DNA of 42,045 bases from a bacterium CG_4_9_14_3_um_filter_65_15. Its GTDB lineage: Bacteria > Krumholzibacteriota > Krumholzibacteriia > LZORAL124-64-63. Every line of letters begins with the position of its first letter. Within the stretch, counting starts at the first letter, position 1. A program made the translations under genes and the position numbers. Where the stretch lies: contig PFVX01000079.1 in NCBI GenBank assembly GCA_002790835.1, positions 132,495-174,539 of the forward strand. The letters run 5' to 3'. Of this stretch, positions 1-42,045 are shown piece by piece. The notes beneath the pieces were generated by a model. It saw only the letters and a program-made list of their open reading frames with translations. It was not told the DNA's origin and searched no databases.

Positions 1-1619
1 TCGGCCACGAAGGCGAAATCGCCCTCGAGGGTGACGCCGCGGGAGCGGCCCGGGGTGTCGAAGAAACCGATTTCCACCGGCGCGCTGGGGTTGGAGGCAT
101 CGGCGATGCGCAGGCCGGCCGTGTCGTCGGCCACGTAGAGCAACCCGTCGCGCAGGGAGACGTCCCAGGCGTAGCCGGGAGAGTCGAAACCACCGGTGGC
201 GACGGGCGCGGAGGGGTCGGAGATGTCGAAGGTCACGATGCCGTCGGAGCCGTCGGCCATGAAGGCGATGTCTCCGTCCAGGGCCAGGTCGTAGGCCCGA
301 TCGAGGGTGTTGACGTTGCCGGTCAAGGTCGGCTTGAACGGGTTGCCGACGTCCACGATGGTCAGGCCGCCGGAGTAGTCGGCCACGTAGGCGTAATCTC
401 CGCGGACCTTCACGCCGGTGCCCCAGCCGGGGGTGTCGTACCACCCGATCTGGATCGGGGCTGTGGGGTCGCTGACGTCGAAGATGCGCAGGCCGTCGTA
501 GTCGTCGGCCAGGTAGGCGACGTCGCCGCGCACGACCACTCCCTGGGCCCAGCTGCCGGCGTCGTAGAAGGCGGTTTCGACCATGTTGCCGGGGTCGGTC
601 ACGTCCAACACGCGCATCCCGTCGGAAAAGTCCGCCAGGTAGGCGTAGGTCCCGTCACAGGTCACATCGAAGGCGAAGCGGGCGGCGACGTAGACTCCCG
701 TGACCACGGGGGAAGCCGGATTGGCGACATCGAGGATGCGCAGGTCGCCGTTGCTGTCCGCCAGGTAGGCCGTGTTGCCGACCACCGACACGCGTCGGGC
801 CAGTCCGGGGGACTGGTAGAACCCGGTTTCGGTCGGGGTGGTGGGGTCGCTCACATCGATGATGCGCAACCCGCGGTTGTAGTCGGCGATGTAAGCGAAG
901 CCGCCGGCGATTTCCACGCCCAGGGCGAAGCCGGGGGTGTCCAACGATCCGACCACCTGCGGCGACAGGGGGTTGGATGCGTCGACGACCTTCAGGCCGT
1001 TGTCCCCGTCGGCGAGATAGATCAGGCTGTCGGTGGCGAGGACGCCCATGGTGAAATCGGTGGTGGGTTCGAAGCTCACCTCGAAGGGAAGTCCGGGATC
1101 GGAGACGTCGATGATGCGCAGGCCGGCCTCGCCGTCGGCAACGTAGGCGAGGCTGCCGAGGACCGATACGTCCCGCGCGCGATCGGGGGTGTCGAAGACG
1201 CCGAACAGGGATGGGGCATGGGGGTCGGCGGCGTTGACGATGTACAGACCCGCCTGTCCGTCGGCGGCAAAAATCAGGTTTCCGCTGATGTCCAGGCCCA
1301 TGATGGGCTCGGGCGTCAGCACGCGGCCGCCCAGGAGGGGATTTTCGGCGGTGGAGGAGTCGAGCACCTGGACATAGGCGCCGTTGGCGAAGGCAGCCAG
1401 GGGCCCCCGCCACGAGATGGCGCGGCTGGGACCGCCGCCCCAGGCCCCCATCCAGGTCATGTTCAGGCTGTCACCGGTCTGCTTGTCCGCAGCAGAAGTC
1501 GCCGAAAGGAGTTCGGGCGGGCGTACGGTCGCGTTCTCGGCCAGGGAGGCCACCGGAATCAACACCAGGGCCGCCGACAAGAAGACACAGAAATGCCGTA
1601 TGAACTTCCGCCAAACCAT
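1..1619 (-). CDS. LVIVD-repeat secreted beta-propeller protein (3' end beyond window)
   Basis: The minus-strand frame starting with ATG at 1617-1619 stays open to the window edge, giving 539 codons. A GGAGGT ribosome site lies just upstream. The N-terminus is a signal peptide (MVWRKFIRHFCVFLSAALVL, then a cleavage-like SLAEN). From about residue 105 onward the protein consists of repeats of roughly 42-43 residues, each ending in a motif such as GLRIIDVSDP, GLKVVDASNP or GLTIVDVGNP with a preceding YVADY-type strand. I count ten and the beginning of an eleventh. LVIVD repeats are known from secreted or surface bacterial and archaeal proteins and are thought to fold as beta-propeller blades. 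The ligand is unknown. The C-terminus, which could carry a sorting or T9SS-type anchor, is outside the window. High confidence in the family, low in any specific role. Confidence 0.9.
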   Translation of the reverse strand, partial: MVWRKFIRHFCVFLSAALVLIPVASLAENATVRPPELLSATSAADKQTGDSLNMTWMGAWGGGPSRAISWRGPLAAFANGAYVQVLDSSTAENPLLGGRVLTPEPIMGLDISGNLIFAADGQAGLYIVNAADPHAPSLFGVFDTPDRARDVSVLGSLAYVADGEAGLRIIDVSDPGLPFEVSFEPTTDFTMGVLATDSLIYLADGDNGLKVVDASNPLSPQVVGSLDTPGFALGVEIAGGFAYIADYNRGLRIIDVSDPTTPTETGFYQSPGLARRVSVVGNTAYLADSNGDLRILDVANPASPVVTGVYVAARFAFDVTCDGTYAYLADFSDGMRVLDVTDPGNMVETAFYDAGSWAQGVVVRGDVAYLADDYDGLRIFDVSDPTAPIQIGWYDTPGWGTGVKVRGDYAYVADYSGGLTIVDVGNPFKPTLTGNVNTLDRAYDLALDGDIAFMADGSDGIVTFDISDPSAPVATGGFDSPGYAWDVSLRDGLLYVADDTAGLRIADASNPSAPVEIGFFDTPGRSRGVTLEGDFAFVA

Positions 1620-1671
1620 CGCTGACCTCCGGAACCCGTAATCCCCCAGAAAATGACCCAATTTGGCCAAT

Positions 1672-1701
1672 ATCATAACAAAAAACAGGCCACTTGGTCA
1701 A
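1672..1701 (-). promoter_or_regulatory. Sigma70-like promoter for the LVIVD-repeat gene
   Basis: On the minus strand TTGACC (1696-1701) and TATGAT (1672-1677) are separated by 18 bases. Each matches 5 of 6 consensus positions. The site sits in an AT-rich island that stands out from the GC-rich surroundings, about 50 bases upstream of the ATG at 1619. Confidence 0.65.
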
Positions 1702-1744
1702 TTAATAATCCGGACAATTATTATAATCAATATCACTTGGGACA

Positions 1745-2614
1745 CTATTGCGGGTTCTCGGCCTCGTCTGCCGCCACGAACTCCAGTTCCTTCACCTCGG
1801 GAATCAGCCCCGCCCGGTGGCCGCGGTCCAGCAGTTCCCGGATGGCGGCCCGGCCGCGGTCGCCGTAGTCCAGGGTCCAGTCGTTGACGTACATGCCCAC
1901 GAACTCGTCGGCCAGCTCACCGCCCATGTCCCGCGCCCAGCCCAGGGCGTAGTCCAGGGCGGCTTGGCGGTTATCCAGGCTGTAGCGGATGCTGGCGGTG
2001 AGAATGTCGCTGATGCCCTTCATCTTGTCGCCGTGCTTCTTGTGGATGGCGTTGCCGCCCAGGGGCAGGGGCCAGTCCCGGTGGCCGGTGGTCTCCCACC
2101 ACCACTGTCCGAGGTTGATGCATTCGGCCAACCCCGCGTCCCGGTAGGTGAGTTGACCTTCGTGGATGATCAATCCGGCGGGGAACTCGCCGCTCGCCAC
2201 GCGGGGGATGATCTCGTCGAAGGGCACGACCGCAGCCTCGAACCGGCCGATGGCAAGGAGCAGTTCCAGGTACGCGGAGGTCATCTTGCCGGGTATGGCG
2301 ATGGTGGTGTCGGCCAGGTCCTGCGGGGCGATCTTCTGCGGCGCGACCACCATGGGGCCGTAACCGAAACCCATGCTCGCTCCGGCCGGCAGCAGGGCGT
2401 ACTTGTCCAACACGTAGGCGTAGGCGTGGATGCTGATGGCGGTGATGTCCAGTTCCCCGCGCGTGGCGCGCTCGTTGAGGGTCTGGATGTCCTCCATCAC
2501 GTGCGTGAAGTGGTAGGGACCGGTGTCGATCTTGTCCTTGGCCAGGGCGTAGAACATGAAGGCGTCGTCGGGGTCGGGGCTGTGGCCCAGGGTCAATTCG
2601 ATCCGGTCGGACAT
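1745..2614 (-). CDS. mqnD: MqnD-like 1,4-dihydroxy-6-naphthoate synthase / MqnA-MqnD family protein
   Basis: This is a 289-residue protein of the MqnA/MqnD family, which has a periplasmic-binding-protein fold. MqnD converts cyclic dehypoxanthine futalosine to 1,4-dihydroxy-6-naphthoate in the futalosine route to menaquinone. Family features visible are an N-terminal SPDPDDAFMFYAL (SPCPNDTF-like in MqnD), the region DITAISIHAYAYVLDKYALL, and GYGPMVVA. There is no signal peptide, so it should be cytosolic and not a transport-binding protein. I start it at MSDRIELTL (ATG 2612-2614) because GGGAG precedes that ATG and homology begins there; an in-frame upstream start would add 26 residues without family similarity. 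It lies 46 bases downstream of the next minus-strand gene and may share its transcript. No other menaquinone gene is in the window, so the substrate is inferred from family only. Confidence 0.75.
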   Translation of the reverse strand: MSDRIELTLGHSPDPDDAFMFYALAKDKIDTGPYHFTHVMEDIQTLNERATRGELDITAISIHAYAYVLDKYALLPAGASMGFGYGPMVVAPQKIAPQDLADTTIAIPGKMTSAYLELLLAIGRFEAAVVPFDEIIPRVASGEFPAGLIIHEGQLTYRDAGLAECINLGQWWWETTGHRDWPLPLGGNAIHKKHGDKMKGISDILTASIRYSLDNRQAALDYALGWARDMGGELADEFVGMYVNDWTLDYGDRGRAAIRELLDRGHRAGLIPEVKELEFVAADEAENPQ

Positions 2615-2660
2615 CGTGCTCTCCCGTTCACGCGGCTGGGGGCCGCGTGGCGGCTGGGGT

Positions 2661-3737
2661 TCATTTGGACTGGGAACGGCGACTGGCCACAAATAACAAG
2701 ATCAAGGCGAAGAGGGCCAGCACCAAAACCAGACGCACCGGCACCCCGATACCCTGCCCGGAGCTTTCGGAGTCACCGGGTGTCGTCGTCGTCGCCGCCG
2801 AATCCTCTCCGGCGGCAAACAGGTTGCCTTTCGGCCCGGTCTGCGTGTCGGGGCCAGTCAGCCGCACGGAAAGGGTTCGCCCGGCGTCGACAGGCGGCCC
2901 GTGGTAGCGGGCATAGCCGGGGAAATCCGCCGACTGGGCCGGCTCCAGGCCGGCGCCCACGGCTTCCAGCCAATCGGGCGAAAGCAACAGGCTCCAGGAT
3001 TCCAGGGGGAAGTTCAGGCCCACCGGCAGTTCCAGGTTCTCGGCCCAGGGGAGCTGGACAGTGACGCGGATGGTGTTCTTGCCCCAGGTCAGGGGAGCGG
3101 CCAGGAGCAGGCGATCGCTCCTGGCGGCGACGGCGATGGGGGTGGGTTCCGGACCGCGGGTGTAGGTGGCCTCGGGATTCGACGCTCCCGCCGGTATCGC
3201 CAGTTCCAGGGTCCGGTCATCGGCCAGGACGGTGCGCTGCGGTGAAGTGGCGTTGTTGAACTGGAGGAGATATTCCAAATCCAGGAGCTCTCCGCGCCGG
3301 TGAACGACGAGGTTCAAACCGGTCTGACTCACTCCCTGCAGATCATCGGTGGCGTCGAAAACGTTCACCGTCAGGGTGTCGCCGACCATCTTGCCGCCCC
3401 GATACTCGAACCAGTAGGGAACGTCCCGCCACCAGGCGGTCACGATGTAGTGGCCCGCGTCCTTCAGGGGCACCCCCTCCAGGGTGAAGGTCGAGCCGGA
3501 CGGGTGTGTATCCAGGATCCTGTTGAGGCGGAAAGTCATGTAGTCGATGGTCAGACGGTCCACGGCGCCGGGACCCTGGGTCGTGGCGTTGAAGACCCGG
3601 AAGGTCACCGACGCGTCGAACCCGTCCCGGGTCTGGGCCCGGGCGCTGGCCGTCCAGGGTTCGGGGACCAGGCCGCAGATCATGGCGATTCCCAGCACCC
3701 ATCCGAAGCGTCGCGCGAATTGGCATCTTCCGTGCAT
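2661..3737 (-). CDS. Secreted protein with C-terminal membrane anchor, function unknown
   Basis: The protein has 358 residues. A signal peptide (charged MHGRCQFARRFG, then a hydrophobic stretch, cleavage near ASARAQ) leads into a largely beta-type domain of about 290 residues with few charged helices. A single hydrophobic segment (VPVRLVLVLALFALILLFVA, about residues 332-351) follows, with a short basic tail RRSQSK. This layout places the main domain outside the cytoplasmic membrane with the tail inside. AGGAGG lies 4-5 bases before the ATG. I do not recognise the central domain; it has a loose look of carboxypeptidase-regulatory or Ig-like beta domains. A Gly/Ser/Thr-rich linker with a TTTTP-type stretch sits before the anchor. 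It is divergent from the TPR gene at 3863 and upstream of the MqnD-like gene. Confidence 0.75.
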   Translation of the reverse strand: MHGRCQFARRFGWVLGIAMICGLVPEPWTASARAQTRDGFDASVTFRVFNATTQGPGAVDRLTIDYMTFRLNRILDTHPSGSTFTLEGVPLKDAGHYIVTAWWRDVPYWFEYRGGKMVGDTLTVNVFDATDDLQGVSQTGLNLVVHRRGELLDLEYLLQFNNATSPQRTVLADDRTLELAIPAGASNPEATYTRGPEPTPIAVAARSDRLLLAAPLTWGKNTIRVTVQLPWAENLELPVGLNFPLESWSLLLSPDWLEAVGAGLEPAQSADFPGYARYHGPPVDAGRTLSVRLTGPDTQTGPKGNLFAAGEDSAATTTTPGDSESSGQGIGVPVRLVLVLALFALILLFVASRRSQSK

Positions 3738-3805
3738 GTTCCCTCCTCTGGGGCGGCAAGCTGCCCGCTTGAGTTACCCCCGTTCTTCCGGTACATTCGC
3801 TGCCG

Positions 3806-3833
3806 AGTATAGGGGACTTGGGCTCCCATGCAA
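3806..3833 (-). promoter_or_regulatory. Possible promoter for the membrane-anchored protein gene
   Basis: On the minus strand TTGCAT (3828-3833) and TATACT (3806-3811) are 16 bases apart; the -10 matches 5 of 6 positions, the -35 only 3 of 6. It lies in the 125-base divergent region between 3737 and 3863. I found no equally good promoter for the plus-strand TPR gene. Confidence 0.4.
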
Positions 3834-3862
3834 TCTTTCCCTGCCACCAAAGGTGGATGGCA

Positions 3863-4948
3863 ATGACGCCTCGTCTGATGGTTTCCCCGCTGTCTGGCAT
3901 GATCCGTGCCCGGATTCTCGCCATATTCCTGCTGGGGGCGCTGATGCTGCCCTCGGCCGGCCGCGCCCAGTATCAATGGGAAACCCGCCATACCGAGGCC
4001 TTCACCCTGGAGCCGGCAGAGTCTTTCCAGTTCCGGGTCCCTTTTGCCGACATCCAGGTGCGCAGCTGGAAACTGGTGGTCGACGGGCAGAATCAGGTTT
4101 GCGATCTCAGCGTCCTGAGGGTCAAGGACGAATCCCTGCTCTACTTCCAGACCCACGAATCCCGGCACGAGGTGCTGATCCCCTGGGGAACGGGCGAAGA
4201 AGTCATCGTGGTGATCAACAACGGCCCCGCGAAGGCGACCTACACGGTGAAGTTCCTGGGGCCGCCCAGCGACCAGGTGCACGCAGCCTACAGTTTCCAC
4301 GTCAACCGAGCCCTCGAGGATTTCGCCTCGGGCCGGCGGCTGGACGCCCAGGATCAGTGTCAGATCGCCCTGCGCCAGAACCCCCAGGACGCGGTGGCCA
4401 AGGTGCTGTTGGCCAGCTTCCTGCGCGAAGGGCGTTTCTACACGCGGGCCTCGGTGCTGGTGGAGGAGGCCCTGCTGGGCGACCTGCCCCGGGAAATGCG
4501 CCGGCTGGCCGAAGATCTGCAGTCCGAGCTGGTGGTCCTGCGGGCGCCCTTGGCGCCGGAAATCCAGCAGAGCATCGACAAGGTCGCCGAACTCATCAGC
4601 CAGAACGACGGCGAGCGGGCCGTGAAGATCTGCAACGAGGTGCTGGACAAGTCCGAGTTGCCTCTGCGCGCCAAGAGCCGCCTGCACCTGTTGCGGGGCC
4701 AGTCCCTGGATCTGCAGGAGCGGGATTTCGAGGCGGTCGACGCCTTCACAACGGCCCTGGGTCTGGCCCGCAGCAAGGCCGAGGAAGCGGTGATCTATTT
4801 TCACATGGGCCGTTTGTACAGCAAGATGGGCAATTCCGCCCAGGCCCGCGGCGCGTTCACCATGGCCCTGCAATCGGGTCTGCCCAGCGGCCTGGAGTTG
4901 CAGGCGCGGGAGAATCTCCAGGCCATCGAAAGCCATCCCGACAATTGA
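3863..4948 (+). CDS. Secreted TPR-repeat protein
   Basis: The protein has 361 residues. A signal peptide runs from MTPRLMV through a hydrophobic core AIFLLGALMLPSAG to a likely cleavage at GRAQ. Next comes a beta-rich domain of about 100 residues, then from about residue 140 helical TPR-type repeats (for example ALEDFASGRRLDAQDQCQIALRQ, and near the end VIYFHMGRLYSKMGNSAQ). TPR arrays act as protein-binding scaffolds. I chose ATG 3863 because an AGGTGG-like site precedes it. ATG 3818 would add 15 residues that spoil the signal peptide; ATG 3899 has no ribosome site. It is the first gene of a plus-strand run that continues through 12852, 28 bases before the GT9 gene. A role in cell-envelope assembly is plausible from its neighbours but unproven. 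Confidence 0.8.
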   Translation: MTPRLMVSPLSGMIRARILAIFLLGALMLPSAGRAQYQWETRHTEAFTLEPAESFQFRVPFADIQVRSWKLVVDGQNQVCDLSVLRVKDESLLYFQTHESRHEVLIPWGTGEEVIVVINNGPAKATYTVKFLGPPSDQVHAAYSFHVNRALEDFASGRRLDAQDQCQIALRQNPQDAVAKVLLASFLREGRFYTRASVLVEEALLGDLPREMRRLAEDLQSELVVLRAPLAPEIQQSIDKVAELISQNDGERAVKICNEVLDKSELPLRAKSRLHLLRGQSLDLQERDFEAVDAFTTALGLARSKAEEAVIYFHMGRLYSKMGNSAQARGAFTMALQSGLPSGLELQARENLQAIESHPDN

Positions 4949-4976
4949 GACACCGTAGCGACCGGGAGCAGCGAGC

Positions 4977-6068
4977 GTGAAACTGCAGCGAGACTGTTTT
5001 CACTTCCGGGGGCACGTGCCCTGCCGGCCCCACAAGGAGAAGGGCGTCCATTGCGAGGGCTGCCCCGATTTCCGTCCGCGGGCCGGACGCATCCTGATCG
5101 TCAAGCTGGGAGCGGCCGGTGACGTGATCCGCACCACGCCGCTGTTGCACGTCCTCAAGCGGGATTATCCCGACCACATCCTGACCTGGGTGACCGACTT
5201 CCCGGACCTGCTGCCCGACTCGGTGGACGATCCGGCCCGCCTGGATACCCCCACCGAATTGTGGCTGCGCCACACCCCGTTCGACCTGGTGATCAACCTG
5301 GACAAGGACCGGCAGGCCTGCGCCCTGGCGGCATCCGTCCAGGCCGGCCGTCGTTGGGGGTTCACCCTGGGGGATGACGGGATGTGCCGGCCGGTGACCG
5401 AAGGGGTGACCCCGCAGCAGGCGGCCGCCGCGCAGGCCAAGTTCCACACCGGCCTGTTCGACGACGTGAACCAAGCCTGCACCCTGAGCTATCCCCAGGA
5501 GATCTTCGCCATCTGCGGCTACGAGTTCGCAGGCCAGGAGTACATCCTGGATCGGCCGCAGCCGGCGCCCCATTTCGATCTGCCCGAGGGAACCCTGGTG
5601 GGCCTGAACACCGGCTGCGGCGGGCGCTGGACCAGCCGCCTGTGGCCCGAAGACCACTGGGCGGCTCTGGCCAGCGGGCTGCAGGACGCCGGGCTCGTGC
5701 CGGTGCTGCTCGGCGGCCCGGACGAGGACGCCCGCAACCGGAGGTTGAGCGCGGCAACCGGCGCCGTCTATCCGGGACATTTCGACCTGCGCACCTTCCT
5801 CGGGCTGATGGATCGCTGCGAGATCGTGGTGACGGCCGTAACCATGGCCATGCACATCGCCCTGGGGCTGGGCAAGAAGCTGGTCCTGTTCAACAACATC
5901 TTCAATCCCCGTGAGTTCGAGCTGTACGGTCGCGGCCGGATCCTGGCGCCCGACAGCCCCTGCACCTGCTTCTTCCAACCGCGCTGCCGGCGCAAGGACT
6001 TTTGCCTGGAGACGCTGCGGCCCGAGGCCGCCCTGGCCGCCGTGATCGAGTTGGCGGACCGGACATGA
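4977..6068 (+). CDS. GT9-family (heptosyltransferase-like) glycosyltransferase with Cys clusters
   Basis: The protein has 363 residues and starts at GTG, with GGGAG upstream. The GT-B fold of family 9 is seen in ILIVKLGAAGDVIRTTPLL (about residues 39-57), in LNTGCGGRWTSRLWPEDHW, where LPS heptosyltransferases have their sugar-nucleotide region, and in AMHIALGLGKKLVLF. These enzymes add heptose or another sugar to lipid A-core or related glycans on the cytoplasmic face. Unusual for a classical WaaC/WaaF are an N-terminal Cys/His cluster (C7, H9, C16, H19, C26, C29) and a C-terminal one (C329, C331, C337, C343). They could bind zinc or an iron-sulfur cluster. The stop overlaps the next start as ATGA. 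The sugar donor and acceptor cannot be told from sequence. Confidence 0.88.
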   Translation: MKLQRDCFHFRGHVPCRPHKEKGVHCEGCPDFRPRAGRILIVKLGAAGDVIRTTPLLHVLKRDYPDHILTWVTDFPDLLPDSVDDPARLDTPTELWLRHTPFDLVINLDKDRQACALAASVQAGRRWGFTLGDDGMCRPVTEGVTPQQAAAAQAKFHTGLFDDVNQACTLSYPQEIFAICGYEFAGQEYILDRPQPAPHFDLPEGTLVGLNTGCGGRWTSRLWPEDHWAALASGLQDAGLVPVLLGGPDEDARNRRLSAATGAVYPGHFDLRTFLGLMDRCEIVVTAVTMAMHIALGLGKKLVLFNNIFNPREFELYGRGRILAPDSPCTCFFQPRCRRKDFCLETLRPEAALAAVIELADRT

Positions 6069-7222
6069 AGCTGGCGTTCCTGGGACCGGCGCCGCCGTTC
6101 CGGGGAGGGATCGTCACCTACTACGGTCTGCTGGCACGCGCTCTCGAGCAGGCGGGGCACCAGGTGTATTGGGCGTCGTTCGCAGCCCAGTATCCGGGCT
6201 TCCTCTTCCCGGGTACGACCCAGGAGGGGGAGACCGCGCCCTGGCTGGATCACCCCAACACCCCCCGCTTCGTTCCCTGGTCGCCCTGGAGCTGGTGGCG
6301 CGCCGCGCGCGACATCGAGGCCGCGGGCGTCGAGGCGGTGGTCATCAAGTACTGGCTCCCCTTCTTCGCGCCGGGGTTCTGGGGGGTCACCCGCCGGCTG
6401 CGGGCCAAGGGCGTGCGGGTCGTCTACCTGCTGGACAACGTCATCCCCCACGAGAAGTATCCCCTCGGACAGTTCCTGACCCGCAAGGCCCTGGGCACCG
6501 GGCACGGGTTCATCGCCCAGAGCGGCCAGGTGCGCGCGGATCTGTTCTCCGTGTTGCCGGATACGGACCCGCAGGCGGTGCGCGACGTGCCCCATCCGGT
6601 CTATGATTTCGGAGCGCCGGGGCGACCGCGCAAGACCCGCCAGGAGGCCCGACGGGACCTGGGACTGGATCCCGACCGGCGCGTGGTGCTGTTTTTCGGT
6701 TTCATCAAACCCTACAAGGGCGTCGTTCATCTGATCGACGCGGCCGGTCCGTTGCGGGCGGAATTCGGCGACGAGTTGCAGGTGCTCATCGTCGGCGACA
6801 TCTACGGGGGCCGTCAGCCGTACCTGGACCGGATCGCCGCCTCCGCAGGGAAGGACATCGTCACCCTGGTCGAGGGTTTCGTGCCGGACGAAACGGTGGA
6901 AGACTACTTCGTCGCGGCCGACCTGGTGGTCTTGCCCTACGTTTCGGCTACCCAGAGCGGCATCGTGCAGATCGCCTACCATTACGACCGGCCGGTGGTG
7001 ACCACGCGGGTGGGCGGGCTGCCCGAAGTGGTCCGCGAAGGGGAGACGGGATTCCTGGTTCCGCCGGAGGATTCCGGCGCCCTGGCCGATGCGATCACCC
7101 GGTTCTTCCGCGAGGACAAGGCGGACGAGTTCGCCGCCGCGGTGGCCCGGGAAAAGAAGAAGTATTCCTGGGAGTCCATGGTGGAGGCCATCGTGGAGCT
7201 GGCCCAGGGCCCAAAGAGGTGA
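6065..7222 (+). CDS. GT4-family glycosyltransferase
   Basis: The protein has 385 residues. The GT-B architecture is clear. The N-terminal domain begins MKLAFLGPAPPFRGGI with the Gly-rich acceptor loop. The C-terminal donor domain has VVLFFGFIKPYKG, VEGFVPDETVEDYFVAADLVVLPY and RVGGLPEVVREGETGFLVPPED, typical of the Glycos_transf_1 family. It transfers a sugar from a nucleotide donor and probably acts in the cytoplasm, with no signal peptide or membrane segment. The classical EX7E motif near SATQSGIVQIAYHYDRP is degenerate, the first Glu being replaced. The start ATG at 6065 overlaps the GT9 stop by four bases, implying translational coupling and a shared glycan pathway. The longer reading frame starting at 6002 lies within GT9 and lacks family similarity there. 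Confidence 0.88.
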   Translation: MKLAFLGPAPPFRGGIVTYYGLLARALEQAGHQVYWASFAAQYPGFLFPGTTQEGETAPWLDHPNTPRFVPWSPWSWWRAARDIEAAGVEAVVIKYWLPFFAPGFWGVTRRLRAKGVRVVYLLDNVIPHEKYPLGQFLTRKALGTGHGFIAQSGQVRADLFSVLPDTDPQAVRDVPHPVYDFGAPGRPRKTRQEARRDLGLDPDRRVVLFFGFIKPYKGVVHLIDAAGPLRAEFGDELQVLIVGDIYGGRQPYLDRIAASAGKDIVTLVEGFVPDETVEDYFVAADLVVLPYVSATQSGIVQIAYHYDRPVVTTRVGGLPEVVREGETGFLVPPEDSGALADAITRFFREDKADEFAAAVAREKKKYSWESMVEAIVELAQGPKR

Positions 7223-7226
7223 AGTG

Positions 7227-8414
7227 ATGGGGTCGGTTTTGCACAGGACGCGAACGGGGTTGGAAGAGCTGCTGGCGCAGGGGTGCGACGGTCTGCGCGG
7301 CCGGCGGGCGGGTTTGCTCGTGCATCCGGCTTCGGTCGACGGATCCCTGCGCCCGACCGCCGAACTTCTGCACGACCATCCGCGGGTCGACCTGCGGGTC
7401 CTTTTCGGACCGCAGCACGGCATCAACGGCGAGACCCAGGACAACATGATCGAGTGGGAGGGATTCCGGGATCCGGTGACGGGCCTGCCGATCCATTCCC
7501 TCTACGGGCAGCAGCGCAAACCGACCGAGGCCATGCTGGCCGACATCGACGTGCTGGTCGTCGATCTGCAGGACGTCGGCGCCCGGTACTACACCTTCAT
7601 CTGGACCATGCTCCTGTGCCTGGAAGCCTGCGCCGAGAGCGGTCGGCAGATGGTGGTGCTGGATCGCCCCAATCCCCTGGGAGGGCTCGCCCGGGAGGGC
7701 GCCCTGCCCGAGCCCGGCTACGAATCCTTCGTCGGCCTGGCGCCGCTGCCCATGCGGCACGGCCTGACCATGGGCGAGTTGGCCCGGATGTGGAACGACC
7801 AGCGCGGCCTGGGCGTCGATCTGGAGGTGGTGGCCATGCAGGGCTGGGAACGGTCCATGGTTTTCGACGCCACCGGGCTGCCCTGGGTCCTGCCCTCGCC
7901 CAACATGCCCACCCTGGAAACCGCCTGGGTCTACCCCGGCGGGTGTCTGCTGGAAGGCACCAACCTGAGCGAGGGGCGCGGCACCACGCGGCCCTTCGAG
8001 ATCCTGGGCGCTCCCTTCATCGACCCCCACGCCTTGGTGAGCAGGATGGCCGCATTCGGGTTGCCCGGTTTCACCCTGCGGCCTCTGTCCTTTCAGCCCA
8101 CCTTCCACAAGTTCGCCGGCCGGGTCTGCGGTGGGGTGCAGGTCCACGTCACCGACCGCGGCACCTTCGGTCCGGTGGCCACCTTTCTGGCGCTGTTGAT
8201 GGCGATCCGGGAGCTGTACCCCGAGGATTTCGCCTGGCGCGAGCCGCCCTACGAATACGAGGTCGAAAAGCTGCCCATCGACATCCTGGCCGGAGGTCCG
8301 TGGCTGCGCCGCGCGGTGGACGGCGCCGATCCCCTGGCCGAGGTGATCGCGCGCTGGACTCCCGAACTGACGAGCTTCGACGAGGAAGCCGCCCGGTACC
8401 GGATCTATGGGTGA
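7227..8414 (+). CDS. namZ: NamZ/DUF1343 exo-beta-N-acetylmuramidase
   Basis: This 395-residue protein covers the whole DUF1343 family. Recognisable blocks are FGPQHGINGETQDNM, DVLVVDLQDVGARYYTF, VLDRPNPLGG, PSPNMPTLETAWVYPG followed by GTNLSEGRGTTRPFE, and FQPTFHKFAG. The Bacillus subtilis member NamZ releases terminal MurNAc from peptidoglycan fragments such as MurNAc-GlcNAc. Unlike that secreted enzyme, this one has no signal peptide, so it may act on fragments after import. GAGGTG lies 6 bases before the ATG. The next gene starts 8 bases before this stop and encodes the two enzyme activities expected to use MurNAc, which strongly supports a recycling role. The substrate is inferred, not shown. 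Confidence 0.88.
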   Translation: MGSVLHRTRTGLEELLAQGCDGLRGRRAGLLVHPASVDGSLRPTAELLHDHPRVDLRVLFGPQHGINGETQDNMIEWEGFRDPVTGLPIHSLYGQQRKPTEAMLADIDVLVVDLQDVGARYYTFIWTMLLCLEACAESGRQMVVLDRPNPLGGLAREGALPEPGYESFVGLAPLPMRHGLTMGELARMWNDQRGLGVDLEVVAMQGWERSMVFDATGLPWVLPSPNMPTLETAWVYPGGCLLEGTNLSEGRGTTRPFEILGAPFIDPHALVSRMAAFGLPGFTLRPLSFQPTFHKFAGRVCGGVQVHVTDRGTFGPVATFLALLMAIRELYPEDFAWREPPYEYEVEKLPIDILAGGPWLRRAVDGADPLAEVIARWTPELTSFDEEAARYRIYG

Positions 8415-10095
8415 CCGCCTGCGGGGCATGGTTCTGGCGGCGGGTTACGGCACGCGCCTGGCCCCCCTGACCGACCACGTCCCCAAACCCCTGCTCATGG
8501 TCCACGGCGCGACCCTCCTGGATCGGGCCATCGCCTCTCTTGCCCGGGCGGGGTGTGGGGCCGTGGCCGTCAACACCCACCACCGTGGGACAATGCTGGC
8601 CCGTCACCTGGAAGGGGCGTCCCCGCCGGTGACGGTTCGGGTTTTTCCCGAAGCGGAAATCCTGGGCACCGGCGGCGCGCTGGACGGCGCGCGCGCCTTC
8701 CTGGCCGAGGCCGACGCCTTCTGCATCCACAACGCGGACGTGTTGTTCACCGGGTCCTTGGACGACGTGGTGCGGGGCCATGGGCAACACCGGGCAGTGG
8801 CCACCCTTCTGGTGACCGATTGGCCAGAGGTTAACTCCGTGGTCCTGGCCTCGGATGGTGAGGTGTTGTCCCTGCGGGGCAAGGGCGATGGTCGCCGCCT
8901 GACCTACACCGGAATCGGGATCTTCTCCCGGGCGATCCTGGACGAGGTTCCGACGGGATTTTCCTCCCTGGCGGACATTCTGGAACGGTGCCTGCAGGAG
9001 TTGCCGGGCAGCGTGCGGGCTGTGGTGACCGAGGCGCCGTGGTCCGACCTGGGCACGCCCGGCCGCTATCTGAAGGCCGTGGACGACCGGGGAGAAGGCA
9101 GCGGTGCCCTGCGCGTGGAACCTCTGCTCGGCCAGGGCTCGGATCGGCGGTTCTGGCGCCTTGCGGCCGGCGACTGGAGCGCGGTGGCCATGCGCGATGT
9201 GCCCGGCAGCGAGGAGTTCTCCCGCCAGATCTCCATCGGAAGGCGACTTCACGCCGCCGGTCTGGGTGCAGCCGAAATCCTGGCGGTGGACTTGTCCGAG
9301 CAAACCGTGGTCATGGAAGACCTCGGCCGGCGGGACCTGTGGTCGGTTGCCGCCGAACTGGGCACCGATCCCGGACCGTGGTGCGAGCTCTACGCGCCGG
9401 TTGTGGACCACCTGTTGACCCTCCAGTTCGCCGGAAACAAAACCCTGCGGGACCTGAGCGAAGCGTGGGATCGCAGCCTGGATCAGGATGCCCTGCGCTG
9501 GGAGACCGACTACTTCCGCACGCGCTTCCTGGTGGGGCATCTGGGATGGGCCGAGGCGGATCTGGCGGACCTGGATCCCGAGTTTGCGGCCCTGGCAAGG
9601 TCGGTGGCCGCCCAGCCGCAGGTTCTCATCCATCGGGATTTCCAGTCCCGCAACATCCTGCTCCCGGGCGGCCGGGTGCGCCTGGTGGACGTCCAGGGCA
9701 TGCGGTCCGGTCCCCTGCTCTACGACCTGGCCTCCCTGCTGTGGGATCCCTACGTGTCCTTGCCGGTCGCAGCGAGGCAGCGGTTGCGCGAGCGCTTCGC
9801 CGGCGGGTTGGGTGTAGGCTGCGCCGATCCCGGGGCGGTGCGGACCATGTTCCTGGCCGCGTCCCTGCAGCGGCTGATGCAGGTCCTGGGCGCGTTCGGT
9901 TTCCTGGGGCACGTCAAGGGCAAGACCGAATACCTGGCGCACATTCCGCGTGCGGTGGCCAACCTGAAACTGGCGCTGGCGCAGCTCGGGACCGATCATG
10001 GGTGCGCTTCAAACGGGCCGGGACCCTTGCCCCGGTTGACGACGTTGGTTGACAGGGCGGCGGCGCTTTGCCCCTGCGAGGAGACGGATGATTAA
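8407..10095 (+). CDS. Fused MurU-like nucleotidyltransferase and AmgK-like sugar kinase
   Basis: The protein has 562 residues in two complete domains. Residues about 5-228 form an NTP-transferase with MVLAAGYGTRLAPLTDHVPKP, GTGGALDGAR and WSDLGTPGRYL, as in MurU (MurNAc-alpha-1-phosphate uridylyltransferase). Residues about 235-540 form an aminoglycoside-phosphotransferase-fold kinase with HRDFQSRN (H409, D411, N416) and VDVQGMRSGPLLYDLASLL, closely like AmgK, the anomeric MurNAc/GlcNAc kinase. In pseudomonads AmgK and MurU are separate neighbouring genes that bypass de novo UDP-MurNAc synthesis and confer fosfomycin tolerance. Here the two consecutive steps are on one chain in the order MurU-AmgK. 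The start overlaps the NamZ stop by 8 bases; ATG 8428 is an alternative. Sugar specificity (MurNAc versus GlcNAc or another sugar) is inferred from NamZ and family resemblance. Confidence 0.85.
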   Translation: MGDRLRGMVLAAGYGTRLAPLTDHVPKPLLMVHGATLLDRAIASLARAGCGAVAVNTHHRGTMLARHLEGASPPVTVRVFPEAEILGTGGALDGARAFLAEADAFCIHNADVLFTGSLDDVVRGHGQHRAVATLLVTDWPEVNSVVLASDGEVLSLRGKGDGRRLTYTGIGIFSRAILDEVPTGFSSLADILERCLQELPGSVRAVVTEAPWSDLGTPGRYLKAVDDRGEGSGALRVEPLLGQGSDRRFWRLAAGDWSAVAMRDVPGSEEFSRQISIGRRLHAAGLGAAEILAVDLSEQTVVMEDLGRRDLWSVAAELGTDPGPWCELYAPVVDHLLTLQFAGNKTLRDLSEAWDRSLDQDALRWETDYFRTRFLVGHLGWAEADLADLDPEFAALARSVAAQPQVLIHRDFQSRNILLPGGRVRLVDVQGMRSGPLLYDLASLLWDPYVSLPVAARQRLRERFAGGLGVGCADPGAVRTMFLAASLQRLMQVLGAFGFLGHVKGKTEYLAHIPRAVANLKLALAQLGTDHGCASNGPGPLPRLTTLVDRAAALCPCEETDD

Positions 10096-11659
10096 CCACA
10101 CCGATTCGCTCTTTCCCCGGAGCAGCGGAATTCTGTTGCACCCCACCAGCCTGCCCGGCCTCGACGGGGTGGGAGACCTGGGGGAGCAGGCCTTCGCCTT
10201 CGTGGACTGGTTGGCAGCGCACCGGCAAACCTGGTGGCAGGTGCTGCCGCTGGGTCCGACCAGCTTCGGGGACTCGCCCTACCAGACCCTGTCGGCGATG
10301 GCGGGCAACCCTCTGCTGGTCAGCCTCGAAATCCTGTGCCGGGATGGGTGGCTGGCCGACTCCGATCTGGAAGGCCGGCCGGATTTTCCCTCCGACCGGG
10401 TCGATTTCGGCGCGGCCATCACCTGGAAACAGAGTCGCCTGGAGCGGGCGTGGGCGGTCTTCGTCCAGCGCGCCGACACCGCCAGGTGGGAGGAATTCTC
10501 GCAGTGGTGCGCGGGTCAGACCGCCTGGCTTGACGATTTCGCCCTCTTCATGGCCCTCAAGTTGCGCCACGAAGGTCGACCCTGGCCCGAATGGCCGGCG
10601 CCCCTGGTGCGGCGCGAACCCGCTGCCCTGGCCGCGGCCAAGGCCGAACTGGCTTCCGACCTGGACTACCACCGCTTCTGCCAGTGGCATTTCCACCGCC
10701 AGTGGCAGGCCCTGCGCGCACATGCCCGTGAGCGCGGTGTCCGCCTGATCGGGGATTTGCCCATTTTCGTCGCCCACGACAGCAGCGACGTGTGGGCTCG
10801 CCAGGAACTCTTCCAACTCGACGCGAAGGGGCAGCCCACGGTGGTGGCCGGGGTTCCGCCGGACTACTTCAGCAAGACCGGCCAGCTCTGGGGCAATCCG
10901 CTCTACGATTGGCCGGCCGCCGCCGCCGAGGATCACGCCTGGTGGCGGGCCCGGCTGCGGGCCGTTCTGGAAATGGTGGACGTGGTTCGGCTGGACCACT
11001 TCCGGGGCTTCGAGGCCTATTGGGAAGTGGCGGCCACCGCCAAGACCGCCGAAAAGGGGCGCTGGGTGCCCGGCCCCGGCGCGACATTTTTCCGGAGCCT
11101 CGAGCAGGATCTGGGCTCCCCGCTGCCGCTGATCGCCGAGGATCTGGGCGTGATCACTCCGGCGGTGGACGACCTGCGCCGCGAATTCGGCTTGCCGGGC
11201 ATGAAGGTGCTGCAGTTCGCTTGGAGCGGGCCGGACAACCTCTTTCTGCCCCACGAACACGAGTCCGATGCGGTCGTCTACACCGGCACCCACGACAACG
11301 ACCCGGTGCTGGGCTGGTGGGAGCACCTGACCGACAAGAGGACCCGGGACCTCGTGGCCGCCTACGCCGGCTGCAAGGTGGCCGAACCCAATTGGACGCT
11401 GATCCGCCTGGGCATGGGGTCGGTGGCCCACACCTTCATCGCCCCCCTGCAGGATGTGCTGGGGTTGGGGCGCGAGGGTCGCATGAACCTGCCGGGGGCC
11501 GGGACGGGTAACTGGAACTGGCGCCTGCAACCGGGCTGGCGGGGCTGGGCCGACGGCGAGCGCCTGGCCCAAATGACGTGGTTGTTCCGGCGCGGACCGG
11601 ACCAGAAATCACCCCGGCGCGAGGATCCCGAACCTCCCGCGGCGGGTTTCGCGCCATGA
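10088..11659 (+). CDS. malQ: 4-alpha-glucanotransferase (amylomaltase, GH77)
   Basis: The 523-residue length is usual for single-domain GH77 enzymes. It disproportionates maltodextrins by transferring alpha-1,4-glucan segments. Signatures are SSGILLHPTSLPG at the N-terminus, WWQVLPLGPTSFGDSPYQTLSA, VVRLDHFRGFEAYW with the Asp nucleophile, LIAEDLGVITP with the acid/base Glu, and YTGTHDNDPVLGWW with the third carboxylate. No signal peptide is present, so it is cytosolic. A GAGGAG site lies 5 bases before the ATG. The start overlaps the preceding fusion gene by 8 bases and the stop overlaps the MFS gene as ATGA. Its place in a cell-wall salvage run suggests co-regulation of glycogen or maltodextrin use with sugar recycling, but this is only contextual. 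Confidence 0.93.
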   Translation: MINHTDSLFPRSSGILLHPTSLPGLDGVGDLGEQAFAFVDWLAAHRQTWWQVLPLGPTSFGDSPYQTLSAMAGNPLLVSLEILCRDGWLADSDLEGRPDFPSDRVDFGAAITWKQSRLERAWAVFVQRADTARWEEFSQWCAGQTAWLDDFALFMALKLRHEGRPWPEWPAPLVRREPAALAAAKAELASDLDYHRFCQWHFHRQWQALRAHARERGVRLIGDLPIFVAHDSSDVWARQELFQLDAKGQPTVVAGVPPDYFSKTGQLWGNPLYDWPAAAAEDHAWWRARLRAVLEMVDVVRLDHFRGFEAYWEVAATAKTAEKGRWVPGPGATFFRSLEQDLGSPLPLIAEDLGVITPAVDDLRREFGLPGMKVLQFAWSGPDNLFLPHEHESDAVVYTGTHDNDPVLGWWEHLTDKRTRDLVAAYAGCKVAEPNWTLIRLGMGSVAHTFIAPLQDVLGLGREGRMNLPGAGTGNWNWRLQPGWRGWADGERLAQMTWLFRRGPDQKSPRREDPEPPAAGFAP

Positions 11660-12852
11660 TCGGTCGCCGCCTTCCCCGCGGGGATTTCCTGATGCTGCTG
11701 ATGGCGACCCTGAGCTTCGGCGCCGTCTCCGGCATCTTCACCAGCACCTTGAACAACTACCTGTCGGACGTGCACCTGTTCACCGCCGAGAACCGCGGTT
11801 GGCTGGAATTTCCGCGCGAGTTGCCGGGCTTTTTGATATTCGCGGTGATGGGGATGTTGCTGCTGCGGTTGCGGGAAAGCCGCATCGCGGCGGTGGCCAT
11901 GGTCCTGACCGCAGCCGGGGCCCTGGGACTGGGTTTCCTGGCCCGCGGGACCACGGTGCTGGTGCTGAGCATCGTGGTGTGGTCCCTGGGCGACCACATC
12001 ATCTTCGCGGTGGAGGGTCCGCTGGGGCTGAAGTTGGCCACTCGGGGCGGCGAGGGCCGACGCCTGGGCCAGCTGGGCGGGGCGCGCAACCTGGGCACCA
12101 TCGTCGGGGTTTCGCTGGTGTGGGTCCTGGCTCACTTCTGGGGCGACCGCTACGAGATTTTCTACCTGCTGGGGGCGATGTTCGCCGTCATCACGGGGGT
12201 CTTCTACCTGCAGCTTCATCTGGGGCATCAGGATCCCCCATCGCGCAAGATGGTTTTCCACCGGGAGTACCGGCTTTTTTACGCCATCAGCGCCCTGTTC
12301 GGCATCCGCAAGCAGATCTTCCTGGTCTTCGGCTCCTGGGTGCTGGTTTCGTTGCACCAGGTCCCGGTGTCCACCATGGCGCTGCTGTACTTCATCGCGT
12401 CGGTGCTGGGGGTGGTCATGCGGCCGCTCCTTGGCGATGTGATCGACTGGGTGGGGGAGCGCATCGTGCTGGCCGCCGACGAGGTGCTGCTGCTGCTGGT
12501 GTGTCTGATCTACGCCTTCGCCTCGGCCCTGCTGCCGGCACCCTACGACCTGTGGCTGCTCTACGGGGCCTACGTGCTGGATATCGTCCTGTTCGCCCTG
12601 CGCGTGGCGCGCACAACCTATCTGAAGAAGATCGCGCGGGATCCTGCGGACATCACTCCCACGATCTCCCTGGGCATCACCATCGATCACGCGGTGGCCA
12701 TGACCCTGCCGGTCTTGTCGGGGTGGATCTGGGACCGCTTCGGTTTCCAGTATGTTTTCCTGATGGCCGGGGCGGTGGCGGTGGCGGGCTTCTTCATCTG
12801 CCTGCGCATCCGGATTCCGGAATCGCCGCACGATGATATTGCTATCTCATGA
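11656..12852 (+). CDS. Major facilitator superfamily transporter
   Basis: The protein has 398 residues with about 12 hydrophobic segments in two halves. A central loop of roughly 20-30 residues (QLHLGHQDPPSRKMVFHREYR) separates them. It begins MIGRRLPRGDFLMLLMATLSFGAVSG. The substrate cannot be read from the sequence. Its start overlaps malQ by four bases, so it is the last gene of the run from 3863. A sugar or muropeptide importer would fit the NamZ/MurU-AmgK neighbours, since a NamZ without a signal peptide needs its substrate brought in, but a drug exporter or another substrate is equally allowed. The last residues (SPHDDIAIS) overlap a short inverted repeat and the putative promoter of the next gene. 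Confidence 0.8.
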   Translation: MIGRRLPRGDFLMLLMATLSFGAVSGIFTSTLNNYLSDVHLFTAENRGWLEFPRELPGFLIFAVMGMLLLRLRESRIAAVAMVLTAAGALGLGFLARGTTVLVLSIVVWSLGDHIIFAVEGPLGLKLATRGGEGRRLGQLGGARNLGTIVGVSLVWVLAHFWGDRYEIFYLLGAMFAVITGVFYLQLHLGHQDPPSRKMVFHREYRLFYAISALFGIRKQIFLVFGSWVLVSLHQVPVSTMALLYFIASVLGVVMRPLLGDVIDWVGERIVLAADEVLLLLVCLIYAFASALLPAPYDLWLLYGAYVLDIVLFALRVARTTYLKKIARDPADITPTISLGITIDHAVAMTLPVLSGWIWDRFGFQYVFLMAGAVAVAGFFICLRIRIPESPHDDIAIS

Positions 12853-12865
12853 GCAATGGTATTAT
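12838..12865 (+). promoter_or_regulatory. Inverted repeat with -10-like box upstream of EEP lipoprotein gene
   Basis: ATTGCT (12838-12843) and AGCAAT (12852-12857) form a 6-base inverted repeat with 8 bases between. TATTAT (12860-12865, 5 of 6 to the -10 consensus) follows directly, so the left arm sits roughly where a -35 would be. This could be an operator, or a weak stem-loop at the end of the MFS gene. The repeat overlaps the MFS stop codon. Confidence 0.3.
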
Positions 12866-12901
12866 CATTCCGGTAGGCAGGGGAAGAAAGGTCGAGCGAT
12901 C

Positions 12902-13825
12902 ATGACACGCCATTTGGCGGGTATTTTCCTTTTGAGCGCCGTTCTGATGGTGGCCGGTTGCGGCACCACGGACCAGACGACCTTGCCGGAGGACACCAAC
13001 CCCTTCGCGGCCGCCGCCATCGGCACGGACTCCACCCTGGAGGTGGTGTCCTGGAACGTGGAGTCGTTCCCCAAGAACGGCCAGACCACGGTGGAGGACC
13101 TGGCGCAGGCTGTGGAAGCCCTGGACGCCGACATCGTCGCCCTGCAGGAGATCAAGGACGCCGCCCAGTTCAAGGCTCTCGATGCGACCCTGACCGGATA
13201 CCAAGGTTTTCGCGCCGGCAGCGCCGGCTACGACATCAACCTGGCCTACCTCTACAAGACCGACGGCCTGCTGACGGTCGAATCCATCTACGAAATCCTG
13301 ACCCGCGAGAGCGATTTGCCCCGCTCGCCCCTGGTGCTGCAGGGGACGTTCGGCGACGCCCCGTTCGTGGTCATCGACAACCATTACAAGTGCTGCGGAA
13401 ACAACCAGATCGATCTGACCGATTCCTGGGACGAGGAGACCCGGCGCCTCAACGCGAACCTGGCCTTGCAGGCCTACATCGAGGAAAACTTCGCCGGGAT
13501 GAGCGTGATCATGGTCGGGGATTTCAACGACGAGCTGACCGATGGGGAGTCGAACAACGTCTTCCAGAACTTCATCAGTGACCCGGAGCGCTATCGTTTT
13601 GCCGATATGTCCATCGCCCAAGGGCCGTCCAGCGGGTGGTCCTATCCTTCCTGGCCCAGCCACCTGGATCACGTCCTGGTGACAGCGCCTCTCTTTTTAG
13701 CCCTCGACAAAACGGGAAGCGACGTCCGGGTTGTTCGGCTCGATAACTATTTCAGCAGCGGTTGGTCGGCTTACGACAAGAATATCAGTGACCATTTGCC
13801 GATCTTTATCCGCGTTACGCCATAG
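12902..13825 (+). CDS. Endonuclease/exonuclease/phosphatase-fold lipoprotein
   Basis: The protein has 307 residues. A lipoprotein signal peptide ends in VLMVAGC (Cys20). The rest is an EEP (DNase I-like) domain: VVSWNVESF, DIVALQEIKD (metal-binding Glu), INLAYLYK, VIDNHYKCCGNN, MVGDFNDE (catalytic Asp/Asn), SHLDHVLV and ISDHLPIF (Asp-His pair). All catalytic motifs are intact. Members cut nucleic acids or phosphate esters; a lipid-anchored, exported version suggests scavenging of extracellular DNA or phosphate. The KCCG motif with two adjacent Cys in HYKCCG might form a disulfide outside the cell. ATG 12902 is chosen because it begins the signal peptide; the longer start at 12833 has no such logic. 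It is not coupled to the MFS gene (49-base gap). Confidence 0.85.
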   Translation: MTRHLAGIFLLSAVLMVAGCGTTDQTTLPEDTNPFAAAAIGTDSTLEVVSWNVESFPKNGQTTVEDLAQAVEALDADIVALQEIKDAAQFKALDATLTGYQGFRAGSAGYDINLAYLYKTDGLLTVESIYEILTRESDLPRSPLVLQGTFGDAPFVVIDNHYKCCGNNQIDLTDSWDEETRRLNANLALQAYIEENFAGMSVIMVGDFNDELTDGESNNVFQNFISDPERYRFADMSIAQGPSSGWSYPSWPSHLDHVLVTAPLFLALDKTGSDVRVVRLDNYFSSGWSAYDKNISDHLPIFIRVTP

Positions 13826-13856
13826 TGTTACGATAATTTTATAACAAATTTTAATG

Positions 13857-13886
13857 TTGACACTCATTACTGATTAAAGGTACGGT
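13857..13886 (+). promoter_or_regulatory. Possible promoter in AT-rich region before serine protease gene
   Basis: A perfect TTGACA lies at 13857-13862, with a weak TACGGT (13881-13886, 3 of 6) 18 bases downstream. The 128-base intergenic region (13826-13953) begins with a markedly AT-rich stretch right after the EEP gene stop. The start of the protease gene is about 70 bases further on. The -10 is poor, so the exact promoter is uncertain. Confidence 0.3.
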
Positions 13887-13953
13887 CTCTGCCTCGCATG
13901 ACGGGGGCTCGCCTCCGCCCGACCTTGTTTCCATACATGGGAGGACCGTCAGA

Positions 13954-15084
13954 ATGAAGCACATCACCCGCTTCGGCATCTTCATGACCTTGGCCGTATT
14001 GTTGACTGGAATGCTCCTGATCCAGGGGTGCTCCGATTCCGATGTCGCGCCAACATCACCCAACACCGATCAGGCCTTGCGCACCACGGGCGCCCTCAAC
14101 CCGGCCGTGCGCGAAGTCATGGCCATCCAGGAGCGGAACACCACCGCCCTGATGGCCACCCAGGACGTCATCGGCACGGCTACGACCATTGATGAAAACG
14201 GAAATCCCGCCATTCTGCTCCTGGTCACCTCCGAGAAGGCCATGGGCGCCATGCCGGCCGATATCGACGGCGTTCCGGTGAAGATCCTGCTGACCGATCC
14301 CATCGTTGCCATGAAGGGCAAGCCCGGCGGCGGCGGGGGCGGCGGCGGCAGCGTTGACCACAAGGCCTTGCAGACTCCTCCCATCCAGATGGGCACCTCC
14401 GGCGGCTGGCACTATGACCTGGCCAACGGCTACTGCTGCGGCGGCACCCTGGGTTCCCTGATCCAGGTGGGCGGCCAGCTGCGGATCCTGAGCAACTACC
14501 ACGTGTTCGAAGCCGACATCGTCAACGGCGGCAACGGTCGCAAGGCCACCACAGGTGATCCCATCGTCCAGCCCGGCCTGATCGACATCGGCTGCAACGC
14601 CGCCAGCGGCCAGGACGTGGCGACCCTCGTGGTCAGCCATTCCATTCCCAACAACAACGTCGACTGCTCCACCGCGACCATCATCAGCGGCATGGTCGAC
14701 CCCAGCGGCGCCATCCTGGAGATCGGCACCCTGTCGAGCCAGACCGTGGCCGCCTATGTGGGCCAAAACGTCAAGAAGAGCGGCCGGACCACGGGCCTGA
14801 CCCGCAGCAGCGTCTCGGGCCTGAACGCCACCGTCAGCGTGTCCTACGAGGACGAGTGCGCCGGCTCGACGGCCTTCACCAAGACCTACACCGGACAGAT
14901 CGTCATCGACAACAAGGGCAGCAAGTTCCTGGCCGGCGGCGATTCCGGTTCGCTGATGGTCGAGGATGCGACGAGCAATCCCCGTGCGGTGGGCCTGTTG
15001 TTCGCCGGTTCCCGGTCGGCGGCCATCGCCAACCCCATCGACGAGGTGCTGAGCTTCCTGGGCGCTTCCATGGTGGGCAACTGA
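13954..15084 (+). CDS. NAL1-like trypsin-fold serine protease, lipoprotein
   Basis: The protein has 376 residues. The signal peptide ends in LLIQGC (Cys26), a lipobox. Residues about 45-120 form an N-terminal domain (VIGTATTIDENGNPAILLLV ... DIDGVPVKILL). A linker with a run of eight to nine Gly (about 125-132) leads to a chymotrypsin-fold protease: CCGGTLGSLI, ILSNYHVFE (His183), an Asp at D237 or D221, and GGDSGSLM (Ser331). KKSGRTTGLT and the ending VGLLFAGSRSAAIANPIDEVL match the NAL1/S1-type proteases of plants and bacteria as I recall them. It is exported and lipid-anchored. The natural substrate is unknown. GGGAGGA lies upstream of the ATG; a strong terminator follows at 15110. The next gene encodes a small lipoprotein like its N-terminal domain. 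Confidence 0.87.
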   Translation: MKHITRFGIFMTLAVLLTGMLLIQGCSDSDVAPTSPNTDQALRTTGALNPAVREVMAIQERNTTALMATQDVIGTATTIDENGNPAILLLVTSEKAMGAMPADIDGVPVKILLTDPIVAMKGKPGGGGGGGGSVDHKALQTPPIQMGTSGGWHYDLANGYCCGGTLGSLIQVGGQLRILSNYHVFEADIVNGGNGRKATTGDPIVQPGLIDIGCNAASGQDVATLVVSHSIPNNNVDCSTATIISGMVDPSGAILEIGTLSSQTVAAYVGQNVKKSGRTTGLTRSSVSGLNATVSVSYEDECAGSTAFTKTYTGQIVIDNKGSKFLAGGDSGSLMVEDATSNPRAVGLLFAGSRSAAIANPIDEVLSFLGASMVGN

Positions 15085-15109
15085 TCCGCTTCGCCTGAAG
15101 TGAATCGTG

Positions 15110-15145
15110 CGGCCGGCGTTCCAGGGTGGCGCCGGCCGTTTCTTT
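15110..15145 (+). terminator. Rho-independent terminator after serine protease gene
   Basis: A perfect 9-base stem (CGGCCGGCG at 15110-15118 with CGCCGGCCG at 15130-15138) and an 11-base loop are followed by TTTCTTT (15139-15145). It lies 26 bases after the protease stop, between it and the small lipoprotein gene. Confidence 0.8.
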
Positions 15146-15162
15146 CGGGAGGGAATATAGAG

Positions 15163-15495
15163 ATGAGCAGGAGAACTTGGGTGCCGGTGGTATGCTTGCT
15201 TTTCCTGATGGTCGCCGTCGCCGGCTGTCGCTCACCCCAACAAGGAGACGAGGGCGTGGCCCATCCGACCCGGGATATCAGCGCCGTTCTGAAGGATCAT
15301 GCCGCCGGCTGGATGCAGATCCCCGGTGTGACCATGGTTGCGGAGGGACAAACCGAAACCGGCGCACCTTGCCTGAGGATCTACGTGCTGGAACTGACTC
15401 CCCAATTGCGCGGCCGGTTGCCGGATGCGGTGGAGGGCTACCCCGTGGAAATCGAGGAAAGCGGGGAGATCAAACCCCTGGGCGCGGGGGGCTAG
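15163..15495 (+). CDS. Small lipoprotein resembling the protease N-terminal domain
   Basis: The protein has 110 residues. A signal peptide (MSRRTWVPVVCLLFLMVAVAGC) ends in a lipobox with Cys22. The mature part (about residues 35-105) has the pattern GVTMVAEGQTETGAPCLRIYV, then LPDAVEGYPVEIEE and GEIKPL. This lines up by eye with residues 70-115 of the upstream protease (GTATTIDENGNPAILLLV, then MPADIDGVPVKILL). I infer that it is a free-standing copy of that domain. GGGAGGG precedes the ATG. The gene follows a terminator, so it must be transcribed by read-through or its own promoter. Its stop abuts the stop of the converging gene with no spacer. It could bind or inhibit the protease, but that is only a hypothesis. 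Confidence 0.7.
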   Translation: MSRRTWVPVVCLLFLMVAVAGCRSPQQGDEGVAHPTRDISAVLKDHAAGWMQIPGVTMVAEGQTETGAPCLRIYVLELTPQLRGRLPDAVEGYPVEIEESGEIKPLGAGG

Positions 15496-17013
15496 CTACC
15501 ATGCCATTTCGGTATCGGCGAAGTATTTGTGCAGGTCCTTCCGGGCGACCAGGTTGATGGCGTCGGACCACACATCCACGGAGTTGTGATCGTCGGTCAG
15601 GACCCGGCCCCGGCCCGGCGTAGGGCCGAAGCGGTTGGCCCAGGCGTGGACCAGATCGTATTGACCGCTCCAGCGGGACCCGGGTTGCCCCAGCTCGCGG
15701 CCCAGTTCCAGGGTCCGGTCGGCGGCCAGCAGCACCAGGTTTCCCAGCTTGTCGGGAGGTTCCACCATGGGCAGCACCTGCACGTGCGGGAAGACCGACT
15801 GCAGGGTGGCGGCCAACGATTCGATCAGCGGGTGGTGCCAGCCCACGGCCTCGGCGTTCATGGCGAACAAACCCTCGGGTTTGAGCCGCGAGCGGACAAG
15901 ATCGAACACTTCCCGAGTTACCAGATGAAAGGGTATGGAACTGCCGCCGAAGGCATCCATGACGATCAGATCGTAGGTTCCCGGGTCCTGCTCCTCGAGG
16001 AAGCGCCGGCCGTCCGCCAGATAAACGGTTGCTTCGTCTGCTTTCAATCCGAACCAGCGCACCGCATACCGGGCCACCACCGGATCGATCTCCACCGCGT
16101 CGACCCGCCATCCGGCCTTGGCGTATGACTTGGCCACCGAACCCCCGCCCAGCCCCACCAGCAGCATCCGTCCCGGTTGGGGCAGGAATTCCCTGCCGAT
16201 CTGCAACACGTTCACATAGGGAAAATCGGAGGCGAAAGTCGTCGGGTCGACCATGGTGTGGGAGGACCCGTCGATGAGCATGAAGCGCATGCCCTTGTGG
16301 TCCAGCACGCGGATCTCACCGTAGGGGCTGGGGGTGACGGCGAGGAGCCCCTGCTGTGGTGCGGGTTGGGGTCTTGAAGCGCCGGCCAGACCCAGGGCCA
16401 CGAAAGCGGGGACCGCCAGCAGCGCCAGGGATTTCGTGCGGGTGCGGACCACCAGCGCCAGGCCCATGCCCAGCAGCATGGCCCCGGTGGCGACCAGGAG
16501 CCGACGAACGCCCAGGATCGGAATGAGCCAGAATCCCGTGGCCACGGCGGCGAATACGCTGGCGAGAGTGGAAACGGCGAACAGGTTGCCCGCGGCCCGG
16601 CCCACCTGGTCCAGGCGGGCGGTGTTCAGGCGGACCGCGAAGGGGGTGACCATGCCCAGCACCAAAAGGGGCGGGAACATCAGCACCATCGCCCCGGCCA
16701 GGGAACCGGCCCGCAAGCCGAGGCCGGCGACCAGGGTGATGACGGGGCGTTGGATCAGCGGCAGGAGCAGGGTCAAGGCGCCGCCGGTCAGGAACAGGGC
16801 GGCGAACCTGGTGGGTGCCGGGTCCGCGTCGGCCCAGCGGCCGCCCAGGGCGTAGCCGCAACTCAGGGCCGCCAGGGTGACGCCGATCAGGGCCGACCAC
16901 ACCGTCAGGCTGACCCCGAAGTAGGGGCCCAGCAGCCTTGCGCCGAGGATCTCGATGATGAGGACCGCCGCGCCGCTGACGACCACCGCGCTGTAGAGAA
17001 GGATCTTGGACAT
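15496..17013 (-). CDS. Membrane-bound spermidine-synthase-like protein
   Basis: The protein has 505 residues. The first ~215 residues contain about seven to eight hydrophobic segments beginning MSKILLYSAVVVSGAAVLII. The C-terminal ~280 residues form a polyamine-synthase-like Rossmann domain with LLVGLGGGSVAKSYAKAG (nucleotide-binding loop), VDAVEIDPVVARYA and the acidic DLIVMDAFGG. Such SpeE-like proteins fused to an MFS-like membrane part are common in bacteria and often annotated as spermidine synthase, but their activity is mostly untested and the aminopropyl-acceptor residues cannot be confirmed here. I start at ATG 17011-17013, with GGTGGAG upstream and a natural first membrane segment, not at the 24-residue-longer in-frame start at 17085. 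Confidence 0.82.
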   Translation of the reverse strand: MSKILLYSAVVVSGAAVLIIEILGARLLGPYFGVSLTVWSALIGVTLAALSCGYALGGRWADADPAPTRFAALFLTGGALTLLLPLIQRPVITLVAGLGLRAGSLAGAMVLMFPPLLVLGMVTPFAVRLNTARLDQVGRAAGNLFAVSTLASVFAAVATGFWLIPILGVRRLLVATGAMLLGMGLALVVRTRTKSLALLAVPAFVALGLAGASRPQPAPQQGLLAVTPSPYGEIRVLDHKGMRFMLIDGSSHTMVDPTTFASDFPYVNVLQIGREFLPQPGRMLLVGLGGGSVAKSYAKAGWRVDAVEIDPVVARYAVRWFGLKADEATVYLADGRRFLEEQDPGTYDLIVMDAFGGSSIPFHLVTREVFDLVRSRLKPEGLFAMNAEAVGWHHPLIESLAATLQSVFPHVQVLPMVEPPDKLGNLVLLAADRTLELGRELGQPGSRWSGQYDLVHAWANRFGPTPGRGRVLTDDHNSVDVWSDAINLVARKDLHKYFADTEMAW

Positions 17014-17056
17014 GCAGAAACTCCACCGTTGAACGAGGTACGGTATCCTTTCGGCC

Positions 17057-17085
17057 ATCCTAACATGTTGGTGAAGCAGGGCCAA
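17057..17085 (-). promoter_or_regulatory. Possible promoter for the spermidine-synthase-like gene
   Basis: On the minus strand TTGGCC (17080-17085) and TAGGAT (17057-17062) are 17 bases apart, each matching 4 of 6 consensus positions. It lies between the end of the ArsC-like selenoprotein gene and the ATG at 17013. Confidence 0.4.
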
Positions 17086-17094
17086 GTGGTCGAG

Positions 17095-17133
17095 CCGAGG
17101 AGTGGCCTAGCCGAGGAGTGGCCTAGCCGAGGA
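17095..17133. repeat. 16-base tandem repeat (about 2.4 copies) at end of selenoprotein gene
   Basis: The unit CCGAGGAGTGGCCTAG occurs at 17095-17110 and 17111-17126 and starts again at 17127-17133. The minus-strand selenoprotein stop codon (17123-17125) lies within the second copy, so the last codons of the gene are part of the repeat. Confidence 0.9.
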
Positions 17134-17470
17134 ATTCCTCGTAGATCTCCGCGTTGAATCCCACGAGCACGGTCTTGCCGCGCACCACCGTCGGCGCGCG
17201 CAGATTGCCGGTGGTGCCGAGCATGGCTGCCAGCATCTCGTCCTCTGAAGGCTTGTCCTGCTTGCGATCGAACGTCGTGACCTTCTTGCCCTTCATCACG
17301 ACGATCCTGCTGGCGCTCTTGATGAGCTCGCGGGCTTTTTCGGCGCCGAGCTTCTTGGCGGCGCTCGTCTCTTCCTTCACGTCCACGTCATGCTGCGCAA
17401 GGAACCCCTGCGACCGGGTGCAGCTCGTTCAGCCCTTGCGGTGGTAGTACCAGTCGGCGCACTTGGCCAT
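17123..17470 (-). CDS. ArsC/Spx-like thiol-redox selenoprotein (in-frame TGA read as Sec)
   Basis: The gene reads through an in-frame TGA (17429-17431) to give 115 residues. It starts at ATG 17470 after a strong GAGGAGA site and encodes MAKCADWYYHRKG-U-TSC, then SQGFLAQHDVDVKEE. From Thr15 on, the protein is a thioredoxin-fold ArsC/Spx-type sequence (KGKKVTTFDRKQDKPSEDEMLAAMLG, then NLRAPTVVRGKTVLVGFN). In the family this place holds a Cys of a CxxC redox motif, so TGA at exactly that codon, giving UxxC, is the expected mark of selenocysteine. A possible SECIS hairpin overlaps it (17402-17430). A gene caller that stops at TGA would start at GTG 17386 and lose the active site. Pseudogene or sequencing error (TGC to TGA) is the alternative. 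Partner and reductant unknown. It follows thyX by 27 bases. Confidence 0.8.
17402..17430 (-). other. Candidate bacterial SECIS hairpin overlapping the TGA
   Basis: Read on the minus strand, GAAC (17427-17430, overlapping the last two bases of the TGA) pairs with GUUC (17402-17405). CUGC (17420-17423) pairs with GCAG (17408-17411) across an internal loop of 3 and 2 bases. The 8-base apical loop carries GGU. Bacterial SECIS elements sit just 3' of the UGA with a G/U in the apical loop, so the place fits. The stems are short and the loop is nearer the UGA than in E. coli fdhF, so this is tentative. Confidence 0.4.
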
Positions 17471-17497
17471 GGTGGGATCTCCTCGAGTAGCGGGAAA

Positions 17498-18451
17498 TCA
17501 GCCCGTCTCTCCCCACGGGGCGGACAGGTTGAGCGTCTGTAACTTGGTTTCGAATTCCCGGCGTTCGCGGTTGCGCAACAAGCCGCCGCGCTTGGACGGC
17601 TTCAGCCAGCCGGCCTCGCGGGCCACGGCCAGGGCCTGCTCATGGTCGCCGGCTCCCATGGCGGCCAGAACCGCCGCCTCGATGCGCGAAAAGCCCAAGG
17701 CGCCCATCCGATAATCCTCGAAGGCTTCCCAGGTCAACGGCACCCAGCGGGCGACGATCTCCCGACCGATCACCGCGGCGTAGGCGCGGATCTCCTGCTG
17801 GGCGTGTGCGTCCATGCGCAGGGCCAGGAAGTGCAGCAGGTTGTGCAGATCCATCTTCCAGTAGGCTTCGGTGTAGGTGCACAGGGGCAAGTCCTTGCGG
17901 GCCTGTTCGCGGGCGATCCCGGCTTCCAGGCGGCGGTTGTAGACGGCCCGGGCCTGGTCCTGCAATTCCGCTTCGGCCCGCGAAAGTTCGGCGCCGAGAT
18001 CCGCAGAGGCCGTGCCGTCGCTGCCCTGCTTGTTGTCCACCGCCTGCATGCGCCACTGGTCGGGCGCGGTGCGTTGGGCGGCGTCGATGGCCACGGAGTA
18101 GCGCGTGCTCGTCTCGTTCACCGAGGCGGTCCGGTGTCGGATCCACTGCCGCCACGCGTCCATGGGCACGCGCACGTGGAGCTTCAACGAGCACATCTCG
18201 AAGGGTGTGGTGTGGTGGTTGCGCAGCAGGTAGCGGATCAGGCCGCGGTCGTCACTGACCTTTTTCGTGCCGGCCCCATAGCTGACGCGGGCGGCCTGCA
18301 CCACCGCGGCGTCGTCGCCCATGTAATCCACCACGCGCACCAGGCCGTCGTCCAGCACCGGAAAGGGCTTGCCGAGGATCTGATCCAGGGCGGGGACGTG
18401 GGGGCGGGCAAGGGCTTCTGCCTGAGGTGTCTGCTGCGGCTGCATTTCCAC
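17498..18451 (-). CDS. thyX: FAD-dependent thymidylate synthase ThyX
   Basis: The protein has 317 residues. ThyX makes dTMP from dUMP using methylene-tetrahydrofolate and FADH2/NADPH. The family signature RHRxxSxNExSxRY is present as RHRTASVNETSTRY (residues 105-118). LRNHHTTPFEMCSLKLHVRVP and YTEAYWKMDLHNLLHFLALRMD, with the substrate-binding Arg/His pattern, are also there. The C-terminus has about 60 extra residues (from roughly 255) beyond the core. The GTG start at 18451 is favoured because AGGAG lies 5 bases before it; ATG 18445 is the alternative. That AGGAG is inside the last codons of hutU, whose stop is 2 bases upstream, so translation is probably coupled. Organisms with ThyX usually lack ThyA; this cannot be checked here. 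Confidence 0.95.
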   Translation of the reverse strand: MEMQPQQTPQAEALARPHVPALDQILGKPFPVLDDGLVRVVDYMGDDAAVVQAARVSYGAGTKKVSDDRGLIRYLLRNHHTTPFEMCSLKLHVRVPMDAWRQWIRHRTASVNETSTRYSVAIDAAQRTAPDQWRMQAVDNKQGSDGTASADLGAELSRAEAELQDQARAVYNRRLEAGIAREQARKDLPLCTYTEAYWKMDLHNLLHFLALRMDAHAQQEIRAYAAVIGREIVARWVPLTWEAFEDYRMGALGFSRIEAAVLAAMGAGDHEQALAVAREAGWLKPSKRGGLLRNRERREFETKLQTLNLSAPWGETG

Positions 18452-18453
18452 GG

Positions 18454-20517
<2,064 letters not shown>

Positions 20518-20554
20518 CCTCGACCTCCCGGTGATATTCAGCGTCGATTCGCGA

Positions 20555-20584
20555 AAGATAACACACCGAAGCGGTCAGGAACAA
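20555..20584 (-). promoter_or_regulatory. Possible promoter for hutU
   Basis: On the minus strand TTGTTC (20579-20584) and TATCTT (20555-20560) are 18 bases apart. Both are partial matches. It lies in the 142-base divergent region between hutU and the histidine kinase gene. A CATAAT -10-like box at 20633-20638 on the plus strand could serve the kinase gene but has no good -35. Confidence 0.25.
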
Positions 20585-20659
20585 CCGGCGGGAACCGTTG
20601 TCGAGTTGGTTCCCCGAGCCGGGCAACTGTGCCATAATGGTCCCAGGAGGTTACCGGAC

Positions 20660-22237
20660 ATGGATCAATCCCGGCCTTGGGTCGCACTGCCCCCCGATCT
20701 GGATCTCGAACGCCGTGCCGAACTGGAGGCCCTGGTCGCCCAGATATCCGTGTCGTTTTCCGGCCTCCCGCCGGACAAGCTGGATGCGGCCATCATCGCC
20801 TGCCTGGCCGAGATCGGCGCCTTCGTGGGCGCCGACCGCAGCTACGTCTTCCTCTACGACCTGACAGCCCGGACCCTGTCCAACACTCATGAGTGGTGCG
20901 CCGAGGGGATTTCGGCCCAAAGGGATAACCTACAGAACCTGGAGATGGCCGGCTCGGCCTACTTCCTGGATCCTCTGGAAGGGGGGGGTATCCTGGAAAT
21001 TCCAGTTGTCGAAGATCTGCCCCCTGAGGCCGGGTCGGTGAAGGAAACCCTGCTGGCCCAGGGGATCAAGTCCCTGATCGTCGTGCCTCTGCACGACAAT
21101 AGCGGAACCACCATCGGGTTTACGGGGTTCGATGCGGTGAACCAGGCCCGGCCGTGGTACCCCACGGACTGGCACCTGCTGCAGGTCGTCAGCAACCTGA
21201 TCGGCTCCGCCCTGGAACACCGCGCCCTGTGGTTGCGCCTGGAGCGGAGCGAGGCCCACAACCGAGCCATCCTGGACGCCCTGCCCGACACCCTGGTGAT
21301 GTTTTCGGCCAGGGGACAGATCCTCGATCTTCTGATCGGAAGGGACGACCCCAACTTCCGGCTTTCCGCGAAATTGTTCCATAAGGACCTATACGAATTC
21401 CTGGGTCCGGACATGGCCCCGGTGCTTGAGGACGTCGTGGAGCGGGTGAAGATGGGGGAAACCCCGGCCGTGGCCAATTTCGTGTTGAAGCGAAACCAGC
21501 GCAAATTGTCATTCGAGGTGAGGGTCACCCCGTACGGGCGGGGCGATTATCTCGCGCTGGTCCGGGACGTCACCCAGCGGGCGAAGGACGAAAAAGCCCT
21601 GCGCTCACTGGCCCTGCAACTGGACGAGGCCGAGGAGGCGCAACGCCGCGAGCTGGCGCAGCTTCTTCACGACACCATCGGCCAGGATCTGACGGGTATG
21701 CACTTCCAGCTGCAGTCCTGCCTGCAGGACGGTGTCGCCGACCCCGAGCGGCTTCGGATGGTCATCAACCTTCTGCGCGACACGATGCACAAGACCCAGG
21801 ACTTGACTTTTGATCTCAGTCCTCCGATGCTTTATGAGTTGGGTTTGCCGGCCGCCTTGCAGGCCCTGGCGCGCAAGTTCGAGCGGAACCACGGCATACC
21901 CTGCCGCCTCGCGTTGAAGGGCCGGACCTTGCCCCCGGGGGCTCCCGGAAGCGTTTTGCTGTATCGGATCACCGGCGAGCTGCTGACCAACTCTCTCAAA
22001 CATTCCGGTTGCACAAAAATTGAAATTATATTGTCATGTACTGAGAGCGAGATCCGGTTGATGGTCGCCGATGACGGTCGGGGATTCGACCAATCGGATG
22101 AGACCAAAGAGGGACCCTGGAAGGAAGGAGGTTTCGGACTCTTCAGCATTCGACAAAGACTCGAACCGCTGGGAGGAACCATGCGTGCCCACGCCGGTCG
22201 TGGCGCGCGAATCACCATCAACCTGCCGCGGGTATAA
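20660..22237 (+). CDS. Cytosolic GAF/PAS sensor histidine kinase (HisKA_3 type)
   Basis: The protein has 525 residues and no membrane segment, so it senses an internal signal. A GAF-like domain spans about residues 25-185 (VGADRSYVFLYDL, IPVVEDLPPEAGSVKETLL, SLIVVPLHDNSGTTIGFTGFD). A PAS domain spans about 198-305 (ILDALPDTLVMFSARGQILDL). A NarX/DesK-type dimerisation domain has RRELAQLLHDTIGQDLTGM with phospho-acceptor His337. The ATPase domain has ELLTNSLKHSG (N box), VADDGRGFD (G1) and GGFGLFSIRQRLEPLGG. AGGAGG precedes ATG 20660. The response regulator follows 31 bases later. The regulated genes are unknown; the divergent hutU gene is one candidate. Confidence 0.92.
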   Translation: MDQSRPWVALPPDLDLERRAELEALVAQISVSFSGLPPDKLDAAIIACLAEIGAFVGADRSYVFLYDLTARTLSNTHEWCAEGISAQRDNLQNLEMAGSAYFLDPLEGGGILEIPVVEDLPPEAGSVKETLLAQGIKSLIVVPLHDNSGTTIGFTGFDAVNQARPWYPTDWHLLQVVSNLIGSALEHRALWLRLERSEAHNRAILDALPDTLVMFSARGQILDLLIGRDDPNFRLSAKLFHKDLYEFLGPDMAPVLEDVVERVKMGETPAVANFVLKRNQRKLSFEVRVTPYGRGDYLALVRDVTQRAKDEKALRSLALQLDEAEEAQRRELAQLLHDTIGQDLTGMHFQLQSCLQDGVADPERLRMVINLLRDTMHKTQDLTFDLSPPMLYELGLPAALQALARKFERNHGIPCRLALKGRTLPPGAPGSVLLYRITGELLTNSLKHSGCTKIEIILSCTESEIRLMVADDGRGFDQSDETKEGPWKEGGFGLFSIRQRLEPLGGTMRAHAGRGARITINLPRV

Positions 22238-22268
22238 CCCGCAGCCCCGTGACGAGCGAGGTCGCCCC

Positions 22269-22913
22269 ATGAATATCGTGCTCGCCGACGATCACACCCT
22301 TGTCTTGGAAGGTCTGCGTCGTTGCTTCGACGCCGATCCCGAATTCGATGTCTGTGGTACCGCCGCCGACGGGGACGAACTGGTCAAGCTCGTGGCCCGG
22401 ATCCAGCCGGATATCGCCCTGGTCGACATCACCATGCCCAAACTCAACGGCATCGAGGCCATTCGCGCCATCACCCACCTGCCCGATAACCGCACCCGCT
22501 GTGTCGTGGTGTCCATGCACCGGGAACGTGATTTCGTCGCCACCGCCTTCAAGAACGGCGCGCGCGGCTATCTCATGAAGTCCGCTTCGTTCGAGGAGCT
22601 CAAGGACGCCCTGGTTCTGGTCATGCAGGGCCCCCGGTACGTGGGAGAGCGGGTGGCCGATGTCCTGGGTCCAGATGACAGCGAAGGCCAGGTTACCGGG
22701 CCGCCCATCCTGAACCGGCTCACTCCCCGCGAGCGTCAAACCCTGCAGTTGCTGGCTGAGGGATTATCGGTGAAGGAGATCGGCGCCAAGCTGGGCATCA
22801 GCCACAAGACCGTCCACACCTTCCGGGCTTCCTTGATGCGGAAGCTGGAGTGTGGCTCGGTTGCGGATCTGACCCGGTTGGCCATCCGCATGGGATTGAC
22901 CAACCTCAACTGA
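22269..22913 (+). CDS. NarL/FixJ-family response regulator
   Basis: The protein has 214 residues. The receiver domain has the acidic pair in VLADDH (D7, D8), the phosphorylation site D53 in ALVDITMPKLNG and K104 in YLMKSAS. The C-terminal LuxR-type helix-turn-helix begins LTPRERQTLQLLAEGLSVKEIGAKLGISHKTVHTF. It is the cognate partner of the adjacent histidine kinase and should bind DNA as a dimer once phosphorylated. The ATG at 22269 begins the receiver fold; the longer in-frame start at 22071 lies inside the kinase gene. The stop at 22913 is one base from the stop of the converging transporter gene. Confidence 0.93.
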   Translation: MNIVLADDHTLVLEGLRRCFDADPEFDVCGTAADGDELVKLVARIQPDIALVDITMPKLNGIEAIRAITHLPDNRTRCVVVSMHRERDFVATAFKNGARGYLMKSASFEELKDALVLVMQGPRYVGERVADVLGPDDSEGQVTGPPILNRLTPRERQTLQLLAEGLSVKEIGAKLGISHKTVHTFRASLMRKLECGSVADLTRLAIRMGLTNLN

Positions 22914-22914
22914 G

Positions 22915-24309
22915 CTACTGGTATTCCATGCCCAGGAAGATGATGCTGAAGATGATCGCGCCCACCGCGATGGGTGCGGCGAAACGGATCAACACCAGCC
23001 AGCCGTCGTAAAGCGAGCGGCAACCGGGGCTGCCCTGTCGCATTTCGTCCCAGGTCTCCTTGGGAGACAGGAACCACCCGGTGAAGATGGCGATGAGCAG
23101 GCCGCCGACGGGCAGCATCCAGTTGGAGGCCAGGTAGTCCAGGGTGTTGAACAGGCCCGCGTGGGCGCTGCCCAGAGGCGAAAAGTTCGAGATGCCCGAG
23201 ACCGCGCCCAGGCTCAGGGCGTTGAGGATGCCGAAGAGGAAGATCGCCAGCCCCATGGTCAAGGTGGCCTGGTGCCGGGTCCATTTCAGTTCGTCGATGG
23301 CGTAGCTGGAGACAACCTCCAGCAGGCTGATGGTGCTGGTCAGGGCCGCGAAGGCCACCAGGATGTAGAACGCCGAGGCGATCAGGCCGCCGCCGCTGAG
23401 CTGGTAGAAGACCGCCGGCAAGGTGGTGAAGAGGATCCCCGCGCTCTTGGTGACGTCCATGTCGAAGGTGAAGATGATGGAGAACATCACGATGCAGGCC
23501 AGGATGGCGATGATGGTGTCGATCACCGCGATGGCGATCCCGGCCAGGGGCACCGATTCGTTCTTCCCCATGTAGCTGCCGTAGGTGAGGATGGCGCCCA
23601 TCCCCAGACTGAGCGTGAAGAACGCGTGGCCCACCGCCTCGAGGACCGCGTGGGTCGTCAGTTCGCCGAAGCTGGGCCGGAACAGGAAGGTGACGGCCTT
23701 GCCGAAGCCCGCGGTGGTTGTGGCGTAGACCGCCATGGCCAGCAGGATCAGCACCAGCAGGGGCATCAGCACCCGGGCCACCCTCTCGATCCCCGATTTC
23801 ACGCCGAAATAGACGCCCCCGATGGTCAGAAGCATGAAGGCTCCGTTGCCGAGGATCTGCTGGCTGCCGTCGGCGACATAACCTCCGAAAAACGTGCCCA
23901 ACGCTCCCGGCTCGGCGGCCAGGGCTTCCAGTTGGCCGCCCAGCGCCATCCAGGTGTAGCGCAGGGTCCAACCGGCCACGATGGAGTAGTAGCTGAGGAT
24001 CACGAAGCCGGAGGCGACCCCCAGGAAGCCCAGGCCGGTCCACGCCGACCCGCCCGCCCGGCCGGCGGCCAGCTTGCGGATGGCGCCCACGGGACTCAGC
24101 TGGGTGCGTCGACCGAGGATGATTTCGGCCAGCATGATGGGAATGCCGACCAGGGCGATCGCCCCCAGATAGACCAGCACGAAGGCTCCGCCGTGGTTCT
24201 CGTAGGTGATGTAGGGGAACTTCCACAGGTTGCCCAGGCCCACGGCGCTGCCCGCCGCAGCCAGAATGAACCCCAGCTTGCCGCTCCATTGTCCTCGGGG
24301 TGCCGCCAC
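22915..24309 (-). CDS. Neurotransmitter:sodium symporter (NSS/SNF, LeuT-type)
   Basis: The protein has 464 residues and about 11-12 membrane segments. TM1 carries the family signature AAAGSAVGLGNLWKFPY (about residues 17-33), whose unwound Gly-rich part binds Na+ and substrate in LeuT. ENHGGAFVLVYLGAIALVGIPIMLAEIILGR follows. The C-terminal part is short, as in prokaryotic members. It imports an amino acid or similar amine with sodium. Which one cannot be told. The start is GTG 24307-24309 with GGAGA upstream. The gene diverges from the peptidase gene at 24455 and has its own promoter in between, so peptide breakdown and amino acid uptake may be linked; this is inference. Confidence 0.93.
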   Translation of the reverse strand: MAAPRGQWSGKLGFILAAAGSAVGLGNLWKFPYITYENHGGAFVLVYLGAIALVGIPIMLAEIILGRRTQLSPVGAIRKLAAGRAGGSAWTGLGFLGVASGFVILSYYSIVAGWTLRYTWMALGGQLEALAAEPGALGTFFGGYVADGSQQILGNGAFMLLTIGGVYFGVKSGIERVARVLMPLLVLILLAMAVYATTTAGFGKAVTFLFRPSFGELTTHAVLEAVGHAFFTLSLGMGAILTYGSYMGKNESVPLAGIAIAVIDTIIAILACIVMFSIIFTFDMDVTKSAGILFTTLPAVFYQLSGGGLIASAFYILVAFAALTSTISLLEVVSSYAIDELKWTRHQATLTMGLAIFLFGILNALSLGAVSGISNFSPLGSAHAGLFNTLDYLASNWMLPVGGLLIAIFTGWFLSPKETWDEMRQGSPGCRSLYDGWLVLIRFAAPIAVGAIIFSIIFLGMEYQ

Positions 24310-24356
24310 GTTGTCTCCTCGCGCCGAATCCTGCTCAAACCGGAGTGATGAAGGAG

Positions 24357-24384
24357 GTTATGGGAACCGACCGGATCCTGTCAA
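24357..24384 (-). promoter_or_regulatory. Promoter for the NSS transporter gene
   Basis: On the minus strand a perfect TTGACA (24379-24384) and CATAAC (24357-24362, 4 of 6) are 16 bases apart. Its -35 lies only 3 bases from the -35 of the divergent promoter at 24388, so the two polymerase sites are back to back. Confidence 0.5.
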
Positions 24385-24387
24385 GGG

Positions 24388-24416
24388 TTGCTCCGGCGGC
24401 CCGCCCGGCCTATAGT
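24388..24416 (+). promoter_or_regulatory. Promoter for the secreted peptidase gene
   Basis: TTGCTC (24388-24393) and TATAGT (24411-24416, 5 of 6) are exactly 17 bases apart. The start codon of the peptidase gene is about 39 bases downstream of the -10. Confidence 0.6.
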
Positions 24417-24454
24417 CGACCGAACACCCAAACCCTGCCAAGGAGAGTGCCTTC

Positions 24455-25714
24455 ATGTTTCAGCGTTTGATTCCGGTTGTGGCGGCCCTGGTCCTTGCCG
24501 CCGCCGTTGCCAGTGCCCAGGATGCCGTCTATCGGCCCCACAACCAGTACCCGGTGCTGGACGAGATGACCGAGGCCTTCAAGGCCGGTCAGGCGGCACG
24601 CGATTCCCTGCGCCGGGTCGTCGACGACCGCTACGCCGCCGAGGCCGAGGCCAAGGCGGACGCCGAGCAGGATCTGCGCGTGGATTGGTCCCAGGTGTCC
24701 GCCCCCGAAGGACCCGACGATTTCGACCAGCTGTGGCACAACCCGCCGGTGCCCCAGTTCTACACCGGCACCTGCTGGGCTTTCAGTTCGGTTTCGTTCA
24801 TGGAGAGCGAAACCCACCGCATCGCAGACGTCGATGTGGAGCTTTCGAAGTTGTGGGTCGTCTACTGGGAATATGTGGAGAAGGCCCGCCGCTACTTGCA
24901 GGAATACGGCCATTCGCCCGTGGATGAGGGCGGAGAGAGCGACGGCACCCTGATCATCTACAGCCGGTACGGCGCCGTGCCCCAGTCGGCCTATCCGGGG
25001 GTGCTGTCGGCCGACGGCCGCCACGACCACCGCGAACTCATCGCCGAGCTCAAGGGCTACTTGGAGTGGGTCCTGGACAGCGGCAACATCGACATCGAAC
25101 GCAATCTTGCGGCGGTGCGCGGCATTCTGGACGCCCGTCTGGGCCCGGTGCCGGAGACGTTCCGCTATGACGGCGAAACCTACGACCCCCGGACCTTCCT
25201 GCACGACGTGCTCAAACTGGATCCCGCCGATTACGTCTCGTGCGTCTCGCGCATGAACGCCCCCTTCGGGACGCGCGTGATGCTGGATGTGCACGACAAC
25301 TGGCGTCGGACCGACCAGTACCTGAACCTGTCTCTGGACGATTTCATGGCCACCATCGACAAGGCCGTGGACATGGGCTACAGCATGGCCATCGGCGGCG
25401 ACAACTCCGAGCCCGGGATGGACGGCATGGTCGACAAGGCCATCATCCCCGAGTGGGACATCCCCACGGCGTCCATCAACCAGGCCAGCCGCGAAATGCG
25501 CATCGAGAATCGTACCACAACCGACGACCACGGCGTGCACCTGGTCGGACGCACCACCGTGGACCGAGTGAACTGGTACCTGATCAAGGATTCAAACCGC
25601 AGCAGCAGGTTGGGTCAGTTCAAGGGTTACTACATGTGGCGCGCGGATTACATCAAGCTGAAGATGCTCAGCTTCACCGTCCACAAGGACGTGCTGGGGG
25701 ATCTGCTGGACTGA
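24455..25714 (+). CDS. Secreted bleomycin-hydrolase-like C1 cysteine peptidase
   Basis: The protein has 419 residues. A signal peptide (MFQRLIPVVAALVLAAAVASAQ, cleavage near ASAQ) sends it out of the cytosol, whereas classical PepC/bleomycin hydrolases are cytosolic. A helical segment with Ala/Glu-rich KADAEQD follows. The peptidase begins at about residue 90. QFYTGTCWAFSSVSFME carries the oxyanion Gln and catalytic Cys, DDHGVHLVG the catalytic His, and YLIKDSNRSSR stands where papain-like enzymes have KNSWG. Asp thus seems to replace the catalytic Asn. The C-terminal end (KLKMLSFTVHKDVLGDLLD) matches the family's conserved tail. An AAGGAGAG ribosome site precedes the ATG. It probably trims peptides in the periplasm or outside; specificity is unknown. 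Confidence 0.87.
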   Translation: MFQRLIPVVAALVLAAAVASAQDAVYRPHNQYPVLDEMTEAFKAGQAARDSLRRVVDDRYAAEAEAKADAEQDLRVDWSQVSAPEGPDDFDQLWHNPPVPQFYTGTCWAFSSVSFMESETHRIADVDVELSKLWVVYWEYVEKARRYLQEYGHSPVDEGGESDGTLIIYSRYGAVPQSAYPGVLSADGRHDHRELIAELKGYLEWVLDSGNIDIERNLAAVRGILDARLGPVPETFRYDGETYDPRTFLHDVLKLDPADYVSCVSRMNAPFGTRVMLDVHDNWRRTDQYLNLSLDDFMATIDKAVDMGYSMAIGGDNSEPGMDGMVDKAIIPEWDIPTASINQASREMRIENRTTTDDHGVHLVGRTTVDRVNWYLIKDSNRSSRLGQFKGYYMWRADYIKLKMLSFTVHKDVLGDLLD

Positions 25715-25727
25715 GCTGTCCCGACGG

Positions 25728-28121
25728 TTACGAACCGGCTTCGTTCCGGATGTCCGCCGTGACCTTGGCGACCAGTTCTGCGGCGCGTGGGTCGTGCTGG
25801 GCGGCCCGGCGGAATTCCGCCAGGGTCTTGTCCAGCTGGCCCCTTTGCTGGTGGACCAAGCCCTTGGCCAGGTAGGCGGCGGGCCGACGGGGATCGTTGC
25901 GGATGGCGGCATCGAACGACGCCAGGGCATTGTCGTATTCCCAAGCGGCGGCGGCGGACAATCCGGCCCGGACCAGATTGTCGTAGGACGTGGCCGCGGA
26001 CAGGGGGATCATGAATATGTAGCGGCCTTTTGCGAAATGGGCCCGGGGCAGCAGATGGTCGCATGATCCCGTGTTCATCGCCGCCAGCGATTTCAAGCGC
26101 GAAAGAGAGAAGACCGGGCCGCTGATGACTTCCTGCAGGATCCGATTGTATTCATCCAGACCCGGGGAAATCAACCGGTCGGCCTCTCCGTTTTGGCGGT
26201 CGAAATAATTGCCGGGGATTTTCCGCCGGTAATGGCCGATCCGGAATTCCTGGGCCCGGACGGCGGGCAACCGCGCCAGCAACGGATCCCCCAACCCCAT
26301 CATGTCGATGACATGGACGGAGGGACCGGCGGTAAAACCCAGCACCCCGACAGCTCCATGCAGGACGGTTTGGCGGCCCGCGCCCCGGGTACTCGCCCCG
26401 AGCTTCATCCACCGGGTGAAGGGGTGTTGGGCGTCGTTTCCGTAAGGATGTCCCGGCTGGGACAACAGCATGGAGGACGCGGGAAAATAGAAGCCGCGCT
26501 CATCCGCGATCCCGCCTACCCGGGGTTGTTCCACATAGTCGCGGCCGGCGGCCCAGGGGTTCTGGGGCAACAGCGTCGTGAAAAAGGCGAGCAGGATCCA
26601 GCTCAGGACGCCTGTCCGGGCCGTCGCCGAATGGCTGCGGACAAGCATGGCGAGGCCCATGCAGAACGGGACGGCCAGGAAGCGTCCGCTCATGAAATCC
26701 CCGCCGACCTTGAGGATGTACAGCATGTACAGGAGCAGACCCACGACCAACGGCCCGTTCCTTTTGACCGCACCGAACAGCGGAAGAACCATCGCCCCGG
26801 TGATGACCGCCAGGGTCACGGGATCGCGCCACAGCGAATCGAGAAGGAATCTGTAACCTTGTTGGATGAGGGTGGTCTGGGGGACCCCCGATCCCAGCTT
26901 GGCGTAGGCGGTGTTGGGAAAAGGGAACCCGTAGTAAACCAGCGAGAACAATTCCCACAGGATGAACGGCGCCCATCCGGCCAAAAAGGGAAGCCGGATT
27001 TTCCGGCCTGCGTGCCCGTGGACCCGGACAACCGTGACGGCCACAGCCGGGGCCACCAGAAGCAGGAGATCCATCCGGTTGAAGGTAATCAGAGCTGCCA
27101 GCAACGACTGCCAAAACAGGCTCCTGAGCGTCACCTGCTGCTTGAACCACTCCACCAGGAACGCCGCCAGCAGAAGATAGGCGAGGGGGTTTTCCAGGCC
27201 GGAGGTCGCGTAGTCGATGAAGGCCTTGGAGAAGCTCACAACCAGAACGGCCCAGACCACGGAGATCGGATTCCGGCCCAATTTCCCGGTGATCAATAGG
27301 ACCGCGAGAACGCTGAACCCCGACCCCACCGCGATGGACGTGTAATAGAATTCACCGCTGATCACCCTGCCCAGGGTCATCAGGATCAGCCAGAAGGGGT
27401 GGGTGTAGGTCTGGACGCGCTCGCCGACGTTCCAGGTCAAACCGTATCCATGCAGGAAATTGTCCACGGTCCGGAAACTGATGAACGCGTCGTCCCCGAC
27501 CCATGCGCTCTTCAGGATGATCACGGCCAGGAATATCCCGCAGGCCGAAGTCCAAAGCACTTTTCTGGGCGTCGACAGATGCGACAGCGAACCTTGGTCC
27601 GCCCCGTCGCGAGCCCAAAAATGGAAAACCAGGTAGCTTGCGAGCGGCAGGAGCATGAAGGCCGCCAGCCAATAACCCACCATGAACCGTGACAGCATGG
27701 GGACCAGATGGAACAGGGCCAGGGCCAGGGCAGAGCCTGCCAATATCGAATCCAGGTTTTTCAAGCGGCGGGTCGTCCCCACCAGAAGCGCCCCGGCCAA
27801 CAACAATCCGCCTGCAATTGCCGGTGCCCACGCGGCTCCTGCTCGCAAGGAATAGAAATCCGGGCTGGGGAGGGCACGGCCTGCCAACCCCAGGAAAACG
27901 CCGGTCACCCCCAGGATTGCCGCAAAACGGGCCCAGGTCACCTCGGCCTTGCCCAGGCTGGAGCGCACAAGGTAGACGACCGCGGCACAGCTGAAGGCCA
28001 AGGCAGCGGAAAAAACGGCCCCTCTGAACAGTTGCGCCACACCGAGCAGCGCCAATCCCGGGGCAGCCAGGGTCAAGGCCGCAGCGGGGAGAGTTCCCGT
28101 ATCAAGTCTCTTTCCCGGCAT
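25728..28121 (-). CDS. GT-C family membrane glycosyltransferase with C-terminal TPR
   Basis: The protein has 797 residues and about 17 or more hydrophobic segments. The first ~190 residues form an extra membrane region. From about 205 the sequence VGDDAFISFRTVDNFLHGYG and TWNVGERVQTYTHPFW is that of GT-C transferases of the AftB/ZomB kind, where an acidic pair (DD) next to the first large external loop is needed for catalysis with a polyprenyl-phosphate sugar donor. The last ~100 residues are soluble, with two TPR-like units (YDNALASFDAAIRNDPRRPAAYLAKG). It likely adds sugar outside the cytoplasmic membrane to a glycan or protein. The stop is 13 bases from that of the converging peptidase gene. 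ATG 28121 has AAGGAG upstream. Acceptor unknown. Confidence 0.82.
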   Translation of the reverse strand: MPGKRLDTGTLPAAALTLAAPGLALLGVAQLFRGAVFSAALAFSCAAVVYLVRSSLGKAEVTWARFAAILGVTGVFLGLAGRALPSPDFYSLRAGAAWAPAIAGGLLLAGALLVGTTRRLKNLDSILAGSALALALFHLVPMLSRFMVGYWLAAFMLLPLASYLVFHFWARDGADQGSLSHLSTPRKVLWTSACGIFLAVIILKSAWVGDDAFISFRTVDNFLHGYGLTWNVGERVQTYTHPFWLILMTLGRVISGEFYYTSIAVGSGFSVLAVLLITGKLGRNPISVVWAVLVVSFSKAFIDYATSGLENPLAYLLLAAFLVEWFKQQVTLRSLFWQSLLAALITFNRMDLLLLVAPAVAVTVVRVHGHAGRKIRLPFLAGWAPFILWELFSLVYYGFPFPNTAYAKLGSGVPQTTLIQQGYRFLLDSLWRDPVTLAVITGAMVLPLFGAVKRNGPLVVGLLLYMLYILKVGGDFMSGRFLAVPFCMGLAMLVRSHSATARTGVLSWILLAFFTTLLPQNPWAAGRDYVEQPRVGGIADERGFYFPASSMLLSQPGHPYGNDAQHPFTRWMKLGASTRGAGRQTVLHGAVGVLGFTAGPSVHVIDMMGLGDPLLARLPAVRAQEFRIGHYRRKIPGNYFDRQNGEADRLISPGLDEYNRILQEVISGPVFSLSRLKSLAAMNTGSCDHLLPRAHFAKGRYIFMIPLSAATSYDNLVRAGLSAAAAWEYDNALASFDAAIRNDPRRPAAYLAKGLVHQQRGQLDKTLAEFRRAAQHDPRAAELVAKVTADIRNEAGS

Positions 28122-28404
28122 GGGGAAGGCGCTCCTTCATGAAATTCTGTTCGGACCATCTCGTTGGAACGGATGGGAAAGGGACCGCGGCGGGGGCTGT
28201 CGTCCGGCCGGTCGGTGGTGCATATTCCCGCAACAGATAGTAATGGATCAGGCAAGGCCCGAGCAAGGTCCGACCCCGGATCGAAGAAGTCGAAGGGGAT
28301 CGCCGGGCAGTCGGGCCGGCCGCTGGGATCCGGAGGGAACCGATCGCCGATCCGCGACGTATGAACCCGGTCGCTCCTCGCTCCCCGGCTTTCGGAGGTT
28401 TTCC

Positions 28405-29103
28405 ATGCTCGCCAGCCATCCGCTGCTCCTGCGGCGCATCACGCGCCACTGGCTGTTCACAACCGCCTTGATGATGGTGGCGGTGCTGTCTTTCCGCTCG
28501 GCGGTGGCCGACTGGAACGACGTTCCCACCGGCAGCATGCAGCCGAGCGTCCTGATCGGCGACCGCATCGCCGTCAACAAGCTGGCCTACGATCTGCACG
28601 TCCCTTTCACGCGCATCGCCCTGGCTCGCTGGGGTGGTCCCGACCGGGGCGACATCGTCACCTTCTGGTCCCCGGCCGACGGAAATCGTCTGGTCAAACG
28701 CGTCATCGGCCTGCCCGGTGACGTGATCGCCATGCATGACGGCCGGCTGGTGATCAACGGGACGGCCCTGGTCTACACCCCGACCGATGCCCCCGACCTG
28801 CGCGGCGAGATGGGGGACGAGGCGGGAAAGAAGCGTTTCTTTCGCGAGGAACTTCCCGGTCGCGCCCACCTGATCGCCCTGGAGCCGAACGGTGAACCGC
28901 GCCGCACCTTCGGTCCCGTCACGGTGCCCGAGGATCACTACCTGATGCTGGGGGACGACCGAGACCATAGCGGGGACTCGCGCTGGTTCGGGTTCGTTCC
29001 GCGGCGCGACATCTGCGGCCGGGCCTTCGGCGTGGCGTTCTCCCTCGACCACGAGCACCACTATCTGCCGCGCGCAGACCGGTGGTGCCGCAGATTGATC
29101 TGA
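28405..29103 (+). CDS. lepB: Signal peptidase I
   Basis: The protein has 232 residues. One N-terminal membrane segment (about residues 14-35) is followed by the S26 peptidase domain. The catalytic Ser is S44 in VPTGSMQPSVLIGD and the general base is K98 in NRLVKRVIGLPGD. The C-terminal GDDRDHSGDSRWFGFVP is box E. It cleaves signal peptides from exported proteins on the outer face of the inner membrane. GGAGGT precedes ATG 28405; in-frame upstream starts from 28120 would add about 95 residues with no family similarity. It is divergent from the GT-C gene, separated by 283 bases in which I saw no other gene or convincing promoter. Confidence 0.93.
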   Translation: MLASHPLLLRRITRHWLFTTALMMVAVLSFRSAVADWNDVPTGSMQPSVLIGDRIAVNKLAYDLHVPFTRIALARWGGPDRGDIVTFWSPADGNRLVKRVIGLPGDVIAMHDGRLVINGTALVYTPTDAPDLRGEMGDEAGKKRFFREELPGRAHLIALEPNGEPRRTFGPVTVPEDHYLMLGDDRDHSGDSRWFGFVPRRDICGRAFGVAFSLDHEHHYLPRADRWCRRLI

Positions 29104-29127
29104 ACGCGGTGATGCGACCGTGATGCG

Positions 29128-29156
29128 GGATGTCCTCGGCCTACGGCCTGCGGATT
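29128..29156 (+). repeat. Inverted repeat, left copy
   Basis: This 29-base sequence recurs in reverse complement at 29984-30012 with a single mismatch. The two copies flank the mgsA gene at a distance of about 850 bases. This copy lies 24 bases after the lepB stop. Confidence 0.9.
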
Positions 29157-29213
29157 GTTCTTTTATTATCTCTAATTGCCCACTTGATTTATTGACCCTG
29201 AACTTCCAACCTA

Positions 29214-29249
29214 ATCCAAAGGCTCCGCCCTACGGCGGGGCCTTTGGAT
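29214..29249. terminator. Long stem-loop after lepB, probable terminator
   Basis: ATCCAAAGGC at 29214-29223 pairs with GCCTTTGGAT at 29240-29249, and TCCGCC with GGCGGG inside. The 16-base stem has one G-U pair and a 4-base CTAC loop. A clear T tract is lacking on the plus strand (GTTCCCCTTT follows), so termination efficiency is uncertain. As a symmetric hairpin it could act on either strand. Confidence 0.5.
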
Positions 29250-29358
29250 GTTCCCCTTTCCCCGCTGATAGAATCGATCTTTCCGATCATTCCGAATCTG
29301 GAATTTTCCTGCAGCAAAGCCGACTTTGGCTCAAGATAAAAATCAAGTTCTCTGCCCT

Positions 29359-29382
29359 GGCGGGTATTCCCCCCGCCGTTTT
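29359..29382 (+). terminator. Weak terminator-like hairpin upstream of mgsA
   Basis: GGCGGG (29359-29364) pairs with CCCGCC (29372-29377) across a 7-base loop, followed by GTTTT. It sits about 72 bases before the mgsA start, so it could end transcripts coming from lepB or act as a leader attenuator. Confidence 0.3.
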
Positions 29383-29453
29383 CGTGATACCCTCGCCCGG
29401 AATTCGGGACAATGAGTCATGGCCTGGGTTGAACCGGGAAAGCGGGAAGCGGG

Positions 29454-29921
29454 ATGGCACACAAGAAAATCGCCATGGAACGGGACAAGAAGATCGCCCT
29501 GGTCGCGCATGACAACATGAAGGGCGACCTGGTCGAGTGGGCCAAATTCAACCGCGTGCTCCTGGCCCATCACCAGCTATTCGCGACCGGGACGACCGGC
29601 AGGATCCTGAAGCAGGAGGTCGGCGTCGAGATCTGCACGCTCCAGAGTGGACCGCTGGGCGGCGACATGCAGATCGGCGCCAAAATCGCCCACAGCGAGA
29701 TCGACTTCCTCATCTTTTTCTGGGATCCCCTCGAACCTCAGCCCCATGACCCCGACGTCAAAGCGCTTTTGCGCATGGCGGTCGTCTGGAACATCCCCAT
29801 CGCCTGCAACCGGGCCTCGGCCGATTTCATGATTTCCTCGCCCTTGATGGATAGCGATTATGACCGTCTTGTGCCCGACTATGATTCGTACCGCACCCGA
29901 GCTGTCCAGGCGCGGAAATAG
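29454..29921 (+). CDS. mgsA: Methylglyoxal synthase
   Basis: The protein has 155 residues, close to the usual 152. It converts dihydroxyacetone phosphate to methylglyoxal and phosphate, an overflow route from glycolysis that frees phosphate. Motifs are IALVAHD at the N-terminus, [11 protein letters not shown] (phosphate binding), [12 protein letters not shown] with catalytic D71, [17 protein letters not shown] with H98 and D101, and [16 protein letters not shown]71, H98 and D101 fall at the same numbers as in E. coli MgsA, which supports ATG 29454 over the internal ATG 29475. The ribosome site is weak. The gene is isolated by hairpins on both sides. Cytosolic. Confidence 0.96.
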
Positions 29922-29948
29922 AGATTCTGATTTTTTCCCACACGGGTG

Positions 29949-30044
29949 TTGCGACAGGGGGGCTGAATCAATCCGGTTCCGGTAATCCGCAGGCCGCAGG
30001 CCGAGGACATCCGGGACCGGATTGATTCAGCCCCCCTGTCGCAA
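29949..30044. terminator. Large perfect palindrome between convergent mgsA and GT-C genes
   Basis: Bases 29949-29977 and 30016-30044 are perfect reverse complements (29 bases), with a 38-base loop. The right arm covers the stop codon (30027-30029) and last five codons of the minus-strand GT-C gene. Such a hairpin between convergent genes is likely a two-way terminator. It is much longer than most, and its loop contains the right copy of the 29-base inverted repeat, so a mobile or repeat-element origin is also possible. Confidence 0.6.
29984..30012 (-). repeat. Inverted repeat, right copy (inside palindrome loop)
   Basis: Reverse complement of 29128-29156 with 28 of 29 bases identical. It fills nearly all the loop of the large palindrome. 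Confidence 0.9.
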
Positions 30045-31583
30045 ATCCTTGCGCTGGAAAAGATTCAGAAACTTCCCCTCGCCGATCGGCACCGCCATGC
30101 GCACATAATCGCGCCGGAAGGCGGGGTTGCCGGCGATGTCGGATTCGCGGTCCAGGACAGGGGAGGGGCCGGTGCGCGGCCGGTCGGAGACGTCCACGTT
30201 GCCCAGCAGGATGTAGTCGGGCCGCCGGGCCAGCACCAGGGCCGCATCGTGCTTCTCGTGCCCGGCGTAATGGTGGGTGAATTCGACTTCCTGGTGGGCG
30301 ATGCGGGGGTCGACCAGACCGTAGAAATCGTAGCAGAGCAGGCCGGTCCGCCAGGGGATGTAGCCGGCCGGGCCCAGCGCCAGGGTGGTACCGGGCTTGA
30401 AGAGACCGTTCAGCGGTGCGGTGGCCATGGCGTCGCCGGCCAGCATCCAGCCGCCCAGGTTGGCTTCGCTCATGTGGATATCAACGAGTCTCCGTTGCTG
30501 CCCCAAAAAAGTGGGCACGAGCAGTGCCGTGGCCATGATCAGGCCGAAGACCGTGCGCACCGGAGGGCGGTCGCACCAGCCGCACGAGGCGGCCACGGCG
30601 ACGACCCAGGTCGTGATCAACGGCAGCACCGGGGCGAAGAAACGATCCATCCCCAACATGTCGCCCCCGACGGCCACCACATAGCACCACCAGAACACCG
30701 CCACGCAGGCGCCGGCCAGCACGTCGACTCGGCGCAGGAGCGCAAGGCCGCGACGGGCCAGCAGGAACGCCGTCACCAGCAGGGGAACGATCAGGTAGTC
30801 GCGCAGGAAACCCAGGCCGTAGGGCAATCCGGTGGCGAGTTGCCCACCCCAATCACCCGTCTTGGCGTAGTAGGTGTTCGGCAGCCACCAGCCGTAGGTG
30901 GCGTGCCGCCAGAGCAGGAAGACGGCGGTGCCGACGAACAGGGTCACCGGTCCGATCCAGGAGGGCAGCGCCCGCAGGGATGAGTGTCCCCGGCCGGGAA
31001 GGAAAGACCAGGCGGTGAACATCAGCGCCAGGGCCGGCCCCTCGGGCCGGGTCAGCACCAACAACAGGCCGAGGGCGCCGGCCTGAAGAGGGGACCGCAG
31101 CAGGGCCGCCCGCCAGGACAGAATGATCAGCAGGCCGAACAGGGGTGTCTCCAGACCGGCCAGGCTCCAGCAGGCGACCGCCCCGGTGCATGCGGCCAGG
31201 AGCTGGGCGATGCGGCCGGCCCAAGGCGAGCGCACTTCCCCGTTGGGAGACATGGCCCGGACGATGCCCGGCAGCAGCAGCAGGGTGCCGATGGAGCAGG
31301 CCACACCCAGGATGCGCGCCCAGAGCAGGGCCGGCAGCCCCACCTTCAGGCCTGTGGCGACCAGCAGCACCCACAGCAGATTGCTGTAGCCCTCGACGGC
31401 TTCGCCCGGGTTGAAGGCCAGGCCGTGGCCCGCAACCAGGTTGGCCGCGTAGCGGAAGGAGATGAAGGCGTCGTCCACCACGAAACCGAAACTCGCCGCG
31501 TGGGCCAGGAACAACACCACGGCCAGCAGGCTCCAGGTCCACAGGCCGGCCAGGCTGCCGCGATTCCTCCCGCCGGTCATCAT
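30027..31583 (-). CDS. GT-C family membrane glycosyltransferase (AftB-like)
   Basis: The protein has 518 residues with about 10-12 hydrophobic segments. Near residue 36 it has FVVDDAFISFRYAANLVAGHG and FNPGEAVEGYSNLLW, the acidic-pair motif and following loop of AftB/ZomB-type GT-C transferases. These use lipid-linked sugars on the outer side of the membrane. It shares the DDAFISFR motif with the 797-residue protein at 25728 but lacks its extra N-terminal region and TPR tail. ATG 31583 overlaps the stop of the upstream gene; the next codon is also ATG (31580) and better spaced from GGAGG, so either may be used. In-frame starts upstream to 31970 lie in the preceding gene. The last codons form part of a 29-base palindrome. 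Acceptor unknown. Confidence 0.82.
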   Translation of the reverse strand: MMTGGRNRGSLAGLWTWSLLAVVLFLAHAASFGFVVDDAFISFRYAANLVAGHGLAFNPGEAVEGYSNLLWVLLVATGLKVGLPALLWARILGVACSIGTLLLLPGIVRAMSPNGEVRSPWAGRIAQLLAACTGAVACWSLAGLETPLFGLLIILSWRAALLRSPLQAGALGLLLVLTRPEGPALALMFTAWSFLPGRGHSSLRALPSWIGPVTLFVGTAVFLLWRHATYGWWLPNTYYAKTGDWGGQLATGLPYGLGFLRDYLIVPLLVTAFLLARRGLALLRRVDVLAGACVAVFWWCYVVAVGGDMLGMDRFFAPVLPLITTWVVAVAASCGWCDRPPVRTVFGLIMATALLVPTFLGQQRRLVDIHMSEANLGGWMLAGDAMATAPLNGLFKPGTTLALGPAGYIPWRTGLLCYDFYGLVDPRIAHQEVEFTHHYAGHEKHDAALVLARRPDYILLGNVDVSDRPRTGPSPVLDRESDIAGNPAFRRDYVRMAVPIGEGKFLNLFQRKDLRQGG

Positions 31584-32749
31584 ACCTCCAGCGGCTCCCG
31601 CTCGGTCCAGTCTTCCACGCCGATGTTTCGGTCCTTCAGGGCGGCGATCATGCCCTCGGCAGGCACGACCTCCTCCTGCCGGCAGGTGCCCCGCGCGGTG
31701 ATGTCGCCGGCGGCCAGCATGCGGGCGATGATGGCGGCGGGGAATCCGGTCATGCGCATCATGGCGGTGATGTCGTGATCGGTGTCCTGGTGGTCGATGA
31801 TGCGGATGCGCCGGGTTACCTCGCAGCCGTTCTCGTCCCAGCCCTCGGCCACCGCGAGCAGCAGGACCGCGTCCGTGCCCGGCAGGTGGAGCTTCTCTTC
31901 GAGCAGGGTGGCCAACAACTCGCGCGGAACCACCTTCTGGCCGTTGATGATCCGCGGCTCGGAGTCGCACAGCCCCAGCTCATGCAGCAGGCGGATGCGC
32001 GTGCAGTGCCCGGGATAGCGGATGGTCTTGTAGTCCAGGTTGCGCACGTGTCCCAACAGGGTCTGGGGCAGGGTGGAGGTGCCGCCGCTGGTCTGGAACG
32101 CTTCCATCTCGCCGAACGGCGGGGGAAAGTGCAGGGTTTCGAGCTCGGTCAGCGAGGGCACGGTCTTGATCTCGCCTTCGCGGATGACGACGGCGGGCTC
32201 GATGTACTCGTTGATCAGACCCTGCACCGAAAACACCAGCTTGTAATTCAGGGGCGGACGTGGGGCCATGGGCAGACCGCCCACGCGCAGGCGCAGGTTC
32301 TCGCAGCGGTTCAGGCTGACGGCCAGGTGATGGCCGAGGATGCCGGCCAGACCCGGGGCCAGGCCGCAGTCCGGAATGACGGCCACATCGGCGGCGGCGG
32401 CCTGGTCGGTGAGGGCGAATTCCCTGGCGACGATGTCGTTGTTGCCGCCCAGGTCCAGGAAGTGGCAGCCTGCGGCGACGGCCTTGGCGGCCAGGTCGGC
32501 GTTGTACCAGTAGTTGACGGCGCTGACGGTGACCTGGGCGGCGGACATCAGGCGGTGCACGAGTTCGGCGTCGGTCACGTCGCCCGCTACGGTCTGCAGG
32601 CGAGCGTCGGCCAGGCGGGCGGCCAGCTTGCCCAGGGCGTCGGCGTTGCCGTCGCAGACGACCATCTGAGTGGTGCCCTGGGCGTTGTGCAGCAGATCCC
32701 AGGCGATGGCCGTGCCCTGCAGGCCCGCGCCCAACAGCAGGTACTTCAT
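31580..32749 (-). CDS. Saccharopine dehydrogenase-family oxidoreductase (lysine 6-dehydrogenase-like)
   Basis: The protein has 389 residues. The N-terminal Rossmann fold starts MKYLLLGAGLQGTAIAWDLL, with an Asp (VVCDGN) at the end of strand 2 that suggests NAD(H) over NADP(H). YNADLAAKAVAAGCHFLDLGGN, then IPDCGLAPGLAGILG and GGLP, are typical of the family branch that includes L-lysine 6-dehydrogenase and carboxynorspermidine-type enzymes. I cannot settle which amine it acts on. ATG 32749 is preceded by AAGGGA; the 21-residue longer start adds no family sequence. It is coupled to the downstream GT-C gene by an ATGA overlap, which is an odd pairing. Cytosolic. Divergent from the fumarase genes. 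Confidence 0.85.
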   Translation of the reverse strand: MKYLLLGAGLQGTAIAWDLLHNAQGTTQMVVCDGNADALGKLAARLADARLQTVAGDVTDAELVHRLMSAAQVTVSAVNYWYNADLAAKAVAAGCHFLDLGGNNDIVAREFALTDQAAAADVAVIPDCGLAPGLAGILGHHLAVSLNRCENLRLRVGGLPMAPRPPLNYKLVFSVQGLINEYIEPAVVIREGEIKTVPSLTELETLHFPPPFGEMEAFQTSGGTSTLPQTLLGHVRNLDYKTIRYPGHCTRIRLLHELGLCDSEPRIINGQKVVPRELLATLLEEKLHLPGTDAVLLLAVAEGWDENGCEVTRRIRIIDHQDTDHDITAMMRMTGFPAAIIARMLAAGDITARGTCRQEEVVPAEGMIAALKDRNIGVEDWTEREPLEV

Positions 32750-32822
32750 GGCTTTCCCTTTCCGGTTCACGATTGACGAGGAAACCATACCGGGAATTTC
32801 CCGCTCCGTCATCCTTCATCCT

Positions 32823-32851
32823 TTGACCTGCTTCCCCGCGGGAGCTAATAT
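32823..32851 (+). promoter_or_regulatory. Promoter for the fumarase operon
   Basis: TTGACC (32823-32828, 5 of 6) and TAATAT (32846-32851, 4 of 6) are exactly 17 bases apart. The predicted transcript start (about 32858) lies downstream of the in-frame ATG at 32855, which favours ATG 32894 with its AAGGAG as the true start of the alpha subunit. Confidence 0.65.
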
Positions 32852-32893
32852 CCGATGGCACAAACCCATTTGCCAGTTTTCCAAGGAGCTGCC

Positions 32894-33778
32894 ATGGAAA
32901 CCAAGCTGCTGCAGAACAATCTCCTTGAGCTGATCCGCCGCACTTCGGCGGAACTGCCCGCGGATGTCGTGCAGGCCATCGAACGCGGGGCGCGGAAGGA
33001 GACGAAAGATTCCACGGCCAGCTATGCCCTGGATGTCATCCGCGACAACATCGTCCTGGCCAAGGATGCTTCCCAACCGATTTGCCAGGACACCGGGACC
33101 GTCATCGTCTACGCGGATCTGCCGTCCTGGTGCGACGAACGCACCTTCGTGGGGGCCTTCGAGAAAGCCACGGCGCAGGCGACGAAGAAGGGTTACCTGC
33201 GCCAGAACTCGGTGGATTCGGTCACCGGCAGGAATTCGGGCAACAACCTGGGACCGGGCTCGCCCTCGTTTCACATCCATCAGGGCCGGGGCAAGAGCCT
33301 GCGCGTGCGCCTGATACTCAAGGGCGGCGGGTGCGAGAACGTCAGCTGCCAGTACAGCCTGCCCGATACCAGGCTGGATGCCGGTCGTGATCTCGATGGC
33401 GTGTACAAGTGTCTCATGGACGCCACCTTCCAGGCCCAGGGCAAGGGCTGCGGGCCCGGCATCCTGGGCGTCTGCATCGGCGGCGACCGGGGTGCGGGTT
33501 ATCTTGCCGCCAAGGAGGCCCTGTTTCGCACCCTGGGCGACGTCAACGAGGACAAGGCCCTGGCCCGCTTGGAAAAGCGCGTGCTGAGCGACGGCAACAA
33601 CCTGGGCATCGGCCCCATGGGCTTCGGCGGCGCCACCACCCTGCTGGGTGTCAAGATCACCCACCGCAACCGGGTTCCCGCCAGCTTCTTCGTGTCGGTG
33701 GCCTACATGTGCTGGGCCTTCCGCCGCCAGGGTTTCATGCTGTCCGAATCCGGAAAAATCACCCGCTGGCTCTACTAG
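32894..33778 (+). CDS. fumA: Class I fumarate hydratase, alpha (N-terminal) subunit
   Basis: The protein has 294 residues. It is the iron-sulfur-bearing half of a two-subunit class I fumarase, which interconverts fumarate and malate in the TCA cycle. Key Cys residues for the [4Fe-4S] cluster are in PICQDTGT (C64), GGGCENVS and KGCGPGILGVCIGG. NNLGPGSPSFHIHQ and GPMGFGGATTLLGVKI are also family motifs. Related two-subunit enzymes include L-tartrate dehydratase, but the fumarase role is more common. CAAGGAG lies 6 bases before ATG 32894. The beta subunit follows 18 bases later. The cluster is oxygen-sensitive, which fits anaerobic or microaerobic life. The symbol fumA is used loosely for this split form. 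Confidence 0.92.
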   Translation: METKLLQNNLLELIRRTSAELPADVVQAIERGARKETKDSTASYALDVIRDNIVLAKDASQPICQDTGTVIVYADLPSWCDERTFVGAFEKATAQATKKGYLRQNSVDSVTGRNSGNNLGPGSPSFHIHQGRGKSLRVRLILKGGGCENVSCQYSLPDTRLDAGRDLDGVYKCLMDATFQAQGKGCGPGILGVCIGGDRGAGYLAAKEALFRTLGDVNEDKALARLEKRVLSDGNNLGIGPMGFGGATTLLGVKITHRNRVPASFFVSVAYMCWAFRRQGFMLSESGKITRWLY

Positions 33779-33796
33779 AGCAAAGGAGGCTGGATC

Positions 33797-34360
33797 ATGC
33801 TGCTGGAAGCGCCGTTTACCGAGAAAAAGATCCGCGCCCTGAAGGTGGGTGACCGGGTGGAGATCTCCGGTCTGATCTTCACCGGACGCGATGCCGCCCA
33901 CAAGTACCTGCACGACGGAGGCAAGCCGCCGGTCGACCTGACCGACAGCATCGTCTACCATTGCGGGCCGGTGGTGGTGAGGGAAAAGGGCAAGTGGGTC
34001 GTGAAGGCCGCCGGGCCCACCACCAGCATCCGCGAGGAGCCTTTCCAGGGCCCGCTGATGGAGCAGTACAAGATCCGCGGGGTCATCGGCAAGGGCGGCA
34101 TGGGCCCCAAGACCCTTGAGTATTGCCGCAAGGTGGGCGCGGTCTACTTCCACGCCGTTGGCGGGGCGGCCCAGGTGCTGGCCCGGAAAGTGGTGGAGGT
34201 GACGGGAGTCCATATGGCCGACGAGTTCGGTTCACCCGAGGCCATCTGGGAATTCCGGGTGGAGCGTTTCCCCGTGGTGGTGACCATGGATTCCCACGGG
34301 AATTCCCTGCATGAACAGGTCATGAAAGCGTCGCAACTGAAACTCGCCGGGGGTCGGTGA
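33797..34360 (+). CDS. fumB: Class I fumarate hydratase, beta (C-terminal) subunit
   Basis: The protein has 187 residues. It is the second subunit of the split class I fumarase and adds the substrate-binding half. Motifs are LKVGDRVEISGLIFTGRDAAHK, IVYHCGPVVV, AAGPTTSIREE, VIGKGGMGPKTLEYCRKVGAVYFHAVGGAA and FVERF-like FRVERFPVVVTMDSHGNSL. All blocks are intact. AAAGGAGG lies 6-7 bases before the ATG. A 41-base gap without a terminator separates it from the wzz-like gene, so read-through into the polysaccharide locus is possible. The symbol is used loosely for the beta subunit, not for E. coli FumB. Confidence 0.92.
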   Translation: MLLEAPFTEKKIRALKVGDRVEISGLIFTGRDAAHKYLHDGGKPPVDLTDSIVYHCGPVVVREKGKWVVKAAGPTTSIREEPFQGPLMEQYKIRGVIGKGGMGPKTLEYCRKVGAVYFHAVGGAAQVLARKVVEVTGVHMADEFGSPEAIWEFRVERFPVVVTMDSHGNSLHEQVMKASQLKLAGGR

Positions 34361-34401
34361 GACCCGTAAAGGACCGAGCGGGACACCCGGGAGGCTTGAG
34401 C

Positions 34402-35667
34402 GTGGAATACGAGAACCACAACCAGGAGCAGACCATCGACCTCGCCGGTCTGCTCAACATCTTGTGGCGCAGGCGTTTAATGGTGCTGTTGCCGGTGCTG
34501 GCGGGTCTGACCGTCGGCCTGCTTTACGGGGTGTTCGGCACGAAGCGTTGGGAGGCCTTTGCCACCATCCGGCCGGGTATCACCGCCTTCGATCCCAGCG
34601 GCGGGCCGGTGCGGCAGTGGCAACTCAAGGACATCACGCGGTGGTACGAGCAGGAACTGTACCGCAAGAAACTGACCCGGCGCCTGGGGCTTCCCCGGGA
34701 TGCCCGGCCGGTGATCAAGGCGGAGTTCATCTCTGCGGGGCTGACCAACCTGGCCGGCGGGGACGTCATCACTCTCTGGACCACGGCCACCAGCCCCGAG
34801 CTCGCTGCGGCGATCCTGGATACCTCGATGGTGTTGTTCAAGGACTACGCCGAGGCCGATTCGATCTCCAGCCAGCTCAAGCTGACCCGGGACGGCCTGC
34901 TGATCCAGATCCAGGAACTGAACAACCAGAGGCTCGGCATCGAACTCAAGGATGCCGGTTTTGCCCTGTCCATTGAGGCTGCCGAACAGGAGTCGGTGAC
35001 GGTAGCCCAGCGGTTCGACGAGTTGGAACTCTCCTTGAAGCTCTACCAGGCCAAACACGATTTCTGCCTGAAGCGGGCGGAGACCCTGCAGGGTGAAACC
35101 CCACGGCTGCAGAGCGAACTGGAACGGCTGGACGGGATCATGGGGAACCTGCAGGACGGTGATGGTCCGGTGGCCTCGGCCCTGCCCGATGCGATGGTCC
35201 CCATCGCGGGATCACAGGGACCGCTCACCATCGATGGGTTGACCGAAGTCCGGCTGAAGCTGTTCCAGTCCCTGACCCGGAACCAGGCCCTGATCGACAG
35301 CCTCGCCTACGAGTCCGACCGCGCCCTCCTCGATCTCTCGCGGACCAAACTCGGTCAGGAGAACAAGATCAAGGCCGACCTGCGCGAAGTGGAGAAGAAA
35401 ATCGGGGATCTGCGGCTGAAGCGGAACCTGGACATCCCTTCCCAGAGCAACAATCTGGACTACCAGATCGCCGCGCGAAAGAGCAAGCTCAGTCTCCTGT
35501 CCCCTCTGCAGCGCGTCGGCCAGACGGTCGTTTCGGACAAGCCGGTCCGGCCGCGGACCTTGCGGGCCACGGCGATCCTGGTCTTCCTGGGGCTGATCGG
35601 CGGGTTGATCCTGGCCTTCGTCTGGGAGTTCGTGGTCGCTAACCGGCGGGAAATTTTCCGGTCCTGA
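34402..35667 (+). CDS. Wzz-like polysaccharide chain-length / tyrosine-kinase-adaptor protein
   Basis: The protein has 421 residues from GTG 34402. N- and C-terminal membrane segments (LMVLLPVLAGLTVGLLYGVFG at about 27-47 and ATAILVFLGLIGGLILAFVWEFVV near 390-413) bracket a periplasmic domain of about 340 residues with long helical, coiled-coil-like stretches. This is the Wzz/PCP layout; such proteins set the chain length of surface polysaccharide. The N-terminal QTIDLAGLLNILWRRRLMVLLPV is typical of the family. GTG 34402 has GGGAGG 8 bases upstream, better than ATG 34357. No kinase domain is attached. It overlaps the end of the converging ligase gene by 29 bases. Confidence 0.83.
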   Translation: MEYENHNQEQTIDLAGLLNILWRRRLMVLLPVLAGLTVGLLYGVFGTKRWEAFATIRPGITAFDPSGGPVRQWQLKDITRWYEQELYRKKLTRRLGLPRDARPVIKAEFISAGLTNLAGGDVITLWTTATSPELAAAILDTSMVLFKDYAEADSISSQLKLTRDGLLIQIQELNNQRLGIELKDAGFALSIEAAEQESVTVAQRFDELELSLKLYQAKHDFCLKRAETLQGETPRLQSELERLDGIMGNLQDGDGPVASALPDAMVPIAGSQGPLTIDGLTEVRLKLFQSLTRNQALIDSLAYESDRALLDLSRTKLGQENKIKADLREVEKKIGDLRLKRNLDIPSQSNNLDYQIAARKSKLSLLSPLQRVGQTVVSDKPVRPRTLRATAILVFLGLIGGLILAFVWEFVVANRREIFRS

Positions 35668-36841
35668 ACCGGGCCAACAATGCCGCGGCGGTCAACCAAG
35701 CGGTCAGGATGATGAAGGTGGGATTGTTCAGGTGTTCCTCGAACATGAACAATCCCGCCAGATGGAAGGCGAGCAGCCGGGTCAGAAGATTGCCCCCGCC
35801 GTCGGCTCCCGTTCCCGCCAAAATCCCCAGCGCCAACCCCACCGCGAGCAACAGACCGAACGGCAGGCTCCAAACCAGGGCCGTCTGCAGGAAGGCGTTG
35901 TGGGCCGAGCGGATCCCCGTCTTCTCCTCCATCTGTTTGTGGCTTGATTCCACCCCCAGCCCCTGGGGATGTTCGATGGTGAGTTCCAGTCCTCCCATCC
36001 CGCTCTCGGCGCGTTCGTTGGCGTTGGACTGCATGGCCTCGGTGTTTCGCCAGCGCGCCCAGCCGCCGGGCGGCCCGTAGACGACCAGCAGGGGCAGGAT
36101 GATCCCCACGCCAACCGCCAGCAGGACGATCCCCAGCTTCCACCGCCGCGCCAGGGCGCCGGCGAGAAACACCGTCACCACGGAGATGACCAGGGGGCCC
36201 CGGGTGCTGGTGAGGTTCAGGGACAGCAGGAGTCCCAGCAGCCCGGCCACCAGCAACCCCAGCCTGATCCGGCCGCGGTAATAGAGGTAGAAACCCGCAG
36301 GCACCACGAGGCTGGTCACGGCGCTGGAGGCGTTGTGGTGGCCGTGCAGCCCGGGCAGGCGGACCTGATGGGAGACGTATTCCGAAAAATTCGCGCCCAC
36401 CGAGGACAGGCCCACCGCCATGAGTTGGTTTTCGAATCCGAATAGCTGCAGGAGGGTCACGGCGACGTTGACGAAACTCCCGGCGACCAGTCCGAGGGCG
36501 AATTCCTGCAGGCGCGACTCCCGGACCTGGATCAGGAGCAGGGCCGCGGCCCAGGGCATGGCCAAAAGCCAGCGGGCCGACAGGACCAGGGTCTCGCTCT
36601 GGCCTTCGAGGGTGCTGAAGAAGACCCAGATCATCGGCGCCAGGCCCACGACACCCAGGGCGGCCAGGGCCATGGCGGGAAATTTCCTGCGGGCCATCAG
36701 AACGATGAAGGCGACGCCGAACGCCAGACCGCCCAGGTCGGTGACACGCGGGGAGGCGGCCAGGAACGGCAGAATGTAGAGGTTGGCCGAAAGGAACAAC
36801 CCCGCGGCGAACGGCAGCAATTTTTCAGCTTTGATCGTCAT
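35639..36841 (-). CDS. O-antigen ligase / polymerase (Wzy_C family)
   Basis: The protein has 400 residues with about 10-12 membrane segments. The large external loop near residues 290-330 carries GLGVESSHKQMEEKTGIRSAHNAFLQ, which is the Wzy_C/O-antigen ligase H-box type region. LPGLHGHHNASSAVTSL is a second conserved spot. It polymerises or ligates O-antigen-like repeat units at the periplasmic face. ATG 36841 (17 bases inside the upstream GT4 gene) is preferred over 36853; both are coupled to GT4 translation. It cannot be told from sequence whether it is a ligase or a polymerase. Its last 29 bases overlap the wzz-like gene on the other strand. Confidence 0.82.
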   Translation of the reverse strand: MTIKAEKLLPFAAGLFLSANLYILPFLAASPRVTDLGGLAFGVAFIVLMARRKFPAMALAALGVVGLAPMIWVFFSTLEGQSETLVLSARWLLAMPWAAALLLIQVRESRLQEFALGLVAGSFVNVAVTLLQLFGFENQLMAVGLSSVGANFSEYVSHQVRLPGLHGHHNASSAVTSLVVPAGFYLYYRGRIRLGLLVAGLLGLLLSLNLTSTRGPLVISVVTVFLAGALARRWKLGIVLLAVGVGIILPLLVVYGPPGGWARWRNTEAMQSNANERAESGMGGLELTIEHPQGLGVESSHKQMEEKTGIRSAHNAFLQTALVWSLPFGLLLAVGLALGILAGTGADGGGNLLTRLLAFHLAGLFMFEEHLNNPTFIILTAWLTAAALLARFRTGKFPAG

Positions 36842-38084
36842 GGCTGCCACCATCCTGGACCAGATCCCGGTAGATGGCCAGGAAGCGATCGACCTGACCG
36901 GTGAGGGTGAAGTCGGCGGCGCGGGCGCGGGCGCCCACTCCCAGTCGACGGCGGAGTTCATGGTCGCAGGCCAGGGCGCGGACGGCCCGGCCCAGTGCCG
37001 CCGGTTCGGGCGTAACGACCAGCCCGTCCGCCCCATCGGTGATGACCTCGGGGATCCCGCCTCGGTCGCTGCCGATCGCCGGCAGGCCCCAGCTGAATCC
37101 TTCGATGATGCTGCGGGAGAAGGGTTCGGCCCATACCGAGGGGACGACCATGAAGGACGACCACTGCAGGAGTTCGCGCTTGGCCTGGCCCGAGATCATT
37201 CCGTGGTAGCGGGCGCGATCCGGATGGCGGTCGCAGAATTCCCGAACCACCTCGGACAGGCGGCCGGCTCCGGCGAAATCGAAGCCGAAACCCGCGCATT
37301 GGGAATCGGCGAAGATCTCCTCCAGGGCCTCCAGCAAGGGGGCGATCCCCTTGTTGGGGGCCATCTGACCCAGGTACATGCCCCGGACGGTTCCCGTGCC
37401 GCGGTCCGGGATCTCGGCAGGCCATTCCTCCAGTGCGTTGGGCACGATCTCGGTTCGCGCCCCGGGGAAGAACCCCGCTTCCAGGTGCCGCTGCAGGACA
37501 TACCGCGTCATTCCGGTCACAACCTGCAGGCCGCCGGTGTGGCGGCGTTTCAACCCCGCCAGGATCCGGCAGGGCAGGGGCGGGTTCCGGCAGTCGGTGC
37601 CGTCGGACCGCAGCAGGGTCGTGCGGGGACACATCAGATGGTAGTCGCGCACCGTGTGGACCACGGGAATGCCGCGGAGCCGTGCCGCCTCCCAGATCGA
37701 GGGGGTCAGGCCGACAATGGTGTTGGTGTGGACGACGTCGGGCCGTGAACGGTCCAGCACCTCGACGAAGAGCTTCTCCCACCGTGACGAACTCACCGCC
37801 GCAAAGTGGTTGAGTCCACGCATCAGGACGCCGGGCTGCGCCTGGGGATCGGCGGTCGTCAGCAGGTCGCAGTACCCGTGGGCGTCGGCCTCGTAGACCG
37901 TGCCCAGGCCATCTGAGGTCGGGCGAGTCGCGAACCGGGTGCCGCTGCCGTGCAGACCGGTACTCGCTACGGCGTCGGCCTCGACGCCCCGGCTGCGCAG
38001 TTCCCGGCCCAGCAGGTGGGTGGAGATCTCCGCCCCGCCGATGACGTGGGGATAGAAGATGCTGTTCTGGATCAGGATCTTCAT
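36825..38084 (-). CDS. GT4-family glycosyltransferase (capsule/O-antigen)
   Basis: The protein has 419 residues. The GT-B fold shows N-terminal MKILIQNSIFYPHVIGGAEI with the GGAE loop, VVHTVRDYHLMCPRTTLL and VTGMTRYVLQRHLEAGF. The C-terminal donor domain has GMYLGQMAPNKGIAPLLEAL, FAGAGRLSEVVREFC, MISGQAKRELLQWSSFMVVPSVWAEPFSRSIIEGFSWGLP with the EX7E motif (Glu ... Glu), and GGIPEVITDGADGLVV. It should transfer a hexose from a nucleotide sugar in building the surface polysaccharide repeat. ATG 38082-38084 overlaps the flippase stop by four bases. Cytosolic, membrane-associated by partner. Donor sugar unknown. Confidence 0.9.
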   Translation of the reverse strand: MKILIQNSIFYPHVIGGAEISTHLLGRELRSRGVEADAVASTGLHGSGTRFATRPTSDGLGTVYEADAHGYCDLLTTADPQAQPGVLMRGLNHFAAVSSSRWEKLFVEVLDRSRPDVVHTNTIVGLTPSIWEAARLRGIPVVHTVRDYHLMCPRTTLLRSDGTDCRNPPLPCRILAGLKRRHTGGLQVVTGMTRYVLQRHLEAGFFPGARTEIVPNALEEWPAEIPDRGTGTVRGMYLGQMAPNKGIAPLLEALEEIFADSQCAGFGFDFAGAGRLSEVVREFCDRHPDRARYHGMISGQAKRELLQWSSFMVVPSVWAEPFSRSIIEGFSWGLPAIGSDRGGIPEVITDGADGLVVTPEPAALGRAVRALACDHELRRRLGVGARARAADFTLTGQVDRFLAIYRDLVQDGGSHDDQS

Positions 38085-39517
38085 GCTGCGGGTTCGGGGC
38101 CCTTTCGGATATCGCTGGCGAAACTCCGCCGGAACCGCCACAGAGGCCAGACGGCCAGCACGAGATAGGTTAGCCCGCCCAGGGCGATCCGCCAAAGGAT
38201 ATGCCACGGATCAGTGGCGTGGACGACCAAGGCCAGGCAGGCCGCCCCGGGAATGATCTGCAGCAGGAGCCGTCCGATTTGCCGGCGGAACTTCCGCGCG
38301 TTCAGCGCCACCAGGATGACGAAGAGCAGGCCGTGGGCGGCGAGCATGGCCCAGGCGGCCCCCAGGCCGGAGTGCCGCGGCACCATGAGCAGCACCCCGC
38401 CCACGGCCGTGATCGAGCCCGCCACCAGCGGCAGCAGGTACCACTTCTGCCGGTCCTCGGCCAGGAGGGTGTTGCCCAGGAAAGTGGCCAGAGACAGCAA
38501 AGAATACGCCACGGCGAGGATCTGGAAGATCGGCCCCGCGTCGGCAAAGCGGTCGCGGTACAGGAAGGCCACGAAGGGGCGGCCCAGCATGGCGCCGCCC
38601 ACGGCCAGGGGCAGCAGGACGGCCGCCACGCCGCCGAAATAGAGGTTGAAGGTGTCCAGGAAGCGATCCCGCGAGAGCTTGGAGAGCCGGGACAGGCGGG
38701 GCAGCAAGGCGGCCCACAGCACCTCGGTGGCCACCATCAGCAAAAAGACGACACGGGAAGCGGCCGCGTAGTTTCCGGCGACCTCCGGCGTGGCCAGGAT
38801 CCCGAGCAGGAGGAGGTCGACGTTGTAAAGGACGCGCAGGATGATGATGTTCGCGCCGATCGAACTGGTTTCCCGCCAGCGCCGCATGGCCTCCGGCCAG
38901 GCGGGAGGGCGCGGGGGGATGAAGCGGCCGAACCAGCCGATCAAGGGGATGTTCACGGCCAGGTTGCTGAGGGCGAAGGCGGTCAGGAACAGCGCCGGGA
39001 CCCAGACGGCCGCCGGATGTCCTCCCACGCCGTCCAGATGCCGCAGCACAAAATAGATCAGTCCAGCGTAGATCAGGCTGCGCAGGATCCGCGCCATGCC
39101 CACCCAGGTCATCTTCTCCAGGCCCACGGCCACCCAGTTCTGCATGAAGGCCTGGGGCACCACCGCGGCCATGTAGAGCAGGTAGATGAGCGGGGAATGG
39201 TGGAAGAAGGGGAGCCGGGGCAGGACCACGGCGCCCAGCATCAGGACAACGGCCGCCTGGAAAACCAACAAAGCCACGTGCTGGGATGCGTAACGACCGA
39301 TGCGGCCCGTGTCATCGAGCCGGGCGATTTCGCGGATGCCCAGGGACATCATGCCCCATTCGGCGGTGATCAGGCAGTAGCTCATGACCGCCACACCGAT
39401 CTGGATCACGCCGAACCAATAGGCGCCCAGGAACCCGGCCAGGTAGACCAGGGCGGCCATGTTGGCGAGCTGGGACACAACCTGGCCCACCGAGAGGATG
39501 CCCAGGTTGTAGGCCAT
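38081..39517 (-). CDS. Wzx-type oligosaccharide flippase
   Basis: The protein has 478 residues with about 12-14 membrane segments and belongs to the MATE/polysaccharide-synthase (RfbX) superfamily. It begins MAYNLGILSVGQVVSQLANMAALVYLAGFLGAYWFGV and shows SLGIREIARLDDTGRIGRYAS in the first loop and WREETSS-like loops later. Flippases move lipid-linked repeat units across the inner membrane, before the Wzy/ligase step encoded two genes downstream. ATG 39517 is chosen because the membrane fold begins there; its ribosome site is poor. The in-frame starts up to 39952 run antisense to the FkbM gene. It heads the flippase-GT4-ligase transcript on the minus strand. Confidence 0.88.
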   Translation of the reverse strand: MAYNLGILSVGQVVSQLANMAALVYLAGFLGAYWFGVIQIGVAVMSYCLITAEWGMMSLGIREIARLDDTGRIGRYASQHVALLVFQAAVVLMLGAVVLPRLPFFHHSPLIYLLYMAAVVPQAFMQNWVAVGLEKMTWVGMARILRSLIYAGLIYFVLRHLDGVGGHPAAVWVPALFLTAFALSNLAVNIPLIGWFGRFIPPRPPAWPEAMRRWRETSSIGANIIILRVLYNVDLLLLGILATPEVAGNYAAASRVVFLLMVATEVLWAALLPRLSRLSKLSRDRFLDTFNLYFGGVAAVLLPLAVGGAMLGRPFVAFLYRDRFADAGPIFQILAVAYSLLSLATFLGNTLLAEDRQKWYLLPLVAGSITAVGGVLLMVPRHSGLGAAWAMLAAHGLLFVILVALNARKFRRQIGRLLLQIIPGAACLALVVHATDPWHILWRIALGGLTYLVLAVWPLWRFRRSFASDIRKGPEPAA

Positions 39518-39654
39518 GCTGTTGCGGTTGCGAAGCGTAGGGCTCAAGCTATGTACCTGGTGGAGCGGGGTTTCGGGAGGATTATCCTGGCCACCGATGG
39601 GTTCCCGTGTAAGGCTAAGCCAAGTGCGGCGGAAAGCAAAGGAATTCGATTGCC

Positions 39655-39675
39655 GCCCCGGACCCCGTCCGGGGC
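39655..39675. other. GC-rich stem-loop in the FkbM gene leader
   Basis: A 9-base perfect stem (GCCCCGGAC with GTCCGGGGC) with a 3-base CCC loop ends 32 bases before the GTG start of the FkbM gene. No T tract follows, so it is not a classic terminator. It lies in the 190-base divergent region between the flippase and FkbM genes. Confidence 0.5.
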
Positions 39676-39707
39676 TCCCCAACCTCCGCATCCGGGAAGG
39701 AAACACC

Positions 39708-40472
39708 GTGAGCATCGTGAAGGATTTCGTGCGGTCGCGGCCCGTCCTGTACGACCGCGCACGCAGCATCAAACGGATGCTGCTGGGGCCCGGCGTGCCC
39801 TCGTACAGGGTCCTGGATGGATTCAGCCGGGCCCGCGGGGGCCGTGTGAATTTCATCCAGATCGGGGCCAACGACGGGCTCCGGAACGACCCCTTGCGTC
39901 CCTTCATCGTCCGCGACGACTGGCAAGGGGTGCTCATCGAGCCCCTGCCCACGGTTTTTCCGCTCCTGCAACAGCACTATGCCTACCTGCGACGTCCCGG
40001 ACTGGTGTTCGTGAACGCCGCGGTGGTGGCCGAGGACACAGGCGACCTGGATTTCTGGACTTTCGCCCCGGAGTTCCTGGACGCCCAGCCTGTCGAGAAG
40101 CGCCTGGACTACCTGCGCAAGGCCTCGTTCCGGCGCGACCATGTGGCCGGATTCCTGCCCGACGGAGTGGAGGCCGAAGAGGTCCTGCACCGGATTCCCG
40201 TACCGCAGGTCAGGTTGGAGGAGGTCGTCGGGAGCCATCTGCCGCGGTCGCCTCTCCACCTGCTGGCCATCGATGCCGAGGGGTTCGAGAGCACCCTCAT
40301 TCCGGGGATCGACTTCTCGGTCATCCGCCCCGAGGCCGTATTCTTCGAATCCGAACACCTGGGCGACGCGAGAGATCGGGTGTTCGCCCATCTGGAAGGC
40401 GCCGGCTACCGCATCGAGCAGGTGGGCGGCGACAGTATGGCTGTCCAGGCACCGGATTCCGCCGACGATTGA
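39708..40472 (+). CDS. FkbM-family methyltransferase
   Basis: The protein has 254 residues from GTG 39708, with AAGGAA upstream. The SAM-binding start is VNFIQIGANDGLRNDPL (motif I with G-N-D-G) and GVLIEPLPTVFPLLQ (acidic end of strand 2). LLAIDAEGFESTLIPGIDF is the FkbM DxEGxE motif. Family members methylate hydroxyls, often on sugars of surface glycans or natural products. Next to the flippase/ligase/GT4 genes it probably methylates the surface polysaccharide. The first ATG in the frame (39516) runs antisense over the flippase start and is not credible. Confidence 0.85.
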   Translation: MSIVKDFVRSRPVLYDRARSIKRMLLGPGVPSYRVLDGFSRARGGRVNFIQIGANDGLRNDPLRPFIVRDDWQGVLIEPLPTVFPLLQQHYAYLRRPGLVFVNAAVVAEDTGDLDFWTFAPEFLDAQPVEKRLDYLRKASFRRDHVAGFLPDGVEAEEVLHRIPVPQVRLEEVVGSHLPRSPLHLLAIDAEGFESTLIPGIDFSVIRPEAVFFESEHLGDARDRVFAHLEGAGYRIEQVGGDSMAVQAPDSADD

Positions 40473-40537
40473 TCCGGTCCCGGGTCGGCGCAGGCAGGGT
40501 TTGATTTTTTCGACCCGGGGTGCGAAACTGGCCCCCT

Positions 40538-40575
40538 TGGACTTGGGACATTGGACTTTGGACCTTTGACCTTGG
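40538..40575. repeat. Short degenerate TTGGACTT-type direct repeats
   Basis: Four to five imperfect copies of a TTGGACYTT-like unit (TTGGACTTG, TTGGACTTT, TTGGACCTTT, TTGACCTTGG) lie in the intergenic region between the FkbM and FKBP genes. The last part (GGACC ... GGTCC) can also form a 5-base stem. Confidence 0.55.
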
Positions 40576-40614
40576 TCCGACCCCTTATCCCCAGATCCTG
40601 AAAGAGGACCATTC

Positions 40615-41403
40615 ATGCGCAAGGTAATCCTGCTCCCGCTTGCGGCCCTGGCCGTATTCTCCCTGCTGACGGCCGCCGGCTGCCAAAATTCCGATTCCGG
40701 CAAATCGGCCGCCACGTTCACCGAGATCATGCCCGGTCTCAGCTACGTCGACTCGGTGGTGGGCACCGGTCCCGAGGTCCAGCTGGACGACATGGTCACG
40801 GTTCATTACACCGGCTGGCTGTACGTGGACGGCAAGAAAGGCGAGAAGTTCGACAGCTCTCTCGACCGCAACGAGCCTCTGACCATTCCCCTGGGCCGCA
40901 GCCTCGTGATCCAGGGCTGGGACAAGGGCGTTCCCGGGATGCGCGTGGGCGGCATGCGCACCCTGCTGATCAGCCCGGAGATGGGCTATGGCGAGCAGGG
41001 GCACCCGCCGGTGATCCCCGGCAATTCGACCCTCATCTTCGACGTCGAGGTCGTGGACATCCCCAAGGTCGAGGTCCAGGTCAGCCAGGAAGGCGACGGC
41101 CCCACCGCCGAACTGGGGGATCAGATCTCGGTGCACTACACGGGCTATCTGTGGGAGGACGGCCAGACGGGCGAGAAGTTCGACTCCTCCGTCGACCGGG
41201 GCCAGCCCTACAGCTTCACCCTGGGCGCGGGCATGGTGATCCGCGGCTGGGACAAAGCCTTCGAGGGCATGAAGAAGGGCACCAAGGCCCGGCTGATCAT
41301 CCCTGCGGACCTGGCCTACGGCAGCCGGGGCTACGGGAAGGCTATTCCCCCCAACGCCACCCTGTGCTTCGACGTGGAGCTGGTCGACATCGCCGGGAAG
41401 TAA
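40615..41403 (+). CDS. Tandem-FKBP peptidyl-prolyl isomerase lipoprotein
   Basis: The protein has 262 residues. A signal peptide ends in LLTAAGC (Cys23), a lipobox, so it is lipid-anchored outside the inner membrane. Two FKBP domains follow, about residues 45-148 and 150-262. Each has VTVHYTGWLY or ISVHYTGYLW, the KFDSS motif (EKFDSSLDR, EKFDSSVDR), VIQGWDKG or VIRGWDKA and the FDVEVVDI or FDVELVDI closing strand. Both keep the Tyr, Phe, Asp and Trp residues of the active pocket, so both may isomerise proline peptide bonds in exported proteins. The AAGAGG ribosome site is moderate. A 10-base stem-loop (41437-41465) follows the stop. Confidence 0.93.
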   Translation: MRKVILLPLAALAVFSLLTAAGCQNSDSGKSAATFTEIMPGLSYVDSVVGTGPEVQLDDMVTVHYTGWLYVDGKKGEKFDSSLDRNEPLTIPLGRSLVIQGWDKGVPGMRVGGMRTLLISPEMGYGEQGHPPVIPGNSTLIFDVEVVDIPKVEVQVSQEGDGPTAELGDQISVHYTGYLWEDGQTGEKFDSSVDRGQPYSFTLGAGMVIRGWDKAFEGMKKGTKARLIIPADLAYGSRGYGKAIPPNATLCFDVELVDIAGK

Positions 41404-41436
41404 CCGCCCGGCGGACCGAACCGCATACCCGGACAT

Positions 41437-41465
41437 CGCCCGCGGAGCCCCTCGGTCCGCGGGCG
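41437..41465 (+). terminator. Stem-loop after FKBP gene
   Basis: A 10-base stem (41437-41446 with 41456-41465) and a 9-base loop lie 33 bases after the FKBP stop. No T tract follows, so it may be a Rho-type or mRNA-end hairpin. Confidence 0.4.
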
Positions 41466-41506
41466 GGACCCGGGAACCGCCCTCATTCGGACAAAATGGT
41501 ATTTTC

Positions 41507-41535
41507 TTGCGGCAAGGGTTTGTTTTTGCTAGAGT
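41507..41535 (+). promoter_or_regulatory. Promoter upstream of hppA
   Basis: TTGCGG (41507-41512) and TAGAGT (41530-41535) are 17 bases apart. The -10 matches 4 of 6 positions. This would give an 84-base leader that holds the hairpin at 41553-41581. Confidence 0.5.
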
Positions 41536-41552
41536 TGGATCGTTTTCACTGG

Positions 41553-41581
41553 GGACGCCCCACAGCGGCGTCCGCCTTTTT
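41553..41581 (+). terminator. Terminator-like hairpin in the hppA leader
   Basis: GGACGCC (41553-41559) pairs perfectly with GGCGTCC (41567-41573) across a 7-base loop. Five T residues (41577-41581) follow three bases later. It lies between the promoter at 41507 and the ribosome site of hppA, where it could work as an attenuator; alternatively it just ends upstream transcription. Confidence 0.5.
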
Positions 41582-41625
41582 GTTGGCTGAAAGCTGTTTT
41601 TTACCCCCTCCAGGAGGAAATCCGC

Positions 41626-42045
41626 GTGATCTACCTCATCCCCGCCGCCGGCGTGCTTGCGCTGCTGTTTGCAGCCTTCAAGACCAGTTGGGTCAAGAAG
41701 CAAGACGCCGGTGATGAGAAAATGCAGACCATCGCCGGCCATATCCATGAAGGGGCCATGGCCTTTCTGAACCGGGAATACCGCGTTCTGGCCGTATTCG
41801 TGGTCGTCGTGGCCGCTTTGCTGGCCTTCGGCAACGCCCATGAGGCCAGCAGCCACCCCCTGATCGGCCTCAGCTTCGTGCTGGGCGCCCTCGCTTCCGG
41901 CGCCGCCGGGTTCTTCGGCATGAAGATCGCCACCGTGGCCAACGTGCGCACCACCAGTGCGGCCCGTACCAGCCTGAACAAAGCCCTGGGGGTCGCCTTC
42001 TCCGGCGGCGCGGTCATGGGCATGGTCGTGGTGGGGCTGGGTGTG
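41626..42045 (+). CDS. hppA: Membrane-bound pyrophosphatase (5' part, runs off window)
   Basis: 140 codons from GTG 41626 are open to the edge. AGGAGGA lies 7 bases upstream. The first segment is IYLIPAAGVLALLFAAFKTSW. It is followed by QTIAGHIHEGAMAFLNREYRVLAVFVVVVAALLAF and GLSFVLGALASGAAGFFGMKIATVANVRTTSAARTSLNKALGVAFSGGAVMGM, which match the N-terminal membrane helices of K+-dependent and independent HppA. The enzyme couples pyrophosphate cleavage to H+ or Na+ pumping. Residues that set the ion and K+ dependence lie beyond the window. Confidence 0.93.
   Translation, partial: MIYLIPAAGVLALLFAAFKTSWVKKQDAGDEKMQTIAGHIHEGAMAFLNREYRVLAVFVVVVAALLAFGNAHEASSHPLIGLSFVLGALASGAAGFFGMKIATVANVRTTSAARTSLNKALGVAFSGGAVMGMVVVGLGV

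Follow-up and report, generated by a model that had tools for sequence, protein, structure and literature searches.

A probable NF041106-family selenoprotein gene with an in-frame TGA downstream of thyX and hutU in a Krumholzibacteriota genome

An open frame interrupted by one TGA

The locus raises the question of whether a TGA lying early in an otherwise open frame ends translation or is read as selenocysteine (Sec). Within the window, that is, the whole stretch of 42,045 nucleotides that was analysed, the frame is bounded on the minus strand by an ATG start at 17468-17470 and a TAG stop at 17123-17125, and the TGA is its sole internal stop (Table 1). It is followed by Thr-Ser-Cys, giving the motif U14-T-S-C17, and the product with the TGA read as Sec would be MAKCADWYYHRKG-U-TSC-TRSQGFL...NLRAPTVVRGKTVLVGFNAEIYEEFLG, of 115 residues. 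On rechecking, the coordinates, start codon, GAGGAGA stretch, position of the TGA, T-S-C sequence and open frame of the original prediction were all confirmed. So was its expectation that a standard annotation would begin at GTG 17386 and lose the active site: the only frame listed under translation table 11 is 17386..17123, of 87 aa, and the gene, now confirmed, would be cut short at its active site. Comparison of sequences indicates, with a probability of about 0.93, that the product is an NF041106-family selenoprotein with an ArsC/Spx-type thioredoxin fold, in whose synthesis the UGA at 17429-17431 is decoded as Sec.

Table 1. Features of the locus, in window coordinates
Feature	Position	Strand	Remarks
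ArsC/Spx-like selenoprotein gene, NF041106 family (predicted)	17123..17470	-	115 aa including one Sec
In-frame TGA, predicted Sec codon 14	17429..17431	-	Occupies the site of C12 of E. coli ArsC, the first active-site Cys
bSECIS-type hairpin CGCAGGG-GUU-CCUUGCG	17396..17412	-	Stem of 7 bp; apical loop of 3 nt, the first of them G; 23 nt past the UGA
Shine-Dalgarno-like GAGGAGA	17478..17484	-	Upstream of ATG 17470; seen in sequence
thyX, FAD-dependent thymidylate synthase	17498..18451	-	Co-directional with the selenoprotein gene, 27 nt upstream of it
hutU, urocanate hydratase	18454..20517	-	Same strand, upstream of thyX

Third-position GC is 1.00 in the 13 codons ahead of the TGA and 0.88 past it, compared with 0.87-0.91 in thyX and hutU. 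A scan of the window for read-through frames returned a single frame with a believable motif, which was this gene, and purine-rich stretches of the GGAG type also lie upstream of the start in many relatives. The end of the gene is spanned by a 16-bp tandem repeat (3.1 copies, window 17085-17133) whose unit includes the TAG stop.

Conservation of the TGA, selenium machinery and the downstream hairpin

The protein is present in 20 of the 80 phylum genomes searched, the host genome included, with exactly one TGA in each match. Nineteen of these sequences, the window gene and 18 relatives, make up the family set; the twentieth match, L030, was left out as a different ArsC-related selenoprotein. 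Alignment of the homologues at codon 14 bears out the original prediction, as this codon is TGA in 19/19 sequences, is never TGC or TGT, and no other stop occurs in any of them. Given that the same codon is TGA throughout and that the protein is conserved on both sides of it, the TGA of the window gene is far beyond chance. A Cys form of the NF041106 family was not seen among the 80 phylum genomes searched and the test of Cys/Sec exchange rests, for this reason, on ArsC and Spx homologues, in which Sec14 aligns with C12 of E. coli ArsC and with the first Cys of Spx. The proposed UxxC redox centre holds for the window protein but not for the family as a whole: the third residue past Sec is Cys in 13 sequences, Ser in five and Ala in one (n=19). 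The pattern of conservation indicates that Sec, unlike the second Cys, is essential to the family. With 6/19 members having lost this Cys while retaining Sec, the idea that activity resides in Sec alone can be put to the test.

Conceivably, the TGA is a genuine stop codon: the locus would be a pseudogene, or the sequence in error, and any real product would be the 87-aa protein from GTG 17386. Translation table 11 yields exactly that frame, and the host genome is a draft assembly of 94 contigs (95% complete). However, the probability of this is negligible: an identical TGA is common to all the relatives with no frameshift, in none of them is it replaced by a Cys codon, and the residues that flank it are conserved, with W7, Y8, Y9, R11 and G13 nearly invariant. 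The value of 1.00 for third-position GC ahead of the TGA likewise speaks against a true stop, and the pseudogene or sequencing error was rejected on the shared TGA.

Decoding of the UGA as Sec further depends on the host, and the search for selA, selB, selC and selD that the prediction called for found all four: selA, selB and selD each score over cut-off, and a tRNA-Sec with anticodon UCA was confirmed by two programs. The host selD (L040, C8:31606-32523, minus strand) has a single in-frame TGA of its own where the active site usually lies ('...SAGUAAK'), with a hairpin downstream, and the genome thus holds a second, textbook selenoprotein gene; no UXX-star selenoprotein was found in it. Across the phylum, selA is present in 78/80 genomes and tRNA-Sec scores over cut-off in 72/80, and a missing Sec machinery was therefore rejected as the cause of the patchy distribution of the gene. 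A single scan of genome contigs returned only one relative, the nearest named relative found being a Candidatus Krumholzibacteriia MAG, and scans of plasmids and of viral contigs returned none.

Downstream of the TGA, the hairpin occupies bases 20-36, in a numbering whose base 1 is the U of UGA, and has an energy of -8.5 to -9.0 kcal/mol. It lies within all the published limits for a bSECIS (loop of 3-9 nt, G within the first two positions, stem of 4-16 bp, 16-37 nt from the UGA, MFE <= -7.5; PMC13188914). However, the same generic limits also admit hairpins after 101 of the 972 TGA triplets (~10%) of this GC-rich window, and shuffled sequences fold as well as the 48 nt taken from the UGA onwards (z 0.18). 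The hairpin of one sequence was accordingly rejected as proof of a SECIS and the weight placed on comparative evidence. The closing pair covaries, being G-C in 11 and A-U in four distinct sequences by way of a second-position plus a third-position change, and 92% of stem pair cells are formed, against 37-67% for slid versions of the stem. Codons +6 to +11 (xCG, CAG, GGG or GAG, CTT, GCG) are frozen at nearly all synonymous sites in the 17 close relatives, with CTT and GCG each found in 17/17 against expected pair identities of 0.36 and 0.43 respectively, whereas most codons outside this stretch vary as codon usage predicts. In two distant relatives and in L030 the stem sequences differ, yet each of the three retains a 7-8 bp hairpin that has GUU at its loop; the two distant relatives have a 7-bp hairpin whose register is off by one base, which leaves it scored as mostly unpaired in the stem alignment. 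A search of Rfam gave no match near the gene.

The check for a bacterial SECIS thus found a hairpin that agrees with the published model and is constrained across the relatives and, together with the Sec machinery and the invariant TGA, this upholds the predicted selenoprotein. The family gains a set of 19 sequences from a single phylum, and their SECIS is well constrained. The ribosome would decode the UGA through SelB, Sec-tRNA-Sec and the hairpin within the coding sequence. From these comparisons we infer the actual insertion of Sec, as well as the redox activity and substrate considered below.

Fold family and probable activity

The original assignment to an ArsC/Spx-like thioredoxin fold is well supported by profiles and structure matches. 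The protein matches NCBIfam NF041106, 'ArsC family (seleno)protein', with 128.2 bits against a cut-off of 85, over profile positions 2-107 of 107, and Pfam ArsC with 31.4 bits against 24. The NCBIfam cut-offs for Spx (31.2 vs 123 bits) and Spx/MgsR (40.6 vs 75 bits) are missed. An AlphaFold model (pLDDT 90.6) finds its best solved-structure matches in Spx and ArsC-type proteins (7f75 and 1z3e for Spx), with TM-scores of only ~0.54, which indicates a structural match of superfamily grade, and the closest solved relatives by sequence are Spx proteins.

The family and the principle were already known and the window gene is an added member, the earlier reader having been unaware that the family was described. 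NF041106 is catalogued as 'Arsenate reductase-like protein, UxxC' in the 2026 selenoproteome catalogue (PMC13188914), whose reference 61 appears, by the order of its reference list, to be the Global Ocean Sampling study (PMC2398784). For 'Arsenate reductase 2, UxxC', which is probably the same family as NF041106, the latter lists 42 selenoproteins and 238 homologues with Cys. The window protein resembles NF041106 (ArsC_rel_Se_1) in its full-length match, its Sec site and its UxxC; the family, in contrast, is catalogued as UxxC, and the Krumholzibacteriota-type members have Ser or Ala for the Cys in 6/19 cases.

Sec14 would be positioned at the N-terminus of the first helix, the site of the catalytic Cys in ArsC and Spx, where it would most likely serve as the attacking selenol in a glutaredoxin-like thiol/disulfide reduction. 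Cys17 of the window protein could resolve the selenenylsulfide, and in the relatives with Ser or Ala at this site resolution would need an external thiol. Fold and motif together make a selenol-based thiol/disulfide reductase the probable activity, ahead of both arsenate reduction and Spx-like regulation.

With the UGA decoded as Sec, the protein might instead be a genuine arsenate reductase, as its score with Pfam ArsC and the catalogue name of its family would suggest, and catalytic C12 of E. coli ArsC (TIGR00014) does align with Sec14. In E. coli ArsC, Arg residues bind arsenate. The window protein is ~25 residues shorter than that enzyme and does not conserve R60, R94 or R107: the R60 site is Met, the loop of R107 is absent and the R94 site, before the cis-Pro, is Ala in 19/19 family sequences (LRAP). 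Given the lack of conservation of these Arg residues, a thiol/disulfide reductase is likelier than an arsenate reductase, and the TIGR00014 type, with its catalytic Cys and Arg60, Arg94 and Arg107, was rejected. An arsenate reductase is unlikely also in view of the closest solved relatives, which are Spx proteins, and of the scanned window genes, among which no arsenic gene was noticed. This proximity to Spx raises the possibility that the protein, again with Sec inserted, is a transcription factor that senses redox state and binds RNA polymerase alpha. Spx of B. subtilis and other Firmicutes (TIGR01617) shares the ArsC-type thioredoxin fold, has a CxxC that aligns with the UxxC, and provides the best match by both sequence and fold. 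Such a role is nevertheless as improbable as arsenate reduction, given that the protein falls under both Spx-type cut-offs and that catalytic Sec is commoner in enzymes than in sensors. The protein also differs from Spx in carrying Sec instead of Cys, and in having Ala where Spx has the Arg that precedes the cis-Pro.

Gene neighbourhood and related loci

The hutU-thyX cluster had been regarded as unusual company for a redox selenoprotein. The cluster is present, but it is not peculiar to this genome: within ~4 kb of the gene, thyX occurs in 12/18 relatives and hutU in 11/18. By comparison of these loci, the linkage is conserved in the lineage and a functional tie is only a candidate. It is a speculative and rather doubtful proposal that the family of this lineage is a monoselenol reductase with no need for the second Cys and, at the same time, that a genuine functional relationship underlies its conserved position after hutU-thyX. 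If true, the protein might, for example, protect or reduce a partner involved in flavin-dependent thymidylate synthesis.

The neighbourhood varies among the relatives. In some of them thyX and the selenoprotein gene are separated by a laccase-domain gene (PF02578), and in the relative L058 two rubrerythrin genes are found upstream instead. In one genus the selenoprotein gene is immediately preceded, on the opposite strand, by a gene for an ARPP-1 domain protein (PF20208; L044:1468-2418, minus strand), and a similar frame is seen in L048 and L050. The ThyX of the relative G049 (L050:965-2518, plus strand) contains an in-frame insertion of ~176 aa, a ThyX mini-intein, which matches Pfam Intein_splicing with 40.7 bits against a cut-off of 35.8. 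The match left out of the family set (L030/L061, relative G004; L030:1501-1812) is a second ArsC-related selenoprotein, of Spx/MgsR type (TIGR01617, 86.3 bits); its in-frame TGA lies within CKST-U-STC and is followed by a hairpin of 8 bp.
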